DNA of 64,000 nucleotides from assembly GCF_016865365.1 (NCBI RefSeq), contig NZ_AP024469.1, forward strand, positions 3,750,501 to 3,814,500, read 5' to 3'. The notes below the pieces were generated by a model that was given only the letters and a program-made list of their open reading frames with translations, was not told the DNA's origin and made no database searches. Each line of letters opens with the position of its first letter. The stretch's first letter is position 1. Both the position numbers and the translations under genes were made by a program. The stretch comes from Geobacter sp. SVR. Its GTDB lineage: Bacteria; Desulfobacterota; Desulfuromonadia; Geobacterales; Pseudopelobacteraceae. Positions 1 to 64,000 of this stretch are shown here, one piece after another.

Positions 1-1
1 C

Positions 2-175
2 ACCCTCGGATTCGGCTGCGGCTACACCGGTCACGCATCACTACTTACATTATTTGCCTTCACAAACGAAATACTCGAACGTCCCGTTGTGGAACCAATT
101 GCCAGTTTGCTGGAGACGTTTCGGGACCTGACCGAAGAGTCCATCAGAAAAGGCAGGTTATTCCCCGTCCGTTAG
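2..175 (+). CDS. C-terminal end of an unidentified protein (5' end outside the window)
   Basis: An open frame runs from the first complete codon at base 2 to a TAG at 173-175, giving 57 residues with no start inside the window. The residues include a glycine-rich start (GFGCGYTGH) and an acidic amphipathic stretch (ILERPVVEPIASLLETF), ending in FPVR. The composition looks like a real protein rather than a chance frame. I do not recognise the family. It converges on the cupin gene on the other strand, and the two stop codons are only about 8 bases apart. Confidence 0.5.
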   Translation, partial: TLGFGCGYTGHASLLTLFAFTNEILERPVVEPIASLLETFRDLTEESIRKGRLFPVR

Positions 176-183
176 ACAACTTT

Positions 184-501
184 TCAGGCCCGGATCATCA
201 CCAGCAGCATCTTGAACGGCTTGAGCGCCTTGAGCTCGTGGGGCACATTGGCGGGCATGATGATCATCTGTCCCGTTGCAACGGTGTGAGGTTCCCCGGC
301 GATGGTTACCTCGGCCTCACCGTCCACCACCTGCACGAAGGCGTCATAGGGGGCGGTGTGCTCGGACAGCCCCTGCCCGGCATCGAAGGAGAACAGCGTC
401 AGCGTGCCGACCTTCTTGTCGATCAGGGTCTTGCTGACCACCGAACCGTCGCTGTAGGCCACCAAATCGCTCATCGTCAGTGCTTTTCCGATCAGATCCA
501 T
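184..501 (-). CDS. Cupin-fold protein (cupin_2 type)
   Basis: A 105-residue single-domain cupin. The barrel motifs are visible: motif 1 around GQGLSEHTAPYDAFVQVVDGEAE (G, H, and the VVDGEAEV strand) and motif 2 around GQMIIMPANVPHEL (P and H). The metal-site histidines SEH and PHE are kept, but the usual second His of motif 1 (HxH) is absent, so metal binding is uncertain. The start at 501 is chosen because AAGGAG lies 8 bases upstream; longer in-frame starts at 519 and 555 lack such a site. Proteins of this size are usually small-molecule-binding or sensor cupins; the substrate cannot be told. It stands alone, with about 240 bases of gene-free sequence upstream. Confidence 0.85.
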   Translation of the reverse strand: MDLIGKALTMSDLVAYSDGSVVSKTLIDKKVGTLTLFSFDAGQGLSEHTAPYDAFVQVVDGEAEVTIAGEPHTVATGQMIIMPANVPHELKALKPFKMLLVMIRA

Positions 502-739
502 AGGGGTCTCCTTGTTCATGTAATGGGCGGGGATAGTACCACAGCCGTCGATCACAATCCAGCGGGCTTTTCGGCCCTTTCACTGGTCTAAGCGTATGCC
601 ATATTTTAAGGATGTAGAATGAGCCTTGAAAGGCATTTGATCGTGGGGCCAAGAGCGAAGTCAGAGATCAACGAGCGGCACACCTAAACTGCCTCCAGTT
701 GCCTCGCGTGCCTGACTGGCAAAGCTGTCTACAGCGAAA

Positions 740-1674
740 TCAGATCAACTTCAAACCGCGCAGCAAAATGACGATAATGATCACCGGTGCAACATACTTG
801 ACCTGAAACAGGAAAAAGCTGACCACGGTGCGGTTGGCGAGCGTCCCTTCGTTGGAGAGCGCAGACCGCACCTTTTTCTCTCCCCAGACCCATCCCGCGA
901 AAAGACTCAGGAAGAATCCCCCCAGCGGCAACAGCAAATTCGAAGTGAGGAAATCATAGAGATCGAACATGGTCATGCCGAACAGCTTGAACCCGGCCAG
1001 GGTGCTGTTGGAAAGCGCTGCCGTGGAGCCGACCAGGGCGAGCAGAACGACGGTCATGGCGGTCGCCTTGAAGCGGGATAGCCCGAAGCGCTGATGCAGG
1101 TAGGCGACCGGCACCTCCATGATGGAGAGCATGGCGCCGGTCGAGGCTATGGCGCCGAGAACAAAGAACAGCACCACGAAGATAGTGCCGAAAGGCATCT
1201 GGGAAAAGACCGCGGGTATGGTGATGAAGAGCAGCGCCGGACCTGCCTCGGGCTTGAAACCGTAGGTGAATACCGCCGGAAAGATGGCGATCCCCGCCAG
1301 AAGGGACACGGTCAGGTCGGCAACCATGACGCGCAGGGCGGTCATCGGGATGTCCTGATCCTCCGTGAAATAGCTTCCGTAGGTGATCATGGTGCCCATT
1401 CCGACCGAGAGCTTGAAAAAGGCGAGCCCCATGGCGGTCAGGACGACCGCGCCTGTCACCTTAGAGAAATCGGGGCGAAAGAGAAAAGTGAGCCCTTCTG
1501 CTGCGCCGGGCAGCATCAGGCTGCGGATGCCGATCATGACGAGGATCAGGAACAGCATAGGCATGAGCCGCTTGGTCGTTTTTTCGATCCCCTTGGAAAC
1601 CCCCGCGACGATGATGCAGCCGACAAAAATGATCACCAGGAACTGCCAGAAGATGGACTGGACCGGATCGGCAG
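740..1674 (-). pseudogene. C-terminal fragment of a sodium:neurotransmitter symporter (NSS) family protein
   Basis: About 310 residues with several hydrophobic segments match the later two thirds of a bacterial NSS (LeuT-fold) transporter: VSKGIEK, the FFKLSVGMGTMITYGSYF region typical of helices 6-7, and a final helix ending GLKLI. The N-terminal third of the same gene lies at 2306-2734 on the same strand, and an IS200-like element sits between them. A Met in the IS end (frame open to 1738) could start a truncated product, but helix 1 with the unwound sodium/substrate site is on the other fragment, so transport is very unlikely. Together the fragments total about 455 residues, normal for bacterial NSS proteins. 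Confidence 0.85.
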
Positions 1675-2310
1675 TAAGCATCCCCCGGCAAAGCCGGGGG
1701 CTTTCAAAGTCGTGAACCGCTCGAAGCGGTTTTTTCAAAAGATTATCTGACCACCACGAGTGGTGGTCATTCTTCGGGCAAAAATGTCAATTGATCCAGA
1801 CGTTTGTCTTCGTCTTCCTGGTTCCTGATGTAGTTGGCAATTGTTTCCTCGTCAGCACCGACAGTGGATACAAAGTAGCCACGTGCCCAAAAGCTCATAC
1901 CAGCAAAGTTCTTCTTCTGACCAAGGTACATTCGCGCAATATGGATTGCACTTTTGCCCTTGATGAAACCGATCACCTGTGCAACGGAGTATTTTGGTGG
2001 GATCGATATCAATATGTGAATATGATCAGGTTGAAGGTGCCCTTCCACTATCTTGCACTCTTTCTGCCTGGCTAGACTATGAAACAAGTCGGCAAGATAT
2101 TTCCGGATTCGACCAAACAGCACCTTGCGGCGACATTTTGGAATCCATACAACGTGATACTTGCAATCCCATTTCGTGTGGCATAAACTTTGTGTGTCGT
2201 CCATTGAAGCCTCCTTTTCGTGTACTTTGAGCGGTTCACGTTAGGGAGGCTTCTACATATTTCAGGAACTGTCAAACTATTGGGGTCCCCCGGCAGAGCC
2301 GGGGTTTACC
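1675..2310 (-). mobile_element. IS200-like insertion element (tnpA only)
   Basis: The element of about 636 bases interrupts the symporter gene. It carries one TnpA gene and a subterminal hairpin at each end: 1682-1700 (CCCCCGGC / GCCGGGGG) and 2288-2304 (CCCCGGC / GCCGGGG). Such hairpins are what the HUH transposases of the IS200/IS605 group recognise. No target duplication is visible, as expected for this group. The ends given are an estimate: on the minus strand a TTAG flanks the left end and a TTA closes the right end, and joining the flanks there restores the symporter reading frame. No TnpB gene is present. A further hairpin at about 1716-1730 (AACCGC...GCGGTT) may act as a terminator. 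Confidence 0.85.
1767..2204 (-). CDS. tnpA: IS200/IS605 family transposase TnpA (Y1 HUH transposase)
   Basis: A 145-residue protein, the normal length for IS200-type TnpA. It has the conserved N-terminal HVVWIPKCRRKVLFG strand, the HUH motif (PDHIHILISIPP, H-x-H) near residue 60, the GFIKGKSA segment near residue 85 and a C-terminal helix with the likely catalytic tyrosine (IANYIRNQE). All the parts needed for single-strand cleavage and rejoining are present, so the element may be active. Start: AAGGAGG lies 6 bases before the ATG. The gene reads in the same direction as the symporter it interrupts. Confidence 0.93.
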   Translation of the reverse strand: MDDTQSLCHTKWDCKYHVVWIPKCRRKVLFGRIRKYLADLFHSLARQKECKIVEGHLQPDHIHILISIPPKYSVAQVIGFIKGKSAIHIARMYLGQKKNFAGMSFWARGYFVSTVGADEETIANYIRNQEDEDKRLDQLTFLPEE

Positions 2311-2734
2311 CTAAGGAAATCAATTTCGCGAAGGCGGCTGAGGTGACCGTGGGATCGGTGGAGAGTATGCTTCCTGTCACGGACTTGAACACGTAGGCGA
2401 ATACCCAGCCGGCCACCTCGGTGTAGAAGGCGAGGATCAGGAAGGCCGACAGGACGCCGACCGCACCGATCAGCCCCCAGCTCTCCCGTTGCGGATGCAG
2501 CACGCGGAACGTGGTCAGCGCGTCGGACCGGGAGCGGCGTCCGAGCATGAGTTCGGCGATCATCACCGGCAGCCCTGCCATGAGTGTCGAGAGGAGATAG
2601 ATAACCAGAAAAGCCGCTCCGCCGTTGAGACCGGTCAGAGCGGGAAACTTCCAGATATTGCCCAGACCGACCGCTGAGCCGAGGGTGGCGGCCAGCACGC
2701 CGAAACCGGAGGTAAAAATGTCGCGCTTCATCAT
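2306..2734 (-). pseudogene. N-terminal fragment of the interrupted NSS family symporter
   Basis: The fragment encodes about 140 residues of an NSS transporter N terminus. Helix 1 holds the conserved sodium/substrate-site signature SAVGLGNIWKFP, followed by FLVIYLLSTLMAGLPVMIAELMLGRRS, typical of helix 2 and loop 1. The frame runs into the insertion element and stops after a few foreign codons. The C-terminal part is at 740-1674. The start has GGCGGAG just upstream; two adjacent ATG codons (2734 and 2731) are possible. Confidence 0.88.
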
Positions 2735-2910
2735 CGCTCCGCCGTCTCTTTTCGAACAGATTGCTGCAGCCCGTTTTCAGGGTACAGGCTGCCGAAAGAA
2801 TGTCAACTGATAGTGTATATGCAGGGGAAGTAGCGGGAAAGCTGCAGTTACCACGATCGCCAGAAGGGACGGCAGGGACGCCGCCGTAATGCTCGAGAAA
2901 CGTAAAATGA

Positions 2911-2944
2911 AAAAAGGCAGGGGATCGAAATCCCCTGCCTTTCT
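2911..2944 (-). terminator. Rho-independent terminator of groEL
   Basis: A perfect stem (AAAGGCAGGGGAT with its complement) around a four-base loop lies about 30 bases after the groEL stop. On the minus strand it is followed by TTTTTTCATTTT, a typical U-tract. Confidence 0.9.
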
Positions 2945-2973
2945 TTCCTGAACAATGAGCTGTGGCGGACTTC

Positions 2974-4776
<1,803 letters not shown>

Positions 4777-4777
4777 T

Positions 4778-5065
4778 CTATTCGATAACTGCGAGGATGT
4801 CGTCTTCACGCATCATCAGATAGTCATTCCCATCAACCTTGACTTCGGTTCCGGCATACTTGCCGAACAGCACTTTGTCGCCCACTTTGACATCCAGCGG
4901 CAGCACTTTGCCGTCCTCGGTCTTCTTGCCGTTGCCGACAGCCACGATCTCGCCGCGCTGCGGCTTTTCCTTGGCGGTTTCGGGGATAAAAATCCCACCG
5001 GCGGTCTTGGTCTCTTCCTCGACTCTCTTGACGATGATGCGGTCCTGCAGCGGTCTCAAATTCAT
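4778..5065 (-). CDS. groES: Co-chaperonin GroES (10 kDa)
   Basis: A 95-residue protein that caps the GroEL ring. It begins [14 protein letters not shown], has the mobile loop [11 protein letters not shown] near residues 17-27 and the closing strand LAVIE. The ATG at 5065 is preferred over an in-frame ATG at 5074: the AAGGAG runs straight into the upstream ATG, leaving no spacing, but sits 9 bases from this one. It is the first gene of the groES-groEL operon, downstream of a CIRCE operator. Confidence 0.97.
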
Positions 5066-5119
5066 CTTGCCCATCTCCTTTCTATGCTGTGGTTGTTTTG
5101 TATGCTGTCACTGACAGAA

Positions 5120-5146
5120 TTAGCACTCATATGACCCGAGTGCTAA
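5120..5146 (-). promoter_or_regulatory. CIRCE operator (HrcA binding site)
   Basis: A perfect TTAGCACTC, nine-base spacer, GAGTGCTAA inverted repeat is the canonical CIRCE element bound by the heat-shock repressor HrcA. It lies between the predicted transcription start and the groES start codon, so groESL should be derepressed on heat shock. Confidence 0.96.
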
Positions 5147-5154
5147 CAGCGGTA

Positions 5155-5182
5155 AATATAACAACAGAATTTCAAAAATCAA
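5155..5182 (-). promoter_or_regulatory. Probable sigma-70-type promoter of groES-groEL
   Basis: On the minus strand TTGATT (5182-5177) and TATATT (5160-5155) are separated by 16 bases. The start point would fall at the upstream edge of the CIRCE element, the usual arrangement for HrcA-controlled chaperonin operons. Confidence 0.7.
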
Positions 5183-5219
5183 GGGGGATCTGTAAAAAAT
5201 TCCCGATGAAGATTTGCTT

Positions 5220-5248
5220 TTGACTTTTCGGCGCTTAGCTGCTAAAGA
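5220..5248 (+). promoter_or_regulatory. Possible promoter for the cobU riboswitch transcript
   Basis: TTGACT (5220-5225), a 17-base spacer and TAAAGA (5243-5248) lie about 50 bases upstream of the cobalamin aptamer. The -10 match is modest. Confidence 0.4.
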
Positions 5249-5297
5249 ACGCCAACCCGTAATGTGTGCGACATGAAAAAAAGATGTCGTTGTTACG

Positions 5298-5475
5298 TGG
5301 TCTGGTGCCGTGCTTCGATGAGCACGGGTAAAAGGGAAGAGGGTGCAAATCCCTCGCTGACCCGCAACTGTAAGGGGGGACCGACTCCGCACGATGTCAC
5401 TGTCCGATAGAGGATGGGAAGGCGCGGAGAAGGGACGATCCCCGAGCCAGGAAACCTGCCAGTCCGATGGTTTTT
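5298..5475 (+). promoter_or_regulatory. Cobalamin riboswitch upstream of cobU
   Basis: The leader shows the conserved cobalamin aptamer blocks in order: GGTGCCGTG near the 5' side, GGGAAGAGGGTGCAAATCCC, CTGACCCGCAACTGTA, and the B12 box GAGCCAGGAAACCTGCC at about 5443-5460. It precedes cobU and the downstream nucleotide-loop genes. A terminator-like hairpin follows at 5536-5570, so control is probably by transcription attenuation when cobalamin binds. Confidence 0.95.
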
Positions 5476-5535
5476 GGGACCTCCGTGGAACGAGGGGCCG
5501 AGGCCGGATAGTATCACGTTCAGATCCTGCGTTCG

Positions 5536-5570
5536 AGCCCCTGCCCTGTAATGGTGTCCGGGGCTTTTTT
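5536..5570 (+). terminator. Riboswitch-associated terminator (expression platform)
   Basis: AGCCCC (5536-5541) can pair with GGGGCT (5560-5565), followed by six T residues. It lies between the aptamer and the cobU ribosome binding site, the position of a regulated attenuator. Confidence 0.65.
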
Positions 5571-5604
5571 ATTGCGCACGCAGGCCGGAACAACAGGAGG
5601 AGAC

Positions 5605-6138
5605 ATGGCACGCATCATCTACATTTCCGGCGGGACCCGCAGCGGCAAGAGCACTTTTGCCGAAAAGCTGGCCCTTGAGTTCGGGGCGCCGCTGTGTTAC
5701 CTGGCAACGGCCCAGTCCCTGGACAGCGAGATGGACGAGCGCATCGGCAAACACCAACAACGCCGCGGCCCGGAATGGCAGACCGTCGAGGAGCCGTTGC
5801 ACCTGAGCCGGGCCCTGACCTGCTGCGATGGTGCCTATCACGGTATCCTGGTAGATTGCCTGACCTTGTGGCTTTCCAACCTGCTCCTGCTGGACGAGAA
5901 TCCGGGCTGGGAGACGGAAGAACGGATCCTGGAGGAGGTGCGCCGTCTGGCCGACACCCTGCGGGACATGACCACGCCGGTGATCATCGTCTCCAACGAG
6001 GTCGGCATGGGCATCGTGCCGGAACACCGCCTGGGGCGCCTCTTCCGCGACCTGGCTGGACAGGCCAATCAAATGGTGGCCGCAGCGGCCGACGAGGCCT
6101 GGCTGGTGGCCAGCGGTATCCCATTGCGACTCAAATAA
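5605..6138 (+). CDS. cobU: Adenosylcobinamide kinase / adenosylcobinamide-phosphate guanylyltransferase CobU
   Basis: A 177-residue cytoplasmic enzyme that phosphorylates adenosylcobinamide and then activates it with GTP to AdoCbi-GDP. The P-loop GGTRSGKS is at residues 9-16. His50 (GKHQQRR) corresponds to the histidine that is guanylylated in CobU. LVDCLTLWLSNLL and SNEVGMGIVPEHRLGRLFRD are strong family signatures. Length is standard. The start has AGGAGGAGAC upstream; an ATG 54 bases earlier lies in the riboswitch terminator. First gene behind the cobalamin riboswitch and followed by cobT and cobS. Confidence 0.97.
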   Translation: MARIIYISGGTRSGKSTFAEKLALEFGAPLCYLATAQSLDSEMDERIGKHQQRRGPEWQTVEEPLHLSRALTCCDGAYHGILVDCLTLWLSNLLLLDENPGWETEERILEEVRRLADTLRDMTTPVIIVSNEVGMGIVPEHRLGRLFRDLAGQANQMVAAAADEAWLVASGIPLRLK

Positions 6139-6159
6139 CACACAGACAAAAAAACAATG

Positions 6160-6222
6160 GCACGCGGATTTGCGCGGATGGACCCAAAGGGGCCTAAACG
6201 GCGGATTGACGCGGATCTTTTC
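6160..6222. repeat. Partial GCGGAT-word repeat between cobU and cobT
   Basis: Four GCGGAT words occur in about 60 bases. The beginning (AATGGCACGCGGAT) resembles one arm of the longer palindromes at 10013-10121 and 27319-27424. It looks like a half copy or decayed copy of that family. Confidence 0.5.
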
Positions 6223-6251
6223 TGAGACAATGCAGACGGAAGGAGCAGCAC

Positions 6252-7301
6252 ATGGATTTCATACAACAGACCCTGCAGCGCATTCAGCCGGTTGACGCTA
6301 CCCTGATGGACAAGGCCCAGAAAAGGCTCGACAACAAGACAAAACCCCCCGGCTCACTGGGCAGGCTGGAGGAGTTCTCGCGCCGCATGGCCGCCATCGG
6401 CGGCACCGAGGAGCCCGATCTGTCGAAGAAGGTGATCTTCACCTTTGCCGGCGACCACGGCATCGTCGAGGAGGGAGTATCTCTCTATCCCAGCGAGGTC
6501 ACCGCTCAAATGGTCTTCAACTTCCTTGGCGGCGGCGCCGGGGTGAACGTGCTGGCCCGTCACAGCGGGGCTGAGGTGCGGGTGGTGGATGTGGGGGTCA
6601 ACTACGACTTCGGCGATACGCCCGGGCTGATTCACCGCAAGGTCGCCCGCGGCACCCGCAATTTCGCTAAGGGACCGGCCATGACTGGTGATGAAATGCA
6701 GGCTGCGGTGCGAGTCGGCATTGAACTGGCCGATCAGTGCAAAGCCGAAGGAGTCGCCCTGGTCGGCACCGGCGAGATGGGGATCGGCAACACCACCCCC
6801 TCCTCGGCCATCATCGCCGCCATTGCGGGAAAGAGTGTGGCTGAGGTCACCCACCGCGGCACCGGGATAAACGATGCGGCCCTGGCCAACAAGATCCGGG
6901 TCATCGAGCAGGGACTGACACTGAACCGGCCAGATCCGCAGGACCCACTGGACGTCCTGACCAAGGTAGGGGGGCTGGAGATCGCCGCCATTGCCGGACT
7001 GGTACTGGGCTGTGCCGCAAATTCCATCCCGGTGGTGATCGACGGTTTCATCTCTACTGCCGGTGCACTGATCGCCTCGGAATTGCACCCACACGTTCGT
7101 GACTACATCTTCGCCGCCCACCAGTCGGTAGAAATCGGCCACCGACTCATGCTGGAGCGCATCGGCGTCCGGCCGGTCCTGGACCTGGACCTGCGGTTAG
7201 GTGAGGGAACCGGAGCGGCCCTGGCCATGGGGCTTATCGAGGCCGGGGTCAAGATCATGAAGGAAATGGCCACCTTCGAAGAAGCCGGCGTGACGAAATA
7301 A
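6252..7301 (+). CDS. cobT: Nicotinate-nucleotide:dimethylbenzimidazole phosphoribosyltransferase CobT
   Basis: A 349-residue enzyme that attaches ribose phosphate from NaMN to a lower-ligand base, giving alpha-ribazole phosphate for B12. Family features: [13 protein letters not shown] near residue 30, [13 protein letters not shown] near 65, [13 protein letters not shown] near 176, and the C-terminal [13 protein letters not shown] with the glutamate that acts as catalytic base. Length matches Salmonella CobT (about 356). The ATG has AAGGAG 7 bases upstream. In this group CobT may use 5-hydroxybenzimidazole made by the ThiC-like protein encoded nearby. Confidence 0.97.
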
Positions 7302-7303
7302 TC

Positions 7304-7376
7304 GGTGACCAGGGACCAGGAACCGGGGACCAGTAAAATCTGCTTCCCGATCTCTGGTCCCTGGCCCCTGGTCCCT
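7304..7376. repeat. Word palindrome (GACCAGG type) between cobT and cobS
   Basis: The left arm (7304-7333) repeats GACCAGG/GGGACCAG; the right arm (7354-7376) repeats CTGGTCCC and pairs with it at about 20 of 23 positions. The palindrome fills almost the whole gap and ends 3 bases before the cobS ATG, leaving no ribosome binding site. Confidence 0.75.
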
Positions 7377-7379
7377 ACT

Positions 7380-8120
7380 ATGCGCCTCTACCTGATCGCC
7401 ATGCAGTTTCTGACCATCATCCCCCTCCCCTTTGACACACGCTGTCAGAAAGAGGACCTGGGGCGGGCCACGGCTCTGTTTCCCCTGGCCGGGCTGACCA
7501 TCGGCGTCCTGCTGGCCGGACTGAACTGGCTGATAGCTGCCAGGCTGCCGCGCCCCCTGGCGGATGCCCTGCTGATCACGGCCCTGACTGTCATCACCGG
7601 CGCCCTGCACCTGGACGGGCTGGCCGATGTCTGCGACGGGCTGGCGGCACGCGGCAGCAGGGAGCGTTTCCTGACGATCATGAAGGATTCCCATGTTGGC
7701 GCAGCCGGTGCGGTGGCCGTTGCGCTGGGGCTGCTGCTCAAGTGGCAAGCCCTGCTGGCAGTGCCGGCTGAGCTCAAATGGCAGGCGCTGCTGTTTTTCC
7801 CCATACTGAGCCGCTTCTGCCAGGTACAGACGATTGTCCGTGCCCGCGCCGCGCGCAGCGATGGCCTCGGTTCAGCCTTTGCCGACACTGCGGATATGGG
7901 CAGGATCGTGATCGCAGCCGGGATAACCCTGGCGGCGGCCTGGCTGCTGATGGGTCCCAAGGGGCTGGCCACGCTGGCCTTGTTGGCACTGTTGACCTGG
8001 CTGCTCAGAATCTGGTCCCACCGCAGGCTGGGTGGCATCACCGGCGATGTGATCGGCTGCATCAACGAGCTGAACGAGATTGTGGCATTGATCCTGATCG
8101 CGGCACTGCCGCAGTTCTAA
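7380..8120 (+). CDS. cobS: Adenosylcobinamide-GDP ribazoletransferase (cobalamin synthase) CobS
   Basis: A 246-residue integral membrane enzyme that joins AdoCbi-GDP to alpha-ribazole (phosphate) to make adenosylcobalamin (phosphate). It shows MQFLTIIPLP at the N terminus, the GALHLDGLADVCDGL motif with its aspartates near residue 75, and KDSHVGAAGAVAV near 100, plus several hydrophobic segments. The start at 7380 gives the family-typical N terminus; a GTG at 7305 is in frame but would translate the inserted palindrome. No Shine-Dalgarno sequence precedes the ATG, so translation may depend on coupling or on folding of the palindrome. Confidence 0.95.
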   Translation: MRLYLIAMQFLTIIPLPFDTRCQKEDLGRATALFPLAGLTIGVLLAGLNWLIAARLPRPLADALLITALTVITGALHLDGLADVCDGLAARGSRERFLTIMKDSHVGAAGAVAVALGLLLKWQALLAVPAELKWQALLFFPILSRFCQVQTIVRARAARSDGLGSAFADTADMGRIVIAAGITLAAAWLLMGPKGLATLALLALLTWLLRIWSHRRLGGITGDVIGCINELNEIVALILIAALPQF

Positions 8121-8137
8121 AGGCTAAAGGAAAATTT

Positions 8138-8213
8138 ACAGGAATGAACAGGATGGACAGGATGTTTGAACACCCCGGCTTTTATTATGCCATGTATCCT
8201 GCCTGTCCCTGGG
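8138..8213. repeat. Word palindrome (ACAGGAT type) between cobS and pabB
   Basis: The left side repeats ACAGGA/GGACAGGATG (8138-8165) and the right side has ATCCTGCCTGTCCCTG (8196-8211). The pairing is loose but the word structure and the mirrored arms resemble the neighbouring intergenic palindromes. Confidence 0.55.
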
Positions 8214-8230
8214 AATTAGGTTTCTGATAT

Positions 8231-10000
8231 ATGCCTGCCGTCTCGCCCCGTCATCCGATCGCCCTGCTAGAGTCCTTCTCTCCTGATCCTTCCGCCCGTT
8301 CTTTCCGCTTCGAGGGTCTGCTGTCAACCATTGTCGCCTTCACCCCCGACGAGGTGTCTCCGGCGCTAGCCCGGGTGGAGCGGGAGGTGGCAGATGGGAG
8401 ACATGCGGCCGGTTATGTCGCCTACGAGGCTGCGCCGGGACTGAACCCGCACCTGGCTGTCGGCCAACCGGCCGGGCTGCCGCTGGTCTGGTTCGGCATC
8501 TTTGCCGAACGGCACAGCATCTCATCCGGAGAGTATTCGGGCGAGAGCGGTCCCTGCCAGGTCTCCTCACCGGAACTCGACATCGACCACGACCGCTACA
8601 CCGCCGACGTGGCTGCCATCCGTGAGGCCATTGCAGCGGGCGACACCTACCAGGTCAACTTCACTACCCGGCAGCGCTTCACCGTCAGCGGCGATGCCTT
8701 CACGCTCTACCGCCGCATGTGCCGCAACCAGCGGGCCCCTTTCTGTGCCTGGCTCGATATCGGAAGCCACCGCATCCTGTCCGCCTCGCCGGAACTGTTC
8801 TTCTCGCTCAGGGACAACCTTTTGACCATGAAACCGATGAAGGGGACCGCACCGCGCGGGCCCGGTTTCGATGAAGACCGGCGTCGGCGCGAACAGTTGG
8901 CCGCCAGTCAGAAGGACCGGGCCGAGAACCTGATGATCGTGGACCTGGTGCGCAACGATCTGGCCATGATCGCCGAGACCGGCAGCGTTGCGGTGCCGGC
9001 GTTGTTCGAGGTGGAGACCTACCCCACCGTGCACCAGATGACCTCCACCGTCACGGCCCGCATTCGGCCCGAAGCGGGACTGATCGACATCCTGCGGGCG
9101 CTGTTCCCGTGCGGCTCGGTCACCGGCGCCCCCAAGCGCCGCACCATGGAGATCATCCGGGATCTGGAGGAGACATCGCGGGGTGTCTACTGCGGGGCCA
9201 TCGGCTATCTCTCCCCCGGACGCGAGGCGGTCTTCAGCGTCGCCATCCGGACCGCGGTGGTGGAAGCAGCCACCGGTACAGGCGAGATCGGCATCGGCAG
9301 CGGCATCACCTGGGATTCCGATGCGGAAGCCGAATGGCGGGAATGCCTGACAAAATCGGCCTTCATGTTCCGGGACAGCGGTGAGTTTCAGTTGATCGAA
9401 TCGCTGCGCCACGATGATGATGGCTACCTGCTGCTCGACCGTCACCTGCAGCGTCTGGCGCAGTCAGCGGCCTATTTGGGATACCGTTTCGAGGAGGAGC
9501 CTCTGCGCCGGCGACTTTCGGAACTGGGGCTGGAACTGTCGGGAGTTAACAAGGTACGCATCCTGCTGGATCAGAATGGGAACACGACCGTGGAGTCGCA
9601 GGCGATCGACGATCTCGGTCAGGCCGCCCCACCCGCCCCCATCGCACTGGCCGGGCAGCGGGTGAATGCCCGCGATCCGTTCCTGTACCACAAGACCACC
9701 CGCCGGGCCATCTTCGACAGTGCCAGGCAGGAACATCCCGATTGCTACGACGTGATCCTGCTCAATCAGCAGGATCAGCTGACCGAGGGTTCCTTCAATA
9801 CGCTGGTGATCTCACAGGGTGGCGAACTGCTGACTCCGGCGCTCGAATGCGGGCTGCTGCCGGGGGTGCTGCGTGCGGAGCTGCTGGCTGTCGGCGCCAT
9901 CCGGGAGGCGGTGCTGACCGCCGAGGACCTGAAGCGGGCCGAGCGGATCTGGCTGCTGAACTCGGTGCGTGGCTGGCGGGAATGTAAACTGAAAGACTGA
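8231..10000 (+). CDS. pabB: Fused aminodeoxychorismate synthase component I / aminodeoxychorismate lyase (PabB-PabC)
   Basis: A 589-residue two-domain enzyme of folate synthesis. Residues about 1-380 form the chorismate-binding PabB domain: AGDTYQVNFTTR, FSASPELFF-like segment (SASPELFF), MKPMKGTAPRG, PCGSVTGAPK and the ending GIGSGITWDSDAEAEW. Residues about 390-589 form a class IV aminotransferase-fold domain of the PabC type: LLLDRHLQRL, YHKTTRR (with the PLP lysine candidate), LTEGSFNTLVI and LLPGVLRAELL. The fusion would make 4-aminobenzoate from chorismate, with a separate PabA glutaminase not seen here. No clear ribosome binding site before the ATG. It sits within the cobalamin genes but belongs to folate synthesis. 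Confidence 0.93.
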   Translation: MPAVSPRHPIALLESFSPDPSARSFRFEGLLSTIVAFTPDEVSPALARVEREVADGRHAAGYVAYEAAPGLNPHLAVGQPAGLPLVWFGIFAERHSISSGEYSGESGPCQVSSPELDIDHDRYTADVAAIREAIAAGDTYQVNFTTRQRFTVSGDAFTLYRRMCRNQRAPFCAWLDIGSHRILSASPELFFSLRDNLLTMKPMKGTAPRGPGFDEDRRRREQLAASQKDRAENLMIVDLVRNDLAMIAETGSVAVPALFEVETYPTVHQMTSTVTARIRPEAGLIDILRALFPCGSVTGAPKRRTMEIIRDLEETSRGVYCGAIGYLSPGREAVFSVAIRTAVVEAATGTGEIGIGSGITWDSDAEAEWRECLTKSAFMFRDSGEFQLIESLRHDDDGYLLLDRHLQRLAQSAAYLGYRFEEEPLRRRLSELGLELSGVNKVRILLDQNGNTTVESQAIDDLGQAAPPAPIALAGQRVNARDPFLYHKTTRRAIFDSARQEHPDCYDVILLNQQDQLTEGSFNTLVISQGGELLTPALECGLLPGVLRAELLAVGAIREAVLTAEDLKRAERIWLLNSVRGWRECKLKD

Positions 10001-10012
10001 CAACAAACTGCT

Positions 10013-10121
10013 ATAGAACACGGATCACATCTGAAAAAGCGGATCAAGTCGGATCACCCATGCATCACGGTCGTTATCCGCCTTTATCCGTTACATACGA
10101 CTTTTCCGCGTTCCATCGTTT
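10013..10121. repeat. Word palindrome (CGGATC/ATCCG type) upstream of the ThiC-like gene
   Basis: The left arm (about 10013-10057) carries GCGGATC words and the right arm (10073-10121) ATCCG words ending CGTTCCATCG. Reverse-complemented, the right arm aligns with the left arm over most of its length. It is closely related to the palindrome at 27319-27424. Confidence 0.75.
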
Positions 10122-10167
10122 TTATTCATTTCATACTCTGAACAAATTTCTACAACAAGGAGAACAC

Positions 10168-11478
10168 ATGCTGACCCAGATCGAATCCGCCCGCCAGGGC
10201 ATTCTGACCCCCCAGATGGCCGCCGTGGCACAGGTCGAACAACTTTCCCCCGACTACATCCTGCAGATGGTAGCCACAGGTAAGATCGTCATTCCCTGGA
10301 ACCATGTCCGCAAGCCGGCCCGCATCGCCGGCATCGGCAAGGGGCTTTCCACCAAGGTCAACGCCTCCATCGGCACCTCTTCGGATATCGTCGATTATGC
10401 TGCCGAGGTAGCCAAGGCACGGGCCGCCCAGCAGGCAGGGGCCGATACGCTGATGGAGCTGTCGGTGGGGGGGGACCTGGACCGGGTTCGGCGCGAAGTG
10501 ATCGCCGCAGTGGAACTGCCGGTGGGCAACGTGCCGCTCTACCAGGCCTTCTGCGAGGCGGCCCGGAAATACGGCGATCCCAACAAACTGGACGAAGAGC
10601 TGCTGTTCGACCTGATCGAGCGCCAGTGCGCCGACGGCATGGCCTTCATGGCCGTGCACTGCGGCATCAACCTCTACACCATCGAGCGGCTCAGAAAGCA
10701 GGGCTACCGCTATGGCGGGCTGGTCAGCAAGGGGGGGGTCAGCATGGTGGCCTGGATGCTGGCCAATAACCGCGAGAATCCGCTGTACGAGAAGTTCGAC
10801 CGGGTGGTGGCGATCCTCAAGAAATACGACACGGTGCTCTCCCTGGGCAACGGCCTCAGGGCCGGCGCGATCCACGACTCATCCGACCGGGCCCAGATCC
10901 AGGAGCTCTTGATCAACTGCGAGCTGGCCGAGATCGGCCGCGACATGGGTTGCCAGATGCTGGTGGAGGGGCCGGGGCATGTACCGCTGGACGAGGTCGA
11001 GGGTAACATCCAGTTGCAGAAGCGCATGAGCGGCGGCGCCCCCTACTACATGCTGGGACCGATCGCCACCGACGTGGCCCCCGGCTTCGACCACATCACC
11101 GCCGCCATCGGGGCGGCCCAGTCCAGCCGCTACGGCGCCGATCTGATCTGCTACATCACCCCGGCCGAACACCTGGCCCTGCCGACCGAACAGGACGTGC
11201 GCGATGGTGTCAAGGCGGCCAAGGTGGCGGCCTACATCGGCGACATGAACAAGTACCCCGAGAAGGGCCGGCAGAGGGACAAGGAGATGTCCAAGGCGCG
11301 CCGCGACCTGGACTGGGAGAAACAGTTCCAGCTGGCGCTCTACCCCGAGGATGCCCGTGCCATCCGTGCCAGCCGCACACCGGAGGACGAGGCCACCTGC
11401 ACCATGTGCGGCGACTTCTGTGCCTCGCGCGGGGCGGGAAAACTGTTTGCCGGTGATCTGAAGGGTGATAAGATCTGA
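10168..11478 (+). CDS. bzaF: ThiC-family radical SAM enzyme, probably 5-hydroxybenzimidazole synthase BzaF
   Basis: A 436-residue ThiC-superfamily protein. It has the TKVNASIGTSSD segment near residue 65, MAVHCGIN, VEGPGHVP, YYMLGPIATDVAPG, AEHLALP and the C-terminal CTMCGDFC, the Cx2Cx4C cluster motif of ThiC-type radical SAM enzymes. ThiC makes the thiamin pyrimidine from aminoimidazole ribotide; the paralogue BzaF converts the same substrate into 5-hydroxybenzimidazole, a lower-ligand precursor of B12 in anaerobes. I favour BzaF because the gene sits between cobU-cobT-cobS and cobC and I see no TPP riboswitch upstream. True ThiC remains possible. AAGGAG lies 6-7 bases before the ATG at 10168; a longer frame from 10060 runs through the palindrome. 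Confidence 0.72.
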   Translation: MLTQIESARQGILTPQMAAVAQVEQLSPDYILQMVATGKIVIPWNHVRKPARIAGIGKGLSTKVNASIGTSSDIVDYAAEVAKARAAQQAGADTLMELSVGGDLDRVRREVIAAVELPVGNVPLYQAFCEAARKYGDPNKLDEELLFDLIERQCADGMAFMAVHCGINLYTIERLRKQGYRYGGLVSKGGVSMVAWMLANNRENPLYEKFDRVVAILKKYDTVLSLGNGLRAGAIHDSSDRAQIQELLINCELAEIGRDMGCQMLVEGPGHVPLDEVEGNIQLQKRMSGGAPYYMLGPIATDVAPGFDHITAAIGAAQSSRYGADLICYITPAEHLALPTEQDVRDGVKAAKVAAYIGDMNKYPEKGRQRDKEMSKARRDLDWEKQFQLALYPEDARAIRASRTPEDEATCTMCGDFCASRGAGKLFAGDLKGDKI

Positions 11479-11500
11479 TCATTCGCACAAGGAGAACATC

Positions 11501-12112
11501 ATGACACCCGCCACGCGCATCCACCTGCTCCGCCACGGCCAGGTGGCGGGGTACGACCAGCCGCGTTACAACGGCCAGACGGACGTAGCCCTGACAGATC
11601 TCGGCATCGAACAGTACCATCGCCTGAAGGACCATCTGGCCGAGCGGCCGATCTCCGCCTGCTACACCAGCGATCTCACCCGCTGCCGCACCGGCGCCGA
11701 CATCATCTGCAGCCGGCTCGGCATCGAACCGGTCCCGCGCCACGAATTGCGCGAACTGAACATCGGCATCTGGGAGGGGCTCTCCTGGCAGGAGATCACC
11801 GAGCGTTGGCCGGACGAATGGCAGGCCCGCCTGGCCGATCTGGTCAATTATCGTGTACCGAACGGCGAGAACCTGCTGGATGTGGAGGCGCGGGTCATGC
11901 CGGTGATTACCGAGATCCTCGACCGGCACCGCGGTCAGGAGGTCCTGGTGGTGGGACATGGCGGCGTCAACCGCATCATCCTGCTGAACGCCATCGGAGC
12001 GCCCTTGAAAAGCGCGTTCAACATCGAGCAGAACTACGGCTGCCACAACATCATCGACTACTACGTCGACGACCGGACCACGGTCAAGCTGCTCAACTAT
12101 CAGGTGACCTGA
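11501..12112 (+). CDS. cobC: Alpha-ribazole phosphatase CobC (histidine phosphatase family)
   Basis: A 203-residue phosphoglycerate-mutase-like phosphatase that removes phosphate from alpha-ribazole 5'-phosphate or adenosylcobalamin phosphate. The catalytic RHG is at residues 11-13, with YTSDLTRCRTGAD, the acid ELNIGIWEGLSW and the second histidine in VVGHGGVNR. Position after the nucleotide-loop genes supports CobC over other phosphatases of this fold. AAGGAG precedes the ATG by 6-7 bases. The stop is followed within 2 bases by the HNH gene, so they are probably cotranscribed. Confidence 0.9.
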   Translation: MTPATRIHLLRHGQVAGYDQPRYNGQTDVALTDLGIEQYHRLKDHLAERPISACYTSDLTRCRTGADIICSRLGIEPVPRHELRELNIGIWEGLSWQEITERWPDEWQARLADLVNYRVPNGENLLDVEARVMPVITEILDRHRGQEVLVVGHGGVNRIILLNAIGAPLKSAFNIEQNYGCHNIIDYYVDDRTTVKLLNYQVT

Positions 12113-12114
12113 CC

Positions 12115-12426
12115 ATGGCGCGCGGCCCGAAAACGGTCAAGCTGCCCAGTGCCGAGGATGCCGCCCTGCTGGTGAAGAAAATGCGGGGCGAAGTGGACAG
12201 CAACACCAACTACCGCAGCAAATCCCTCAGGATTCACGGCCCGGTCTGCGCCCGCTGCGGCCGTGAATTCGATGCCGCCAACCTGCACCAGTTGACCGTC
12301 CACCACAGGGACGGCAATCACGACAACAATCCCCCCGACGGCAGCAACTGGGAAAACCTCTGCAACCATTGCCATGACGACGTCCATGCCCGCGAGTTGC
12401 TGGGGGAGTACCTCAGCAAACCGTAA
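12115..12426 (+). CDS. Small HNH nuclease family protein (YajD-like)
   Basis: A 103-residue protein with two CxxC zinc knuckles (CARCGREF and CNHCHDDVH) around an HNH core (LTVHHRDGNHDNNPPDGSNWENLC). The layout matches the E. coli YajD family, whose role is unknown. It starts 2 bases after the cobC stop. Its link to cobalamin genes is probably only positional. Confidence 0.88.
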   Translation: MARGPKTVKLPSAEDAALLVKKMRGEVDSNTNYRSKSLRIHGPVCARCGREFDAANLHQLTVHHRDGNHDNNPPDGSNWENLCNHCHDDVHARELLGEYLSKP

Positions 12427-12801
12427 CAACGCCTCCCTTGTCCGCATCCCGCCGAAAAGCGACCCATCAATGCAAAATGAGGCTGAAACTGCCCCGGCTG
12501 TACCCCCTTTCGGCGGCTGAAACAGTACCTGAAAAACCCGTTGTGAGGAGCTCGATTACACCCTTTTCCGGAGCCCCGGTTTGTCTGTTATGCTTCACGC
12601 ACAGGAATTCATCAATCGGATCAGTTTCGTTGACCTTGAGGCTGCAAAAGCAGTTTTAGCACAATGTAACGCCTTTAAGGATCCCTCCCGACGAGGAGAA
12701 GCTATTGATGCCAACAACGCCAGTTCAACCTCAGTAGGATAGAAAAACAAAAGGACGAGATTGTGCAAGAATGCTGAACTACGTATTTGAGGAGGAAGGA
12801 A
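12427..12801. other. Gap without a convincing gene
   Basis: The 375 bases between the HNH gene and the small Cys protein are less GC-rich toward the right. No terminator with a T-run, RNA gene or strong promoter is obvious. The only frame of note is a 50-codon stretch at 12590-12742, listed separately. The large minus-strand open frame crossing this region continues through the Rieske gene and is a shadow. Confidence 0.5.
12590..12742 (+). CDS. Possible small protein or gene remnant (50 codons)
   Basis: ATG to TAG encodes 50 residues starting MLHAQEFINRISF and containing LEAAKAVLAQCNAFKDPSRRG. The composition is protein-like and more AT-rich than the neighbours. There is no good ribosome binding site. 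It may be a decayed fragment of a mobile-element gene, or chance. Family not recognised. Confidence 0.22.
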   Translation: MLHAQEFINRISFVDLEAAKAVLAQCNAFKDPSRRGEAIDANNASSTSVG

Positions 12802-12984
12802 ATGTCGAAAAAGAACGACACGTGCAGCAACAGTGCCGAGCACAGCGGTCACTTCTGCGAGTTGGAGAGCAGCCAGGAATGGGAGGTTATCAGACAGATC
12901 ACACTCGAACCCCGCTTCAGGTGTCAGAACTGCGGGACCGAGGTGCATTCCGCCAGGAATGTCTGTATGCCGGAAGAGATATGA
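12802..12984 (+). CDS. Small Cys-containing protein of unknown function
   Basis: A 60-residue protein with a very strong ribosome binding site (GAGGAGGAAGGAA before the ATG). The N-terminal half is polar with Cys residues; the C-terminal half has FRCQNCGTEVHSARNVC, a CxxC plus distal Cys that could bind zinc. Not recognised by family. It lies 105 bases upstream of the Rieske gene on the same strand and may share its transcript. Confidence 0.7.
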   Translation: MSKKNDTCSNSAEHSGHFCELESSQEWEVIRQITLEPRFRCQNCGTEVHSARNVCMPEEI

Positions 12985-13089
12985 ATGCCCTGCCGCAGCA
13001 CCCGCCACAAGCACAATATTTTTTAATGGCCGTGGCACCGGGATTTGGTGTAGGATGTGCCCGATTCTTTCCTCCACAGGAGAATAGCG

Positions 13090-13506
13090 ATGGATACAAG
13101 CAGACGCAACGTGCTGTTGGCAGCCCTCGGCGCCCTGATGACCGCTGCCGCCGGGTCGGTCTTCTACCCGCTCTTCCGCTACCTGGCTCCCGCCAGTACT
13201 GCCGTGACCAAGAAAAAGGTGACACTGCAGCTGAAGGAGATTCCCGAGGGGGGAGCCAAGTTTTTCGAATTCGAGGGGCTGGCAGCCGTGCTGGTAAAAC
13301 AGAAAGGGGGAGGCGTGGCCGCCTTCTCGGCCGTCTGCACCCACCTGGGCTGCATCGTGCAGTGGCAGCAAGGCCAAAATCAGTTCCTGTGCCCCTGCCA
13401 TGGGGGACAGTTCTCGAGTGAAGGAGCCGTGCTGGGTGGACCGCCCCCCAAGCCGCTGGCTAAACTGCCATTCACGGTCAACGGCGATAGCGTAACCATC
13501 GGATAA
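13090..13506 (+). CDS. Rieske [2Fe-2S] protein of a bc-type complex
   Basis: A 138-residue protein. The N terminus has a twin-arginine motif (SRRNVLLAALG) and one hydrophobic anchor, so it is likely exported folded by Tat and kept as a membrane anchor. The cluster-binding boxes CTHLGC and CPCHGG are complete, supplying two Cys and two His ligands, with the GPPPKPL loop that follows in Rieske proteins. It would take electrons from quinol at the periplasmic side. Immediately followed by cytochrome b and a multihaem cytochrome c, forming a three-gene unit. The ATG at 13090 starts just before the Tat motif; only a weak GGAG-type site (CAGGAGAATAGCG) precedes it. Confidence 0.94.
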   Translation: MDTSRRNVLLAALGALMTAAAGSVFYPLFRYLAPASTAVTKKKVTLQLKEIPEGGAKFFEFEGLAAVLVKQKGGGVAAFSAVCTHLGCIVQWQQGQNQFLCPCHGGQFSSEGAVLGGPPPKPLAKLPFTVNGDSVTIG

Positions 13507-13543
13507 GCTGTCCAGTTCCGTCATCATGCGACCAGGAGGATCG

Positions 13544-14647
13544 ATGTCGATACCGGAAAAAATCTATCGCTGGCTGGATGTACGCATCGGCGTCGGCGAA
13601 CTCGCCGAAAAGGAACTGACCGGTTACCACCTGCCGGTCACGATCAATGTCTGGTACTCGCTCGGAAGCGTATTGCTGTTCTCCCTGGCGCTCCAGGTAG
13701 TAACCGGCATCCTGCTTCTGGTCTACTATGTGCCGGACGCGGACAAGGCCTTTGCCAGCGTCACGGCCATCATGAACGACGTGCCCTTTGGCTGGCTGAT
13801 CCGCATGTGCCATGCGGTCGGTTCGAACATGATGGTGGCGGTACTGCTGCTGCACATGTTCTCGGTACTCTTCATGGGCAGCTACAAGCGGCCGCGCGAG
13901 CTTTCCTGGCTCTCCGGCTTCATACTGCTCAACATGGTGATGGGCATCTCCCTGACCGGCTATCTGCTCCCCTGGAGCCAGCTCTCCTTCTGGGCCACCA
14001 CCGTTGCCACCAACAGCGCCGGCGCCATCCCCCTGATCGGCGACGAGCTGGTGCAATTCCTGCGCGGGGGACGGCTGGTCGGTCCTTACACGCTCGGCCG
14101 CTTCTTTGCACTGCACGTGGCAGTGATCCCGCTGGGCATTGCCCTGCTGGTGGGGGTGCACCTGTTCCTGCTCAAGCGCATCGGCATCTCCGCTCCCCCG
14201 TCCGGACAGAAGGACTCGCGCGTCCGCTGGAAAGGGGACAGCTACCGCTACGAGGAGCATCCCGGAGGAATCCCCTTCTACCCCAACTACGTGGTCCAGG
14301 ACATGAGTTCGATCTGTTTCTACCTGGCCCTGTTCCTGCTGGTGGTGTTCTTCGATCCGTATATCTTTTTCCCCAAAGACGCCTTCATTCCCGCCAACCC
14401 GTTCCAGACCCCGGCCCACATTAAGCCGGAATGGTACTTCCTGCCCAACTACCAGACCCTGAAGATATTCCCCAGCGAATTCATGGGTCTCATGGCGCAG
14501 GGGCTCGCCATGACGTTCCTGGCGTTGCTGCCGTTCGTCGACCGCAATCCGGAACGGCATCCGCTCAAGCGGCCGCTCTTTCTGGCCTGTGCCATCGGCG
14601 GGATACTTCTCTGGATCGGTCTGATGATATGGGGGCACTACTCATGA
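13544..14647 (+). CDS. Cytochrome b (fused b6/subunit IV-type) of a quinol oxidoreductase
   Basis: A 367-residue membrane protein with about eight helices. The first His pair spans RMCHAVG to LLHMF (13 residues between) and the second pair ALHVAV to GVHLF (14 between), the spacing of b6-type cytochromes. PEWYFLPNY near residue 293 is the PEWY quinol-site motif normally in subunit IV, so both parts are fused in one chain. GGAGG precedes the ATG at 13544 by 5 bases. Lies between the Rieske gene and the pentahaem cytochrome gene, whose start overlaps its stop (ATGA). Likely carries electrons from menaquinol to periplasmic cytochromes. Confidence 0.95.
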   Translation: MSIPEKIYRWLDVRIGVGELAEKELTGYHLPVTINVWYSLGSVLLFSLALQVVTGILLLVYYVPDADKAFASVTAIMNDVPFGWLIRMCHAVGSNMMVAVLLLHMFSVLFMGSYKRPRELSWLSGFILLNMVMGISLTGYLLPWSQLSFWATTVATNSAGAIPLIGDELVQFLRGGRLVGPYTLGRFFALHVAVIPLGIALLVGVHLFLLKRIGISAPPSGQKDSRVRWKGDSYRYEEHPGGIPFYPNYVVQDMSSICFYLALFLLVVFFDPYIFFPKDAFIPANPFQTPAHIKPEWYFLPNYQTLKIFPSEFMGLMAQGLAMTFLALLPFVDRNPERHPLKRPLFLACAIGGILLWIGLMIWGHYS

Positions 14648-15438
14648 GCACTGCACGGAGCATGATGTACGGTCTGACCCTCCTGGTGCTGACACTGTTC
14701 CCGATCCCGCGTAATGCTGCGGCGGAAACGGTCTGCATCCAATGCCACACCGCCCAGACCGGGCGGGGACTCAAGCCGGTCAAGCCTTGGCAGGAAAGCA
14801 TTCATGCCGAAAACGGCATCTCCTGTCACCACTGTCACGGTGGCGATGCCGCCGATGCCGCCAATGCCATGGATCCTGCCCGAGGTTTCCTGGGGGCTCC
14901 CAAGGAAACCGCCATCCCCGACTTCTGCGGACGCTGCCATATCGGCATCAAGTCCGATTACCTGAAAAGCGCCCACGGCCACGCCCTGGGCAAGGGGGGA
15001 CCGACCTGCGTCACCTGCCACGGCAGCCACGGCATCAAAAAGGCGGCATTGGAGTTGATCAACGAAAAGACCTGCACGCAATGCCACAGTTTTGAGCGCG
15101 CCCGCGTCATCCGTACCGCCATGGAACAGACCGAGCATTCATTGACTACGCTTACCAAACGTCTGGATGCCTTCAAAGCCAAAGGTGTCGATACCGACGC
15201 CCTGGAAAAGCGGCTTTTTGCCGAACGCAACCGCTACCATACCCTCTTCCACGAGGTGAATACCGCCAAGGTCAAGGCAGAATCGGGCCTGATCGCCGGA
15301 GAGCTGGACAAGCTCAAGACGGCCCTGGACAAAATCGACGAGAAGTTCAAAAAGCGCAAAATGGCCGGCGCAGCGGCGGTGGGGGCGGCCCTGCTGGCGG
15401 CGGTGCTGTTTCACCTGCTGCGTAAAACCTACTCGTAG
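14644..15438 (+). CDS. Pentahaem c-type cytochrome, membrane-anchored
   Basis: A 264-residue exported cytochrome. After a signal sequence ending near NAAAET it has five CXXCH sites: CIQCH, CHHCH, CGRCH, CVTCH and CTQCH, all in the first 155 residues. A helical, charged region follows (LTKRLDAFKAKGV..., LDKLKTALDKIDEKFKKRK), then a C-terminal membrane segment AAAVGAALLAAVLFHLL. It probably accepts electrons from the Rieske/cytochrome b pair, replacing cytochrome c1. The ATG overlaps the cytochrome b stop, showing translational coupling. A strong terminator follows. Confidence 0.93.
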   Translation: MSTARSMMYGLTLLVLTLFPIPRNAAAETVCIQCHTAQTGRGLKPVKPWQESIHAENGISCHHCHGGDAADAANAMDPARGFLGAPKETAIPDFCGRCHIGIKSDYLKSAHGHALGKGGPTCVTCHGSHGIKKAALELINEKTCTQCHSFERARVIRTAMEQTEHSLTTLTKRLDAFKAKGVDTDALEKRLFAERNRYHTLFHEVNTAKVKAESGLIAGELDKLKTALDKIDEKFKKRKMAGAAAVGAALLAAVLFHLLRKTYS

Positions 15439-15462
15439 CTATTTCCGCGGCGCCTAATCATC

Positions 15463-15500
15463 CAGCCCCCTTTTCAATCGACAAGGGGGCTGTTTTTTTT
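15463..15500 (+). terminator. Rho-independent terminator after the bc-complex genes
   Basis: CAGCCCCCTT pairs with AAGGGGGCTG across a ten-base loop and is followed by eight T residues. Confidence 0.92.
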
Positions 15501-15592
15501 GGAGCTTCTGCTGCAAATATGGCGTTGAAACGGTTTCTGTCGGGGAGTTACAATAAAAGCAGGAAGTCGTGTCACACAGGGGAGGTGAGCCC

Positions 15593-15772
15593 ATGTCAAA
15601 GGTTCTTGAATGTTCAAAGGTTGACCCGACCAGCGGCTGCAACTATATCGTCCGTGGCGACACGGAAGAAGATATCCTCCGGAATGCTGCGGTTCATGCC
15701 AAGGAACACGGCATACACGAGGTGACGCCGGAATTGATGGAACGGGTCAAAGCGAATATCCACGAGGAGTAA
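15593..15772 (+). CDS. DUF1059 family protein
   Basis: A 59-residue protein: MSKVLECSKVDPTSGCNYIVRG, then DTEEDILRNAAVHAKEHGIHEVTPEL, the typical DUF1059 pattern of two Cys and an HAKEHHG-like helix. These are small soluble proteins of unknown role, sometimes linked to stress. Start chosen by GGAGGTGA 6-7 bases before the ATG at 15593; a GTG at 15569 lacks support. It stands alone between two terminators. Confidence 0.88.
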   Translation: MSKVLECSKVDPTSGCNYIVRGDTEEDILRNAAVHAKEHGIHEVTPELMERVKANIHEE

Positions 15773-16166
15773 CCAAGGTCGTCAGCGAGCAAGCACGGAC
15801 GGGGTCTTCCCGGACCTGTCCGTTTTACTTTCCCCCCGGTCTCCGCAGGTGGTGATGAATCAAGGATCGAGCCTTGGGGCCGGGTGATGTGCTTCATATT
15901 TATTACGGTCGATGTACGAGCGATTTTCAGTATCTTCGCAGCCTCCTTGCCTGATTGCAACGGGGCTGTCCTTTTATCTGCACCAACTCTCCATTCCTTC
16001 TTACCCAGGCTGCACACCTTCAGAAATCCGGGATGAGTGGTATATAGGTTACGGAGCCTTGCCCCCCCTCCGGACAGGTATCTTGAAAAGGGGAATATTT
16101 GCTCTAAGGTAAAAGGAGAGATCAGGCTTCGCAGTTGTTGCGTGTCCAGACAAAGGGAGGTGGGTC
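15773..16166. other. Gap between the DUF1059 gene and the FAD-oxidase pseudogene
   Basis: The 394 bases hold the terminator at 15795-15828 and, at the right, an AAAGGGAGGTGGGTC ribosome binding site for the next frame. No gene or RNA is apparent. A promoter for the oxidase must lie here but none stands out. Confidence 0.55.
15795..15828 (+). terminator. Hairpin terminator after the DUF1059 gene
   Basis: ACGGAC plus GGGTC pair with GGACC plus GTCCGT, followed by TTTTACTTT. The stem has one bulge. Confidence 0.7.
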
Positions 16167-17577
16167 ATGACTTCCGTGGAGATCAAGAGGCGGGATGGTG
16201 ACAGGATCACTCTGGATGCCGGCACCCTCGAGTCCTTTGCCGGACGCTTGCGCGGAAAGCTTCTGGGGCCGGCCGACCCGGACTATGACGAAGCGCGCGC
16301 GGTCTGGAATGCAATGATCGACAGGAAACCGGCGCTGATAGCCGTGTGCCGGGGTGTGGCCGATGTGATGGCTGCGGTCGGTTTCGCCCGCGAACACGGC
16401 CTGCTGCTGTCGATTCGCGGCGGCGGGCACAATGTCTCGGGCTCGGCCATTGCCGAAGGGGGATTGGTGATCGATCTCTCCCGCATGCGCAGTGTACAGG
16501 TGTCACCGGAGCAGCGGCTGGCCCGCGTGGAAGGGGGGGCGCGGCTGGGCGATCTCGATCACGAAACGTCCGCTTTCGGGCTCGCCACGCCGGTCGGTTT
16601 GGTTTCGGAAACCGGCGTGGCCGGGCTGACGCTGCATGGCGGCGCTGGCTGGCTGTTGCGCAAGCACGGCCTTTCCATCGACAATCTGCATGCCTTCGAG
16701 ATCGTGACGGCCGACGGGCAGCTCTTGCGGGCCACCAGGGACCAGCATCCCGACCTGTTCTGGGCCTTGCGGGGGGGCGGCGGCAATTTTGGCGTGGTAA
16801 CCGCCTTCGAATTCCATCTGCATCCGGTCGGCCCGCAGGTCTGGATGAGCGTGCCGATCTATCCGCTGGAACAGGCCCAGGAGGTGGTGGCAGCCTGCCA
16901 CGACTACATGGCCGAGGCCCCGGAGGAGCTGATGGTGCTGGGGGTGTTCTGGAACGCCCCGGTGCCGCAGTACCGCGGCAAACCGGTGATCATTCTGCTG
17001 GGATGCTACACCGGTCCCGGCGAGCAGGGAACGGATCATTGCCCCTCTGCGCACCATCGGACAGCCGATTGCGGACCTGAGTGAACGGATGAGTTGGACC
17101 GAGGCCCAGACGTTCCTCGACCGGGACTACCCGGCGGGACTCTTCTATTACTGGAAGTCCATCTACCTGAACCGTCTCGACCAGGAGGTGATCGGCATCC
17201 TGGCAGACCATGCCGCCAGGCGTCCGTCGTCCGAATCGTCCCTCGACATCTGGTTCCTGGGAGGTGCCACTGCCCGGGTGCCGACGACGGAAACCGCTTT
17301 CGCGCAGCGACACCCCCCTTACATGATCGGCATCGAGGCCAACTGGCACGACCGGGAAACCAGCAAAGTCAATATCGAGTGGGCACGGGCCGTGTACCGG
17401 GACCTGCTCCCCTTCTCAGACGGCGGCAGCTATCTCAACTTTCCCGGATTCGTGGAGGACAGGCAGGCCCTGCTGCGGGGTGCCTACGGCGAAAACCTGC
17501 ACCGGCTGGAACGGGTCAAGGCGCAGTACGACCCGCACAACCTCTTTCCAGGCCTGTTGAGTATCTCCGCACGATGA
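16167..17577 (+). pseudogene. FAD-linked oxidase (berberine-bridge-enzyme-like), frameshifted
   Basis: Two frames together encode one BBE-like flavoenzyme of about 470 residues. The first (from 16167) has the PCMH-type FAD domain: SIRGGGHNVSG (the His is the usual site of covalent flavin attachment), GLVIDLSRMR, GVAGLTLHGGAGWL and FWALRGGGGNFGVVT. It breaks after GCYTGPGEQG. The second frame continues with SERMSWTEAQTF and ends with the BBE tail YLNFPGFVEDR and RVKAQYDPHNLFPG. One missing base in the G run at about 17027-17030 explains the shift: adding a G restores GEQGERIIAPLRTIG. Either a recent mutation or a sequencing error. The start has GGGAGGTGGGTC upstream. Confidence 0.9.
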
Positions 17578-17602
17578 AGTATCCTCTGATGCCGGAAACA
17601 GC

Positions 17603-17974
17603 CTACAGGGTTTGCTCGGCCGAAGCGACGGTAACGCCCAGAACTGCCCTGGCCCAGGGGAATCTGGCCTTGAGCCCATCGAAATCCGGGCCGGAGGTGA
17701 TAAAGGCTGCCGTTCCCTTGATCAGGAAACCGGTGCCAGGGCCGAGCTTGCCGGCCACCTTACTGCTCCCCGCAGTGATCAGCACGTTGTTGTTGTAGGC
17801 AATATTCGCCTCGGTCCGGTGCATGTAACCGACCGGAATCAGCAGACGCCCATCGTCAGTGACCTTTATGTAACTGTTCCAGGTATTGACCATGTGCGGT
17901 CCATCCTGTCCCAGGGTTGCAATGGCCACCACCCCGTCGTGTTTCAGCACCTCCAGCAGTTTCTCCGGAATCAT
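17603..17974 (-). CDS. Pyridoxamine 5'-phosphate oxidase-related FMN-binding protein
   Basis: A 123-residue split-barrel flavin-binding protein. It begins MIPEKLLEVLKHDGVVAIATLG and has the WNSYIKV strand, the GYMHRTEANI segment and a C-terminal RFPWARAVLGVTVASAEQT. Proteins of this size in the PNPOx-like family bind FMN or related cofactors; the substrate is unknown. The ATG at 17974 is set by GGAGG 8 bases upstream; an earlier ATG at 18040 lacks one. It is divergently transcribed from a MocR-type regulator, which may control it. Confidence 0.85.
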   Translation of the reverse strand: MIPEKLLEVLKHDGVVAIATLGQDGPHMVNTWNSYIKVTDDGRLLIPVGYMHRTEANIAYNNNVLITAGSSKVAGKLGPGTGFLIKGTAAFITSGPDFDGLKARFPWARAVLGVTVASAEQTL

Positions 17975-18140
17975 CGTTACTACCTCCTGTTTTTTATATG
18001 GTTGTGCCGGATTACCTAACGGCACCTTGTCGAAATCCATGTACGTCCGGCCCGGCGGGATTTTCTTTTTGACGCCCGCCTGACTCTTGCCCTAGACTGG
18101 CTTTCTGCCTGCTCAAGAATACCACCGATCGGACGCGCGT

Positions 18141-19538
18141 ATGTTCATTCTGAACAACAACGACCCTGCCCCTTTATACAAACAACTCTACCATCAGATC
18201 AGGGCACAGGTATTGTCCGGAGAACTGCCGGCAGACTCACGGCTCCCTTCTGTCAGAGACCTGGCAACCGAGCTGTCGACCAGCCGCAACACAGTGGAAG
18301 GCGCCTACCAGGAACTGTACGCGGAGGGGTACATCTACAGCAGGCCGCGCAGCGGGTACTTTGTGTCGGCGCTCGATCACGATGCGGCGCCGCTGCCATT
18401 GCCGCGCGCATCCCGCAAAGAGGACCGGGTCGAAGAGGCCTCTCCCGCCTACCGGTATGATTTTCATCCTGCCCGCCTTGACCGGCAGAGTTTTCCCGCT
18501 CAGCTCTGGCGCAAACTCTTTGTCGAGAGTCTGCGCAACAACTCCCGGCAGTTGGTCCAGTATGGGGAACTCCAGGGAGAGTGGAACCTGCGCTGCGCCA
18601 TTCGTCGCTACCTGGAACGGTCGCGCGGGGTGCTGTGCGACCAGGAGCAGATTATCGTCTGTGCCGGGCTTCAGCAGGGGCTCGACCTGGTGGCCCTCAT
18701 GCTGAAGGAGAACCATTCCGCACTGGCGGCCGAAGATCCCGGCTACCACCTCCCGCGCGCGGTGTTCCGCAACCACGGCTATGAAATCGTACCTGTCCCG
18801 GTCGGAGCGAATGGGCTCGATCTGGATCTCCTCATTGCCGGCCGGAGCACGATCGCCTATGTCACCCCCTCGCACCAGTTGCCGATGGGATACGTCATGC
18901 CGGTCGCCAACCGGCTGAAACTGATCGAGTGGGCCGAATCGGGCAATACATTCATCATCGAGGACGACTACGACAGCGAGCTGCGCTACCACGGCAAACC
19001 GATTCCCTCCCTGCAGGGGCTGCGGCCGCAGGGGAACATCATCTACTCGGGAACGTTCTCGAAGGTTCTGTCCCCGGCCCTGCGCATGAGCTACCTGGTG
19101 CTGCCCCGCTCGCTGCTTCCAGTGTACCGCCGACTCTTCCGGGACTACTTCTCGACAGTGCCGTTTCTGGAGCAGCACACCCTTGCCAGATTCATGGAAG
19201 AGGGGCACTGGGACCGTCATATCCGGCGCATGCGCATCATCTACAAGAAAAAGCACGACACTCTGCTGCGGGCTGTTGAACGACATTTCGGACCCCGGGC
19301 CACTGTTATCGGACAGGGGGCCGGGCTCCATGTGGTCCTGCAGCTCGATGGTGCCGGCCGATGCGAAGCGGAAATCATCCGCCGCGCCCAGGACCAGGGG
19401 ATACGGCTCCTTCCCTTTTCCGACACCTGCGTCTCCGATGCATCCGCCGGCCACACCAGACTGCTGCTCGGCTTCGGAGGAATGACCGCCGGAGACATCG
19501 AACCGGGCATTGCACTCCTCTCCCAGGCCTGCTTCTGA
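18141..19538 (+). CDS. MocR/PdxR-type GntR-family regulator with aminotransferase domain
   Basis: A 465-residue chimeric regulator. Residues about 1-75 are a GntR winged helix (PLYKQLYHQIRAQVLSGEL, LPSVRDLATELSTSRNTVEGAYQEL, GYIYSRPRSGYFV). The rest is a fold-type I aminotransferase domain with VTPSHQLPMGYVM, IIEDDYDSELRY and the PLP-lysine segment YSGTFSKVLSPALRMSY. Such proteins sense PLP or related amino compounds. The neighbour divergent gene encodes a flavin-binding protein related to pyridoxamine phosphate oxidase, a plausible but unproven target. No clear ribosome binding site is visible before the ATG. Confidence 0.93.
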   Translation: MFILNNNDPAPLYKQLYHQIRAQVLSGELPADSRLPSVRDLATELSTSRNTVEGAYQELYAEGYIYSRPRSGYFVSALDHDAAPLPLPRASRKEDRVEEASPAYRYDFHPARLDRQSFPAQLWRKLFVESLRNNSRQLVQYGELQGEWNLRCAIRRYLERSRGVLCDQEQIIVCAGLQQGLDLVALMLKENHSALAAEDPGYHLPRAVFRNHGYEIVPVPVGANGLDLDLLIAGRSTIAYVTPSHQLPMGYVMPVANRLKLIEWAESGNTFIIEDDYDSELRYHGKPIPSLQGLRPQGNIIYSGTFSKVLSPALRMSYLVLPRSLLPVYRRLFRDYFSTVPFLEQHTLARFMEEGHWDRHIRRMRIIYKKKHDTLLRAVERHFGPRATVIGQGAGLHVVLQLDGAGRCEAEIIRRAQDQGIRLLPFSDTCVSDASAGHTRLLLGFGGMTAGDIEPGIALLSQACF

Positions 19539-19788
19539 AGGGGCTTTCAGGGTCATCCGAGTTAAACAAGCATAGACCGCATCTGCCCCCGTTGGTAGTG
19601 CCAGTTGCGAACATAATTATGGGGTCAGAACTCCCCTTGGCATACCGAAAGGGGTGCCGCAGGGACCGGACGTTCCAGCCGCGACTGCATCCCGCAGGTT
19701 ACGCATCCCCCCTTTTGGGCTACACTTGCAACAAGGGGACGAATGCGCAAGGCCGGCAGAAGTGCTTCGTGAGCCCCGGGGGAGACAC

Positions 19789-20490
19789 ATGAACCTGTAC
19801 GTCGGCACCAGCGGATACTCGTACGCGGAGTGGAAAGGCACATTCTACCCGGAGGAACTGGCTGCCAAGCGGATGCTCCATTATTACGGCCAGCAGTTCC
19901 GGACGGTGGAGATCAACAACACCTTCTATCGCATGCCCAGCGTCCGGCTGTTGGAAGCGTGGGCCAACGAGGTGCCTGAGCATTTCAGGTTCGTACTCAA
20001 GGCGCCGCAGCGGATCACCCATCTCCAGCGGCTCAGGGACAGCGGCGATTCGGTCGCCTATCTGCTGGAGGCAGTGGGCTCGCTGAAGCAGCGCCTGGGA
20101 GCGCTGCTGTTCCAACTGCCTCCGGGCCTGAGGAGGGATCTGCCCCTGCTGCGCGAGTTTCTGGCACCGCTGCCGCGCGGGCAGCGCGTGGCCTTCGAGT
20201 TCCGGCACCAGTCGTGGTTCGGGGACGAGCTCTTCGGACTGCTGCGCGATCACGGGGCAGGGCTCTGTATCGCCGAAGCGGAGGGCACGCTTGAGGTGCC
20301 GTTGGTGGCGACCGCCGACTGGGGCTATCTACGCCTGCGCAGGTCCGACTACGGCGAGGCGGAGCAGAGGCGGTGGGTCGAGTGGATACGGCAACAGGCC
20401 TGGGAAGATGTCTTCGTGTTCTTCAAACACGAGGATGGAGGCAATGCGCCGCGCTTGGCGAAACAGTTCCTGGAACTGGCCGGCGCCTGA
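19789..20490 (+). CDS. DUF72 family protein
   Basis: A 233-residue TIM-barrel-like protein of the DUF72 (YecE-like) family: YVGTSGYSYAEWKGTFYP at the N terminus, VEINNTFYRMPS, FVLKAPQRITHL, LLFQLPPGLRRD, AFEFRHQSWF and DVFVFFKHEDGGNAP. The conserved GTSG, YxxWxGxFYP and FEFRH residues are all present. Function is not established. The start at 19789 is supported by GGGGGAGACAC directly upstream; the longer frame from 19654 is not needed. The gene is single and is followed by a large inverted repeat. Confidence 0.92.
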   Translation: MNLYVGTSGYSYAEWKGTFYPEELAAKRMLHYYGQQFRTVEINNTFYRMPSVRLLEAWANEVPEHFRFVLKAPQRITHLQRLRDSGDSVAYLLEAVGSLKQRLGALLFQLPPGLRRDLPLLREFLAPLPRGQRVAFEFRHQSWFGDELFGLLRDHGAGLCIAEAEGTLEVPLVATADWGYLRLRRSDYGEAEQRRWVEWIRQQAWEDVFVFFKHEDGGNAPRLAKQFLELAGA

Positions 20491-20528
20491 GCCACCTGGC
20501 CCGTCTTAACAGGCTGTCGAAATTTCCA

Positions 20529-20615
20529 GGTTGTTCAAAAATGGGTAGATCGTCGCCCTCACAGGAACAAGGAGGCTGACGAGGACGGCGGCGATCTACC
20601 CATTTTTGAACAACC
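20529..20615. repeat. Large inverted repeat between convergent genes
   Basis: Arms 20529-20552 and 20592-20615 are perfect 24-base complements (GGTTGTTCAAAAATGGGTAG...), extendable to about 28 bases with one mismatch. The loop is about 40 bases. It lies between the convergent DUF72 and HAD-ATPase genes. The size and perfection suggest a small mobile (MITE-like) element; it may also stop transcription from both sides, although no T-run follows. Confidence 0.85.
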
Positions 20616-20625
20616 TTCTATTGCT

Positions 20626-22323
20626 TCATGCCGTGCCGGTGTAGTGTTCCTCGATGATCCTGCGCAGCAGGCGGCGTCCTTCCGCGGGGCTGTGCTCCTG
20701 CCGCTCCAGGCAGGCCACCTCTTCGGCCAGCTTGAGGTCCTTGATCGCTTCGCGCATCCAGCGGGAATAATCTCCGCTGCGGAGATGGTACGTCCAGGTT
20801 TCGTCGTCGACTCCATCGGCAATCTGCAGGAAGATCCGCAGATTCTGCGCCCTGATGTTCAAGCGCCCCTCCGGGCCGCGAAACCGGAAATTGCGGTCCT
20901 CCGGCAGTTCGCCCTCAGCGTATTTACGCAGGTGGCGGCGCAGTTCGGCCCGCGGCTGCAGGGGGCGGAAGCGGACGGCCGGTCTCTGCGTTTGCCAGAG
21001 CAATGCCTCCCCCTGCCCCAGGTGCATGTCAGAAATGACCGGAGGGGCATGCTCACCGGCGTGGGCAAAGGCTGCAATGGTTTCGGACGGATTCTCGCCG
21101 AGTGCGATAATGGTGTGCATCCGGGTCAGCAATTGCGGGGAGACAAGCTCGGGATGCACCGTTATCAACAGCAGCCCCTGCAGGAGTGTCGGCACCGGAA
21201 GCGGCGGCGAGGCCCAGGAGGCTGGCAGCAGATGATGCGCCTCATCGACGATCAGCCAGTGTGGTCTCCCGGTACGGCTGCGGAAATCCAGGAGCGCCGC
21301 GAAGAACCGTTCGAAAAACGCCGGTCGATCGTCCAGCGGCAGGCCGATCAGGTTGGCGCTGAAGTTCCCCTCCCCCCGTTCCAGCAACCCCATCAGCTCG
21401 GTGATGGTGGGGGGGCGGTCGCGGTCACCGACAGCCACTGCGTCAGCGAAATCGGCGTAATCCCCTTCGGGATCGATGATGCAGTACTGGTACTCCTGCT
21501 CGGCAAGCTGCTCCATGAAAGCGGTGGCAACGGTCGATTTGCCGCTGCCGGAGGTTCCGGCCAGCAGCAGGTTATCGCCGTAGCCCGGAACAGCCAGCCC
21601 CCCTCCGGCTTCATCCTGTCCGATCATCAGTTCGTGACGCTCCAGGGACAATTCGGCCAGGTCCGAGGCGAGCAGCCGCTCGGCGAGTTCGACCACCCCG
21701 CTGCCATGATCCGCAACAGTCACCAGGTCGGCATGGTCCTTCAGCACAGGCAGGGCGTTGGCAACCGCCACGGCGCACTCGCAGACCGACAGGAAGGCAT
21801 GATCGTTTTCCGCGTCCCCGACGCCGACCGTATTATGGGGCGACAGTCCCAGCTCGCGCAGAGCCCGGCGCAGACCCACCGCCTTGTTGAGGCCGGTGGG
21901 GAGGACCATCACGGCCCCTTTATTGAAAATCACCTGGTATTCGATCCCCATCTCCCGGATCAAATCGAGGACCACATGGTCATGGGGCTCCCAAGTGGCC
22001 ACGATCACCCTGCCACAGGCCAGGTCGTCCACGCCGCGCCGGCGCAGCTCAGCCGTGAATTCGGGCGGAGGAGGATCGCCGAGCGGGGTTTCCTCCTGGG
22101 TCTCCGGCCGATAGATCAGGGCGCCGTCCTCCGCCACGACCCGGTCGAACAGTTCCAGCCGGGGACAGACCTGTTTCAGCTCTTCCAGACGCCGCCCGGA
22201 GACGAGCAGCAGCCGGCGGCCGCTCTCCCTGAGGCGTTCCAGCGCAGCCAACGTCGCATCATCGACCCTGCCATTCAGGGCAAGCGTACCGTCATAATCG
22301 CAGGCAAGGGCGTGATAACGCAT
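20626..22323 (-). CDS. Fusion of a HAD-type phosphatase and a HerA-like P-loop ATPase
   Basis: A 565-residue two-domain protein. Residues about 1-225 are a Cof-type HAD hydrolase: DYDGTLA (nucleophile motif), SGRRLEELK, the lysine in LNKAVGLRRAL and VGDAENDHAFL (acid motif). Residues about 230-565 are an ATPase with Walker A GTSGSGKST near 257, IIDPEGDYADF, and Walker B WLIVDEAHHLLP, resembling DUF87/HerA-type ATPases. GNPSET and LLWQTQRPAVRF follow. Both active sites look intact. The combined function is unknown; a regulated sugar-phosphate or nucleotide phosphatase is possible for the first part. No strong ribosome binding site before the ATG. Confidence 0.85.
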   Translation of the reverse strand: MRYHALACDYDGTLALNGRVDDATLAALERLRESGRRLLLVSGRRLEELKQVCPRLELFDRVVAEDGALIYRPETQEETPLGDPPPPEFTAELRRRGVDDLACGRVIVATWEPHDHVVLDLIREMGIEYQVIFNKGAVMVLPTGLNKAVGLRRALRELGLSPHNTVGVGDAENDHAFLSVCECAVAVANALPVLKDHADLVTVADHGSGVVELAERLLASDLAELSLERHELMIGQDEAGGGLAVPGYGDNLLLAGTSGSGKSTVATAFMEQLAEQEYQYCIIDPEGDYADFADAVAVGDRDRPPTITELMGLLERGEGNFSANLIGLPLDDRPAFFERFFAALLDFRSRTGRPHWLIVDEAHHLLPASWASPPLPVPTLLQGLLLITVHPELVSPQLLTRMHTIIALGENPSETIAAFAHAGEHAPPVISDMHLGQGEALLWQTQRPAVRFRPLQPRAELRRHLRKYAEGELPEDRNFRFRGPEGRLNIRAQNLRIFLQIADGVDDETWTYHLRSGDYSRWMREAIKDLKLAEEVACLERQEHSPAEGRRLLRRIIEEHYTGTA

Positions 22324-22341
22324 GTTTTTTCTCCGAGGCGG

Positions 22342-22803
22342 TTATTCCGGCTCGAGCACCAGATCGAATGTCGCGCTTTTCGCACCGCTCTGAGGGTAGT
22401 GCTGAGTGATCAGTCCGGCAAAGCCGCGCATATCCACCAGGATGTGGATATGGGGCGGCCGGCGGGCATAACCCGTCGGAAAATCGGTTTCGAGGCGGTA
22501 GCGCCCCTGTTTGTCGGCAATGATCGCCCCCCGGTGGGCATCGTCGTATTCTCCGTTCCTTCCGGTCTGCCAGAACTCGATCCTGGCACCGGGCAGGGGT
22601 TTGCAATCGGCCGCCGAGCGGACCGTTCCGGACAGGACATAACCGCTGCCGAGCTTGGAGCGCACGGGCGCGTTGGGCCGATAGAAGGGTCCGATCTCAT
22701 CCCACTGTGTCGGCCGGCATTTCTGGGCCCCGCTGGCCGGTGCCGCTGAAGCCAGCAACAGGGCGGCAACACAGAATATGGACAAACTCGCCACATGGAT
22801 CAT
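22342..22803 (-). CDS. Exported intradiol dioxygenase-like protein
   Basis: A 153-residue protein with a signal peptide (SIFCVAALLLASAAPASGA). The mature part follows the protocatechuate dioxygenase fold: GPFYRPNAPVRS, LSGTVRSAADCKPLPGARIEFWQ, then candidate iron ligands Tyr in NGEYDD, Tyr in PTGYARR and the two His of PPHIHILV. All four ligand positions are kept. It is shorter than catabolic enzymes and exported, so aromatic ring cleavage for growth is unlikely; periplasmic members are of unknown role. The start at 22803 is set by GGAGGAGG upstream and by the signal peptide. Confidence 0.82.
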   Translation of the reverse strand: MIHVASLSIFCVAALLLASAAPASGAQKCRPTQWDEIGPFYRPNAPVRSKLGSGYVLSGTVRSAADCKPLPGARIEFWQTGRNGEYDDAHRGAIIADKQGRYRLETDFPTGYARRPPHIHILVDMRGFAGLITQHYPQSGAKSATFDLVLEPE

Positions 22804-22993
22804 ACGCAATTTTACCTCCTCCCGATGTGCGGAGCAAACGTGCTGGCGCGATGTCCGGATACATAAACGTGAATCCCACTCGCTACCCATGCCGCCTATT
22901 CCTGCGTTCCGGTACAAGAGGTTGTCCAGACGGAGGTGATGCGGCACTGCCGGCATGACGCTCGGCTTCCAGGCCTCGCGGATTCAGGATAAA

Positions 22994-23019
22994 CCAAAGC
23001 CCGCAAAAGCGGGCTTTGG
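22994..23019 (-). terminator. Hairpin after the DUF3108 gene
   Basis: CCAAAGCCCGC pairs perfectly with GCGGGCTTTGG around a four-base loop, just after the stop at 23037 on the minus strand. Only a short T-run follows. Confidence 0.7.
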
Positions 23020-23036
23020 GAGTCGTCACGATGCAA

Positions 23037-23804
23037 TCACTTTCCGGCGGGCCAGTAACTTCCCCCCACCAGCGTAGCGGTGATGCTGCCGATCTTTACC
23101 TTGGACTTCATCAGGACCGGTATGCGGCGGTCGTCATCGGTGAGCCAGATGTACATGTCGCCGGTACGGGCAAAGATCCCCTCCGACTGCAGGATCGGCT
23201 TGATCACGATGGTCTTGAAACGCCCCAGCGGAGTGGAGATCTCCTCGCGCCGCAGAACCTGCACCTCCGTATTCCAGAGTCTCTTGCAGTCGAAGATGTC
23301 GATGTGGGTGGAGCTCCCCACCTGCAGCGGCACCGTGCGGAAATAGAAGAAGCTGGACAGGGTGTCGTAGGTACGTTCGGTGATCTTCTGGGTCTTGTCG
23401 GTCTTTTTAAGCAGATCCTTGGTGTTGACCTCCAGTTTTTCACGATCGAATGCGGCATCCTTCTCAAAGCGGGTCCACCCCTCGCGGATGCGCTCCCGGT
23501 ACAGACGCGGCACTCCGATGGAGTGCGGCTGTTCGCCTTTGACCAGAATCGATTCGATCCGGTCGTCCACCGGAAACATGACCTTCAACCAGGCAGCCGA
23601 ACGGGCGGTGGAAACGATTTTGATCTCATCCCCGTCCTGACTGACCTCCTGCACCGCCCGCCCCGCCGGAATACCGCTGTAGGAGATTTCAAACTCCAGC
23701 CGTTCCGGAATCGTAAAGGCCCGAACCGGTGAGGCTATCAGCAATGCAGCGGCCAGGGCCGTCATCAGCCCTGTCCGTACTGCGATGAATCTGAAACAGC
23801 TCAT
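23037..23804 (-). CDS. DUF3108 family exported protein
   Basis: A 255-residue protein with a signal peptide (LMTALAAALLIASPVRAF). The mature part starts IPERLEFEISYSGIPAGRA and contains ARSAAWLKVMFPVDDRIES, TYDTLSSFFYFRTVPLQVG, GRFKTIVIKPIL and MYIWLTDDDRRIPVLMKSKVKIGSI, the recurrent pattern of DUF3108 (periplasmic beta-sheet proteins of unknown role). The ATG at 23804 follows the upstream gene's stop by 10 bases, so the pair is cotranscribed. Only a weak ribosome binding site (TTAGGA) is visible. Confidence 0.87.
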   Translation of the reverse strand: MSCFRFIAVRTGLMTALAAALLIASPVRAFTIPERLEFEISYSGIPAGRAVQEVSQDGDEIKIVSTARSAAWLKVMFPVDDRIESILVKGEQPHSIGVPRLYRERIREGWTRFEKDAAFDREKLEVNTKDLLKKTDKTQKITERTYDTLSSFFYFRTVPLQVGSSTHIDIFDCKRLWNTEVQVLRREEISTPLGRFKTIVIKPILQSEGIFARTGDMYIWLTDDDRRIPVLMKSKVKIGSITATLVGGSYWPAGK

Positions 23805-23814
23805 GGCAAATGTC

Positions 23815-24189
23815 CTAAGCCTGCCCGCCCACCTCCGCGTTTTCGAAAGCGGACCGCACCTTGTGCATTTCTTCCATCTCGCGCAGCTTTTCGCCCATCC
23901 AGGCATGGAAAACCTTGGCGTTTTCGTAACTCATCACAACGCCGGTGTCGATGAACCGGACCATGCTGTTCGTCAGATCCTCCGGCTCGACAGCGGTTTC
24001 ACGACCGATGGAGCCTGCGGAGGTGATCTCGTGGCTGATCGACTCCGGCAGCGGTTGGCGTTCCAGGTAAAAATTGATGATCATTTCGCCCCTGGGCGAG
24101 AAACCGCCCTGGGCGCCGTTGACGTAGGTCGGATTGTAGCTGTAATTGAAGATGTACTTGAAGGTTAGCTCCGGTTTCTTCTGACTCAT
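23815..24189 (-). CDS. Conserved protein of unknown function
   Basis: A 124-residue soluble protein. It begins MSQKKPELTFKYIFNYSYNP and contains GGFSPRGEMIINFYLERQPLP, VEPEDLTNSMVRFIDTGVVMSYENAKVFHAWM and a C-terminal charged helix. AAGGAG lies 6 bases before the ATG at 24189. I do not recognise the family with certainty. It precedes the DUF3108 gene in one transcription unit and is divergent from the alpha/beta hydrolase. Confidence 0.8.
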   Translation of the reverse strand: MSQKKPELTFKYIFNYSYNPTYVNGAQGGFSPRGEMIINFYLERQPLPESISHEITSAGSIGRETAVEPEDLTNSMVRFIDTGVVMSYENAKVFHAWMGEKLREMEEMHKVRSAFENAEVGGQA

Positions 24190-24417
24190 GTTGATCTCCT
24201 TGACGGGTAAAGTGGGACGCGCACGGCGTCGGAAAATTTCTCGCACTATTGCATTCCATGACCTCGAAGAAAAGAAAAACTTGCGTAAAGGGCCGTCCGG
24301 AGCTACATAAAAATTGATCTCCCGCCATTACCGGAAGATTCCCTGCCTGTCCGGCAGGTGTCTCGCATCCAGGTGTTTCTGCAATTATAGCATACCCCGT
24401 CGCCAGGAGTTGACAAC

Positions 24418-25299
24418 GTGCCAGAACAACCACCGATGCATGACAGGGGCTTCGCGACCTTCACCCACTCTGCCGGCGATGTCATCCGTTACCGCACCGT
24501 CGGCTGCGGACCGCAGACGCTGCTGTTCCTGCATGGCTTCGCCGCCTCGATGCACACCTGGTACGACCTGCTGCCGTTCTTTCCGCCCGAGCGATTCACG
24601 CTATATCTGCTCGATCTGAAGGGGCACGGCGGCTCCTCCCGCCCGTTCAGCGGGGACTACTCCCCCCTTCACAATGCCGAACTCGTCAGGGCCTTCATCC
24701 GGTCAGCGCCTTTAAAGAAGATCACCCTTGTCGGCCATTCCCTGGGGGGAGGTGTGGCGCTCCTGGCAGCTCTGTCCTCCCCGGACGTGGAGCGCCTGAT
24801 CTTGATCGGAGCGCCGGCTTATCCGCAGCAGATCCCGCACTTCATGGTGCGTTTGAGCTGGCCGGTGATCGGTCCGCTGGCAATGACGCTGCTGCCGTCG
24901 CAGATGATTGCCAGACTGGGGTTGCAGGCCGCCTTCTACCGGCACGAGCGCATCACCCGGCAGCTGATGGCCCGTTATGCCGCCTGCTATACAGGCTTCA
25001 AGTCCGCCTGCGCACTGGCACGCACCGTGCGGCACATCGTTCCGGCCAATTTTACGGAACTGATCGCACGCTACCGGGAGATCACCATGCCGGTGCTCTT
25101 GCTATGGGGTGAACATGACCGGGTGGTTCCCCTCTGGCAGGGGGAGCGGCTCCAGCGGGAACTGCCGGATGCGCGGCTGGACGTCATCCCGGATTGCGGT
25201 CACAATCCCCACGAGGAGCGGCCGGAGGCCACCTTTGCATGCATAGCGGCCTTCTTCGATTCCACGGACGTTGACAAGGTACAGGAGCGTGATAGATAG
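24418..25299 (+). CDS. Alpha/beta hydrolase
   Basis: A 293-residue hydrolase of the alpha/beta fold. FLHGFAASMHTW forms the oxyanion region, the nucleophile elbow is GHSLGGG near residue 110, the acid is in WGEHDRVVP and the base in DCGHNPHEERP. A cap with hydrophobic helices lies between. The substrate is unknown; esterase or lipase-like activity is likely. The frame starts with GTG at 24418, 8 bases after AGGAG; an ATG 15 bases on has no such spacing. Divergent from the operon at 23037-24189. Confidence 0.9.
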   Translation: MPEQPPMHDRGFATFTHSAGDVIRYRTVGCGPQTLLFLHGFAASMHTWYDLLPFFPPERFTLYLLDLKGHGGSSRPFSGDYSPLHNAELVRAFIRSAPLKKITLVGHSLGGGVALLAALSSPDVERLILIGAPAYPQQIPHFMVRLSWPVIGPLAMTLLPSQMIARLGLQAAFYRHERITRQLMARYAACYTGFKSACALARTVRHIVPANFTELIARYREITMPVLLLWGEHDRVVPLWQGERLQRELPDARLDVIPDCGHNPHEERPEATFACIAAFFDSTDVDKVQERDR

Positions 25300-25348
25300 G
25301 GTTTATGATGGCTGAATCGATTCAGAAACGATGTGAAGGAGGTACGAA

Positions 25349-25726
25349 ATGAAGAACGGACTCATAAAAACTGCATTGGCAGCTGTCGCAGCCCTCTTCT
25401 TGTCCAGCGGCCTCACCATTGCCGCCGATGTCACCGGTAATGATATCAAAGGGGCTGCCAAATCCACCGCAACTGACGTCAAGGATACGACGAAAGGCGC
25501 CGCCTCCGAAGCCACGTCGGCCGCCAAGGGCAAACTGGTCGACATCAACACCGCCAGCGAGGCCGAGCTGAAAGCCATTCCGGGCATTGGCGACGCCTAT
25601 GCCAAAAAGATTATCGCCGGACGCCCCTATGCCAACAAGACCCAGCTCAAGTCCCGCAAAGTTCTGCCCGATCCGGTCTACGACAAAGTCAAGGATATGA
25701 TCATCGCCAAGCAGCCCAAGAAGTAA
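25349..25726 (+). CDS. Exported helix-hairpin-helix protein (ComEA-like)
   Basis: A 125-residue protein with a signal peptide (LAAVAALFLSSGLTIAA), a low-complexity polar linker rich in Lys, Asp, Thr and Ala (VKDTTKGAASEATSAAKG) and a C-terminal HhH domain (LVDINTASEAELKAIPGIGDAYAKKIIAGRPY, matching ComEA-type DNA-binding repeats). Such periplasmic HhH proteins bind double-stranded DNA; a role in DNA uptake is possible, but many are orphans. Strong GGAGG upstream. A terminator follows. Confidence 0.9.
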   Translation: MKNGLIKTALAAVAALFLSSGLTIAADVTGNDIKGAAKSTATDVKDTTKGAASEATSAAKGKLVDINTASEAELKAIPGIGDAYAKKIIAGRPYANKTQLKSRKVLPDPVYDKVKDMIIAKQPKK

Positions 25727-25758
25727 GTTGAAGTAGGTTCACCGCCATCACGGCAGAC

Positions 25759-25788
25759 GGGGCATCCGGCCATGGATGCCCCTTTTTT
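25759..25788 (+). terminator. Rho-independent terminator after the HhH gene
   Basis: GGGGCATCC and GGATGCCCC form a perfect 9-base stem, followed by six T residues. Confidence 0.93.
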
Positions 25789-25872
25789 ATGGCCGCCACA
25801 GCCGCAATAGCTTGACTTTATGACGTAAAATCACTATCCTGTCAGCTTTTTAGCCGCAGACAAGGAGCAGTG

Positions 25873-27303
25873 ATGAAACCGTTATTTTTGAATCCCCCTA
25901 CCTTCGAAGACTTCGACGGCGGCGCCGGTGCGCGCTATCAGGCCTCCCGCGAGGTAACCTCCTTCTGGTATCCCACCTGGCTCTGCTATCCCGCCGGCAT
26001 GATCGAAGGAAGCCGCGTGGTGGACGCCCCGGTGCAGCGACTGACCCTGGAAGACTGCCTGAAGATTGCCAGGGATTACGATCTGGTGGTGATGTACACC
26101 TCTACCCCCACCCTCAAGATCGACATCGAAACCGCCCGCCGTATCAAGGCCCAGAAGCCGGAAACCGTAACGGTCCTGACCGGACCGCATGTGACCATCC
26201 TGCCCGAAGAATCGCTCGAGGCCGGCAACGGCATCATCGACATCGTCTGCCGCGGCGAGTTCGACTACGCCGTCAAGGAACTCTGCGAAGGGCGTGCCTG
26301 GGAACAGGTGGAGGGAATCAGCTTCCAGCGTAACGGCAACGTAACCCATACCCCTGACCGGCCGATCCTGACCGATCTGGATTCCCTGCCGTTCGTGGCG
26401 CCGATCTACAAACGCGACCTCGCCATCAGCGAATATGTCATTCCGCACTTCAAAAGCCCCTATGTGGCGATCTACACCAGCCGCGGCTGTCCTGCCAAGT
26501 GCACCTTCTGCCTCTGGCCCCAGACCTATTCCGGCCAGAAGATGCGCACCCGTTCTCCTCAGAGCGTCTACGAAGAGGTCAAGTGGATCAAAGAGAACCT
26601 CCCGGAGGTGAAGGATATCTCTTTTGACGACGACACCTTCTCGGCCGATAGAAAGCATGCCCGTGCCGTGGCGGAACTGATCAAGCCGCTGAACGTCTCC
26701 TGGGTCATCAATGCTCGCGCCAATTGCGACTACGAAACCCTCAAGATCATGCGCGACGCTGGGCTGCATCATGTCATCGTCGGCTTCGAGAGCGGCAACG
26801 CCCAGATCCTCAAGAACATCAAAAAAGGGGTCACCAAAGAGCAGGCCATCCAGTTTGTCAAGGACTGCAAGAAACTGGGCATCACCATCCACGGCGCCTT
26901 CATCATGGGACTGCCGGGCGAGACGCGGGAGACCATCAAGGAAACCATCGCCTACGCCAAGATGCTGGATCTGGATTCCATCCAGGTTTCGCTGGCCTCT
27001 CCCTACCCCGGCACGGAGTTTTACGAGCAGTGCAAGCGCGAGGGGTGGATCGCCTCGGATGCCTACATCGACGACACCGGCCACCAGATGTGCGTCATCA
27101 ACTACCCGCACCTCTCCAACGCAGAGATCTTCAAGGCTGTGGAGGAGTTTTACAACAAGTTCTACTTCCGCCCGAAATACATCCTGCGCAGCATCGGCAA
27201 AATGATCGTGGACGGCGAAGAGCGCCGCAAGCTGCTCAAGGAAGGCAAACAGTATCTGGACTATATGCGCAAGCGCAAGCAAACCTGCGCCGAGTGCAAG
27301 TAG
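25873..27303 (+). CDS. hpnJ: Hopanoid biosynthesis radical SAM protein HpnJ
   Basis: A 476-residue B12-binding-domain radical SAM enzyme. Residues about 1-150 form a cobalamin-binding-like N-terminal domain (VVMYTSTPTLKIDIETARRI, LTGPHVTILPEE). The radical SAM cluster motif is CPAKCTFC near residue 203 (Cx3Cx2C), followed by ISFDDDTFSADR, GFESGNAQILKNIKKG, FIMGLPGETRETI and ASPYPGTEFYEQCKREGW. HpnJ acts on the hopanoid side chain, where it is linked to formation of the cyclitol ether. AAGGAG precedes the ATG. The next gene encodes HpnK, which confirms the assignment. Confidence 0.9.
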   Translation: MKPLFLNPPTFEDFDGGAGARYQASREVTSFWYPTWLCYPAGMIEGSRVVDAPVQRLTLEDCLKIARDYDLVVMYTSTPTLKIDIETARRIKAQKPETVTVLTGPHVTILPEESLEAGNGIIDIVCRGEFDYAVKELCEGRAWEQVEGISFQRNGNVTHTPDRPILTDLDSLPFVAPIYKRDLAISEYVIPHFKSPYVAIYTSRGCPAKCTFCLWPQTYSGQKMRTRSPQSVYEEVKWIKENLPEVKDISFDDDTFSADRKHARAVAELIKPLNVSWVINARANCDYETLKIMRDAGLHHVIVGFESGNAQILKNIKKGVTKEQAIQFVKDCKKLGITIHGAFIMGLPGETRETIKETIAYAKMLDLDSIQVSLASPYPGTEFYEQCKREGWIASDAYIDDTGHQMCVINYPHLSNAEIFKAVEEFYNKFYFRPKYILRSIGKMIVDGEERRKLLKEGKQYLDYMRKRKQTCAECK

Positions 27304-27318
27304 AAGATCAAAATCTTT

Positions 27319-27424
27319 GATAGACGCGGAAAGATCGGAAAAAGCGGAAGAGGACGGATTTAAGCAGAACATGCAGAAATGATCCGCCTTTATCCGCTTC
27401 TTCCGCCGTTTCCGTGTTCCATCG
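27319..27424. repeat. Word palindrome (GCGGAA/TTCCGC type) between hpnJ and hpnK
   Basis: The left arm (27319-27361) repeats GCGGAA and CGGAT words; the right arm (27379-27424) repeats ATCCG and TTCCGC words and ends GTTCCATCG. The arms are complementary over most of their length. The right arm is clearly related to that at 10073-10121 (shared CCGCCTTTATCCG and GTTCCATCG). Confidence 0.78.
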
Positions 27425-27437
27425 CTTTGAACTTCAT

Positions 27438-28304
27438 ATGAAACAACTGATCATCACATCCGACGATTTCGGCCTCTCCAGCGGCGTCAACCGCGCGGTG
27501 GAGGAGGCCTGGCAGACCGGACTCCTGACCTGCGCCTCGATCATGCCGGGTGGAGACGCTTTCGATGAGGCGGTCGCCATTGCCCGGCGCAATCCGGGAC
27601 TCCAGGTGGGACTGCACCTGACCCTGGTGCAGGGACGCGCGGTCCTGCCGCGCAGCGATGTGCGCGAACTGGTGGATGCAGGGGGCCGCTTCACCGACAA
27701 TCCGGTGGCAGCCGGCATGCGCTACTTTTTCGACCGGGGCCTGTACTGCCAGCTCAAACGTGAAATCGAGGCCCAGATCCTGCGGGTGCTGGAGGCAGGC
27801 ATCCCGCTGACGCACATCGACGGACACCTCAACATCCATATGCACCCCACGGTCTTCCGCATCCTGAACGAGCTGATGCCGCGCCACGGGATCACCAGTT
27901 TCCGGCTCTCACGGGAACGCCTTTCCCACAACCTGACCTTCGACCGGGAACGGCGCCTGGGCAAGACGGTGGAGAGCATCGTCTTCGGTTCGCTGGCCAA
28001 CCACTGCCTCCCCCGCCTGGAGCGGCTGGGCATCCGCCATGCCGGTGAGGTCAAAGGAGTCCTCAACTCGGGCAGGATGACCGAGGACTATATCATGAAC
28101 ATTCTGGAGGGTCTGGACGCCGACCTGACGGAGATTTACTTTCATCCCGGACGGCTACCGGACGCCGAGATCACGCGCCGCATGCCTGACTACCGGCACG
28201 AGGAAGAACTGGCCGCCATAACCAGTCCGCGCATCAGGCGCACACTGAAAGAGCTGGGCATCAGCCTGGTGAATTATCGAGGAGATGTAAAAGCGTATGT
28301 TTAA
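27438..28304 (+). CDS. hpnK: Hopanoid biosynthesis protein HpnK (YdjC-type deacetylase)
   Basis: A 288-residue protein of the YdjC/ChbG carbohydrate deacetylase family. It begins MKQLIITSDDFGLSSGVNRAVEEAW with the conserved DDFG metal motif, has GLHLTLVQGR, THIDGHLNIHMHPTVF (metal-binding His and Asp) and EIYFHPGR. In hopanoid pathways HpnK removes acetyl from the N-acetylglucosamine attached to bacteriohopanetetrol. No Shine-Dalgarno sequence is visible before the ATG, because a palindrome ends 13 bases upstream; a GTG at 27414 is the other possible start. Confidence 0.9.
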   Translation: MKQLIITSDDFGLSSGVNRAVEEAWQTGLLTCASIMPGGDAFDEAVAIARRNPGLQVGLHLTLVQGRAVLPRSDVRELVDAGGRFTDNPVAAGMRYFFDRGLYCQLKREIEAQILRVLEAGIPLTHIDGHLNIHMHPTVFRILNELMPRHGITSFRLSRERLSHNLTFDRERRLGKTVESIVFGSLANHCLPRLERLGIRHAGEVKGVLNSGRMTEDYIMNILEGLDADLTEIYFHPGRLPDAEITRRMPDYRHEEELAAITSPRIRRTLKELGISLVNYRGDVKAYV

Positions 28305-28677
28305 GACAATGATGGTGATGCTGCTGGCGGTAAGCGCCGGAACCGTTGGAGACATTTTGCTGGCCAAGGGTATGAAGGAGATGGGGGATCTCTCGGCCAT
28401 GAACCTGCGGGGCATACTGGATGCCGCCTTCCGCGCCCTGACCACTCCCAAGCTGATTTGCGGGACCGCCATGCTGGCGCTGTTCTTTTTCCTCTGGCTG
28501 GCGGTGCTGTCCTGGGAGGACCTGTCGGTGGCCCTGCCGATGCAGGCGCTCAACTACGTGCTGGTAGCCTTCCTTTCGCAGTACTACCTGGGAGAGACGG
28601 TTTCGCCGTTGCGCTGGGCCGGCACGGTGCTGGTCTGCGTGGGAGTGATGATGATCACCAAGAGCAGTACGAACTAG
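28297..28677 (+). CDS. Small multidrug-resistance (EamA/SMR-like) membrane protein
   Basis: A 126-residue protein with four membrane segments in the DMT/SMR pattern: AVSAGTVGDILLAKGMKEMG near the first helix, then GTAMLALFFFLWLAVLSW, ALPMQALNYVLVAFLSQYYLGE and WAGTVLVCVGVMMI. The Glu of classic SMR helix 1 is replaced by Gly/Asp, so it may not be a drug exporter; it resembles half-transporters of lipid-linked sugar systems. Its start overlaps the end of hpnK, suggesting a job in hopanoid side-chain export or precursor handling (inference). Confidence 0.82.
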   Translation: MFKTMMVMLLAVSAGTVGDILLAKGMKEMGDLSAMNLRGILDAAFRALTTPKLICGTAMLALFFFLWLAVLSWEDLSVALPMQALNYVLVAFLSQYYLGETVSPLRWAGTVLVCVGVMMITKSSTN

Positions 28678-28734
28678 TTCCGATACGCTGCGTTACATTT
28701 GCAAAAGCGGTGATTCTCTAAAAGGGGGCAGACC

Positions 28735-29547
28735 ATGCTGGAGGGGAAAAGATTCGGATTCATCGGCGGCGGTAACATGACGGAAGCCATCGTCAAAGGA
28801 CTTCTGGCCGGCGGCGTGCCGGCGGACACTGTCATGGTGGCGGAACCGCTGCCGCAACGCAGGGATTTCCTCTCATCGCACCACGCCGTTACGCTCAGCG
28901 ATGACAATCACCAGATTGCACGGCAGGCCGATGTCATCATCCTGGCCGTCAAACCGCAGGTGGCAGCCAGTGTCCTGACTGATCTGGAAGCGACCGTTTC
29001 GGCGGACAAACTGGTCATCTCCATCATGGCCGGCATTTCCACCACCTTTATCGAGGACGCTCTTGCCAACGGCGTCAGGGTGGTGCGTGCCATGCCCAAC
29101 ACGCCTGCCCTGATCCAGGCGGCCGCCACTGCCATTTCGCCCGGCAGAAAGGCCAATGCTGCCGATCTGGAAACGGCCGATGCGATCTTCTCCCGGATCG
29201 GTACGGTGGTCACTCTTTCCGAAAAACAGATGGATGCAGTCACCGGACTTTCGGGCAGCGGGCCGGCCTATGTGTACAGCTTTATCGAGGCGCTTTCCGA
29301 TGCCGGGGTGAAGAATGGATTGGCGCGGGATGTGGCACGGGAGCTGGCGATCCAGACTGTGCTCGGGGCGGCGCGGATGGTGGCTGAAACCGGAGAGCAC
29401 CCGGCTCTCTTGCGGGAAAAGGTCACCTCTCCCGGCGGTACGACCATTGCCGGACTGCATGCCCTGGAACAGCGGGGCTTCCACGGCATTGTCATGGATG
29501 CCGTTGATGCCGCCTGCAGACGTTCGAAAGAGCTGGCCAGCAAGTAG
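28735..29547 (+). CDS. proC: Pyrroline-5-carboxylate reductase ProC
   Basis: A 270-residue NAD(P)H-dependent enzyme that reduces pyrroline-5-carboxylate to proline. The Rossmann motif GFIGGGNMTEAIVKGL is at the N terminus, VVRAMPNTPALIQ follows near residue 120, and the C-terminal domain has the ProC signature LSGSGPAYVYSFIEALSDAGV and VTSPGGTTIAGLHALE. Length is standard. AAAAGGGGG precedes the ATG. It follows the hopanoid genes at 57 bases and may share their transcript. Confidence 0.97.
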   Translation: MLEGKRFGFIGGGNMTEAIVKGLLAGGVPADTVMVAEPLPQRRDFLSSHHAVTLSDDNHQIARQADVIILAVKPQVAASVLTDLEATVSADKLVISIMAGISTTFIEDALANGVRVVRAMPNTPALIQAAATAISPGRKANAADLETADAIFSRIGTVVTLSEKQMDAVTGLSGSGPAYVYSFIEALSDAGVKNGLARDVARELAIQTVLGAARMVAETGEHPALLREKVTSPGGTTIAGLHALEQRGFHGIVMDAVDAACRRSKELASK

Positions 29548-29565
29548 AGACATCACCGCACGTTG

Positions 29566-29600
29566 CCTGAAAGGCCACCGCCATGAGGTGGCCTTTCAGG
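29566..29600. terminator. Hairpin between proC and the octahaem cytochrome gene
   Basis: CCTGAAAGGCCACC pairs perfectly with GGTGGCCTTTCAGG over 14 bases with a seven-base loop. It lies between convergent genes and probably serves both; no T-run is present on either side. Confidence 0.8.
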
Positions 29601-29613
29601 CCGGTTCATACGC

Positions 29614-31077
29614 CTATTCTCCGTTCCGCTTGGTGGCCGGTTTCTGAAGTCTGCCGCCGGTGCGCATCGGGTCCCCCGGGTATCCCAGGGCCTTCCAATC
29701 CAGCCGCGTCCCCCCCAGATGACATTCGCCGCATTGCAACGCTTCTTCCTTGGGCGCCACCTCGTGCGGCACACTCAGATATGACACGGTATTGACAAAC
29801 CGGTACCTGCCACTGTAGGGCAGGCCCGCCCCTTTGGCCCCTTCTGCCAGGGCCTTGTTCCAGTCGAAATCGGTCCACAGTGATTTATACTGCTGGAATA
29901 CGCTCAGGTACTTGAATTCCGCATCCATGGGCTGATCGCCGGTATAGTACTTGTACGGGTAGATCTTTGCCGTGGCATCGGCGATGCTGCCCACCGGCGC
30001 GGTCATTATCACTGGTACGGCCGGATCTTTGATGACCTGTCCTTTCATGTAGCGCTCGATGGTCCCGTTATACCACCGGTACACCGGCTTGACGTTCATG
30101 CCCCAGCTGAAGGTGCCCTTGCGCTTGTCAAAGGTCTCTTTGTCGTACTCCTCCTCCCCTTTCATATCTTTTCCCGCATCGGACCACTTCCAGGACATTT
30201 TGGTGGCCTGCGCCTTGGCAAACAGGGGGATATGGCAGGTCTGGCACGCCACCGATTGCAGATGACGCGCCAGAATCGCGCTGTTCTTCGACTTCCGGTG
30301 CGGCGCCTTGTCGCCGCTGTGACAATCCTCGCAGGCCACGCGCGACTCGAAATGTGCCATCATGCTCGAAGCGCCGGCGATCTTGTGGTCTTTTGTCCTG
30401 TGACAATCCTGACAGTTCATATCCTGTCCGCCGCTGGCCTTGGTGCCCATGTGGACATCCTGTGTCCTGGGCGCCTTTTCGAGGGTAGAATCGAGCCCCG
30501 GAGATTTGACCGCATCCGCTCCCCCCCCGAAGAAGTGGCAATAACCGCAATTTTTCCGTGTCGGAGCACCGACGCTCTGGGCGGCCAGTTCCAGGTTCAT
30601 GGCCCCCTTTTCCATTGACTTCATGTCGACCGTACAGCCGCTGGCGGACCGCTGATAGTTGCCTTTGCGGGCATGGCACACCAGGCAGTCGATCCGCCCC
30701 TTGTCACTGAAGTCGAAATTCGTGCGGGTCCAACCGTAACCGGCATGGCATTTTCCGCAGGCTTCATGCACCAGACCATCGGCACCCCCTTCAATCGAGG
30801 TGCAGAAGGCGTTGAGCATGTTGGCCTTGCCGTACTCGGCCGTACTTTTTTCCATTCCCTGGACATGGTTCGGTGTCCCTTTCCACTTCCAGTGGGCCGT
30901 CTTCATGAAATCCGCGGCCTGCTTTTCGTGGCATTCCAGGCATACCGCGGTAACCTGTTCACCAGTCTTGAACGGTCCTTTCACGAATTCGGCATGATCC
31001 TGCCCGGCAACGGTAAGTCCCCTTCCCAAAAAAATTCCCACCAGTGCCAGCAGCACCAGCTTTCTCATGATAGACAT
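29614..31077 (-). CDS. Octahaem c-type cytochrome (tetrathionate reductase-like, OTR family)
   Basis: A 487-residue exported cytochrome with signal peptide (KLVLLALVGIFLGRGLTVAG) and eight CXXCH sites: CLECH, CGKCH, CLVCH, CGYCH, CQDCH, CEDCH, CQTCH, CGECH. The opening KGPFKTGEQVTAVCLECHEKQ with KTAHWKWKGT and the overall order match the OTR family known from Shewanella, where the purified enzyme reduces tetrathionate, nitrite and hydroxylamine. In vivo substrate here unknown. The start at 31077 has AAGGAG 7-8 bases upstream. It follows, on the same strand, a small exported protein and a large porin, suggesting one respiratory module. Confidence 0.9.
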   Translation of the reverse strand: MSIMRKLVLLALVGIFLGRGLTVAGQDHAEFVKGPFKTGEQVTAVCLECHEKQAADFMKTAHWKWKGTPNHVQGMEKSTAEYGKANMLNAFCTSIEGGADGLVHEACGKCHAGYGWTRTNFDFSDKGRIDCLVCHARKGNYQRSASGCTVDMKSMEKGAMNLELAAQSVGAPTRKNCGYCHFFGGGADAVKSPGLDSTLEKAPRTQDVHMGTKASGGQDMNCQDCHRTKDHKIAGASSMMAHFESRVACEDCHSGDKAPHRKSKNSAILARHLQSVACQTCHIPLFAKAQATKMSWKWSDAGKDMKGEEEYDKETFDKRKGTFSWGMNVKPVYRWYNGTIERYMKGQVIKDPAVPVIMTAPVGSIADATAKIYPYKYYTGDQPMDAEFKYLSVFQQYKSLWTDFDWNKALAEGAKGAGLPYSGRYRFVNTVSYLSVPHEVAPKEEALQCGECHLGGTRLDWKALGYPGDPMRTGGRLQKPATKRNGE

Positions 31078-31208
31078 CGTGTTTCTCCTTTACGGCGATA
31101 GTGTCTCCTCGAATCGCACACACTGAAGGCTGCATCAGGGTACGGGCACGTTGCCGGGGCACCGGCGTTCCAAGCCGCAGTGCCCCGGCAGGTGTTCGTT
31201 ACCGGTTC

Positions 31209-31532
31209 CTAGCAGCCGGCTGTTTTGCGGAACAGTTTGCTGCTGTTCCTGTTGTCCTCTTTTTCGAACTTGCAGCGGATCTCGTCCCCCTCCACGATGC
31301 GCTTGTCCTTGAATTTATCGAGGGTCAATTCGTCAGTGACCATGATGGTGACTGTTTCACCGGTCTTGCTGTCCTTGAGAGTCGCCGTGGCGCTCTGCCC
31401 ATTGGCTGCCAGCTCGATTTTGGTGATCGTGCCCACCATCTTGATCTCTTCGGCACTGACGCTCCCGACATGGAGTAATGTAGCCAACACCAGCGCGGCA
31501 TAAAGTTTCGCAATAAACCTGATCCTTTTCAT
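31209..31532 (-). CDS. Small exported protein of unknown function
   Basis: A 107-residue protein with a signal peptide (AKLYAALVLATLLHVGSVSAEE). The mature part is short, beta-rich and charged: MVGTITKIELAANGQSATATLKDSKTGETVTIMV, then an Asp/Lys-rich segment ending CKFEKEDNR...AGC. AAGGAT precedes the ATG by 6 bases. It lies between the porin and octahaem cytochrome genes. The first part resembles small OB-like or beta-barrel exported domains; no family recognised. Confidence 0.78.
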   Translation of the reverse strand: MKRIRFIAKLYAALVLATLLHVGSVSAEEIKMVGTITKIELAANGQSATATLKDSKTGETVTIMVTDELTLDKFKDKRIVEGDEIRCKFEKEDNRNSSKLFRKTAGC

Positions 31533-31564
31533 ACGTTGATCCTTTCCGGCAGATTGCCGCGAGA

Positions 31565-33262
31565 TTAGAAGTGCACTTCAAAGGTGGCGTATACGTCGTG
31601 AGCTTCCTTCAGGGGCGCCAGCAACAGCATGTCGCTCCCCTGGATCGAAGAGATCTTCTGCGGCGCGCCAACCCAGTTGTTGCTCCCGGTGTATTCGAAA
31701 TCGTAATACTGGTAGCCGAGCTTGAAAAAAGCCTTGGCAAAGTAGGAAGAGATCGGCTTCAGGTTAAGCTCCTGAATGATGTACGGTTCATAGACATTGC
31801 CGCGCGTGCCGACTTTGGCGGTCCAGATGTCGTCTGCCGCGGGGGCGAAGGTGATCCAGTTCTTGGAGCCGTGGTTGAACTCGAAGCCGATCTTGGTCCG
31901 GGAGGGGAGGTCATAGCGCACGCCGGCATAGACGGCCCAGCCGGTCTTGCTGGTCGGCGCCTCGGGCGCCAGAAATGCTCCGGTTCCCAGCCCCTGGAAG
32001 CCCGCATTGGCCGAGACATTGCCATTGGGATGGGTGACGCTCATGCCGAAGTCGCTGAAGAACGTCAGAGTGCCCGGGCCTACCTTCTTGAGGGTGCTCA
32101 TCACGCCGGCGCCGTACCAGTCGATATCCCCCAATGAGACAGAAGGTGAGGTGCTGCCGAAGGCAGAGGTGTTGCTCATCACCGGGAAATCGAAGATATT
32201 GAAGCCTCGATTCCACTGCAGCCAGATACGAAGGGGATCGGTATCCACCGGAATAACCGCGACTCCCAGCATGTCGGTATCCTTGATGCTGTTGGTCGGC
32301 GTTTTGAAGCCGCTGTCGAAACCACGGCCGTAGCAGACCTTGGCATAGGCGCCGGGCAGGGCCTCGATATCGGGGGCATAGCCCAGGGTCATACCATCAA
32401 AGGCATAATCGACCAGCAGTGCCGGCGTGCCGCCATTGCCGGGACGCTCCCGGTTGAGCCTGAGGTTTTCCGGGGCACCGTCGGTTGAGGGGCGGCGGCC
32501 TACCGAGAACCAGACCGGCTGATCGGCGATATTGCTCCAGGTAGCGTAGGCCCGGTCGACATTCAGGAGGCTGCTGGAAGGGATATGACTGATCGTGCCG
32601 TCGAACACGCCAATCCGATCGGCAAAGAAGTTGCCCGTGACCTGGGAGTCGTCCTCCGAGCCGAACGATTTGTACATCGCCAGTTTCACCGTAACGCTGA
32701 CATCCTGGGTAGCTTTGGCGTGCAGATCAAGACCCAGCTTATTGGTGTAGAGGGTTTCGTTCTTCGGTTTGTAAGCGGGAACGGCGGCTCCGGCTCCAAG
32801 TTGCTGCAGATAGGCGGCAGCCGCCGCGGGATTACCGGCAAAAGCTCCGCCCGGTGCGGTCAGATAGTTGACCATATTGCCCATCAAGGCCTGGGGAGTC
32901 AGCCCCTGGACCGCGGCATAGGATCGGGAGCCGAGCAGCCCCTGGGCCTGGGGAGTGGCGAAAAATCCCTTGGTGTTGCTATCCTGCTGCACGCTGTTCA
33001 TAAAGGCCGGGGCGCTGGTATAGGCAACGGTCTGGCCATGCAGGCTGTCCACGCGGAAGCGGAAGTCGCCGCCGATGGTCAGCCATTTGCCGATCGATTT
33101 ATCCTCGGTACGCTTGACCTGCCCTTTGAGTATTTCCATCTCCCGTGTCAATGAGTCGATCCGCTTCTGCAGATCTTCGTCGAGAGCGTGGGACTCCAGC
33201 GGGAAAGCTGTACATGCTGCGAGGGCCACGACAATCTTCAGTACACTCTTCTTCATCTTCAT
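31565..33262 (-). CDS. DUF3373-type outer-membrane porin
   Basis: A 565-residue protein with signal peptide (VLKIVVALAACTAFPLESHA), a short coiled coil (LQKRIDSLTREMEILKGQVK) as in periplasmic porin stalks, then beta-strand-rich sequence to the end. IGGDFRFRVDSL, VTVKLAMYKSFGSEDDSQ, WSNIADQPVWFSVGRRPSTDGAP and a C-terminal strand ending ATFEVHF (terminal Phe) fit an outer-membrane barrel of the DUF3373 family. AAGGAGG precedes the ATG at 33262. First gene of the unit with the small exported protein and octahaem cytochrome; it might conduct substrate or pair with a cytochrome. Confidence 0.88.
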   Translation of the reverse strand: MKMKKSVLKIVVALAACTAFPLESHALDEDLQKRIDSLTREMEILKGQVKRTEDKSIGKWLTIGGDFRFRVDSLHGQTVAYTSAPAFMNSVQQDSNTKGFFATPQAQGLLGSRSYAAVQGLTPQALMGNMVNYLTAPGGAFAGNPAAAAAYLQQLGAGAAVPAYKPKNETLYTNKLGLDLHAKATQDVSVTVKLAMYKSFGSEDDSQVTGNFFADRIGVFDGTISHIPSSSLLNVDRAYATWSNIADQPVWFSVGRRPSTDGAPENLRLNRERPGNGGTPALLVDYAFDGMTLGYAPDIEALPGAYAKVCYGRGFDSGFKTPTNSIKDTDMLGVAVIPVDTDPLRIWLQWNRGFNIFDFPVMSNTSAFGSTSPSVSLGDIDWYGAGVMSTLKKVGPGTLTFFSDFGMSVTHPNGNVSANAGFQGLGTGAFLAPEAPTSKTGWAVYAGVRYDLPSRTKIGFEFNHGSKNWITFAPAADDIWTAKVGTRGNVYEPYIIQELNLKPISSYFAKAFFKLGYQYYDFEYTGSNNWVGAPQKISSIQGSDMLLLAPLKEAHDVYATFEVHF

Positions 33263-33633
33263 TCGAATCCTCCTTATGGTGATGTGCTGCTCCTCCATTT
33301 TCATCGCACCGGCCGGCCGAGCCTGTTCATGTGCCCGAAGAATGACACATAAATCAATATAACTATATATAACGTTTTAACGATTAATTAAGCAACAAAA
33401 GTGCCAGCCTTCTAAGGGAAGGAAAACGGAACAGGGCATGGGCGTTGCCGATCTACTTGGTTTTATTGGACGTAAAGACGGGAATTGGAGGGTGAAGAAA
33501 AGAAGAGAGGATAGGCGATAAAACGCCCAAGGCCGGATGAATGAAGACGAATCTACAACATCTTGCCGAGGCTTTTCTCCGCTTAATGGCTAGGACACCT
33601 GGCGGAAATACGCGAAACAACGGACTGGTAATT
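33263..33633. other. Intergenic region upstream of the porin operon
   Basis: The 371 bases contain an AT-rich stretch (about 33340-33400) unlike the surrounding GC-rich DNA, with TATATA-type hexamers on the minus strand, which probably holds the porin promoter. No gene or RNA is apparent. Confidence 0.5.
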
Positions 33634-33819
33634 TTAGTGCGGATCACCTGCTTTATCCTGCCCATTCAGACGCTCGTACAGCTCGATCTGTTCGGCCTGC
33701 GAGAGTTTGCGGCGGCAGCAGGAGGTACGATTCAGGCAGAGCCTGCAACGGTCGTCGGAACACCACTGACAGAAACTGCAGTCGGGGCAGGGATGTTTTT
33801 TGGCGGTTTCCTCACTCAT
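33634..33819 (-). CDS. Small cysteine-rich protein
   Basis: A 61-residue protein with nine cysteines, eight of them in one block: CPDCSFCQWCSDDRCRLCLNRTSCCRRK. The spacing CxxCxxCxxC...CxxC...CC suggests metal or Fe-S binding. A charged helical tail follows. The start is uncertain: ATG 33819 gives MSEETAKKH, while ATG 33843 is 5 bases after the stress-protein stop with an AGG-type site. It is probably cotranscribed with the universal stress protein just upstream. Family not recognised. Confidence 0.65.
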   Translation of the reverse strand: MSEETAKKHPCPDCSFCQWCSDDRCRLCLNRTSCCRRKLSQAEQIELYERLNGQDKAGDPH

Positions 33820-33848
33820 TGTAGATGCAGTAGTGGAGCACATTCGCG

Positions 33849-34301
33849 TTACCTGACGATATAGACCGAGCAGTGAGCACTGCTGGCAACCTTGTGGGAG
33901 ATGCTTCCCTTGATGCGACGCTGCAGGAATCCTTTACCGGAACTGCCGATCACGATCACGTCCACCTGCTCCCTTTTGGCAAATTCGAGCAGCTTCTCCA
34001 CCGGTTCGCCGTATTCGACGATCATGTCCAACGGTATGTCGTTTTCGAGAGCACTTTTCTCGACGACATAGAAGATACGCCGCCTGAGATCTTCCCACTT
34101 TGCGGTTTCGGTGACCGGCGCGGCGGGTACGAAATCGGAATAGGTGGCTGTGGGGGCATTCGGCAACACCAGCATGGCATAGACCCGGCTGGTAAACTGG
34201 CTGCTGCTCCCGGCCGCCATCCGCACCGCCTCTTCGGCGGCCTTATCGGACTGGGGCGATCCATCGATGGCGACCAGAATTTTTTTCCTGAGATTCAGCA
34301 T
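33849..34301 (-). CDS. Universal stress protein (UspA family)
   Basis: A 150-residue single-domain Usp. It starts LRKKILVAIDGSPQSDKAAEEAVRMA and ends with the ATP-binding loop GSSGKGFLQRRIKGSISHKVASSAHCSVYIVR (G-x2-G-x9-GS), with VIVIGSS before it. The ATP-binding type of Usp is therefore expected. GGGAGGGGG precedes the ATG. The gene is followed by the cysteine-rich small protein. Confidence 0.93.
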   Translation of the reverse strand: MLNLRKKILVAIDGSPQSDKAAEEAVRMAAGSSSQFTSRVYAMLVLPNAPTATYSDFVPAAPVTETAKWEDLRRRIFYVVEKSALENDIPLDMIVEYGEPVEKLLEFAKREQVDVIVIGSSGKGFLQRRIKGSISHKVASSAHCSVYIVR

Positions 34302-34533
34302 GCCCCCTCCCTTCTGATTTCAGTAGCTTGCGCCCAAACAGGGGTGCAAAATCACCATGAATATATAAGAATTTTTCATGCTTGACAATTATAAAACATT
34401 ATTCTAGGATTTTGAGAAACACAAGTTTCTTGACCCGCTTTTACTTAATGTGCTAGTTTTAGTAGATCTTTCCATACCTTGCATCACCACAATCCGCGTC
34501 GTTTTACGACAATTTCTTACACAGGATACCACC

Positions 34534-35316
34534 ATGGCAAAAAAAGAAAAATCGGAATATCTCATCCAGGCTGTTTCCCACGCCCTGGATCTTTTGGAAC
34601 AATTTCACGGTGAAGTTGACGAATTGGGGGTCACCGAGCTCAGCAAACGGCTCAAGCTCCACAAGAACAATGTGTTCAGACTGCTGGCCACCCTGGAATC
34701 GCGCGGATACATCGAGCAGAATCGTGTAACGGAAAACTACCGGCTGGGATTGAAAACGCTGGAGCTGGGACAGACCTTCATCCGTCAGATGGGTCTGCTG
34801 CGCCAGTCGAAGCCGGTATTGGAAGCGCTGGTAAAGGAATGCAACGAGACCACCTATGTTGCCATTCTCAAGGAGTTCAGCATCGTGTACCTGGATGCCG
34901 TTGAAACCGACCTGACAGTGCGCGTCGTGCCCCGTGTCGGCTCGCGTCTGCCCGCTTACTGCACTGCCGCCGGGAAAATACAGATCGCACACATGAGCGA
35001 CGAGGAGTTGGAGAACTATCTTCCCACCAAGGAGCTGAAACGCTTCACCCACAACACTATTACCGACCGCGACGAACTCAAGAAACAGCTCAAGACCATC
35101 GTCGAGCAGGGCTTCGCCGTGGACGACGAGGAACTGGATGTGGGTGTCAAGTGCGTTGGCGCGCCGATCCGCGATTATACCCGCCGCATCATCGGAGCGG
35201 TCAGCATCTCCGGTCCGTCGATGCGTTTCAGCGACGAGCGCATGGAAAAAGAGCTGATTCCGCTTGCCATCAAGGCTTCCGAAGAGATTTCAGCCAAGCT
35301 CGGTTTCCAGAAATAG
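34534..35316 (+). CDS. IclR-family transcriptional regulator
   Basis: A 260-residue regulator. Residues about 8-70 are a winged HTH (SHALDLLEQFHGEVDELGVTELSKRLKLHKNNVFRLLATLESRGYIEQN). The C-terminal effector domain shows YVAILKEFSIVYLDAVE, LPAYCTAAGKIQIAHM and VGAPIRDYTRRIIGAVSISGPSMRF, the IclR ligand-binding pattern. The effector is unknown. The ATG at 34534 has AGGA 8 bases upstream and gives the normal length; the frame is open further upstream. Stands alone and ends in a terminator. Confidence 0.95.
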   Translation: MAKKEKSEYLIQAVSHALDLLEQFHGEVDELGVTELSKRLKLHKNNVFRLLATLESRGYIEQNRVTENYRLGLKTLELGQTFIRQMGLLRQSKPVLEALVKECNETTYVAILKEFSIVYLDAVETDLTVRVVPRVGSRLPAYCTAAGKIQIAHMSDEELENYLPTKELKRFTHNTITDRDELKKQLKTIVEQGFAVDDEELDVGVKCVGAPIRDYTRRIIGAVSISGPSMRFSDERMEKELIPLAIKASEEISAKLGFQK

Positions 35317-35339
35317 GCGTGTTCATCCTTCATCACCAG

Positions 35340-35364
35340 AGGCGGCTTTCGGGCCGCCTTTTTT
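35340..35364 (+). terminator. Rho-independent terminator after the IclR gene
   Basis: AGGCGGC and GCCGCCT form a stem around a six-base loop, followed by six T residues. Confidence 0.92.
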
Positions 35365-35427
35365 GTTTTCTTGATGCTTAACGAACATTTGGCTACTATG
35401 ACTGGAATTCGTAAAGAAGGACTCCCC

Positions 35428-35634
35428 ATGCTGACCTACAAAGTTATCGAGCTGGGAAACGTAACCGAGGAAACGATAGAAGAGGCCCTCAACACCTGGA
35501 CTGCCAAGGGCTGGCGCTTCGATGGCATGCAGTTCGCCATGCGCGAATCCAGCCGACGCCCTTCCATGGCCTTCATGCTCTTCACGCGTGACGATGTCCG
35601 GGAAGAGTGCCCGCCCGTTTCCACCGACATCTGA
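35428..35634 (+). CDS. DUF4177 family small protein
   Basis: A 68-residue protein: MLTYKVIELGNVTEETIEEALNTWTAKGWRFDGMQFAMRES. The YKV start, the LN.WxxxGWxxDG block and the later FMLFTRDD strand fit the DUF4177 pattern (a small two-layer fold, unknown role). AAGAAGGA precedes the ATG. It is followed after 100 bases by polA. Confidence 0.82.
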   Translation: MLTYKVIELGNVTEETIEEALNTWTAKGWRFDGMQFAMRESSRRPSMAFMLFTRDDVREECPPVSTDI

Positions 35635-35734
35635 ATCTAAAGGCACCGCACACATACGACCCCGCTCGGAGCCCTTTCCGAAGACAATAGCTGCGGATGT
35701 CGCACGTTCCAAACCGCACAGCAAGGACATACCC

Positions 35735-38533
35735 ATGTCTCACGACAATACCCTGTATCTGGTGGACGGCTCTTCCTACATCTACCGCGCCTACTACGCC
35801 ATCCGCCATCTTTCGTCCCCCAGCGGCCATCCCACCAATGCCATCTATGGCTTCGTGCAGATGCTGCTCAAGCTGCTCAAGGATTATGACCCCCGGCACG
35901 TGGCCGTGGTTTTCGACGCAGGAAGAGCCACCTTTCGCCATGACATCTATGCCCAATACAAGGCCAACCGCATCGCCATGCCCGATGACCTGCGTGCCCA
36001 GGTGGGGCCGATCCGCGAAGTGGTGCGGGCCTTCGATATTCCGACCCTGGAGCTGGAGGGATTCGAGGCCGATGACATCATCGGTGCGCTGGCCGCGCGT
36101 TTTGCCCACAACGGCGGCCGCGTGGTAGTGGTTACCGGCGACAAGGACCTGATGCAGATCGTGACCGAAAAAGTGACCCTGCTGGACACGATGAAAGGCA
36201 CCGAATCGGGTATTGCCGAGGTGATCCAGCGCTTCGGAGTGGAACCCGCACGGGTGATCGACATCCTGGGGCTGGCAGGAGACACCTCGGACAATATCCC
36301 CGGCGTGCCGGGCATCGGCGAGAAGACCGCCATCAAACTGATCCAGGAATACGGGTCACTTGACGGACTGCTGGAACGCAGCCACGAGGTCAAGGGCAAA
36401 TGCGGCGAAAAACTGCGCGAGTTCCGCGAACAGGCACTGCTCTCCCGCCGGCTGGCCACCATCGAATGCTCCGTTCCAGTCGAAATCGCCCTTGATGATC
36501 TTGGCGCGCGCGAACCGGACCAGGAAACCTTGAACGCGCTCTTCAAACTCTACGGCTTCACCTCGCTGATCAAGGAGCTCACCGGCCGTTCCACCCTGAG
36601 CAGCGACAACTACCGCACCATTACGACCCCGGACGAGTTGGAAGAGCTGGTCACAGCGCTGGAGCAGTGCGGAGAGTTCGCACTGGACCTGGAAACCACG
36701 GCCCTTGATCCGCGTCTGGCGGAAATCGTCGGCTTTTCGTTTTCCTGGCAAGAGCACGAGGCCTGCTACCTGCCGGTAGGCCATGTGACCGGACCGTGCC
36801 CGACCCCTTCCGGTCCGCTGCAGGACCCGCATACCGTCCGCAGGGCACAGGCGCCCCTGTTCGCAGCCCTCGATCATGCCTCCGACAGTGTGACCTCCCC
36901 CACGGAGCACTGCACCATGCAGCCCGGGCAACTGCCCCGCGCCATGGTCCTGGAGCGCCTGAGGCCGCTGCTGGAGAACCCGGCCCTGCGCAAGGTCGGG
37001 CAGAACATCAAGTTCGACCTGCAGGTACTGGCAACGCACGGCATCAGCTTGGCCGGGACATGGTTCGATACCATGCTGGCATCCTATCTTCTCAATCCCG
37101 CGCGTCAGACGCACGGCATGGATGCGCTTTCCATCGAGCATCTCGGCCACAAGATGATCAGCTACAGTGAGGTAACCGGCAGCGGCAAGGAACAGAAGAA
37201 CTTTTCCCAGGTGGAGATCGAGGCCGCCAGCCGCTACGCCTGCGAGGATGCCGACGTTACCTGGCTCCTGCGGCGCAAGTTCGAGCCGTTGCTGAACCAG
37301 GGGGGCCTGGAGACCCTGTTCCACACCGTGGAGATGCCGCTGGTGACGATCCTGGGTGAGATGGAGCAGCACGGCGTCCTGCTGGACACACGGATGCTGG
37401 CGTCTCTCTCGACCACCTTTGAAACACGCCTGTGCGAGCTGGAAAAACACATTTTCGAGCTGGCCGGCAGCCCCTTCAACATCAATTCGCCGAAGCAGTT
37501 GGGCGAGGTTTTGTTCGAGCGGCTGGGGCTCAAGACCGGCAAAAAGACCAAGGGTAAAACCGGCTGGTCCACCGACAACGAGGTGTTGACCGCCCTGGCC
37601 GAGGAGGCGGAGATCGCCCGGCTGATCCTAGACTACCGCGGCGTTGCCAAGCTCAAGTCCACCTACAGCGATGCGCTGCCCCGCATGGTCAATCCCCGCA
37701 CGGGACGGGTACATACCTCCTACAACCAGACCATCACCAACACCGGCCGGCTCTCGTCCTCCGATCCGAACCTGCAGAACATACCGATCCGCAGCGAGGA
37801 GGGGCGCATGATCCGTCACGCCTTCATCGCCCCCCCGGGACACGTGATCCTGGCTGCCGACTATTCGCAGATCGAGCTGCGCGTGCTGGCCCACCTGTCC
37901 GAGGACCAGGTCTTCTGCCATGCCTTTGCCCACGACGAGGACATCCACACCCGCACCGCAGCCGAGGTCTTCGGCCTGTTTCCGGAGATGGTCACCTCCG
38001 AGATGCGGCGCCAGGCCAAAACCATCAACTTCGGCATCATCTACGGCCAGGGGGCCTTCAGTCTTGCCAAACAACTGGGAGTTGCCCGCAAGACCGCGGA
38101 GGAATTCATCGCTGCCTACAAGGAGCGCCACCACGGTGCCATCGACTTCCTGGAATCCTGCATCCGCCAGGCCCAGGAAACCGGCTGCGTCCATACCATT
38201 CTCGGCCGGAGACTGCCGATCCCCGAAATCTCCAGCTCCAACGGCAACATACGCGCCTTTGCCCAGCGCAACGCCATCAACTACCCGATCCAGGGATCGG
38301 CTGCGGATATCATCAAGGCGGCCATGATCCGGGTGGCTGCCCGCATTCGCGCCGAAGAGCTGAAAAGCCGGCTGATCATGCAGGTCCACGACGAACTGGT
38401 GTTCGAGGTACCGCAAGAGGAACTGGTGCAGATGGAACTGCTGGTGGAGGAGGAGATGTCCCGGGCCGTGACCCTGCGGGTGCCGCTCAAGGTCGATATC
38501 AGCCACGGCTCCAATTGGAGCGAGGCCCACTAG
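35735..38533 (+). CDS. polA: DNA polymerase I
   Basis: A 932-residue three-domain polymerase for repair and Okazaki fragment maturation. Residues about 1-295: 5'-3' nuclease (YLVDGSSYIYRAYYA, ELEGFEADDIIGALA, VVVTGDKDLMQIV, GDTSDNIPGVPGIGEKTA). About 310-520: 3'-5' proofreading domain with FALDLETTALDP and NIKFDLQ, so exonuclease residues appear intact. About 560-932: polymerase with DPNLQNIPIRSEEGR, AADYSQIELRVLAHLS, RRQAKTINFGIIYGQGAF and MQVHDELVFEV. A Pro- and Cys-containing insertion of roughly 50 residues lies near 350-400 between the exonuclease motifs. AAGGAC precedes the ATG. recO starts 2 bases after the stop. Confidence 0.97.
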   Translation: MSHDNTLYLVDGSSYIYRAYYAIRHLSSPSGHPTNAIYGFVQMLLKLLKDYDPRHVAVVFDAGRATFRHDIYAQYKANRIAMPDDLRAQVGPIREVVRAFDIPTLELEGFEADDIIGALAARFAHNGGRVVVVTGDKDLMQIVTEKVTLLDTMKGTESGIAEVIQRFGVEPARVIDILGLAGDTSDNIPGVPGIGEKTAIKLIQEYGSLDGLLERSHEVKGKCGEKLREFREQALLSRRLATIECSVPVEIALDDLGAREPDQETLNALFKLYGFTSLIKELTGRSTLSSDNYRTITTPDELEELVTALEQCGEFALDLETTALDPRLAEIVGFSFSWQEHEACYLPVGHVTGPCPTPSGPLQDPHTVRRAQAPLFAALDHASDSVTSPTEHCTMQPGQLPRAMVLERLRPLLENPALRKVGQNIKFDLQVLATHGISLAGTWFDTMLASYLLNPARQTHGMDALSIEHLGHKMISYSEVTGSGKEQKNFSQVEIEAASRYACEDADVTWLLRRKFEPLLNQGGLETLFHTVEMPLVTILGEMEQHGVLLDTRMLASLSTTFETRLCELEKHIFELAGSPFNINSPKQLGEVLFERLGLKTGKKTKGKTGWSTDNEVLTALAEEAEIARLILDYRGVAKLKSTYSDALPRMVNPRTGRVHTSYNQTITNTGRLSSSDPNLQNIPIRSEEGRMIRHAFIAPPGHVILAADYSQIELRVLAHLSEDQVFCHAFAHDEDIHTRTAAEVFGLFPEMVTSEMRRQAKTINFGIIYGQGAFSLAKQLGVARKTAEEFIAAYKERHHGAIDFLESCIRQAQETGCVHTILGRRLPIPEISSSNGNIRAFAQRNAINYPIQGSAADIIKAAMIRVAARIRAEELKSRLIMQVHDELVFEVPQEELVQMELLVEEEMSRAVTLRVPLKVDISHGSNWSEAH

Positions 38534-38535
38534 CG

Positions 38536-39261
38536 ATGCACCCCGAGAGGCTGCAGGCCTTTGTGCTTGGCACCCGTGATTACGGCGACACCGACCGGAT
38601 CGTGTCGCTCTTTACGCTGGAGCATGGCCGCATCCGATCCTTTGCCCGCGGCGCCCGCAAGAGCCGCAAACGCTTCGGCGCGGCACTGGAGGCCTTTGCC
38701 CGCATCGAGGTCCAGGTCAGGCTCAAGGAGGGATTGTGCGGTCTCACCCAGGCGGAGATCCACAGCATCTATCCCCGCATCCGCGGTGACCTGAACGGCA
38801 TCGCCCATGCCCTGTACGCCTGCGAACTGGTAGAGGCGATCAGCCCCGAGGGGCACCCCCTGCCGCGCCTCTACCGCCTGCTGTCAGCCTACCTGGACCG
38901 GCTGGAAGCGACTGCGGCCGACACGGCGGAGCGGCGATTTTTCGAGATCAACCTGCTCAATATCCTCGGGTACCGCCCTTCCCTGGAGACCTGTTCCCGC
39001 TGCGACACCCCTTTCGGCGGCACAGGGGCGCTCCTGTCGGAGGGGGGAGAGCTGAACTGCCGCTTCTGCGCCGGCAGCGGCCGTCCCGTATCGGCAGCCA
39101 CCCTCTCCCTGTTGCTGTCCTGCCTGGCTACCGGCACCTTCGGATCGATCCCCTTTTCAGCCGAAACGACCGCCCAGGCCGGAGCGCTGCTCGATCAGGC
39201 CATTGCCGCCCAGGTGGGACGCCGCCTGAAAAGCGTCGATTTTCTGCAACAGGTTTCCTGA
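38536..39261 (+). CDS. recO: DNA repair protein RecO
   Basis: A 241-residue protein for RecF-pathway repair, loading RecA onto SSB-coated DNA. The N-terminal OB fold reads LQAFVLGTRDYGDTDRIVSLFTLEHGRIRSFARGARKSRKRF. The C-terminal helical part has ELVEAISPEGHPLPRLYRLL, FFEINLLNILGYRPSLETC and zinc-type pairs CSRC and CRFC. It starts 2 bases after the polA stop with a weak ribosome binding site, so coupling to polA is likely. Confidence 0.95.
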   Translation: MHPERLQAFVLGTRDYGDTDRIVSLFTLEHGRIRSFARGARKSRKRFGAALEAFARIEVQVRLKEGLCGLTQAEIHSIYPRIRGDLNGIAHALYACELVEAISPEGHPLPRLYRLLSAYLDRLEATAADTAERRFFEINLLNILGYRPSLETCSRCDTPFGGTGALLSEGGELNCRFCAGSGRPVSAATLSLLLSCLATGTFGSIPFSAETTAQAGALLDQAIAAQVGRRLKSVDFLQQVS

Positions 39262-39351
39262 AGCATTCTCGCAAATCGGCATATGACAATGCCTGAAGCT
39301 GTGGTAGAGTGTGGCGCAAATTCCGATACATTGCGATGCGTGGTGGTTCCC

Positions 39352-40272
39352 ATGAAAATCATTGTTCCAGTCGCGGCGATTCTCGGCCTTGCCCTGTGCG
39401 GGGCTGCCCTCGGCTCACCCTCGGAGTTCGACATCAACCCGAAGGATCTTCCTCCCAGCCGGGCCTCGGAGTTCGAACTCGATCTAAAAGAGCTGCCCCC
39501 GGCACGACCGGGCAAGCCGTCCCAGCCGCCACGCATCCAGCACCGGAAGCACCGGACGGAACACCGCGAGTCTGCCTCCGGCGAGATCGTCAGGTACACC
39601 GTCCGCCCGGGAGACCATCTCTACCTGATCCTGGTGCGGCACTTCGGGCTGTCCGACGAGGCGGCGGAGCGGCTGATCCCCCAGGCGATGCAGCTCAACG
39701 GCATTCATAATCCCCGCGCCCTGCAGGTTGGGCAGGAGCTGAAGATACCGCTGACTGCACGGGCATCCAAACATGCCGGGAAAGGGAGCGCGAAACCGGC
39801 GGCTGCGGATCGCCACGCGGCCACTGCGGCGGCAACTGCCCAGGATTCTCTCCCCGTCAGCATCGCCGCTGCCCCGAGCTGCGTCATGGCCCGCAAAATG
39901 ACCGAAGGCCTGGGGCTGCTGGCTCCCCAGCCGGGCATCATGCAGGGGATTCTGGGCTTTACTGCCAGCAACGCCGGCCTGTCGGTGGTCGTTGCCTGCG
40001 AATTGCCGGCATCCGAAGCCTACACCTATGAGCGGCTGTTGATGCCGTACAATACACAGCTGCTCGTGTTCAGGGAGGATGAGTCCCCCCGACGGATCAT
40101 CGAGAAATTGGCCAACAGGCTGGGACTCCGCTATACCATCGAGGATCGGAATGCCCCGGAATCATCGGCATTGAGCTATGTTTTCGAGGAGGTTGGCCCT
40201 GAGCGGCGCACGGTCAGACTGACGCTGCTCCCCTCCACGGATGAGAGAAAAGTGGGCAACAAGAAGAAATGA
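39352..40272 (+). CDS. Exported LysM-domain protein
   Basis: A 306-residue protein with signal peptide (VPVAAILGLALCGAALGS). A repeated acidic motif (SEFDINPKDLPPSRA then SEFELDLKELPPARP) follows. A LysM-like domain is at about 80-140: VRYTVRPGDHLYLILVRHFGLS ... INAP-type LNGIHNPRALQVGQELKIPL. The C-terminal half (150-306) is unrecognised: LGLLAPQPGIMQGILGF, EAYTYERLLMPYNTQLLVF, IIEKLANRLGLRYTIED. Probably a cell-wall-associated or peptidoglycan-binding protein. The ATG at 39352 has only a weak GGTGG upstream. Confidence 0.83.
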   Translation: MKIIVPVAAILGLALCGAALGSPSEFDINPKDLPPSRASEFELDLKELPPARPGKPSQPPRIQHRKHRTEHRESASGEIVRYTVRPGDHLYLILVRHFGLSDEAAERLIPQAMQLNGIHNPRALQVGQELKIPLTARASKHAGKGSAKPAAADRHAATAAATAQDSLPVSIAAAPSCVMARKMTEGLGLLAPQPGIMQGILGFTASNAGLSVVVACELPASEAYTYERLLMPYNTQLLVFREDESPRRIIEKLANRLGLRYTIEDRNAPESSALSYVFEEVGPERRTVRLTLLPSTDERKVGNKKK

Positions 40273-40327
40273 ACGGTCGCCGACAATAGGCCGTGCCGTC
40301 TAATTCGAAGGAATCAAGGAAAACGAG

Positions 40328-40672
40328 ATGAGAAACGAGCTGTACCTGGGAAGCATATCGGCCAAGGCCACTGAAGAGGACATCAGGAAACTGTTCGCGG
40401 TGGTGGGAACCGTCACATCGATCCACCTGATCCGGGACCCGCAGACGGGAGAATTCAAGGAGTGCGGCTACGTCAGGATGGCGACCGTGCAACAGACCAA
40501 AGAGGCGATCGAGGTGCTGGACGGCGCCTTTTTCATCGATCGCGTGCTGTCGGTCAGCGAGGCGCGCCCGCAGCCCCCCCAGGGCAAGAAACGCCCCTTT
40601 GGCGGAAACCGCCGTAACACGGGCCCGGCCCAACGGCCGCCGAAAGGCAGCACCAGCCGCGGACGAAAGTAA
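40328..40672 (+). CDS. RNA-recognition-motif protein (bacterial RRM/GRP type)
   Basis: A 114-residue protein with one RRM at residues about 1-80: RNP2 LYLGSI, RNP1-like KECGYVRM, and the usual alpha-beta pattern. RNP1 lacks the full aromatic set (only Tyr retained). A basic tail rich in Pro, Arg and Gly (KKRPFGGNRRNTGPAQRPPKGSTSRGRK) follows, typical of the bacterial glycine-rich RNA-binding proteins. These bind single-stranded RNA; some are cold-induced. AAGGAAAACGAG precedes the ATG. Confidence 0.93.
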   Translation: MRNELYLGSISAKATEEDIRKLFAVVGTVTSIHLIRDPQTGEFKECGYVRMATVQQTKEAIEVLDGAFFIDRVLSVSEARPQPPQGKKRPFGGNRRNTGPAQRPPKGSTSRGRK

Positions 40673-40684
40673 GCATTCCGGATC

Positions 40685-40712
40685 AAAGGCCCCAACCTCA
40701 GTTGGGGCCTTT
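40685..40712. terminator. Bidirectional terminator between the RRM gene and the cbiM operon
   Basis: AAAGGCCCCAAC pairs perfectly with GTTGGGGCCTTT around a four-base loop. The last minus-strand gene ends within the loop, so the hairpin serves both convergent units. Confidence 0.88.
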
Positions 40713-40967
40713 CCTTCCCTCCAGCAGCATCCGCCAGTAGTATCCGGCCACAAACCCACCGATACTTCCCGCCGCCAGAAAGGCGAACAACTGCAGATCC
40801 CCTTCGCCGGTGTCGATCAACGGTTCCCGGGCAGGGCGCCCCTGTTCCCGGGCGATCCTGTTGACCACCGCCTCGTCGATCCCGGGCCACTTCTCCCCGG
40901 CACACGCAGGACCACCGCAGCAGCAGACAAACAGCAGTACGGAAAACAGTACGGTCCGTATCTTCAT
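40698..40967 (-). CDS. Small membrane protein of the cobalt transporter locus (CbiN-like position)
   Basis: An 89-residue protein with an N-terminal hydrophobic segment (VLFSVLLFVCCCGGPA), a periplasmic loop and a C-terminal segment (LFAFLAAGSIGGFVAGYYW). The topology and place behind cbiM match CbiN, the small subunit of cobalt ECF transporters, but I see no clear CbiN sequence signature. The start overlaps the cbiM stop (GTGATG-type overlap). It is likely an alternative small partner of CbiM. No cbiQ or cbiO gene follows here. Confidence 0.72.
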   Translation of the reverse strand: MKIRTVLFSVLLFVCCCGGPACAGEKWPGIDEAVVNRIAREQGRPAREPLIDTGEGDLQLFAFLAAGSIGGFVAGYYWRMLLEGRKGPN

Positions 40968-41710
40968 CGCCCCTCCCCCTTCGTGACAGCCAAAGCGGTG
41001 CGGGCCAACAGGTCGGGACGTTTCCTGACCAGCAGCGACACCATGCCGGCGGTGATGGCCCCCTCGATCACCCCCAGCGGGAGCTGGGTGGGAACAAAAG
41101 CCAGAGCGATCTTACCCGCCAGCGGCCAAAAGGGGCTGGTCCCTTTGATGCCTGCCGCCATGATCAGGGCAGTACCGGCATAGGTCGCCCAATCCGACAG
41201 AAGACCGGCAGCAAAGGCGGCGGGCACGACTCCGGCCCCGCAGGCGCGCAACCCGCGGAAAGCAAAGTACCCGGCAAAGGAGCCTATGATCCCCATGGTG
41301 AAGAGATTGGCACCCCAGGTGGTCAGCCCGCCGTGGGCCAAGAACAGCGCCTGGATCAGGAGCGCGACCGCCGCGGTGACCACTCCCAGTGCCGGACCCA
41401 GCAAAACCGCAGCCAGACCGGTGCCGCAGGGGTGAGAGCAGGTTCCGGCCATGGGCACCGGTATCGGCATGCAGGAGATCACGAACACCACGGCCGCCAC
41501 CATGCCGACCAGAGGCTTACTGGAAAGGTCGCTGGCGGCACGCCTGGTCAGGGTGCGGAGTCCGATTGCCAGAAACGGGGCAGAGGCGGCAAACCAGAAA
41601 GCAGCCCAATTAAAGGGCAGAATGCCCTCAGAAATGTGCATGGCGAATGACGTTGACGGCAGCAGGAAAACAGGCAGGGCCAACAATGGAACAATGCTGT
41701 GGCGGTTCAT
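40964..41710 (-). CDS. cbiM: Cobalt ECF transporter substrate-binding membrane protein CbiM
   Basis: A 248-residue membrane protein. A signal peptide of about 23 residues (ending TSFA) precedes M24-H25-I26-S27-E28-G29, the N-terminal metal-binding MHIxEG of CbiM, so cleavage would expose it. PIPVPMAGTCSHPCGTGLAAVLLGPALG and WGANLFTMGIIGSF are conserved. The start at 41710 is set by GGGGGAGAGAG upstream; the frame itself is open through the riboswitch. It is controlled by the riboswitch at 41741-41890. The ATPase and CbiQ subunits are not in the window. Confidence 0.93.
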   Translation of the reverse strand: MNRHSIVPLLALPVFLLPSTSFAMHISEGILPFNWAAFWFAASAPFLAIGLRTLTRRAASDLSSKPLVGMVAAVVFVISCMPIPVPMAGTCSHPCGTGLAAVLLGPALGVVTAAVALLIQALFLAHGGLTTWGANLFTMGIIGSFAGYFAFRGLRACGAGVVPAAFAAGLLSDWATYAGTALIMAAGIKGTSPFWPLAGKIALAFVPTQLPLGVIEGAITAGMVSLLVRKRPDLLARTALAVTKGEGR

Positions 41711-41740
41711 AAGCTCTCTCCCCCTCGGTCGGAGTCTGAT

Positions 41741-41890
41741 AAGTCTTCCAGCCAGGTCTCCTGGCTCGGGGATCATCCCCATGCCGCGCCTTCCCACCCT
41801 GACGGGCAGTGGCTTTCTGCGACACGAGTCCCCCCTCACAGTTGCGGGGCAGCGCCGGATTTCAACCGGCTTCCCTACAGCTGGAAGTTG
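41741..41890 (-). promoter_or_regulatory. Cobalamin riboswitch upstream of cbiM
   Basis: Read on the minus strand the leader has CTGGAAG, GGGAAGCCGGTTGAAATCCGGC, CTGCCCCGCAACTGTGAG, GGGTGGGAAGGCGC and the B12 box CCGAGCCAGGAGACCTGG, with the closing stem CTTCCAG. All conserved blocks are in order. About 30 bases separate it from the cbiM ATG, with GGGGGAGAGAG between and no T-run, so regulation is probably at translation initiation. Confidence 0.95.
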
Positions 41891-42026
41891 AATGGTGTGG
41901 TTTCGTAGCACAGTCCGGTACGGCACGCAAGGCCAAAACTCTCAAGCCTGGCCGGGCTCCGCCTGAATATTCTCGCATCATGAGACGCTACAACCCGGCC
42001 ATCCCACCCTTTCCGACGCTACGGCA

Positions 42027-43463
42027 TTACCGGTTCAGGTCACGGGCGAACCACTGTCGACAGGCGTCCACAAAAGCGGGCGCGATCCGGGCGTTGCTGC
42101 CGAAGTGCAGATGAACGTAGGAGGCCAGGCAGTTGTTGATACGGTAACCCTCCGGCCCCAGCTCGTGCCCTTGGCGGCTCATGCGGTAGCAACGCCCCAC
42201 CTGTTGCGGCATGGGACCGATTTCGGAGTAGTGAAATTCATGCCCGCGCACCGCTGTCCCGGCAGCGGCAATGACTGCATCGGCAGTAAATTCCACCTGC
42301 CGGTAGCCCAGCGCCTTGCGTTTCGGCAACATGCGTGCCCTGGTGGGGTAGATGCCGACGAAATCGGCTGAATCTCCCCCTGCCCCGGCTGCCATCCCTT
42401 CGGTCAGATAGATGAAGCCTCCGCATTCGGCGTACACAGGCATGCCGGCCGCCCCGGCCCGGCTGATGGCCTCCAGCATGCTCCCATTGCCGGCCAGCCG
42501 TTCGGCATACAGTTCGGGATAGCCCCCCGGCAGATAGAGGCCGGCCGTCCCCTCGGGGAGACCGGCATCGTCCAGGGGGGAGAAAAAAGCCAGTTCCGCC
42601 CCGGCCTGGCGCAAAAGCCGCAGGTTATCCTCGTACATGAAGCAGAAGGCCGGGTCGCGGGCGACGGCGATACGGACGGGGGAAATCCCCCCTAGCCCCC
42701 CTTTCTCAAAGGGGGGTACATGGCTGGATGCCAATGCAGACTTTTCTCCCCCCTTTACAAAAGGGGGGTCGGGGGGGATTTCCAGTGCTGCTAGCCGTTC
42801 CAGATCCAGGTTTTCCTCAGCCAGATCCGCCAGAGCCGCCAGCCAATCCTGCGGCAACGGGTTATCCTCCGCCGTCACCAGGCCCAGGTGCCGCGACGGG
42901 ATCTCCAGCGCCTCCCTGCGGGGCAGGCAGCCGAAGATCGCGATATCGGGCAGGGCTTCGGTCAGACTGTGGCGCAGCAGCTCGGTGTGGGAGGCGCTGC
43001 CGACGTTGTTGAAGATCACCCCCGCCAGTCGGATACGCGGGTCGAAATCCCGGAAACCCTTCACCAGTGCCGCGGCGCTGGCGGCCATGCCGCGCGCGTT
43101 GACCACCAATACCACCGGAGCGCCGGTTATGGCCGCCACCTGGGCGCTGCTTCCCTCGAACGACGCCCCCAGCCCGTCGAACAACCCCATCACCCCTTCG
43201 ATAATGGCAAGATCGGCCTCGGCCGTATGATGCCCGAAGGTGTCACGGACAAAGGACTCCGGGCACATCCAGGCATCCAGGTTGATGGATGGGCGGCCGG
43301 TGACCAGGCGATGGTACCCGGGATCGATGAAGTCCGGCCCGCACTTGAAAGGTGCCACCGCTACCCCGCGGCGCGCCAAGGCCGCCATGACGGCCAGCGT
43401 GACGGTGGTCTTGCCGCTGCCGCTCTGGGGGGCAGCTATCAGAAATCCTCTCATGGCGCTCAC
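42027..43463 (-). CDS. cobB: Cobyrinate a,c-diamide synthase (CobB/CbiA)
   Basis: A 478-residue enzyme that amidates the a and c side chains of cobyrinate with glutamine and ATP. Walker A-like [13 protein letters not shown] is near residue 10; [38 protein letters not shown], the glutaminase Cys in [13 protein letters not shown] and the C-terminal His in [11 protein letters not shown] are all present. An in-frame insertion of about 35 residues (PPFVKGG ... [10 protein letters not shown]) at 227-261 comes from a palindromic DNA element, in the linker before the glutaminase domain. GTG at 43463 overlaps the tonB stop (GTGA) with GAGG 8 bases upstream. It lies downstream of the tonB gene and upstream of the cbiM riboswitch. 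Confidence 0.95.
42681..42783. repeat. Palindromic repeat inserted in frame inside cobB
   Basis: Arms 42681-42716 and 42748-42783 are 36-base inverted repeats with 30 identical positions. Each arm is itself built of C-runs and G-runs around TTT...AAA, encoding PPF-KGG-type peptides on either strand. The element has 103 bases, with about 31 bases between the arms. Confidence 0.92.
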
Positions 43464-44338
43464 CGGATGATCCTCACAAAGCTCCCCCCGTACCTGAATA
43501 TCATGAACAGATCGTGCTCAGGCTTATCGTATCCTTTGGGAAGAGGCCCGACCGGGCCAATGGTGTGCAGCACGCGAAAAACTTCGTCGTCCAGCACCCG
43601 ATGTCCGGAGCCTTCTATGGATTTGATGGCAACAATCTCGCCTGTCCTGGAATTGAACGTAGCCATGACGACGACTTCGCCGGTCAGTGTTTCCCCGCCG
43701 GGGGGTATCCGCCACACACCGTAGACCGCATTTTCCAGCCGCTTGAAAAATGATACCAGACCCGGATCGCTGGTATTCAGGAGGCGACTTTCGCCCTCCG
43801 CGCCATTGCCCTCGAACGTGCGGCGATATTCCTGCTCCAGCTTGGCGATCCTGCCGGCACTGGGGAAAAGCTGAGGCGTCCCCTGCGGTTTCGCCGACTG
43901 GCGCGGTTTCAGCAGGCTGCTGGCTGAAGAACCGGGCGGTATCTGACTTTCCCGGCGCTCTCCGGTCGATGGTGCGTTTGGTCGTTTCTCGGGCTGCGAT
44001 TCGCGGGGTGCTGGCTGACTTGGTTGCACCGGCCGCCGGGGGAGCTCGCGGTCAGGTTCGGGAGTCCTGTTCCGCAAACCGGCAACAGGCGGAGATGTCT
44101 TCGGAGAGACCGGTGCACGCCGCTCGGGCAGGCGCGGTGTTTCTGGCTGCCGGGGCGGTTCCTGGCGCTTGAGCTCAGGCACCGTCTGCAGATCGATGAA
44201 GACCGGCTCTTTGGCGAGCTGCTTTCCCGATTGCGGCAGGTACAGCAGCAGGGCCAGCGCCCCCAGGTGCAGCAGCAGCGACAGGACCAGCAGATAAAGA
44301 AACGATTTTTCGACGTAACGATCGGAAATACGGCGCAT
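43460..44338 (-). CDS. TonB family energy-transducing protein
   Basis: A 292-residue protein. One N-terminal membrane segment ([24 protein letters not shown]) is followed by a long Pro/Arg/Glu-rich region spanning the periplasm (about 45-150) and a C-terminal TonB domain: [71 protein letters not shown]. TonB transmits proton-motive force to outer-membrane receptors; no receptor or ExbBD gene is in the window. Its coupling to cobB suggests cobalamin or cobinamide uptake (inference). Confidence 0.9.
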
Positions 44339-44339
44339 A

Positions 44340-45179
44340 TCAGCTGGCGGTTGAGACGTGGAGGCTCTGGTCGTATTCAGGGAGATCAGCCTGGCTGAAT
44401 GTCTCCTTGCGCAAATAGGCCAGGATCTCCAGCAGGCTCTCGAAGATGATCCGCTCCTCTTTGGGGAATTCGGACGGGCTGAGTTCCAGGGTTACGGTGC
44501 TGCGGTAGTCGGTGTTGCGCAGGTGGTGCAGGAAGCGGGTCAGCGGCAGGACGCCGTGTCCCGGCAGCAGATGCTCGCGGCCGTAGCCGTAATCGGAAAA
44601 ATGGATGTTCCTGATACGGTCGCTTTCGTAACAGAGATAAAAATCGTTGATGAAGTTGGTCTTGCCCGACCCCATGTGGGTGCAGTCGAAGGTCATGTAC
44701 AAATTGTGCTCCTGGACGAAGTCGATCAGGCGCTGGGTGTTCGAAAGAATGTGGGGATTGATGCGCATCCTGCCCACCCACGGCATGTTTTCCATGGTTA
44801 CCGCCACCTGGCCGTTCAGGCCGATCTCCTTCTGGAAGTCGTTGATGCTGTAAAGCCAGCGCCAGAAGGCGATCTCCATCCCCATCCAGGAGGGTGGATG
44901 GAAGTTTACCAGAGGGATGCCGCACTCTGCCGCCAATTGAACCGACCGCTTCAGCGACCCCACCGGCCCGCCCCACCCATCCAGCGGCATGAAAGGGGCG
45001 TGGATGGAATATATCGTGGCGATCTCCTGCAGCGATCGTATCAGCCTGGCCGGGTTGTCCCTCTGAAAGTCGTGATTGATGATCAGTTCGACACCGTCGA
45101 AACCGGCCAGGGCCGACAGCTCGAAAACCTTCTGCAACGGCAGCGTGAAAAGCGAACCGGTGGAAAGGGTGATCAACAT
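44340..45179 (-). CDS. Xylose isomerase-like TIM barrel protein (sugar phosphate isomerase/epimerase family)
   Basis: A 279-residue TIM barrel. MLITLSTGSLFTLPLQKVFELSALAGFDGVELIINHDF starts the barrel; metal-ligand type residues are in VNFHPPSW, VTMENMPW, YMTFDCTHMGSGKTNF, IRNIHFSDYGYGREH and LLPGHGVLPL, and VTLELSPSEF. The pattern resembles AP_endonuc_2 epimerases/isomerases. Substrate unknown. The ATG overlaps the upstream stop (TGATG), so translation is coupled to the DUF294 gene. Confidence 0.85.
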   Translation of the reverse strand: MLITLSTGSLFTLPLQKVFELSALAGFDGVELIINHDFQRDNPARLIRSLQEIATIYSIHAPFMPLDGWGGPVGSLKRSVQLAAECGIPLVNFHPPSWMGMEIAFWRWLYSINDFQKEIGLNGQVAVTMENMPWVGRMRINPHILSNTQRLIDFVQEHNLYMTFDCTHMGSGKTNFINDFYLCYESDRIRNIHFSDYGYGREHLLPGHGVLPLTRFLHHLRNTDYRSTVTLELSPSEFPKEERIIFESLLEILAYLRKETFSQADLPEYDQSLHVSTAS

Positions 45180-46408
45180 CAGACCTGCTCCATCAAACCG
45201 CTGAAAGCTATGCCGACATGGCGCTGCAGAGTGGCAACCGTTTCCAGGAAATCCTTGAAACGTTCCTGGACCTCCGCCGGACTCGCCTGTACATCGAAAT
45301 ACCCGGCAGCCTCATAGGCCCGGTCGGCCAGACAGGCCGTTTCGCGCTGCAGCCGCAGCTCGTTGAAAAAGTGCCAGGCCTCCAGCAGACGTTCGGCCAT
45401 TTCAACATCGATCTCACTGCGGGCCAGCAGTTTCCGGACCCGCTGGGTCGTTTCCACCTCGCGCACCCCCTTGAGCAGCGCCAGGGAGCCGATGGCCGAG
45501 GAGAGCGGCAGCAGGGCGTGTTCGAGCAGCCCGAACATACCCCGCTGCGCCCCTCGCCTCGCAAGCCTGATACCCCCCATCATGCCGATCCCGGTGGAAA
45601 GCCCCATCATCTGCGACACCAGAAAGGCGTGAGCAGAGCGGCTTCCCTCCAAGGCCTGCACGCAACTGGAGTAAAATTCATCGGCCAGCCCCTGGTCGGA
45701 AAAGAGCGCATCCTGATCCGCCAGCCGGGTGAGATCATTCAGGTATCGCGATCTGTTGCGCTCCAGCAACTCCGCAACCCGCTGCTTCCAGACCCTCATG
45801 CTGCCGCGCCATTCGAGCCTTCCCGGCGTGACCTGGCCGTCGAGCGACAGCCCCGCGGCCTGAAAAGCCTCCTCCAGTACCCGGCCGAAGCGTTCCATGA
45901 CGGCCGGTTCCGGCGCATCGCCGCCATGGACCAGCAGCAGCTGCAAACGGTGGAGCGGCGAAAACTCGCGGCGTCCCCCGCTGTTCAGGGCAATCAGCGC
46001 CACCGGCAGGTCAGCGCAGCCGGTCTGCTGCCTGGCATACCCCACGATGGTGGTGCTCGCCGCGCGCAGGAATTCTGCGCTCAGATGAAAAAAGGCGATA
46101 GCTGAACGGTTCCGGCCGAAGAAATCGTAGCAGGCGGTGTAGAATCGATCGACCAGGGGGTGCAGCAGATCAGGTCCACCGGCTGTGGCGGCCTCGGCAA
46201 TCATAAGCCGCAGATGGGCCAGTTCGTCCGCATGCAGCGCCTCGCGCCCCGCCAGCTCACGCTCGACCTCGGCAAACAGTTCTTCAGCCTGTTCCGACGA
46301 CATGCAGGCAGCACTCTCCAGCAGGGTTTGGCGGCAGGTGAGCACGAAATCTCTGGCTGCCAGCCAGGTGTTGAAATCTTTTCCCTTTGAAGAGGCGACC
46401 AGTGCCAT
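45179..46408 (-). CDS. DUF294-type nucleotidyltransferase-like protein with degenerate active site
   Basis: A 409-residue helical protein resembling the DUF294/GlnD-like nucleotidyltransferase plus its C-terminal substrate-binding domain. The region LIALNSGGRREFSPLHRLQLLLVHG (about residues 138-162) aligns with the family's GSxGRREQ-x4-DQDNALI, but the metal-binding Asp pair is replaced (HRLQ), so catalysis is unlikely. No CBS domains precede it. LLERNRSRYLNDLTRLAD and EVETTQRVRKLLARSEIDVEMAERLLEAWHFFNELRLQRE fit the C-terminal domain. Such proteins commonly accompany acetate-type symporters. Start: GGAGGAG before ATG at 46408, TGATG overlap. Confidence 0.8.
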   Translation of the reverse strand: MALVASSKGKDFNTWLAARDFVLTCRQTLLESAACMSSEQAEELFAEVERELAGREALHADELAHLRLMIAEAATAGGPDLLHPLVDRFYTACYDFFGRNRSAIAFFHLSAEFLRAASTTIVGYARQQTGCADLPVALIALNSGGRREFSPLHRLQLLLVHGGDAPEPAVMERFGRVLEEAFQAAGLSLDGQVTPGRLEWRGSMRVWKQRVAELLERNRSRYLNDLTRLADQDALFSDQGLADEFYSSCVQALEGSRSAHAFLVSQMMGLSTGIGMMGGIRLARRGAQRGMFGLLEHALLPLSSAIGSLALLKGVREVETTQRVRKLLARSEIDVEMAERLLEAWHFFNELRLQRETACLADRAYEAAGYFDVQASPAEVQERFKDFLETVATLQRHVGIAFSGLMEQV

Positions 46409-47931
46409 CACTCCTCCGCGCCGTCATGCACGTGACGGTTCAAAAAGGTGCGTATCTCGACCGAAGGGGGTGAGGTCATCAGCGAAACCGCAATCATGAT
46501 CGCAATCACCAGCGGTGCCCCCAGAAAAGCGGAGGAGGTATACGGCAGCAGGCTTGCGATCAATGGAATGCTCCCCCCTGCAACCAGCGGGGCAACGGTG
46601 ATTATCACTCCGGCCAGCATGCCGGCAATGGCGCCGGCGGCATTGGCCCGCCCCCACCAGATACCGAGCAGGAACACCGGGAAAATGGTGTTGCCGGCCA
46701 GGGCGAATGCCAGAGCCGCGATCTCGGCGATCATCATTCCTCCGGGACGGAAGGCCAGCGCCAGAGAAACGGCGGACAGGACCAGAAAAAACCCTTTTGC
46801 CGCATAGACCTTGTCGTTCTCTGAGGCATTCGGGCGGATCAGGCGCGGATAGATGTCATAGGAAAAAGAGGCGGCCCCGGTCAGCATCAGGCCGGTCACG
46901 GTGGAGAAGGCGGCGCTCATGCCGCCCGCCACCAGGAGGCCGGTCACCCATACCGGCAAACCGCCGTGCAGGGCGGCGGAAAGCACCACCGTGTCGGCGG
47001 AGGCCGGATCGAACGGAACCGAGCCACGGGCCTCGAACAGCCGTGCCAGCACGGCGTAGGCAGGCGCAGACCAGTATATCAGGGCGATGAAGAACAGTCC
47101 CCAGGCCACTCCCCAGCGGGCATCGCGGATGCCCGGCACCATGTAGAAGCGCGAGAGCACATGCGGCAGGCCGGCTGTGCCGAACATCAGCGTAAAGCAG
47201 AGCGCGAACCAGGCAAAGGGGGATTCGCCGGCAAAGGGCTGCGGCCAGACAAATCCGAACTGCTGCTTCAGTTCACTGATGGCGGTACCATAGCCGAACT
47301 GCGGCAGCAGCCAGAAATATCCCAGCTTGCGGGTCAAAAGCATCAGCGGCAGGATGAAGGCGATGATCAGTACGAAATACTGCAGTTTCTGGTTGCGGGC
47401 CACCCCCAGCGTACCGGATATGACCACAAAACCCACCACCAGCGATGCGCCTATGATCAGTGCGGGGGTATAGGCAATGCCGAACAGCCACGACACCAGC
47501 AGAGCTATGCCGCGAAACTGCGCCACACTGTAGATTGCGGCAATCGCGATGGCGATGATCGCCGCCAGGGTGCGGGCCGCTTCGGATTCGTAGCGGAAGG
47601 CCACGAAATCGGGGGCAGTGTATTTGCCGAAACGGCGTATCTGGGTCGCCATCAGCACCAGCAGCAGGACATAGCCCCCTGTCCACCCCACGACGAACGC
47701 CATGGCCAGATAGCCTTTGAGGTAAAACATCCCGGCCAGACCGAGAAAACTGGCGGCGCTCATCCAGTTGCTGGCTATGGCCGCTCCTATCCCGATCCGT
47801 CCGCTGTAGCTGCCGCCGAAACCATATTCCGAAGCCTGACGTGTCCTGGCCCCCAACCCGGAAAAGAACAGAAAGGCGAACAGGGCGGCCACGATCGACA
47901 AGGGGAGGTACTGTACGCTACCCGGTTCCAT
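46408..47931 (-). CDS. Sodium:solute symporter (acetate/ActP-like, large subunit)
   Basis: A 507-residue integral membrane protein of the SSS family with about 13 hydrophobic segments. ASNWMSAASFLGLAGMFYLKG, YTAPDFVAFRYES, MFGTAGLPHVLSRFYMVP, AAFSTVTGLMLTGAASFSYDIYPRLI are characteristic, including the conserved Ser/Thr sodium-site residues. This class pairs with a DUF4212 small subunit. The solute is probably a short carboxylate such as acetate (inference). The start at 47931 is supported by GGGAGGAGTGAG just upstream. Confidence 0.92.
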   Translation of the reverse strand: MEPGSVQYLPLSIVAALFAFLFFSGLGARTRQASEYGFGGSYSGRIGIGAAIASNWMSAASFLGLAGMFYLKGYLAMAFVVGWTGGYVLLLVLMATQIRRFGKYTAPDFVAFRYESEAARTLAAIIAIAIAAIYSVAQFRGIALLVSWLFGIAYTPALIIGASLVVGFVVISGTLGVARNQKLQYFVLIIAFILPLMLLTRKLGYFWLLPQFGYGTAISELKQQFGFVWPQPFAGESPFAWFALCFTLMFGTAGLPHVLSRFYMVPGIRDARWGVAWGLFFIALIYWSAPAYAVLARLFEARGSVPFDPASADTVVLSAALHGGLPVWVTGLLVAGGMSAAFSTVTGLMLTGAASFSYDIYPRLIRPNASENDKVYAAKGFFLVLSAVSLALAFRPGGMMIAEIAALAFALAGNTIFPVFLLGIWWGRANAAGAIAGMLAGVIITVAPLVAGGSIPLIASLLPYTSSAFLGAPLVIAIMIAVSLMTSPPSVEIRTFLNRHVHDGAEE

Positions 47932-47932
47932 C

Positions 47933-48277
47933 TCACTCCTCCCGGCCGTCGTTGGAGCGGGTCCGGAATCTGAGCGCAGCCCCCCGGCCATGCGTGTCGT
48001 GACGGTCCATCCAGATATTGAAAATCACGCAGAGAATTATGAACCACAGAGGCAAAAACTGGCCGGTCAGCCAGAAAGGGATCGGCAGGTTGAAGAAGGT
48101 CCACTGGGAGATGGATTCCCCCTGGCGGGAATGTCCGAGCAGATACACCAGCCCCTGTGATCCCGCTATGGCTGCCAGCCATCCGGCCAGAACCATGCCG
48201 ATCACCAGGATCTGCCTCTTCATGGTCGCACCGCTGGGTTTGAAGATGTTTGTCTCGGATGATCCGGATGTAGCCAT
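47933..48277 (-). CDS. DUF4212 symporter small subunit
   Basis: A 114-residue protein with two membrane segments (QILVIGMVLAGWLAAIAGSQGLVYLLG and FLPLWFIILCVIFNIWMDRHD). The FFNLPIPFWLTGQFLPL block with NIWMDR is typical of the small partner of SSS carboxylate symporters. AGGAGG precedes the ATG. The 3' end is one base from the large-subunit start, so both are coupled. First gene of the operon that ends with cobB. Confidence 0.9.
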   Translation of the reverse strand: MATSGSSETNIFKPSGATMKRQILVIGMVLAGWLAAIAGSQGLVYLLGHSRQGESISQWTFFNLPIPFWLTGQFLPLWFIILCVIFNIWMDRHDTHGRGAALRFRTRSNDGREE

Positions 48278-48384
48278 GATCCCCCTCCTCCAGCCTCTGG
48301 AACGTGCAATTCACTCAGCCTGCTCCGATGGGCCTTCCATTGTTCGACCCCAGACGGAAGCGCTTGATAAACTTCGATTTCAGA

Positions 48385-48999
48385 TCATACTTTGCGGTAA
48401 TGGATAAAGTAGATCTTTTTCCCTTCCGCCATGAATTTTAACATGTATTTGGACAGGGGGTATCCCTGCAATTCGTGCTGGTAAGGTTCGGGAAGCACAT
48501 TGGTAAAAGCGGGGACGCCGCCCATCATGTGCGCCACATCCAGTCCGTAATCATCGAAATCGGTGGCAAAATGGAAATCGGCCGACTGCTGCAGGTAACC
48601 GGACAAAAACTGCATGAAATCGGCATTCACCAGGCGGCGTTTGCGGTGTCGCATTTTGGGCCAGGGATCGGGACAATTGATGATCGTCGCGCACAGCGAA
48701 CCCTGCGGAATGCAGCGCACCATGAAGCTGCGCGCCTCGTCCCGCACTACCCGCACATTGTCCAGCCCCATCGTGTCGATGCGCTTGCAGGTCCTGAGAC
48801 AGCCCTTGTTGTAATAGTCGAGGGCGATGAAGTTCCGGTCAGGGTGCAGCACCGCCATCTGGGCCACAAAATCGCCCATGCCGCTGCCGATTTCGAGCGC
48901 CAGAGGCTTGTCGTTACCGAAAATCCGCCCCCAGTCGGGCATGCTGGTCAAAAGTTCAGGTTCTACGAAGGATGGGGAATTTATGGGAATCAGGTTCAC
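48385..48999 (-). CDS. trmB: tRNA (guanine-N7)-methyltransferase TrmB
   Basis: A 204-residue SAM-dependent enzyme that forms m7G46 in t[20 protein letters not shown] is motif [19 protein letters not shown], the [18 protein letters not shown] signature (DPWPKxRHxKRR) and [12 protein letters not shown] complete the family set. Length normal. The ATG is at 48999; no strong ribosome binding site. Confidence 0.95.
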
Positions 49000-49340
49000 T
49001 GTGGCTACCTCGATCTCTGTTGATTCTCGAATCCGTGATGCCTCGCCGACTGCCCGCAGGCCGCACCTCCTCCGGGGGCGTCGGCACGTATGCCGTCATG
49101 GATTCGGATGACGGCAACAGTTGAAAGTATCATAAATCAGCGCCGCGTTCACCGGTTTTTCCAATCCGGCACAAAATGAAATGAGCGGAAAGGGAATTTC
49201 GGCCTACGAAACGACCGGAGCAGCCGTTTCAACGGAACCAATTGAGAGCCGTGGCATTTCGCCTTAACTTTCGGAGGGCGGTGTGCTATAGACGGTGGAA
49301 AAGGTCAGGCGATCAAGGTCATAGGGACAGGTGAAAGAGT
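49000..49340. other. Gap upstream of trmB and of a small membrane protein
   Basis: The 341 bases have no convincing gene, RNA or terminator. A GACAGGTGAAAGAGT ribosome binding site for the rightward gene lies at the right edge. Promoters for both directions must lie here but are not obvious. Confidence 0.5.
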
Positions 49341-49604
49341 ATGGAAATAGTCGGCGGTTTCATGGTGATGATGAGTATCCTGGGCTTCTTCCTGGCGGTG
49401 ATCTGGCTGATCATGCCGTTCGTCGTATTCGCGACCAAGGGAAAGCTGGACCGGACCCTGGAAGTGCTGGACGGACTGGACAAGCGCCTGGCCGGCATCG
49501 AAACGCAGCTGGCCGCGCTGCGGCAGATGGGAGACAAACCGGCAACCGGACCTGCCGCTACGGATCTGCCCCCGGAGGAGGAGCAGCAACAGTCGTTATT
49601 ATGA
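49341..49604 (+). CDS. Small membrane protein with a coiled-coil tail
   Basis: An 87-residue protein. An N-terminal hydrophobic segment (MMSILGFFLAVIWLIMPFVVFATKG) is followed by a helical coiled-coil-like region (LDRTLEVLDGLDKRLAGIETQLAAL) and an acidic Pro/Glu tail. Function unknown. AGGTGA precedes the ATG. It lies 71 bases before fabI and may share its transcript. Confidence 0.75.
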   Translation: MEIVGGFMVMMSILGFFLAVIWLIMPFVVFATKGKLDRTLEVLDGLDKRLAGIETQLAALRQMGDKPATGPAATDLPPEEEQQQSLL

Positions 49605-49675
49605 TTGCCGCTTGCCTGATGACAGTTTTCTGATATGATAAGTGCTCCAATAATTTTAACCGGAGGTTGTACAAG

Positions 49676-50446
49676 ATGTCGCTGTTGCAGGGCAAAAAAG
49701 CACTGATTTTCGGTGTTGCAAACGACAAGAGCATTGCCTGGGCCATAGCCCGCACGTTGCACGAGCAGGGAGCGGAACTTGCCGTTACCTATGCGGGAGA
49801 GGCATTCGAAAAGCGGGTCCGGCCACTGGCGGAATCCCTGAATGCAGCAGCGATCCTGCCCTGCAACGTCACCAGCGACCAGGAAATCAAGGCGGTATTC
49901 AGCGAGCTTTCAAAGGTGTGGGACGGGGTGGATATCATTATCCATGCGGTCGCCTTTGCCAATAAGGAAGAACTGAAGGGCACCGTCCTCAATACGACCC
50001 GCGAGGGCTTTGCAATGGCCATGGACATCAGTGTCTATTCCTTCCTGGCCGTCCTGAAGGAAGGCCACGCAATGATGCAGGGGCGCAACGCCTCGGCATT
50101 GACGCTCAGCTACTATGGCGCCGTCAAGGTCTTCCCCAGCTACAATGTCATGGGAGTCGCCAAAGCCGCGTTGGAAGCCTCCGTGCGCTACCTGGCCGAG
50201 GCCTTCGGCCCCGAGGGCATCCGCGTCAACGGCATCTCGGCCGGCCCCATCCGTACCCTGGCCGCTGCCGGTGTGAACGGCTTCCACAACATTCTCAACA
50301 TCGTCGAGTCCAAGGCGCCCCTGCGCCGCACCATCACCCAGGACGATGTAGCCCGTTCGGCGCTCTACCTTTGCAGCGACCTGGCCTCCGGTGTAACCGG
50401 CGAGATCCACTACGTCGACGGCGGCTACAATGTGATCGGACTTTGA
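49676..50446 (+). CDS. fabI: Enoyl-[acyl-carrier-protein] reductase (NADH) FabI
   Basis: A 256-residue short-chain-dehydrogenase-type enzyme for the last step of fatty acid elongation. GVANDKSIAWAIARTL holds the FabI cofactor pattern, LTLSYYGAVKVFPSYNVMGVAKAAL has the Tyr and Tyr-x6-Lys residues, and NGISAGPIRTLAAAG is typical. Start at 49676 set by CGGAGG 9 bases upstream. Confidence 0.96.
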   Translation: MSLLQGKKALIFGVANDKSIAWAIARTLHEQGAELAVTYAGEAFEKRVRPLAESLNAAAILPCNVTSDQEIKAVFSELSKVWDGVDIIIHAVAFANKEELKGTVLNTTREGFAMAMDISVYSFLAVLKEGHAMMQGRNASALTLSYYGAVKVFPSYNVMGVAKAALEASVRYLAEAFGPEGIRVNGISAGPIRTLAAAGVNGFHNILNIVESKAPLRRTITQDDVARSALYLCSDLASGVTGEIHYVDGGYNVIGL

Positions 50447-50449
50447 AAC

Positions 50450-50522
50450 AGGTCAAGGTCAAGGCTGAGGTCAAGAACCCCGGTTTTTCCTCAGCCTTAA
50501 CCTTAACCTCAGCCTCAACCTG
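50450..50522. repeat. Word palindrome (AGGTCAAGG type) between fabI and hflX
   Basis: The left arm (50450-50476) repeats GGTCAAGG/GGCTGAGG; the right arm (50489-50522) repeats CCTTAACC/CCTCAGCC and pairs with it in part. It has the same architecture as the palindromes in the cobalamin cluster but with different words. It ends about 25 bases before the inferred hflX start. Confidence 0.72.
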
Positions 50523-50546
50523 ATTCTCCCCTCCCGGAGCACTCCC

Positions 50547-52223
50547 ATCAAAGAACCATACGGCAACCTTGCAGGTTTGAAGACCAGTCAGATCCAGGCC
50601 TTGGAACGTCTGTACCGCAGACGCGTGCCGCAGGCCGAATTCTGTACCCACGAACTGGCTTCACGCCTGGTGGAGGTTTCCGGAGATATCCGGCGGCAGG
50701 TCGGCATTCTCATCAATCGCTACGGCATGGTAGAGTACGTCATCGTCGGGGATGAGCGGGGCCTGGTCATTCCGGAACTGCGCGACTATCCCCTGGGAAA
50801 ACGCACCCTGCGCGGGCTGCGCCTGATCCATACCCACTTGAAAAACGAGCCGGTCAGCGAAGACGACATTACCGACCTGGCCCTGCTGCGGCTCGATCTT
50901 GTGGCTGTGTTGCTTTTCACACCCGGCAGACCTCACATCAGCGTTCAACTGGCTCACCTCTCCCCGGCCCACGGCGGTCCGTCGGCCGTCACCGGTCAGA
51001 TCACCCCCCTGGAGCGGGTGGAGATGGACTGCGTCCATTTCATTCCGGAGCTGGAGGCCGACCTGGAGCGCACCGCCCGTGGCGCGGCCCGGGGGGGCGA
51101 GGCGGTGGAGCGGGCCATCCTGATTTCCGTTACCGTCGGCGGCGAACGCCAGGAAGCGGAAGACTCCATTGCAGAACTCAGGGAACTCGCCCGTACGGCG
51201 CAGGTGGAGGCGCTGGATGCCTTCATCCAGCGGCCGCGGCAGATGAATCCCCGTTTCCTGATGGGCGAGGGCAAGATGCGCGACGTGGTCATCCGCGCTC
51301 TGCAGCAGGGTGCCAGCATGCTGATCTTCGATCAGGAACTGACGCCGGCCCAGATCCGTTCGATTTCCGCCATGACCGAACTGAAGGTCATCGACCGCAG
51401 TCAGTTGATTCTGGACATCTTTGCCCGCCGCGCCAGAACTCTGGACGGCAAGGTGCAGGTGGAACTGGCCCAGCTCAAGTATCTGCTGCCCCGCCTCACC
51501 GGCCGGGGAGTGCAGATGTCCCGCCTGATGGGGGGCATCGGCGGCCGGGGTCCCGGCGAAACGAAACTGGAGATCGACCGGCGGCGCATCCGCGACCGCA
51601 TCGCCAGCCTCGAACGTGAACTGAAAGAGCTCTCCAGCGGACGGGAACAGCGCCGGCGGCGGCGCACCAAGGCAGGGGTCCCGATCATTTCCATCGTCGG
51701 CTATACCAATGCCGGCAAATCCACCCTGCTGAACGCCCTGACCAAAAGCGAGGTATTCACCGAAGATCTGCTCTTCGCGACCCTGGATACCTCCACCCGG
51801 CGACTGCGCTTTCCCCGCGAGCGGGAGGTGATCATCACCGACACGGTCGGCTTCATCCGCTCTCTTCCCAAGTCGCTGCTGGGCGCCTTCAAAGCTACCC
51901 TGGAGGAACTGCGCGACGCCGATCTGCTGCTGCATGTGGTGGATGCCGCAAATTCCCGCTTCGAAGCGCAGATAGAGCAGGTCCAGGCCATCCTGGAAGA
52001 GCTTGAGCTGGGGGACAAGCAGCAGCTCCTGGTTTTCAACAAGATGGACCTGCTGGCCGATCTGAAGAAAAAGGACACCATTGCTTTTCTGAGGGTACGG
52101 CAGGCGGCCCGCTCCCGCGGTGGCATCACGCTCTCGGCCCGCGATCGCGGAACGCTCGCTGCGCTGATGGACGAGCTGCAACGGCGCTTCTGGCCGGATG
52201 AAGTCCCCCCCCTCGCGGATTGA
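50547..52223 (+). CDS. hflX: GTPase HflX (long type), probable ATC start
   Basis: A 558-residue ribosome-associated GTPase. The N-terminal domain (EPYGNLAGLKTSQIQALERLYRRRVP) is of the long HflX type; the helical/HflX domain has QRPRQMNPRFLMGEGK, and the G domain GYTNAGKSTLLNAL (G1), DTVGFIRSLPKSL (G3), FNKMDLL (G4). No ATG, GTG or TTG precedes the conserved YGN block; an ATC at 50547 lies 8 bases after CGGAG, so initiation at ATC is inferred. The alternative TTG at 50577 would remove conserved residues and has only GCAGG upstream. Function: ribosome splitting/rescue under stress. Confidence 0.88.
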   Translation: MKEPYGNLAGLKTSQIQALERLYRRRVPQAEFCTHELASRLVEVSGDIRRQVGILINRYGMVEYVIVGDERGLVIPELRDYPLGKRTLRGLRLIHTHLKNEPVSEDDITDLALLRLDLVAVLLFTPGRPHISVQLAHLSPAHGGPSAVTGQITPLERVEMDCVHFIPELEADLERTARGAARGGEAVERAILISVTVGGERQEAEDSIAELRELARTAQVEALDAFIQRPRQMNPRFLMGEGKMRDVVIRALQQGASMLIFDQELTPAQIRSISAMTELKVIDRSQLILDIFARRARTLDGKVQVELAQLKYLLPRLTGRGVQMSRLMGGIGGRGPGETKLEIDRRRIRDRIASLERELKELSSGREQRRRRRTKAGVPIISIVGYTNAGKSTLLNALTKSEVFTEDLLFATLDTSTRRLRFPREREVIITDTVGFIRSLPKSLLGAFKATLEELRDADLLLHVVDAANSRFEAQIEQVQAILEELELGDKQQLLVFNKMDLLADLKKKDTIAFLRVRQAARSRGGITLSARDRGTLAALMDELQRRFWPDEVPPLAD

Positions 52224-52277
52224 CAATCACCGCAGCTTGCCTGTATAGTCGCAGGTATCCCACGAATACGGAACGCC

Positions 52278-53630
52278 ATGCAGGATCTCAAACATTTAAC
52301 CAGAAAAAAAGGCATATCGCTATTCAGGTCTTCCCAGGAGGGAAGCATCTCACAAACCCTTCGTCCCCCCACCGGCAAACGCCGCCAAAAGCTCAAGCAT
52401 CTGCTGTTGTTTCTGGCCATTGTTCTGGCACTGACGCCGGTCTGCATGCTGATCTATCACCAGGCCCCCAAAGGAGCCAAGGCAATCTCCGACCTGATCC
52501 GTTCGCGCCTGAGTCCGGCGCCTCAGTCGGCTGAAGCGGCCAAACCACCCACCGCCAGCAACTTCGAGATCGCCAGCCGGCTGCTCGATTCCGCCACCGT
52601 CGCGGGAGAGCAGTTCACTGCACGAACCGCTGCCGGCGACACGCTGCACTACACCATCCGGGGAGACCTGCAGAAACGGGTCCATGATTTCATGGCAAGC
52701 AACCAGGTTCCCTATGGCGTATTTGTTGCCATAGAGCCCTCCACCGGCCGCATCCTGGCCATGACCTCCTACTCGGCGGTCGATCCGAACTGGTCGCGGA
52801 GCGCCTTTTACGATCTCTACCCGATGGCATCGCTTTTCAAAATAGTGACGGCATCGGCCGCACTGGAACAAAAACGGATCACCCCGGAAACGGTGATCGA
52901 GTTCCGTGGCAAATACACCTCCGAAAACCCCCGCTACTGGGAGGCCAGTCCGCGCGGCAAGAACACTCGCCTGGATCTGACCTATGCCATGGGCAAGTCC
53001 ATCAACCCCGTTTATGGCAGGGTTGCGGCCGATATTGCCGGGAAAGGTTTGTTGCTGGAGTCGGTCCGCAAATTCGGCTTCAACCAGTCCCTGCTGCCGG
53101 GCACGCCGGTCAAGGAGAGCAGGGCGGCCGAACCTCGGGATACGCATGGCCTGATGCTGATGGGGGCCGGATTGGATCATGAAGTCAAGATTTCGCCGCT
53201 GCATGCCGCCGTCATGATGGCCGCCATTGCCAATGGCGGCAAGATGATGTCCCCCGGTTTAACCGAAAAGGTGACCGATGTGGCCGGAACAGCCAGGGAC
53301 TCTCATACCCCCCGTGAGATCCGCCAGCTTGTCTCCCCCGAAACAGCGGCATCCCTGACGCGGATGCTCTCCAGCACCGTCACCAGCGGCACCTCCCGCA
53401 AGGCTTTTCACGACCGGCGCGGCCGTCCCCGCTTGGACGTGGATGTAGCCGCCAAAACCGGGTCGATCAACGGCAGCGATCCGCGTGGCCATTATTCGTG
53501 GTTTGCCGCCTTTGCGCCGGCTCGCAATCCGCGCATCGCGCTGGTGTCACTGGTCATCAATCAGGATAAATGGAAAATAAAGTCGTCGCAGGTGGGTGAA
53601 CAGGCTTTGCAGGAATTCTTCGGGAAGTAG
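52278..53630 (+). CDS. Penicillin-binding transpeptidase
   Basis: A 450-residue protein with one N-terminal membrane anchor (LLLFLAIVLALTPVCMLIY). The transpeptidase domain has the active-site serine in MASLFKIV (SxxK), KSINP (SxN) and the AKTGSI (KTG) motif, in the usual order and spacing. There is no glycosyltransferase domain, so it is a monofunctional class B-like enzyme, but it is short and lacks a clear dimerisation domain. It may be a morphogenesis or D,D-transpeptidase of unclear role. The ATG at 52278 has a weak GGAA site. Confidence 0.88.
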   Translation: MQDLKHLTRKKGISLFRSSQEGSISQTLRPPTGKRRQKLKHLLLFLAIVLALTPVCMLIYHQAPKGAKAISDLIRSRLSPAPQSAEAAKPPTASNFEIASRLLDSATVAGEQFTARTAAGDTLHYTIRGDLQKRVHDFMASNQVPYGVFVAIEPSTGRILAMTSYSAVDPNWSRSAFYDLYPMASLFKIVTASAALEQKRITPETVIEFRGKYTSENPRYWEASPRGKNTRLDLTYAMGKSINPVYGRVAADIAGKGLLLESVRKFGFNQSLLPGTPVKESRAAEPRDTHGLMLMGAGLDHEVKISPLHAAVMMAAIANGGKMMSPGLTEKVTDVAGTARDSHTPREIRQLVSPETAASLTRMLSSTVTSGTSRKAFHDRRGRPRLDVDVAAKTGSINGSDPRGHYSWFAAFAPARNPRIALVSLVINQDKWKIKSSQVGEQALQEFFGK

Positions 53631-53632
53631 GA

Positions 53633-54361
53633 CTACGGAGCCTGACTGTAGGATTTCAGCAGCAGTTCGCCGTTCTCGATCTCGCCATAGGTGAAGCGTT
53701 CCATCCAGTCTCCCAGCGAGAGAATGGTAAAACGGGGAGACGCAAGTTCCTCGTGGAACGCCAGGTGGAAATGACCGGTGACCAACCCGTCGCAGCCCTG
53801 TTCCCGCAGAGAACGGGCAAAGTCACAGATGATATCGCGGTAGTCCCAGCGAGCCGACTTCTGGTGGTATCCGGCCTTGCTGGTCCGTTGAAGGCGTTCC
53901 TTGATCTGCAATGCCAGGGAGGGGGGGAAATGATTGACCCCCCAGGCGACCAAGGCATTGTGCAACACCAGGCGCAGCAAACGGTATCCCCGGTCGGCCC
54001 GGTTGATCTGATCGCCGTGGCATAGATACAGCCGCCGTCCCTGTACCGTCCGCACGATTGGGCCGGTATGGATCTCGGCAGCCAGCGACTCGCGAAACAG
54101 GGGGCCCAGATGAAAATCGTGGTTACCCTCGAAATAAATCAGCCGGCATCCGCTCCGCTTGAGCGCCATCAGCGCATCCAACAGCGGATCGTGCTGCCGG
54201 AAGGGGTGAGAAGGGAAGCCCAGCCAGAAATCGAACAGATCCCCCATGATGAACAGGGTTTCGGTGGTGCCTTCAAGCTCGTGCAGAAAGCGCAGCAGCA
54301 AACGGTAATTCGGTTCGGTCGGCTCTGTCAGGTGGGCATCGGCCAGAAAAATGGTGCGCAT
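53633..54361 (-). CDS. lpxH: UDP-2,3-diacylglucosamine pyrophosphatase LpxH
   Basis: A 242-residue metallophosphoesterase of lipid A synthesis, cleaving UDP-diacylglucosamine to lipid X. Motifs in order: FLADAHL (D-x-H), MGDLFDFWLG, FEGNHDFH, CHGDQINRADRGYRLLR and VTGHFHLAFHE. Length is typical. The ATG at 54361 gives the family N terminus; a GTG 21 bases earlier is in frame and neither has a strong ribosome binding site. Confidence 0.92.
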   Translation of the reverse strand: MRTIFLADAHLTEPTEPNYRLLLRFLHELEGTTETLFIMGDLFDFWLGFPSHPFRQHDPLLDALMALKRSGCRLIYFEGNHDFHLGPLFRESLAAEIHTGPIVRTVQGRRLYLCHGDQINRADRGYRLLRLVLHNALVAWGVNHFPPSLALQIKERLQRTSKAGYHQKSARWDYRDIICDFARSLREQGCDGLVTGHFHLAFHEELASPRFTILSLGDWMERFTYGEIENGELLLKSYSQAP

Positions 54362-54415
54362 GGGTGGCGATTTTGCTGTCACTCATTGCAGAAGTCAACA
54401 TAATAGAGGTCATAC

Positions 54416-54868
54416 ATGGCACATGTGCACAACATAGAGATAATCTGGGATGAACTGATGGATGCCTTCACGTCGGTCCAGAGCGATCGGGTATATTTTC
54501 TGGACCGTCATACCGGCGAGGTATTCTTTGTGCCCTCGAATCTGGAGGACGAGGAATTCTGGCGTCAAATCGAGACGAATCGCGATCGCTTCCTGGAAAT
54601 TCCGAGCTTCGACTACGGCATGGAACGTCAGCTGATGAAAGGCTTCATCGGAGCCATCGAGGATACCGGACTCAAGGAGCTGTTGGGCGGATCGATCACC
54701 GGCATGAAACCGTACGGCAAGATCAGCGATATCCTTTCCTTCTTTCCCGAGGAACGGGACCGCCTGGTGGAAATGAAGGACGAGTTCCTGGCCAGCCGCG
54801 TCAAGACCTGGCTGACAGCAAACAACCTCTTTGCCGAGACGGAAGCGATGCGGATCCTGCGCATCTGA
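54416..54868 (+). CDS. UPF0158 family protein
   Basis: A 150-residue protein beginning MAHVHNIEIIWDELMDAFTSVQSDRVYFLDRHTGEV. The repeated acidic EIxWDELxxAF and YFLDRxTGEV features, IPSFDYGMERQLMKGFI and KGIS-type KISDILSFFPEERDRL fit UPF0158, a family of unknown function. AGGTC upstream of the ATG. The AI-2E transporter gene starts 10 bases after its stop. Confidence 0.87.
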   Translation: MAHVHNIEIIWDELMDAFTSVQSDRVYFLDRHTGEVFFVPSNLEDEEFWRQIETNRDRFLEIPSFDYGMERQLMKGFIGAIEDTGLKELLGGSITGMKPYGKISDILSFFPEERDRLVEMKDEFLASRVKTWLTANNLFAETEAMRILRI

Positions 54869-54878
54869 GGAGAGCAGG

Positions 54879-55931
54879 ATGAGTCACACCCATACCATCT
54901 CCCGCAGCGATTACGGCAGATTGATCGCCATCATCCTGGTGCTCTGCCTGCTGGCGGCCGTGGGCTACGCCTTGCAGCATACCGTATCGTGCTTTCTGCT
55001 CTCCTGGGTGATCGCCTACCTGCTGGATCCGATCGTGGTGAAAGCCGGGGAGCACGGCGTCAAGCGCATCTACGCTCTGGCCCTGCTGTACGTGCTGCTC
55101 GGCGTTCTGACGGTCTTTTTCCTGACCTTCATGGTCCCGATGATCACCATCAGTTGGGACAGGTTCATCAACGACCTGCCGCTCTATATCCAGAAGATCA
55201 AGCAGATTGCCCTGGAGTGGAAAGAACGCGTCCCTGCCCGCCAGGGGGCGGAGGAACTCGACTGGCTGATCGACACGCTCTCGGGCAATATTGCCAAGGC
55301 CGCCGACAAGGCCGGACTGATGGCCTATTCCTTCGGAACCCGCATCTTCTTCAACCTCTTCAACATCGTCCTGTCTCCGATCCTCGTGTTCTTCATGCTC
55401 TACTACAAGCAGACCATCCTGGAGACGTTCGCCTCGTGCATTCCCGGTCATCGCCGGGAAATGGTGATCGACATCGGCCGGGAGGTCAATGGCAGTATCG
55501 GCGGCTATCTGCGGGGACAGGTGATCGTTTCCATCATCGTCAGCGTGTTGGCCTCGGCCGCGCTCTTCATCCTGGACATTCCCCACCCGTTCTTCTGCGG
55601 CATCTTTGCCGGTGCCGCCTCGATACTCCCTTTCATCGGTGTGTTCATCGCCATCGTGCCTGCTCTGTTCTTTGCCTGGTTCAAATACCAGGCCATGGCC
55701 GGACTCGTGAAAATCGGCATTGTCTTCGGCGTGATATACTTTTTGGAGGGGTATATCATCAAGCCCTTGGTCTTCAAGGAGTCCATGAACCTGAACCCCC
55801 TGGTGACAATTATCATGGTCATGGCGCTGGGGGAAATGCTTGGTTTCTGGGGCATTCTGCTGGCCCTGCCCATTGCCGCCGCCATCAAGATCGCCTGGGA
55901 GCACGTTCTCAGGGGCGATTTCCGGCACTGA
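54879..55931 (+). CDS. AI-2E family transporter
   Basis: A 350-residue integral membrane protein with about eight hydrophobic segments: LIAIILVLCLLAAVGYAL, ALALLYVLLGVLTVFFLTFMVPM, SPILVFFMLYYKQT, GYLRGQVIVSIIVSVLASAALF, PFFCGIFAGAASILPFIGVFIAIVPALFFAWF, then FKESMNLNPLVTIIMVMALGEMLGFWGILLALPIAA. The late block is a family signature. Despite the name, most members are of unknown substrate (ion or small-molecule export). GAGGAGAGCAGG precedes the ATG. Confidence 0.92.
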   Translation: MSHTHTISRSDYGRLIAIILVLCLLAAVGYALQHTVSCFLLSWVIAYLLDPIVVKAGEHGVKRIYALALLYVLLGVLTVFFLTFMVPMITISWDRFINDLPLYIQKIKQIALEWKERVPARQGAEELDWLIDTLSGNIAKAADKAGLMAYSFGTRIFFNLFNIVLSPILVFFMLYYKQTILETFASCIPGHRREMVIDIGREVNGSIGGYLRGQVIVSIIVSVLASAALFILDIPHPFFCGIFAGAASILPFIGVFIAIVPALFFAWFKYQAMAGLVKIGIVFGVIYFLEGYIIKPLVFKESMNLNPLVTIIMVMALGEMLGFWGILLALPIAAAIKIAWEHVLRGDFRH

Positions 55932-56021
55932 GCCTCCCCTTCTCCCTCCGGAAGCACTCACCCCATATCGAGAAGCCCGGCCAGCCCCAGACTCTCGACA
56001 CTACCAAACCGGCAGGTGACA

Positions 56022-58412
56022 ATGACCACCACCATCATCAGCATTACCGGCATGTCGTGCGCCAGCTGCGCTGCCCGGATCGAGGCCCGGCTGGCCACCC
56101 TCAAGGGGATCGGATCGGCAGCCGTCAATCTGGCTACCGGAGAATTGACCGTCTGCCACGACGAGACCATGGCATCCGCCGAGGATATCGCTGCATCGAT
56201 CAGGGAACTCGGCTACGGGGCAAGCCTGCCCGCTCCCGCCGGTGAACTGACCTTCGGAGTCAGCGGTCTGCACTGCGCTTCCTGTGTCGACCGGCTGGAA
56301 ACCGCTCTTCTGGAAAATTCCGCCGTCACCACCGCCATCGTCAACCTGGCCGCCGAAACCGGCTTTGTCCGCTACGATCCGGCCCGTCTGAACCGCGCCG
56401 ACATCTTCGCCATCGTCCATGCAACCGGATACACCCCCCTGGAACTGGGCGAGGCCGAGGCAGCCGGACGCGATGAACTCCGCAGCCAGCGCAACTGGTT
56501 CATCTTCTCACTGGCAGCCTCGCTGCCGATCATGCTGACCATGGGCATGCACCACAACCGGGCCGTAATGCAGCTCAACCTGCTCCTGGCCACGGCGGTG
56601 CAGTTCTCGGCCGGCCTGGCTTTCTACCGCGGCGCCTGGTCGGCCCTGAAGACCCGCAGTGCAAACATGGACGTGCTGATCGCACTGGGCACCTCGGCAG
56701 CCTATTTCTATTCGCTGGCGGCCTATGCCGGGCTGCTCGGCCCCGGGCGGGAGGTCTTCTTCGAGACGTCAGCCATGCTGATCGCCTTTATCCGGCTCGG
56801 CAAGTACCTGGAGGCCCGGGCCCGCGGCAAGGCGGGCGAAGCGCTCAAGAAGCTCCTGCACCTGCAGGCCGACAAGGCCCGCCTGGTAACTCCCGAGGGG
56901 GAAAAAGAGGTGCCCGCCTCGGTCATCCGGGTCGGCGATGTCGTGCTGGTGCGGCCGGGGGAGACGATACCGGTGGACGGAGAGGTGATCGAAGGTAGCG
57001 GCGCGGTGGACGAAGCCATGGTCACCGGCGAGTCCATGCCGGTGCTGAAGCAGGCCGGCGACAGCGTCACCGGCGCCACGATCAGCAAAGGCGGCGTGCT
57101 GAAGATACGCGCCACGCGGGTCGGCGAGGCGACCCTGCTCTCCCAGATCGTCCGGATGGTGCGCGAAGCACAGGGGGACAAGGCCCCCATCCAGCGTTTT
57201 GCCGACGCGGTATCCGGCAAATTCGTGCCGGCCGTGATCGTCCTGGCGCTGGCAACCTTTCTGGTCTGGTTCTTTGTACTGCAGTCCGATTTTCTGACGG
57301 CTTTCAAGTTTGCCATTGCGGTGGTGGTGATCGCCTGTCCCTGCGCCATGGGACTGGCCACCCCCACTGCCATCATGGTGGGCAGCGGCGTTGCACTGGC
57401 ACGCGGCATCCTGGTCAAGAAGGGGTCGGCCCTGGAGATCATCTCCGGTCTGCAGGTGCTGTTGCTGGACAAGACCGGTACCCTGACCAGCGGTGCGCCG
57501 GTCATGACCGACCTGATCCCGGTATCCCGCAGCGTTGACCCGAATCGGCTGATGGAGTGCCTGGCAACCGCCGAGGCCCATTCCAGCCACCCCCTGGCGC
57601 AGGCTGCGGTCGCTGCGGCCGAAGCGGCGGGGGTCAGGCCGGGAGAGGCAACCGCCTACGAGGAACGCGGCGGCTACGGCATCACCTGCCTGTACGGCGA
57701 CGTGCGCCTGGCAGTGGGCAACGAGCGGCTGATGCAGGAGGAAAATGTCTCCATGGCCTCGCTGGCCGACAAGGCCGGAGAACTGGCCGCTGCCGGCAAG
57801 TCCCTGATCTATGTGTCGGCCGATTCCACCCTGGTGGGTGTGGCCGCCTTTGCCGACATGCTCAAGCCCAGCTCGAAACAGGCTGTGGCCGAGCTGAGAG
57901 AGCTGGGGATCAGGACCTGCATGATCACCGGAGATCACGCCGCCGTGGCCAGAGCGGTCGCCGCCCAGGTCGGCGTCGATCAGTTCGAGGCAGAGGTGCT
58001 GCCGGACCGCAAGCAGGAGGTGGTCAGGGAATACCAGCAGCAGGGGCATCTCACCGGCATGGTGGGGGACGGCATCAATGACGCACCGGCACTGGCCCGG
58101 GCCGACATAGGCATTGCCATTGGCGGCGGTACGGACGTTGCCAAGGAGACCGGCGACATCGTGCTGATGCGGGACGACCTGCTGGATGTGGTGCGCGCCA
58201 TCAGGATCGGGCGGGCCACGCTTTCCAAGGTCAAGCAGAACCTGTTCTGGGCGCTGTTTTACAACATTCTGGGCATTCCCGTAGCCGCCGGTCTGCTCTC
58301 GAGCTATGGTATCACCCTCAAGCCCGAATACGCCGGACTGGCTATGGCCTTTTCGTCGGTTTCGGTAGTACTGAATTCGATCCTGCTGAAACGGGTGGAG
58401 CGGCACTTGTAG
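56022..58412 (+). CDS. copA: Copper-type P1B ATPase (CopA-like)
   Basis: A 796-residue heavy-metal ATPase. Two N-terminal metal-binding domains have GMSCASCAAR and GLHCASCVDR (CxxC). The membrane CPC motif reads VIACPCAMGLATPTAIMVG, the phosphorylation site LDKTGTLTSG, with SSHPLAQAAV (HP motif) and MVGDGINDAPAL. CPC with CASC repeats favours Cu(I) export. The ATG at 56022 follows AGGTGACA; a GTG at 56016 is also in frame. It stands alone. Confidence 0.95.
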   Translation: MTTTIISITGMSCASCAARIEARLATLKGIGSAAVNLATGELTVCHDETMASAEDIAASIRELGYGASLPAPAGELTFGVSGLHCASCVDRLETALLENSAVTTAIVNLAAETGFVRYDPARLNRADIFAIVHATGYTPLELGEAEAAGRDELRSQRNWFIFSLAASLPIMLTMGMHHNRAVMQLNLLLATAVQFSAGLAFYRGAWSALKTRSANMDVLIALGTSAAYFYSLAAYAGLLGPGREVFFETSAMLIAFIRLGKYLEARARGKAGEALKKLLHLQADKARLVTPEGEKEVPASVIRVGDVVLVRPGETIPVDGEVIEGSGAVDEAMVTGESMPVLKQAGDSVTGATISKGGVLKIRATRVGEATLLSQIVRMVREAQGDKAPIQRFADAVSGKFVPAVIVLALATFLVWFFVLQSDFLTAFKFAIAVVVIACPCAMGLATPTAIMVGSGVALARGILVKKGSALEIISGLQVLLLDKTGTLTSGAPVMTDLIPVSRSVDPNRLMECLATAEAHSSHPLAQAAVAAAEAAGVRPGEATAYEERGGYGITCLYGDVRLAVGNERLMQEENVSMASLADKAGELAAAGKSLIYVSADSTLVGVAAFADMLKPSSKQAVAELRELGIRTCMITGDHAAVARAVAAQVGVDQFEAEVLPDRKQEVVREYQQQGHLTGMVGDGINDAPALARADIGIAIGGGTDVAKETGDIVLMRDDLLDVVRAIRIGRATLSKVKQNLFWALFYNILGIPVAAGLLSSYGITLKPEYAGLAMAFSSVSVVLNSILLKRVERHL

Positions 58413-58635
58413 GCGGGCAGAGCTGGGGCTGTTGTCGGTAGCGGAACGAGCGCATTGAACGGGCATACGAACTACCCTCGTCTGGTCCTCACCTGTCCTT
58501 CCTGAAAACCTGGGATTCTTCGGCCCGGCCCACCTTCGGGAACAGCATGATCGCCCTGAAGTGCCATCCAGTCGTCATGGTTTAATATGGGTTCACTACA
58601 ATCTAGTCGCTGGCAAAAACGAAACCAGAAACAAC

Positions 58636-58664
58636 TTGACTGATTAGTCAAGAGCCACTATCAT
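58636..58664 (+). promoter_or_regulatory. tetR promoter with overlapping palindromic operator
   Basis: -35 TTGACT (58636-58641), a 17-base spacer and -10 TATCAT (58659-58664) form a good promoter. The palindrome TTGACTGATTAGTCAA (58636-58651) covers the -35 and spacer, so repressor binding would block transcription. A related site lies before the efflux genes at 59380. Confidence 0.75.
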
Positions 58665-58694
58665 TTAGTAACAGGCAACGAAGAGGGGTCTGAC

Positions 58695-59300
58695 ATGAGT
58701 ACGACTACACCGGACACGAAGACCAAACTGATCGATGCAGCCCTTGACCTGATCTGGAAAGGGAGTTACGGCTCCGTCAGCGTTGACGACATCTGTCGTG
58801 CCGCAGATGTACGAAAAGGGAGTTTCTACCACTACTTTCCTTCCAAAGTCGACTTGGCACTCGCCGTCATGGAAGAGTCACACCGGCTTATGGAGCCGGA
58901 ATTCGACGTTATCTTTTCACCGAGAATCCCCGCGCTGCAGCGTTTCGAGAGGTTTGCCGACTTTGTCTACCGCTCCCAATCGGAGGCCGCCGCCAAGTAC
59001 CACCAAGTATGCGGCTGTCCGTGTACCTCCCTGGGCTCCGAGATGGCCGGGCAGGAGGCCTGCATCCGCGACAAGTACGAAGAAATCACTCGACGTAAAG
59101 AGCGTTATTATCAGAATGCGCTGCGGGACATGATCGCCGAGGGGCTGTTACCGCCACAGACGGACGTCAATGCGGTGGCCGAGGAAATCAATACCTACAT
59201 CATCGGCCAGTTAGTCATCGCCCGTATCCAGAACAACTTGGAGCATCTCAAGCGGGATTTGAAAATAGGGCTGTTGAAGATATTGGGAGTGGAGCGCTGA
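58695..59300 (+). CDS. TetR-family repressor of the RND efflux operon
   Basis: A 201-residue regulator. The N-terminal HTH reads KLIDAALDLIWKGSYGSVSVDDICRAADVRKGSFYHYFPSK, the typical TetR pattern. The C-terminal helical domain (100-201) carries CGCPCTSLGSEM and EEINTYIIGQLVIARIQNN, and would bind an effector. GAGGGG precedes the ATG. It lies directly upstream of the RND operon, with a weak hairpin terminator between. Confidence 0.93.
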   Translation: MSTTTPDTKTKLIDAALDLIWKGSYGSVSVDDICRAADVRKGSFYHYFPSKVDLALAVMEESHRLMEPEFDVIFSPRIPALQRFERFADFVYRSQSEAAAKYHQVCGCPCTSLGSEMAGQEACIRDKYEEITRRKERYYQNALRDMIAEGLLPPQTDVNAVAEEINTYIIGQLVIARIQNNLEHLKRDLKIGLLKILGVER

Positions 59301-59347
59301 ACGGGTCACTCTAAGCATGGCCCGTTGCTCCACCGATAAGAGTCACG

Positions 59348-59368
59348 CCGCGTTTTGCGGTTTTTTTT
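59348..59368 (+). terminator. Weak hairpin terminator after tetR
   Basis: CCGC and GCGG with a five-base loop are followed by eight T residues. The stem is only four bases. Confidence 0.6.
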
Positions 59369-59379
59369 GACCCTTTCAT

Positions 59380-59396
59380 ATGACTGACCGGTCAAC
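59380..59396 (+). promoter_or_regulatory. Probable TetR operator before the RND operon
   Basis: ATGACTGACCGGTCAAC contains the perfect palindrome TGACCGGTCA and shares TGACTGA and GTCAA with the site at 58636-58651. It lies about 75 bases before the membrane fusion protein start. Confidence 0.7.
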
Positions 59397-59470
59397 TACT
59401 TAAGGTATTACAATAGTAATCATTGACGGACGCAGCTCGCATAACCGCGTCTAAAGTAAAGGAGAGGGAC

Positions 59471-60718
59471 ATGAGACATCTGAAACATGTGGTCAAAAAT
59501 CGTGTGGTCCGACTGGGTGTCGGTCTGGCAGTCACCCTGACGGTAGGTTACCTTGCCATCAACTACATCGCTACAAACGTAAAGGCCCAATCCCCGGCCG
59601 CAACGGCTGCTGCGGAACAGCCCTCCCACGTCGGCACCGTGACGGTCAAACCGCAGCAGGTGCGCACGTGGTCCGAGTTTTCCGGCAGGCTTCAAGCCGT
59701 TGATTTCGCGGAGGTACGACCCGAGGTAAGCGGACGTATCACGGGGATCCGTTTTAAGGAAGGGCAGACCGTTAGTGCCGGCACCGTGTTGTTTGTCATC
59801 GATCCACGCCCCTTCGAGGCGGCGGTGGCCAAAGCCGAGGCCACCCTGGCTACCGCGAGGACAAACGCCGAATTCGCCCAAACTGAACTGGAACGGGCCT
59901 CCAAGATGATCCAGACCCAGGCCATTGCCCAGCGCCTCTACGACGAGCGGGCCAACGCCGACCGGGTCGCCCGGGCCGCCATCTCTATGGCCGAAGCCGA
60001 ATTGAAACAGGCACGCATCGACTTGGATCACGCCTACGTAAAGGCTCCTATCAGCGGGCGGATCAGTCGCGCCGAGATCACCCTGGGCAACCGGGTTCAG
60101 GCGGGAGCGGGTGCGCCGGTGTTAAGCTCTATCGTCTCCGACAAGGGGATCTACGCTGACTTCGAGGTGGATGAGCAGACCTACCTGACCAGCATCCGCA
60201 GCCATGCCGACACCTCGGTCAAGGAACGCCGGATTCCGGTCGAGTTGACGGTACAGGGAGACGATGTCCACCCCTATCGCGGCACCATCCAGAGCTTCGA
60301 CAACCGGATCGACCCCGGTTCGGGCACCATCCGGGCGCGTGCGCGTTTCGAAAACGAGAACGGAGCTCTGATACCCGGCATGTTCGTAGCGGTCCGGCTT
60401 GCCAGCAGCGGGGACAACTCGGTCCTTCTGGTGCCGGAGCGCGCCGTCGGCAACGATCAGAGCAAGAAGTTCGTCTATGTGGTCGGCAATGGCGACAAGG
60501 TGGTCTACCGTGAAGTCAAGCTCGGCCAGCAGGCCCAGGGCGGGCGTATTGTGCTCTCCGGGGTGCAGCCTGGCGACCGCGTGATCACGGACGGCCTGCA
60601 ACATGTCAAACCCGAGATGATTGTGCGTGCCACCGAAGTTGCCGGTCCTCAGGCAACGGAGCGCCTGGCAGCCAACGACCGGCATGCCCTCGACCGTTCG
60701 GGAAAGGACACGCCATGA
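59471..60718 (+). CDS. RND efflux membrane fusion protein (AcrA/MexE-like)
   Basis: A 415-residue periplasmic adaptor. An N-terminal membrane/signal segment (VGLAVTLTVGYLAINYIA) is followed by the barrel-sandwich half (EVRPEVSGRITGIRFKEGQTV), a helical hairpin (EATLATARTNAEFAQTELER, IAQRLYDERANADRV), then YVKAPISGRISRAEITLGNRV, and a beta-barrel region (YRGTIQSFDNRIDPGSGTIRARA). It bridges the inner pump and outer-membrane channel. AAAGGAGAGGGAC precedes the ATG at 59471. Its stop overlaps the permease start (ATGA). Confidence 0.93.
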   Translation: MRHLKHVVKNRVVRLGVGLAVTLTVGYLAINYIATNVKAQSPAATAAAEQPSHVGTVTVKPQQVRTWSEFSGRLQAVDFAEVRPEVSGRITGIRFKEGQTVSAGTVLFVIDPRPFEAAVAKAEATLATARTNAEFAQTELERASKMIQTQAIAQRLYDERANADRVARAAISMAEAELKQARIDLDHAYVKAPISGRISRAEITLGNRVQAGAGAPVLSSIVSDKGIYADFEVDEQTYLTSIRSHADTSVKERRIPVELTVQGDDVHPYRGTIQSFDNRIDPGSGTIRARARFENENGALIPGMFVAVRLASSGDNSVLLVPERAVGNDQSKKFVYVVGNGDKVVYREVKLGQQAQGGRIVLSGVQPGDRVITDGLQHVKPEMIVRATEVAGPQATERLAANDRHALDRSGKDTP

Positions 60719-63700
60719 ATCTGTCCAAATTCTTCATCGACCGCCCCATTTTCGCCGGCGTAATCTCTGTCATCATCCTGTTGGCCGGCCTGATCTCGAT
60801 GTTTCTTTTGCCTATCTCCGAATACCCTGAGGTGGTGCCTCCCTCGGTCGTCGTCAAGGCCCGCTATCCGGGTGCCAACCCCAAGGTCATCGCTGAGACC
60901 GTAGCAACCCCTTTGGAAGAGCAGGTCAACGGCGTGGAGAACATGCTCTACATGTTCTCCCAGGCGGCCAGCGACGGAACCCTCACCCTCACCGTCAGCT
61001 TTAAGTTGGGCACCGATCCCGACTTGGCGACGCAACTCGTGCAGAACAGGGTGAACCAGGCTCTGCCGCGGTTGCCGGAGGTGACCCGCCAGCTCGGCGT
61101 CACCACGGTGAAAAGCTCGCCTGATCTCACCATGGTGGTGCACCTCAACTCGCCCAACGAGCGCTACGACATGCTCTACCTGCGCAACTACGCCCTTTTG
61201 AACGTGAAGGACCAGTTGGCGAAGATCCCCGGCATCGGAAGCGTACAGATGTTCGGTTCGGGCGACTATGCCATGCGCATATGGCTCGATCCCCAAAAGG
61301 TAGCGGAGCGCGGCATGACCGCGGACGAGGTAGTGCTCGCCCTGCGTCGGCAAAACGTTCAGGTGGCGGCGGGAGTGATCGGCGGCCCTCCCTATGCAAA
61401 GGGGGTCGAGATGCAGTTGCCGGTTAATGCCCAAGGGCGCCTGACCGACCCGGGGCAGTTCGCCGAAGTCATCATCAAGCGCAACAACGGCGTTGTGACC
61501 CGGCTTAAGGACGTGGCGCGCATTGAAGTGGACGCCGCCGAGTATGGGCTGCGCTCGCTTCTCAACAACAAACCGGCGGTCGCCATCCCGATCTTCCAAT
61601 CCCCCGGCTCTAACGCCATAGAGATCTCGGACCAGGTACGCAGCACCATGGAAAGGCTCAAGAAGAACTTTCCGGCCGGGCTCGATTACAGCATCGTCTA
61701 CGACCCGACCATCTTCGTGCGCGGCTCGATCGAAGCCGTGGTACATACCCTCTTGGAGGCGGTCGCCCTGGTAGTCTTGGTGGTGATCCTCTTCCTGCAG
61801 ACCTGGAGAGCCTCCATCATCCCGCTCCTGGCGGTGCCGATCTCCATCGTCGGCACCTTCGGGGTGATGCACGTTTTCGGCTTCTCCGTCAACGCCCTCT
61901 CGCTGTTCGGCCTGGTGCTGGCCATCGGGATCGTGGTGGACGACGCCATCGTGGTGGTGGAGAACGTGGAACGCAACATAGAGAACGGGCTCTCGCCGCG
62001 CGAGGCAACCATCAAAGCCATGGGCGAGGTCACCGGTCCGATCATCGCCATCGCCCTGGTGCTGAGTGCCGTTTTCATCCCCATCGCCTTCATAAGCGGG
62101 CTAACCGGTCAGTTCTACCGGCAGTTCGCCCTGACCATCGCCTTTTCGACGATCATTTCCGCCTTCAACTCCCTCACCTTGTCGCCGGCGCTCTCAGCGG
62201 TCCTCCTGAAGGCGCACGACGCCCCCAAGGATGGGCTTACCCGGCTGATGGACCGGTTGTTCGGCCCGGTGTTCCGGGGCTTCAACCGCCTGTTTCACAA
62301 AAGCTCGGAGCGGTACGGCAGCGGCGTAGGCGGCATTTTGGGCCGCAAGTCGGCCGCCCTGGTCGTCTACGCACTGCTTCTGGGTGCCACCTACCTGAGC
62401 TTCAAGGCGGTACCACCCGGCTTCGTGCCGACCCAAGACAAGCAGTACCTGGTGAGCTTCGCCCAACTGCCCGACGGCGCAACCCTGGAGCGCACCGAAA
62501 AGGTGATCCGCACCATGTCCGACCTGGCGCTCAAGGAACCGGGGGTGGAAAGTGCGGTCGCCTTCCCTGGTCTTTCCATCAACGGGTTCATCAACAGCCC
62601 CTCGGCGGGAATCGTCTTCGTGACCTTGAAGCCCTTCGAGGAGCGCAAGTCCAAGGATCTCTCAGGCCTGGCAATCTCGCAAAAGCTGCAGCAGAAGTTC
62701 AACGGGGTGAACGATGCCTTCATTGCCATCTTTCCGCCCCCTCCGGTGCAGGGGCTCGGCACCATCGGCGGCTTCAAGCTGCAGGTGGAGGACCGCACGG
62801 ACCAGGGCTACGAGGCCCTCAACCAGGCAATGAAGGCGGTACAGGCCAAGGCGGCCAAGACGCCGGAACTGGCAGGAGTGTTTTCCAGCTACAACATCGG
62901 CACCCCCCAGATCTACGCCGATCTGGACCGCACTAAGGCGGCGCAGTTGGGCGTAGACGTGCAGGACGTCTTCGATACCATGCAGATCTACCTGGGCTCG
63001 CTCTACGTCAACGACTTCAACAAGTTCGGACGCACCTACCAGGTCATCGCGCAAGCCGATCAACAGTTCCGCTCCAAGCCGAGCGACATACTGAAGCTGC
63101 AGACCAAGAACTTCGAGGGGCGCATGGTGCAATTGGGCTCCATCGTCCGCATATCCGAAACGACCGGGCCGGACAGCGCCATGCGCTACAACGCCTTCCG
63201 GTCGGCCGATCTCAACGGCGCACCGGCACCGGGATACTCCACCGGTCAGGCCCAGTCGGCCATTACCCGAATACTCAACGAGACCCTGCCCAAGGGGATG
63301 GGCTTTGAATGGACTGATCTCACCTACCAGCAGATCCTCTCCGGCAACACGGCCATTCTGGTGTTCCCGATCTGCGTGCTCCTGGTCTTTCTGGTCCTCG
63401 CCGCACAGTATGAGAGTCTCTTTCTCCCCATAGCCGTCATTCTGATCGTGCCGATGTGTGTCTTTTCCGCCATCGTCGGCGTTTGGCTCACACACGGTGA
63501 CAACAACCTGTTCACCCAGATAGGGTTGTTCGTCCTGATCGGCCTTGCATGCAAGAACGCGATTCTGATCGTCGAATACGCCCGCGAACTGGAGTTGGGT
63601 GGCAGGGCTACGGTTGCCGCTGCTATCGAGGCTGCCCGGCTGCGGCTCAGGCCGATCCTGATGACCTCGTTCGCCTTCATCATGGGCGTGGTGCCCCTGG

Positions 63701-63900
63701 TGCTTTCCTCGGGAGCCGGGGCCGAAATGCGGCATGCCATGGGGATCGCCGTTTTCTCGGGCATGCTGGGAGTCACCTTCTTCGGGCTGTTCCTGACGCC
63801 GGTCTTCTACGTCGTGATGCGCGTGCTGGAAAAGCGCGTCACCAAAACGGAGGAGGTGCACCACCATGTAACCGAGGAGGAGGTCCGTCACAATGTATAA
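60715..63900 (+). CDS. RND multidrug efflux permease (AcrB/MexF-like, HAE1 family)
   Basis: A 1061-residue inner-membrane pump of normal length. It begins MNLSKFFIDRPIFAGVIS and includes two halves, each with a large periplasmic domain. Proton-relay aspartates are in AIGIVVDDAIVVVENVERN (DD). IAIALVLSAVFIPIAFISGLTGQFYRQFALTIAFSTIISAFNSLTLSPAL and the second-half GLACKNAILIVEYA and LRPILMTSFAFIMGVVPLVLSSGAGAEMRHAMG are HAE1 signatures. Exports drugs or solvents using proton-motive force. The 5' end overlaps the MFP gene; the 3' end overlaps the outer-membrane channel gene. Confidence 0.96.
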   Translation: MNLSKFFIDRPIFAGVISVIILLAGLISMFLLPISEYPEVVPPSVVVKARYPGANPKVIAETVATPLEEQVNGVENMLYMFSQAASDGTLTLTVSFKLGTDPDLATQLVQNRVNQALPRLPEVTRQLGVTTVKSSPDLTMVVHLNSPNERYDMLYLRNYALLNVKDQLAKIPGIGSVQMFGSGDYAMRIWLDPQKVAERGMTADEVVLALRRQNVQVAAGVIGGPPYAKGVEMQLPVNAQGRLTDPGQFAEVIIKRNNGVVTRLKDVARIEVDAAEYGLRSLLNNKPAVAIPIFQSPGSNAIEISDQVRSTMERLKKNFPAGLDYSIVYDPTIFVRGSIEAVVHTLLEAVALVVLVVILFLQTWRASIIPLLAVPISIVGTFGVMHVFGFSVNALSLFGLVLAIGIVVDDAIVVVENVERNIENGLSPREATIKAMGEVTGPIIAIALVLSAVFIPIAFISGLTGQFYRQFALTIAFSTIISAFNSLTLSPALSAVLLKAHDAPKDGLTRLMDRLFGPVFRGFNRLFHKSSERYGSGVGGILGRKSAALVVYALLLGATYLSFKAVPPGFVPTQDKQYLVSFAQLPDGATLERTEKVIRTMSDLALKEPGVESAVAFPGLSINGFINSPSAGIVFVTLKPFEERKSKDLSGLAISQKLQQKFNGVNDAFIAIFPPPPVQGLGTIGGFKLQVEDRTDQGYEALNQAMKAVQAKAAKTPELAGVFSSYNIGTPQIYADLDRTKAAQLGVDVQDVFDTMQIYLGSLYVNDFNKFGRTYQVIAQADQQFRSKPSDILKLQTKNFEGRMVQLGSIVRISETTGPDSAMRYNAFRSADLNGAPAPGYSTGQAQSAITRILNETLPKGMGFEWTDLTYQQILSGNTAILVFPICVLLVFLVLAAQYESLFLPIAVILIVPMCVFSAIVGVWLTHGDNNLFTQIGLFVLIGLACKNAILIVEYARELELGGRATVAAAIEAARLRLRPILMTSFAFIMGVVPLVLSSGAGAEMRHAMGIAVFSGMLGVTFFGLFLTPVFYVVMRVLEKRVTKTEEVHHHVTEEEVRHNV

Positions 63901-64000
63901 AAGAAAACAGACATCCGTCGTACTTTTGCTGTTTGCCGGGCTGCTTGCGGCCTGCAGCGGACCACTGGGACCACAATCATCAGGGATCGTCACCCCTTCA
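63893..64000 (+). CDS. N terminus of an outer-membrane efflux lipoprotein (OprM-like), cut by the window end
   Basis: The first 36 residues are MYKRKQTSVVLLLFAGLLAACSG and a Pro/Gly/Ser-rich start. A lipobox (LLAAC, Cys21) predicts lipid attachment. Position right after the RND permease, overlapping it by 8 bases with GGAGGAGG upstream, fits the third component. The rest of the gene lies outside the window. Confidence 0.85.
   Translation, partial: MYKRKQTSVVLLLFAGLLAACSGPLGPQSSGIVTPS

Follow-up and report, generated by a model that had tools for sequence, protein, structure and literature searches.

We confirmed that the palindrome within cobB of Geobacter sp. SVR is a real element, which is read through in the linker joining both CobB domains. 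The most probable explanation, to which we assign a probability of about 0.75, is that a REP-like non-autonomous palindromic repeat landed in this unstructured linker and now forms most of it, that the same slot has been occupied repeatedly within the family, and that the element was inverted once. The gene lies in a stretch of 64,000 nucleotides that was analysed as a whole (hereafter the window), and its features are listed in Table 1.

Table 1. Features of cobB and of its palindromic element, with positions in the window.
Feature	Position	Strand	Basis
cobB, cobyrinic acid a,c-diamide synthase, 478 aa, GTG start as listed	42027..43463	-	ORF + Pfam + NCBIfam
CbiA synthetase domain, residues 8-193	42885..43442	-	Pfam
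GATase_3 glutaminase domain, residues 264-457	42093..42674	-	Pfam
Inverted-repeat element, interdomain linker, codons 227-261	42681..42783	.	repeat scan
A unit, 28/28; 3' unit in cobB sense, ends 11 nt before IAVA codons	42683..42716	+	
A unit, 28/28; 5' unit in cobB sense, starts at offset 115 nt (0-based) from SRHLG codons	42748..42781	-	
31-nt spacer between A units	42717..42747	.	

The original prediction described a 103-base inverted repeat with 36-base arms inside cobB, and this description was borne out. The arms (42681-42716 and 42748-42783, 36 nt each, with 31 nt between them) are complementary at 83% of their positions, which gave this repeat a score of 30/36 in a scan of the whole window with 36-nt arms and loops of up to 60 nt, against a best score per copy of 23-25/36 in 20 first-order Markov copies of the window. 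Another strong inverted repeat (31/36), different in sequence (GTTGTTCAAAAATGGGTAGATCG...), is present at 20521-20623, between two convergent genes. When the sense strand of the cobB element is folded as RNA, its energy is -69.7 kcal/mol, with a z of -5.9 versus 200 shuffles. The name CobB is based on NCBIfam NF002204 (528.8 bits for a cut-off of 254) and on TIGR00379. As had also been proposed, the element is read through between the synthetase and glutaminase domains, which lie on either side of it, and an AlphaFold2 model of CobB, built with 28 aligned sequences, has a mean pLDDT of 89.7 with values below 50 at residues 237-256 and 192-194. A sequence search of solved structures with CobB found no CobB relative, its two matches being RecA chains, and the matches listed by a fold search include GatD/MurT, CTP synthase and other glutamine amidotransferases, with nothing on the linker.

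It had further been claimed that the repeat adds about 35 residues. It does span 35 codons, but the net gain is only about 11-17 residues, since the stretch from SRHLG to IAVA has 75 residues in this CobB and 58-64 in 23 of the 27 linkers without any of the three palindromes described below (69-82 in the other four). The repeat thus makes up the linker, most of which it replaces, and does not lengthen it by 35 residues. The window also has two cobalamin riboswitches, at 5286-5477 (+) and 41734-41899 (-); the latter extends over the beginning of the cbiM frame as listed, which in reality probably starts further in.

Each arm corresponds to a unit of about 34 nt, here named A (AAATCCCCCCnnnCCCCCCTTTnnnAAAGGGGGG), with the pattern AAATCCCCCC nnn CCCCCC TTT nnn AAA GGGGGG, which contains a CCCCCCTTT/AAAGGGGGG hairpin. 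A search for the arm elsewhere in the genome, as the original prediction had advised, found the units dispersed. In the window's own genome (G000; 4.717 Mb, one contig) the longer A pattern has 13 matches and its reversed control none, the short hairpin pattern with up to 3 mismatches has 25 matches per strand versus 5 for the control, and about a dozen places hold A units or partial units. In a set of 57 genomes (own, genus, family and order), A units with up to 2 mismatches are present in 32, the reversed control giving zero in all 57, and the near-perfect units per genome range from 0 to 38, the richest being G018. Among 75 loci fetched from relatives, 72 have an A unit near the expected place and three have no unit above the threshold. 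The 72 loci comprise 36 inverted pairs, 34 single units and 2 direct pairs; in 28 of the inverted pairs the hairpins face outward and in 8 they face as in cobB, so that the cobB pair has the rarer arrangement. Exact A units were also found in 64 stretches of virus-labelled contigs in IMG/VR, and a plasmid search with the element peptide gave two weak matches only. The A element, palindromic, dispersed and read in frame in the interdomain linker of CobB, is particular neither to G000 nor to cobB.

The expectation that peptides of the PPF-KGG type are encoded on both strands was upheld. In 111 A units, PP[FL].[KR]G occurs in two of the three frames of each strand (79 and 101 times on the plus strand, 67 and 108 on the minus strand), because a one-base shift inside C6 or G6 leaves the residues unchanged. 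A further proposal, that this property lets such repeats enter genes without stops, survives only in part: a unit has 4.5 of six frames open compared with 4.1 in letter shuffles, so that the openness is due mostly to composition, and what is special is the reading of the C6 and G6 runs as the same peptide in two frames. A stop-free design of the unit was thus rejected and reduced to this two-frame property. PPF-KGG stretches in proteins may be repeat-derived, which is a warning for annotators.

CobB is one of several protein sites with A units. At ten of the 72 other loci the unit is in frame in a protein with a Pfam domain, namely CbiD (three genomes), LexA, MurG, UvrB, NuoL (two genomes), a HIT protein and DUF559 beside Cas4. 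It is located between the DNA-binding and S24 domains of LexA, between the two domains of MurG and just before the C-terminal helicase domain of UvrB; in CbiD and in the HIT protein it lies inside a single Pfam domain. To these, G000 adds an A unit between the domains of an ABC-ABC fusion and a partial unit (23/28) in CbiD. Pfam was run on 18 of the 21 through-reading frames (L133, L244 and L258 were left out) and on two G000 proteins; ten of the 18 frames have domains above the cut-off, seven have none and one, L290, has sub-threshold domains only. The other 62 of the 72 copies checked lie outside any Pfam-recognised frame, a count in which the three frames left out of the Pfam run are included. 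In the CbiD loop, A scores of 21-28/28 are found in 7 of 22 readable genomes (from 30 loci), where shuffles reached 18, and six of these seven units begin at the same codon position, as judged by eye. The same loop of the G000 CbiD (C1:1402644-1402884) has a hybrid-looking unit, with a CCCTCTCC hairpin and an A-type flank. In the MurG linker, A scores of 23-27 were obtained without shuffles in 6 of the best 30 loci of 55 genomes.

The CobB query matched 66 of 76 family genomes, some of them weakly or in the insert only, and 52 of the 57 in the mixed set. Linkers were read at 65 of 72 CobB loci, of which 56 belong to family genomes and the other 9 to 9 of the 21 order-level genomes; G064, G023 and G028, with weak or insert-only matches, were left out. 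The seven loci without a readable linker are those of G001, G013, G078, G072, G089, G022 and G011, and the cobB match of G013 contains a B match that was left out of the B count. Each linker was compared with 200 letter shuffles, and calls were made at scores of at least 21/28 for A, 17 for B and 19 for C; the shuffles reached at most 19 for A, except for one 21, and had maxima of 16 for B and 19 for C.

With these thresholds, A units are present in 26 of the 65 linkers, including the CobB studied here, and all 26 belong to the family. Two unrelated palindromes occur in the same linker: B (GGCTTCGACTCCGCTCAGCC with its partner GGTTGGTGAGCGGAGTCGAACC) in 11 of 65 and C (CCCTCTCCC..GGGAGAGGG..GGGGTGAGG) in 7 of 65. 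The C calls are weaker than those of A or B, because the shuffles just reach the C threshold, and three of the seven stand at this score of 19. Six linkers are chimeric, four with A and C and two with B and C. Both palindromes are found outside cobB too, B in 12 and C in 10 of the 57 genomes (up to 2 mismatches; reversed controls zero). The 27 linkers without A, B or C include some with weak A scores of 17-20, which may be remnants. Similar residues without the inverted repeat, a case raised in the original prediction as evidence against an inserted element, do occur (G032, G024, G019, G007 and G014); since inverted pairs with the same 5' edge are found in other relatives, we read these residues as decay of a shared element and not as a native peptide.

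The positions of the palindromes were compared at both ends of the linker. Among 27 rows whose unit scores 20 or more, 19 have the start of the 5' A unit at offset 115 from the SRHLG codons, six have it at 119, in another frame, and one weak case has it at 116. The 3' unit stops 11 nt short of IAVA in 8 rows and 2 nt short in 4. For B, 7 of the 11 rows begin at 114 and the other four at 124-143, and six of the seven C rows stop 11 nt short of IAVA. From these shared edges it follows that unrelated palindromes occupy one slot in CobB, whose two ends change independently. The length of the linker varies mostly between these ends, up to the 114 residues from SRHLG to IAVA in G080 (C41), where the stretch between two A units has expanded to a long simple repeat of Ser/Ala and Gly/Ala. 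In G029 (C1:3094200-3096200, a one-contig genome) a frame break inside an A unit splits cobB, possibly by a slippage event or as a sequencing error.

In G018 the element is present as an inverted copy. Its 101 nt match the G000 element at 89 of 101 positions when reverse-complemented and at 67 in the forward direction, and the CTAG of one A unit moves along with the inverted element. The reverse-complemented spacer agrees with that of G000 at 26 of 31 positions, where 10,000 shuffles gave at most 17. The G000 spacer has the same orientation in G032 and G029, is weak in G024 and cannot be recognised in G019; mismatch-free copies of its pattern in the 57 genomes lie in the cobB of G000, G032, G029 and, inverted, G018, and at a single site of G022 with no A units around. 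The idea that the spacer is part of the dispersed element was rejected, since with up to 2 mismatches there are 16 places in the 57 genomes versus 5 in the control, most of them matches by chance, and exact matches come down to these four cobB genes and G022. Strong constraint on the spacer is not claimed either: its identity of 26/31 exceeds that of the 4-fold sites of cobB but is not clearly above the nucleotide identity of 0.72 for the whole gene. In a tree of CobB cores, G000 branches beside the group of G018, G006 and genus g6 (support 91/82), and with this position inversion of the element in place on the G018 branch would be the simplest course, although a similar element may instead have arrived in G018 in the opposite orientation.

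At the 4-fold sites of cobB, G000 and G018 are identical in 58 of 121 cases (0.48), and both keep a unit at 28/28. Intact units at such divergence indicate that the units are younger than the divergence of the gene, or else that they have been renewed or kept at the DNA level. In 25 of the 26 A linkers (the frame-broken G029 was left out), CCC accounts for 110 of 155 Pro codons and GGG for 87 of 141 Gly codons, compared with 27% and 28% in the cores of the same genes and with 36/155 and 33/110 in 40 other linkers, an excess that is partly built in because the rows were chosen for having a unit. In the tree of CobB cores, where the row of G035 is short at its C-terminal end and G060 was removed from C by hand (its C score is 19 and the match overlaps its A unit), label A (22 rows, A+C counted apart) requires 12 changes, at least 7 of them on well supported branches, with a mean of 18.5 for shuffled labels, and label B requires 9, at least 6 well supported, which is no fewer than with shuffled labels. 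These change counts argue for repeated events, in which gains and losses are indistinguishable. Graded decay of A, with scores from 28 to 22, is seen in genus g6, and together with the frame break in G029 it shows the cost side of the element.

RAYT genes are the usual partners of REPs, and enzymes of this kind were considered as movers of the A units. Of the 17 Y1_Tnp matches in G000, 14 share one score and one length; one of these 14 IS200-type Y1 transposase genes lies in the window at 1818-2174. Five equal-score Y1 genes are found on one strand at C1:208616-236763 with a spacing of 6945-6949 bases, which suggests a tandem array of a segment of about 7 kb. No A hairpin was found in the flanks, of about 0.6-1.1 kb, of the two RAYT-like genes of G000 and of a broken Y1 gene, and among the matches listed for relatives there is one case, G008, of a Y1 gene near an A unit (about 0.9 kb, by eye). 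G018, with its 38 A units, has no Y1_Tnp match in a genome that is 74% complete. A RAYT or IS200 enzyme was rejected as the demonstrated mover, given the G000 flanks and the lack of a Y1_Tnp match in G018, and could still be the one at work. As to the features of MITEs, the cobB element has inverted ends, and the single murG pair compared (G046/G053) shows a net difference of 27 nt with local divergence and no clean target-site duplication. No end sequence common to A, B and C was seen.

We propose that REP-like repeats, copied by some enzyme, would settle where extra Pro and Gly residues are harmless, linkers being such places. In CobB, two A units in inverted orientation around the 31-nt spacer would have landed between the synthetase and glutaminase domains. 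The insert may be tolerated there because what the linker requires is to be flexible, not to have a particular sequence, and also because the C6 and G6 runs yield a Pro/Gly-rich PPxPPFxKGG peptide in two of three frames per strand. Within the family the slot would have been reoccupied, by A in two or more registers and by the unrelated B and C, its ends changing independently. The inversion in G018 would most simply have come from recombination between the arms of the element itself, and the dispersed copies may renew or exchange units in the linker. The data show dispersed units, their in-frame position, a shared slot, chimeras, an inverted copy and units in other genes; from these patterns we infer that the slot receives moving or copied units, that units are renewed, that the element was inverted in place and that CobB works with it.

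Several points speak against this proposal: no mobilising enzyme was found beside the units in the G000 flanks or, apart from the near case of G008, among the matches listed for relatives; the murG pair has no clean target-site duplication; four of the 11 B rows start elsewhere (124-143); and A edges that stay identical despite saturated divergence could equally reflect one old insertion, since decayed in many lineages. An in-frame insertion in the ancestor of most of the family, inherited vertically with uneven decay and with no later A insertions, would explain a 5' edge that falls on one and the same nucleotide in 19 rows spanning several genera, the graded decay in genera such as g6 (28 to 22) and the recognisable G000 spacer, in the same orientation, in G032 and G029. 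However, it would need many independent losses, and it does not account for the second register (119, in the other frame) in 6 rows, the second 3' edge in 4, the presence of B and C in the same slot or the units at 28/28 where 4-fold identity is about 0.48-0.5; we therefore regard it as somewhat unlikely. The coinciding edges of unrelated families could also be due to a mobilising enzyme with a preferred target, inserting palindromes at this exact site, as the edges of A, of 7/11 B and of 6/7 C rows agree within a few nucleotides and six of the seven CbiD units start at one codon position (by eye). Such an enzyme is a doubtful explanation, since there is no candidate next to the units in the G000 flanks or in the matches listed for relatives, no end sequence common to A, B and C was seen, and the edges coincide with the end of conserved protein positions, where selection could fix them.

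Selection might instead keep the hairpin as an mRNA structure that slows ribosomes between domains. The hairpin is indeed very stable and lies at a domain boundary, the codons preserve the DNA runs, and the units of MurG, LexA, DUF559/Cas4 and the ABC-ABC fusion are also between domains. Nevertheless, many relatives have no hairpin or a broken half, the CbiD and HIT units are within one Pfam domain and 62 of the 72 copies checked are not in a Pfam-recognised frame, which makes this role improbable. As for low-complexity sequence arising by chance in a G+C-rich gene, the C6 and G6 tracts are simple and the short hairpin pattern with 3 mismatches has a background (5 per strand in the control), but Markov copies of the window do not exceed 25/36, the reversed control of the longer A pattern is zero in G000 and in the 57 genomes, and the dispersed copies refute chance, whose probability is negligible. 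Returning to the landing of a REP-like repeat in the linker, a broader version of it is possible, if tentative: linkers of conserved enzymes in this order would serve as docking slots, where unrelated palindromes take each other's place one end at a time and can turn around on the spot; mobile DNA would in this way keep remaking the linkers, and copying from dispersed copies would keep the units intact at the DNA level.

Palindromes recur at the same linkers of core enzymes of B12 synthesis and the cell wall, and are present also in the SOS repressor and in an excision-repair protein. Sequenced relatives are numerous enough in this family for gain, exchange, inversion and decay to be traced, and it offers a testable system for protein linkers acquired from selfish DNA. 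A literature search at the level of titles and the first lines of abstracts, with supplements outside its scope, found no exchange of unrelated palindromes in one protein slot and no inversion, the nearest case being the recB genes mentioned below; it gave no paper for the element peptide and, among the titles listed for A-unit DNA words, none that was relevant.

Repeats within genes are already known in Rickettsia, as REPs and in Geobacter. The RPE of Rickettsia (Ogata et al. 2000, 2002) are described as dispersed palindromes of 105-146 bp found in frame in unrelated conserved proteins, where the peptide is tolerated (PMC10969869, PMC2229807), and Gmk, one tested enzyme with an RPE, remained active (PMC2229807). 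The A element, too, is dispersed and in frame inside unrelated conserved proteins. By the descriptions given there, it differs from RPE in consisting of units of about 34 nt with G+C runs in Geobacter relatives, in a peptide that is the same in two frames per strand, in a slot common to unrelated palindromes and in having one inverted copy. Intragenic REPs of the GTAG and CGTC families are closer in size, being palindromes of 20-40 bp, single or in dimers, that are read in frame, with uvrB of Rickettsia conorii among the cases, and in recB of two Xanthomonas species different REPs lie at about the same site (PMC3733652). A is likewise a dispersed palindromic unit in the range of 20-40 bp and is found in genes including uvrB. 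Unlike REPs, the listed A copies have no GTAG or CGTC tag, as the three bases that separate the C runs differ between copies (TAG, CGA, TGT, CGG and others, by eye), and no RAYT was found beside the A units apart from the near case in G008. In REPINs, two inverted palindromic units form one larger hairpin and are tied to a flanking RAYT (PMC3116915); the cobB pair also consists of two inverted units in one larger hairpin, but no A-flanked RAYT was found in G000 and the cobB units face the rarer way (8/36).

Coding palindromes have been described as far away as the mitochondria of horsehair worms (PMC6649704). Closer to the present case, multicopy sequences are known from Geobacter genomes (PMC2996986, PMC2700814), and those of P. 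carbinolicus are treated in the supplements of its genome paper (PMC3543383). In G. metallireducens there is a family of CCYTC repeats that resembles sequences of many other genomes, and other elements lie within genes (PMC2700814); judging from the legend, the CCYTC family may be our C unit. Linker slots, chimeras and inversion are not mentioned for these multicopy sequences in the portions of the two Geobacter papers cited here (PMC2996986, PMC2700814). Compared with all these systems, the exchange of unrelated palindromes in one slot, together with their flipping, looks like the new part.
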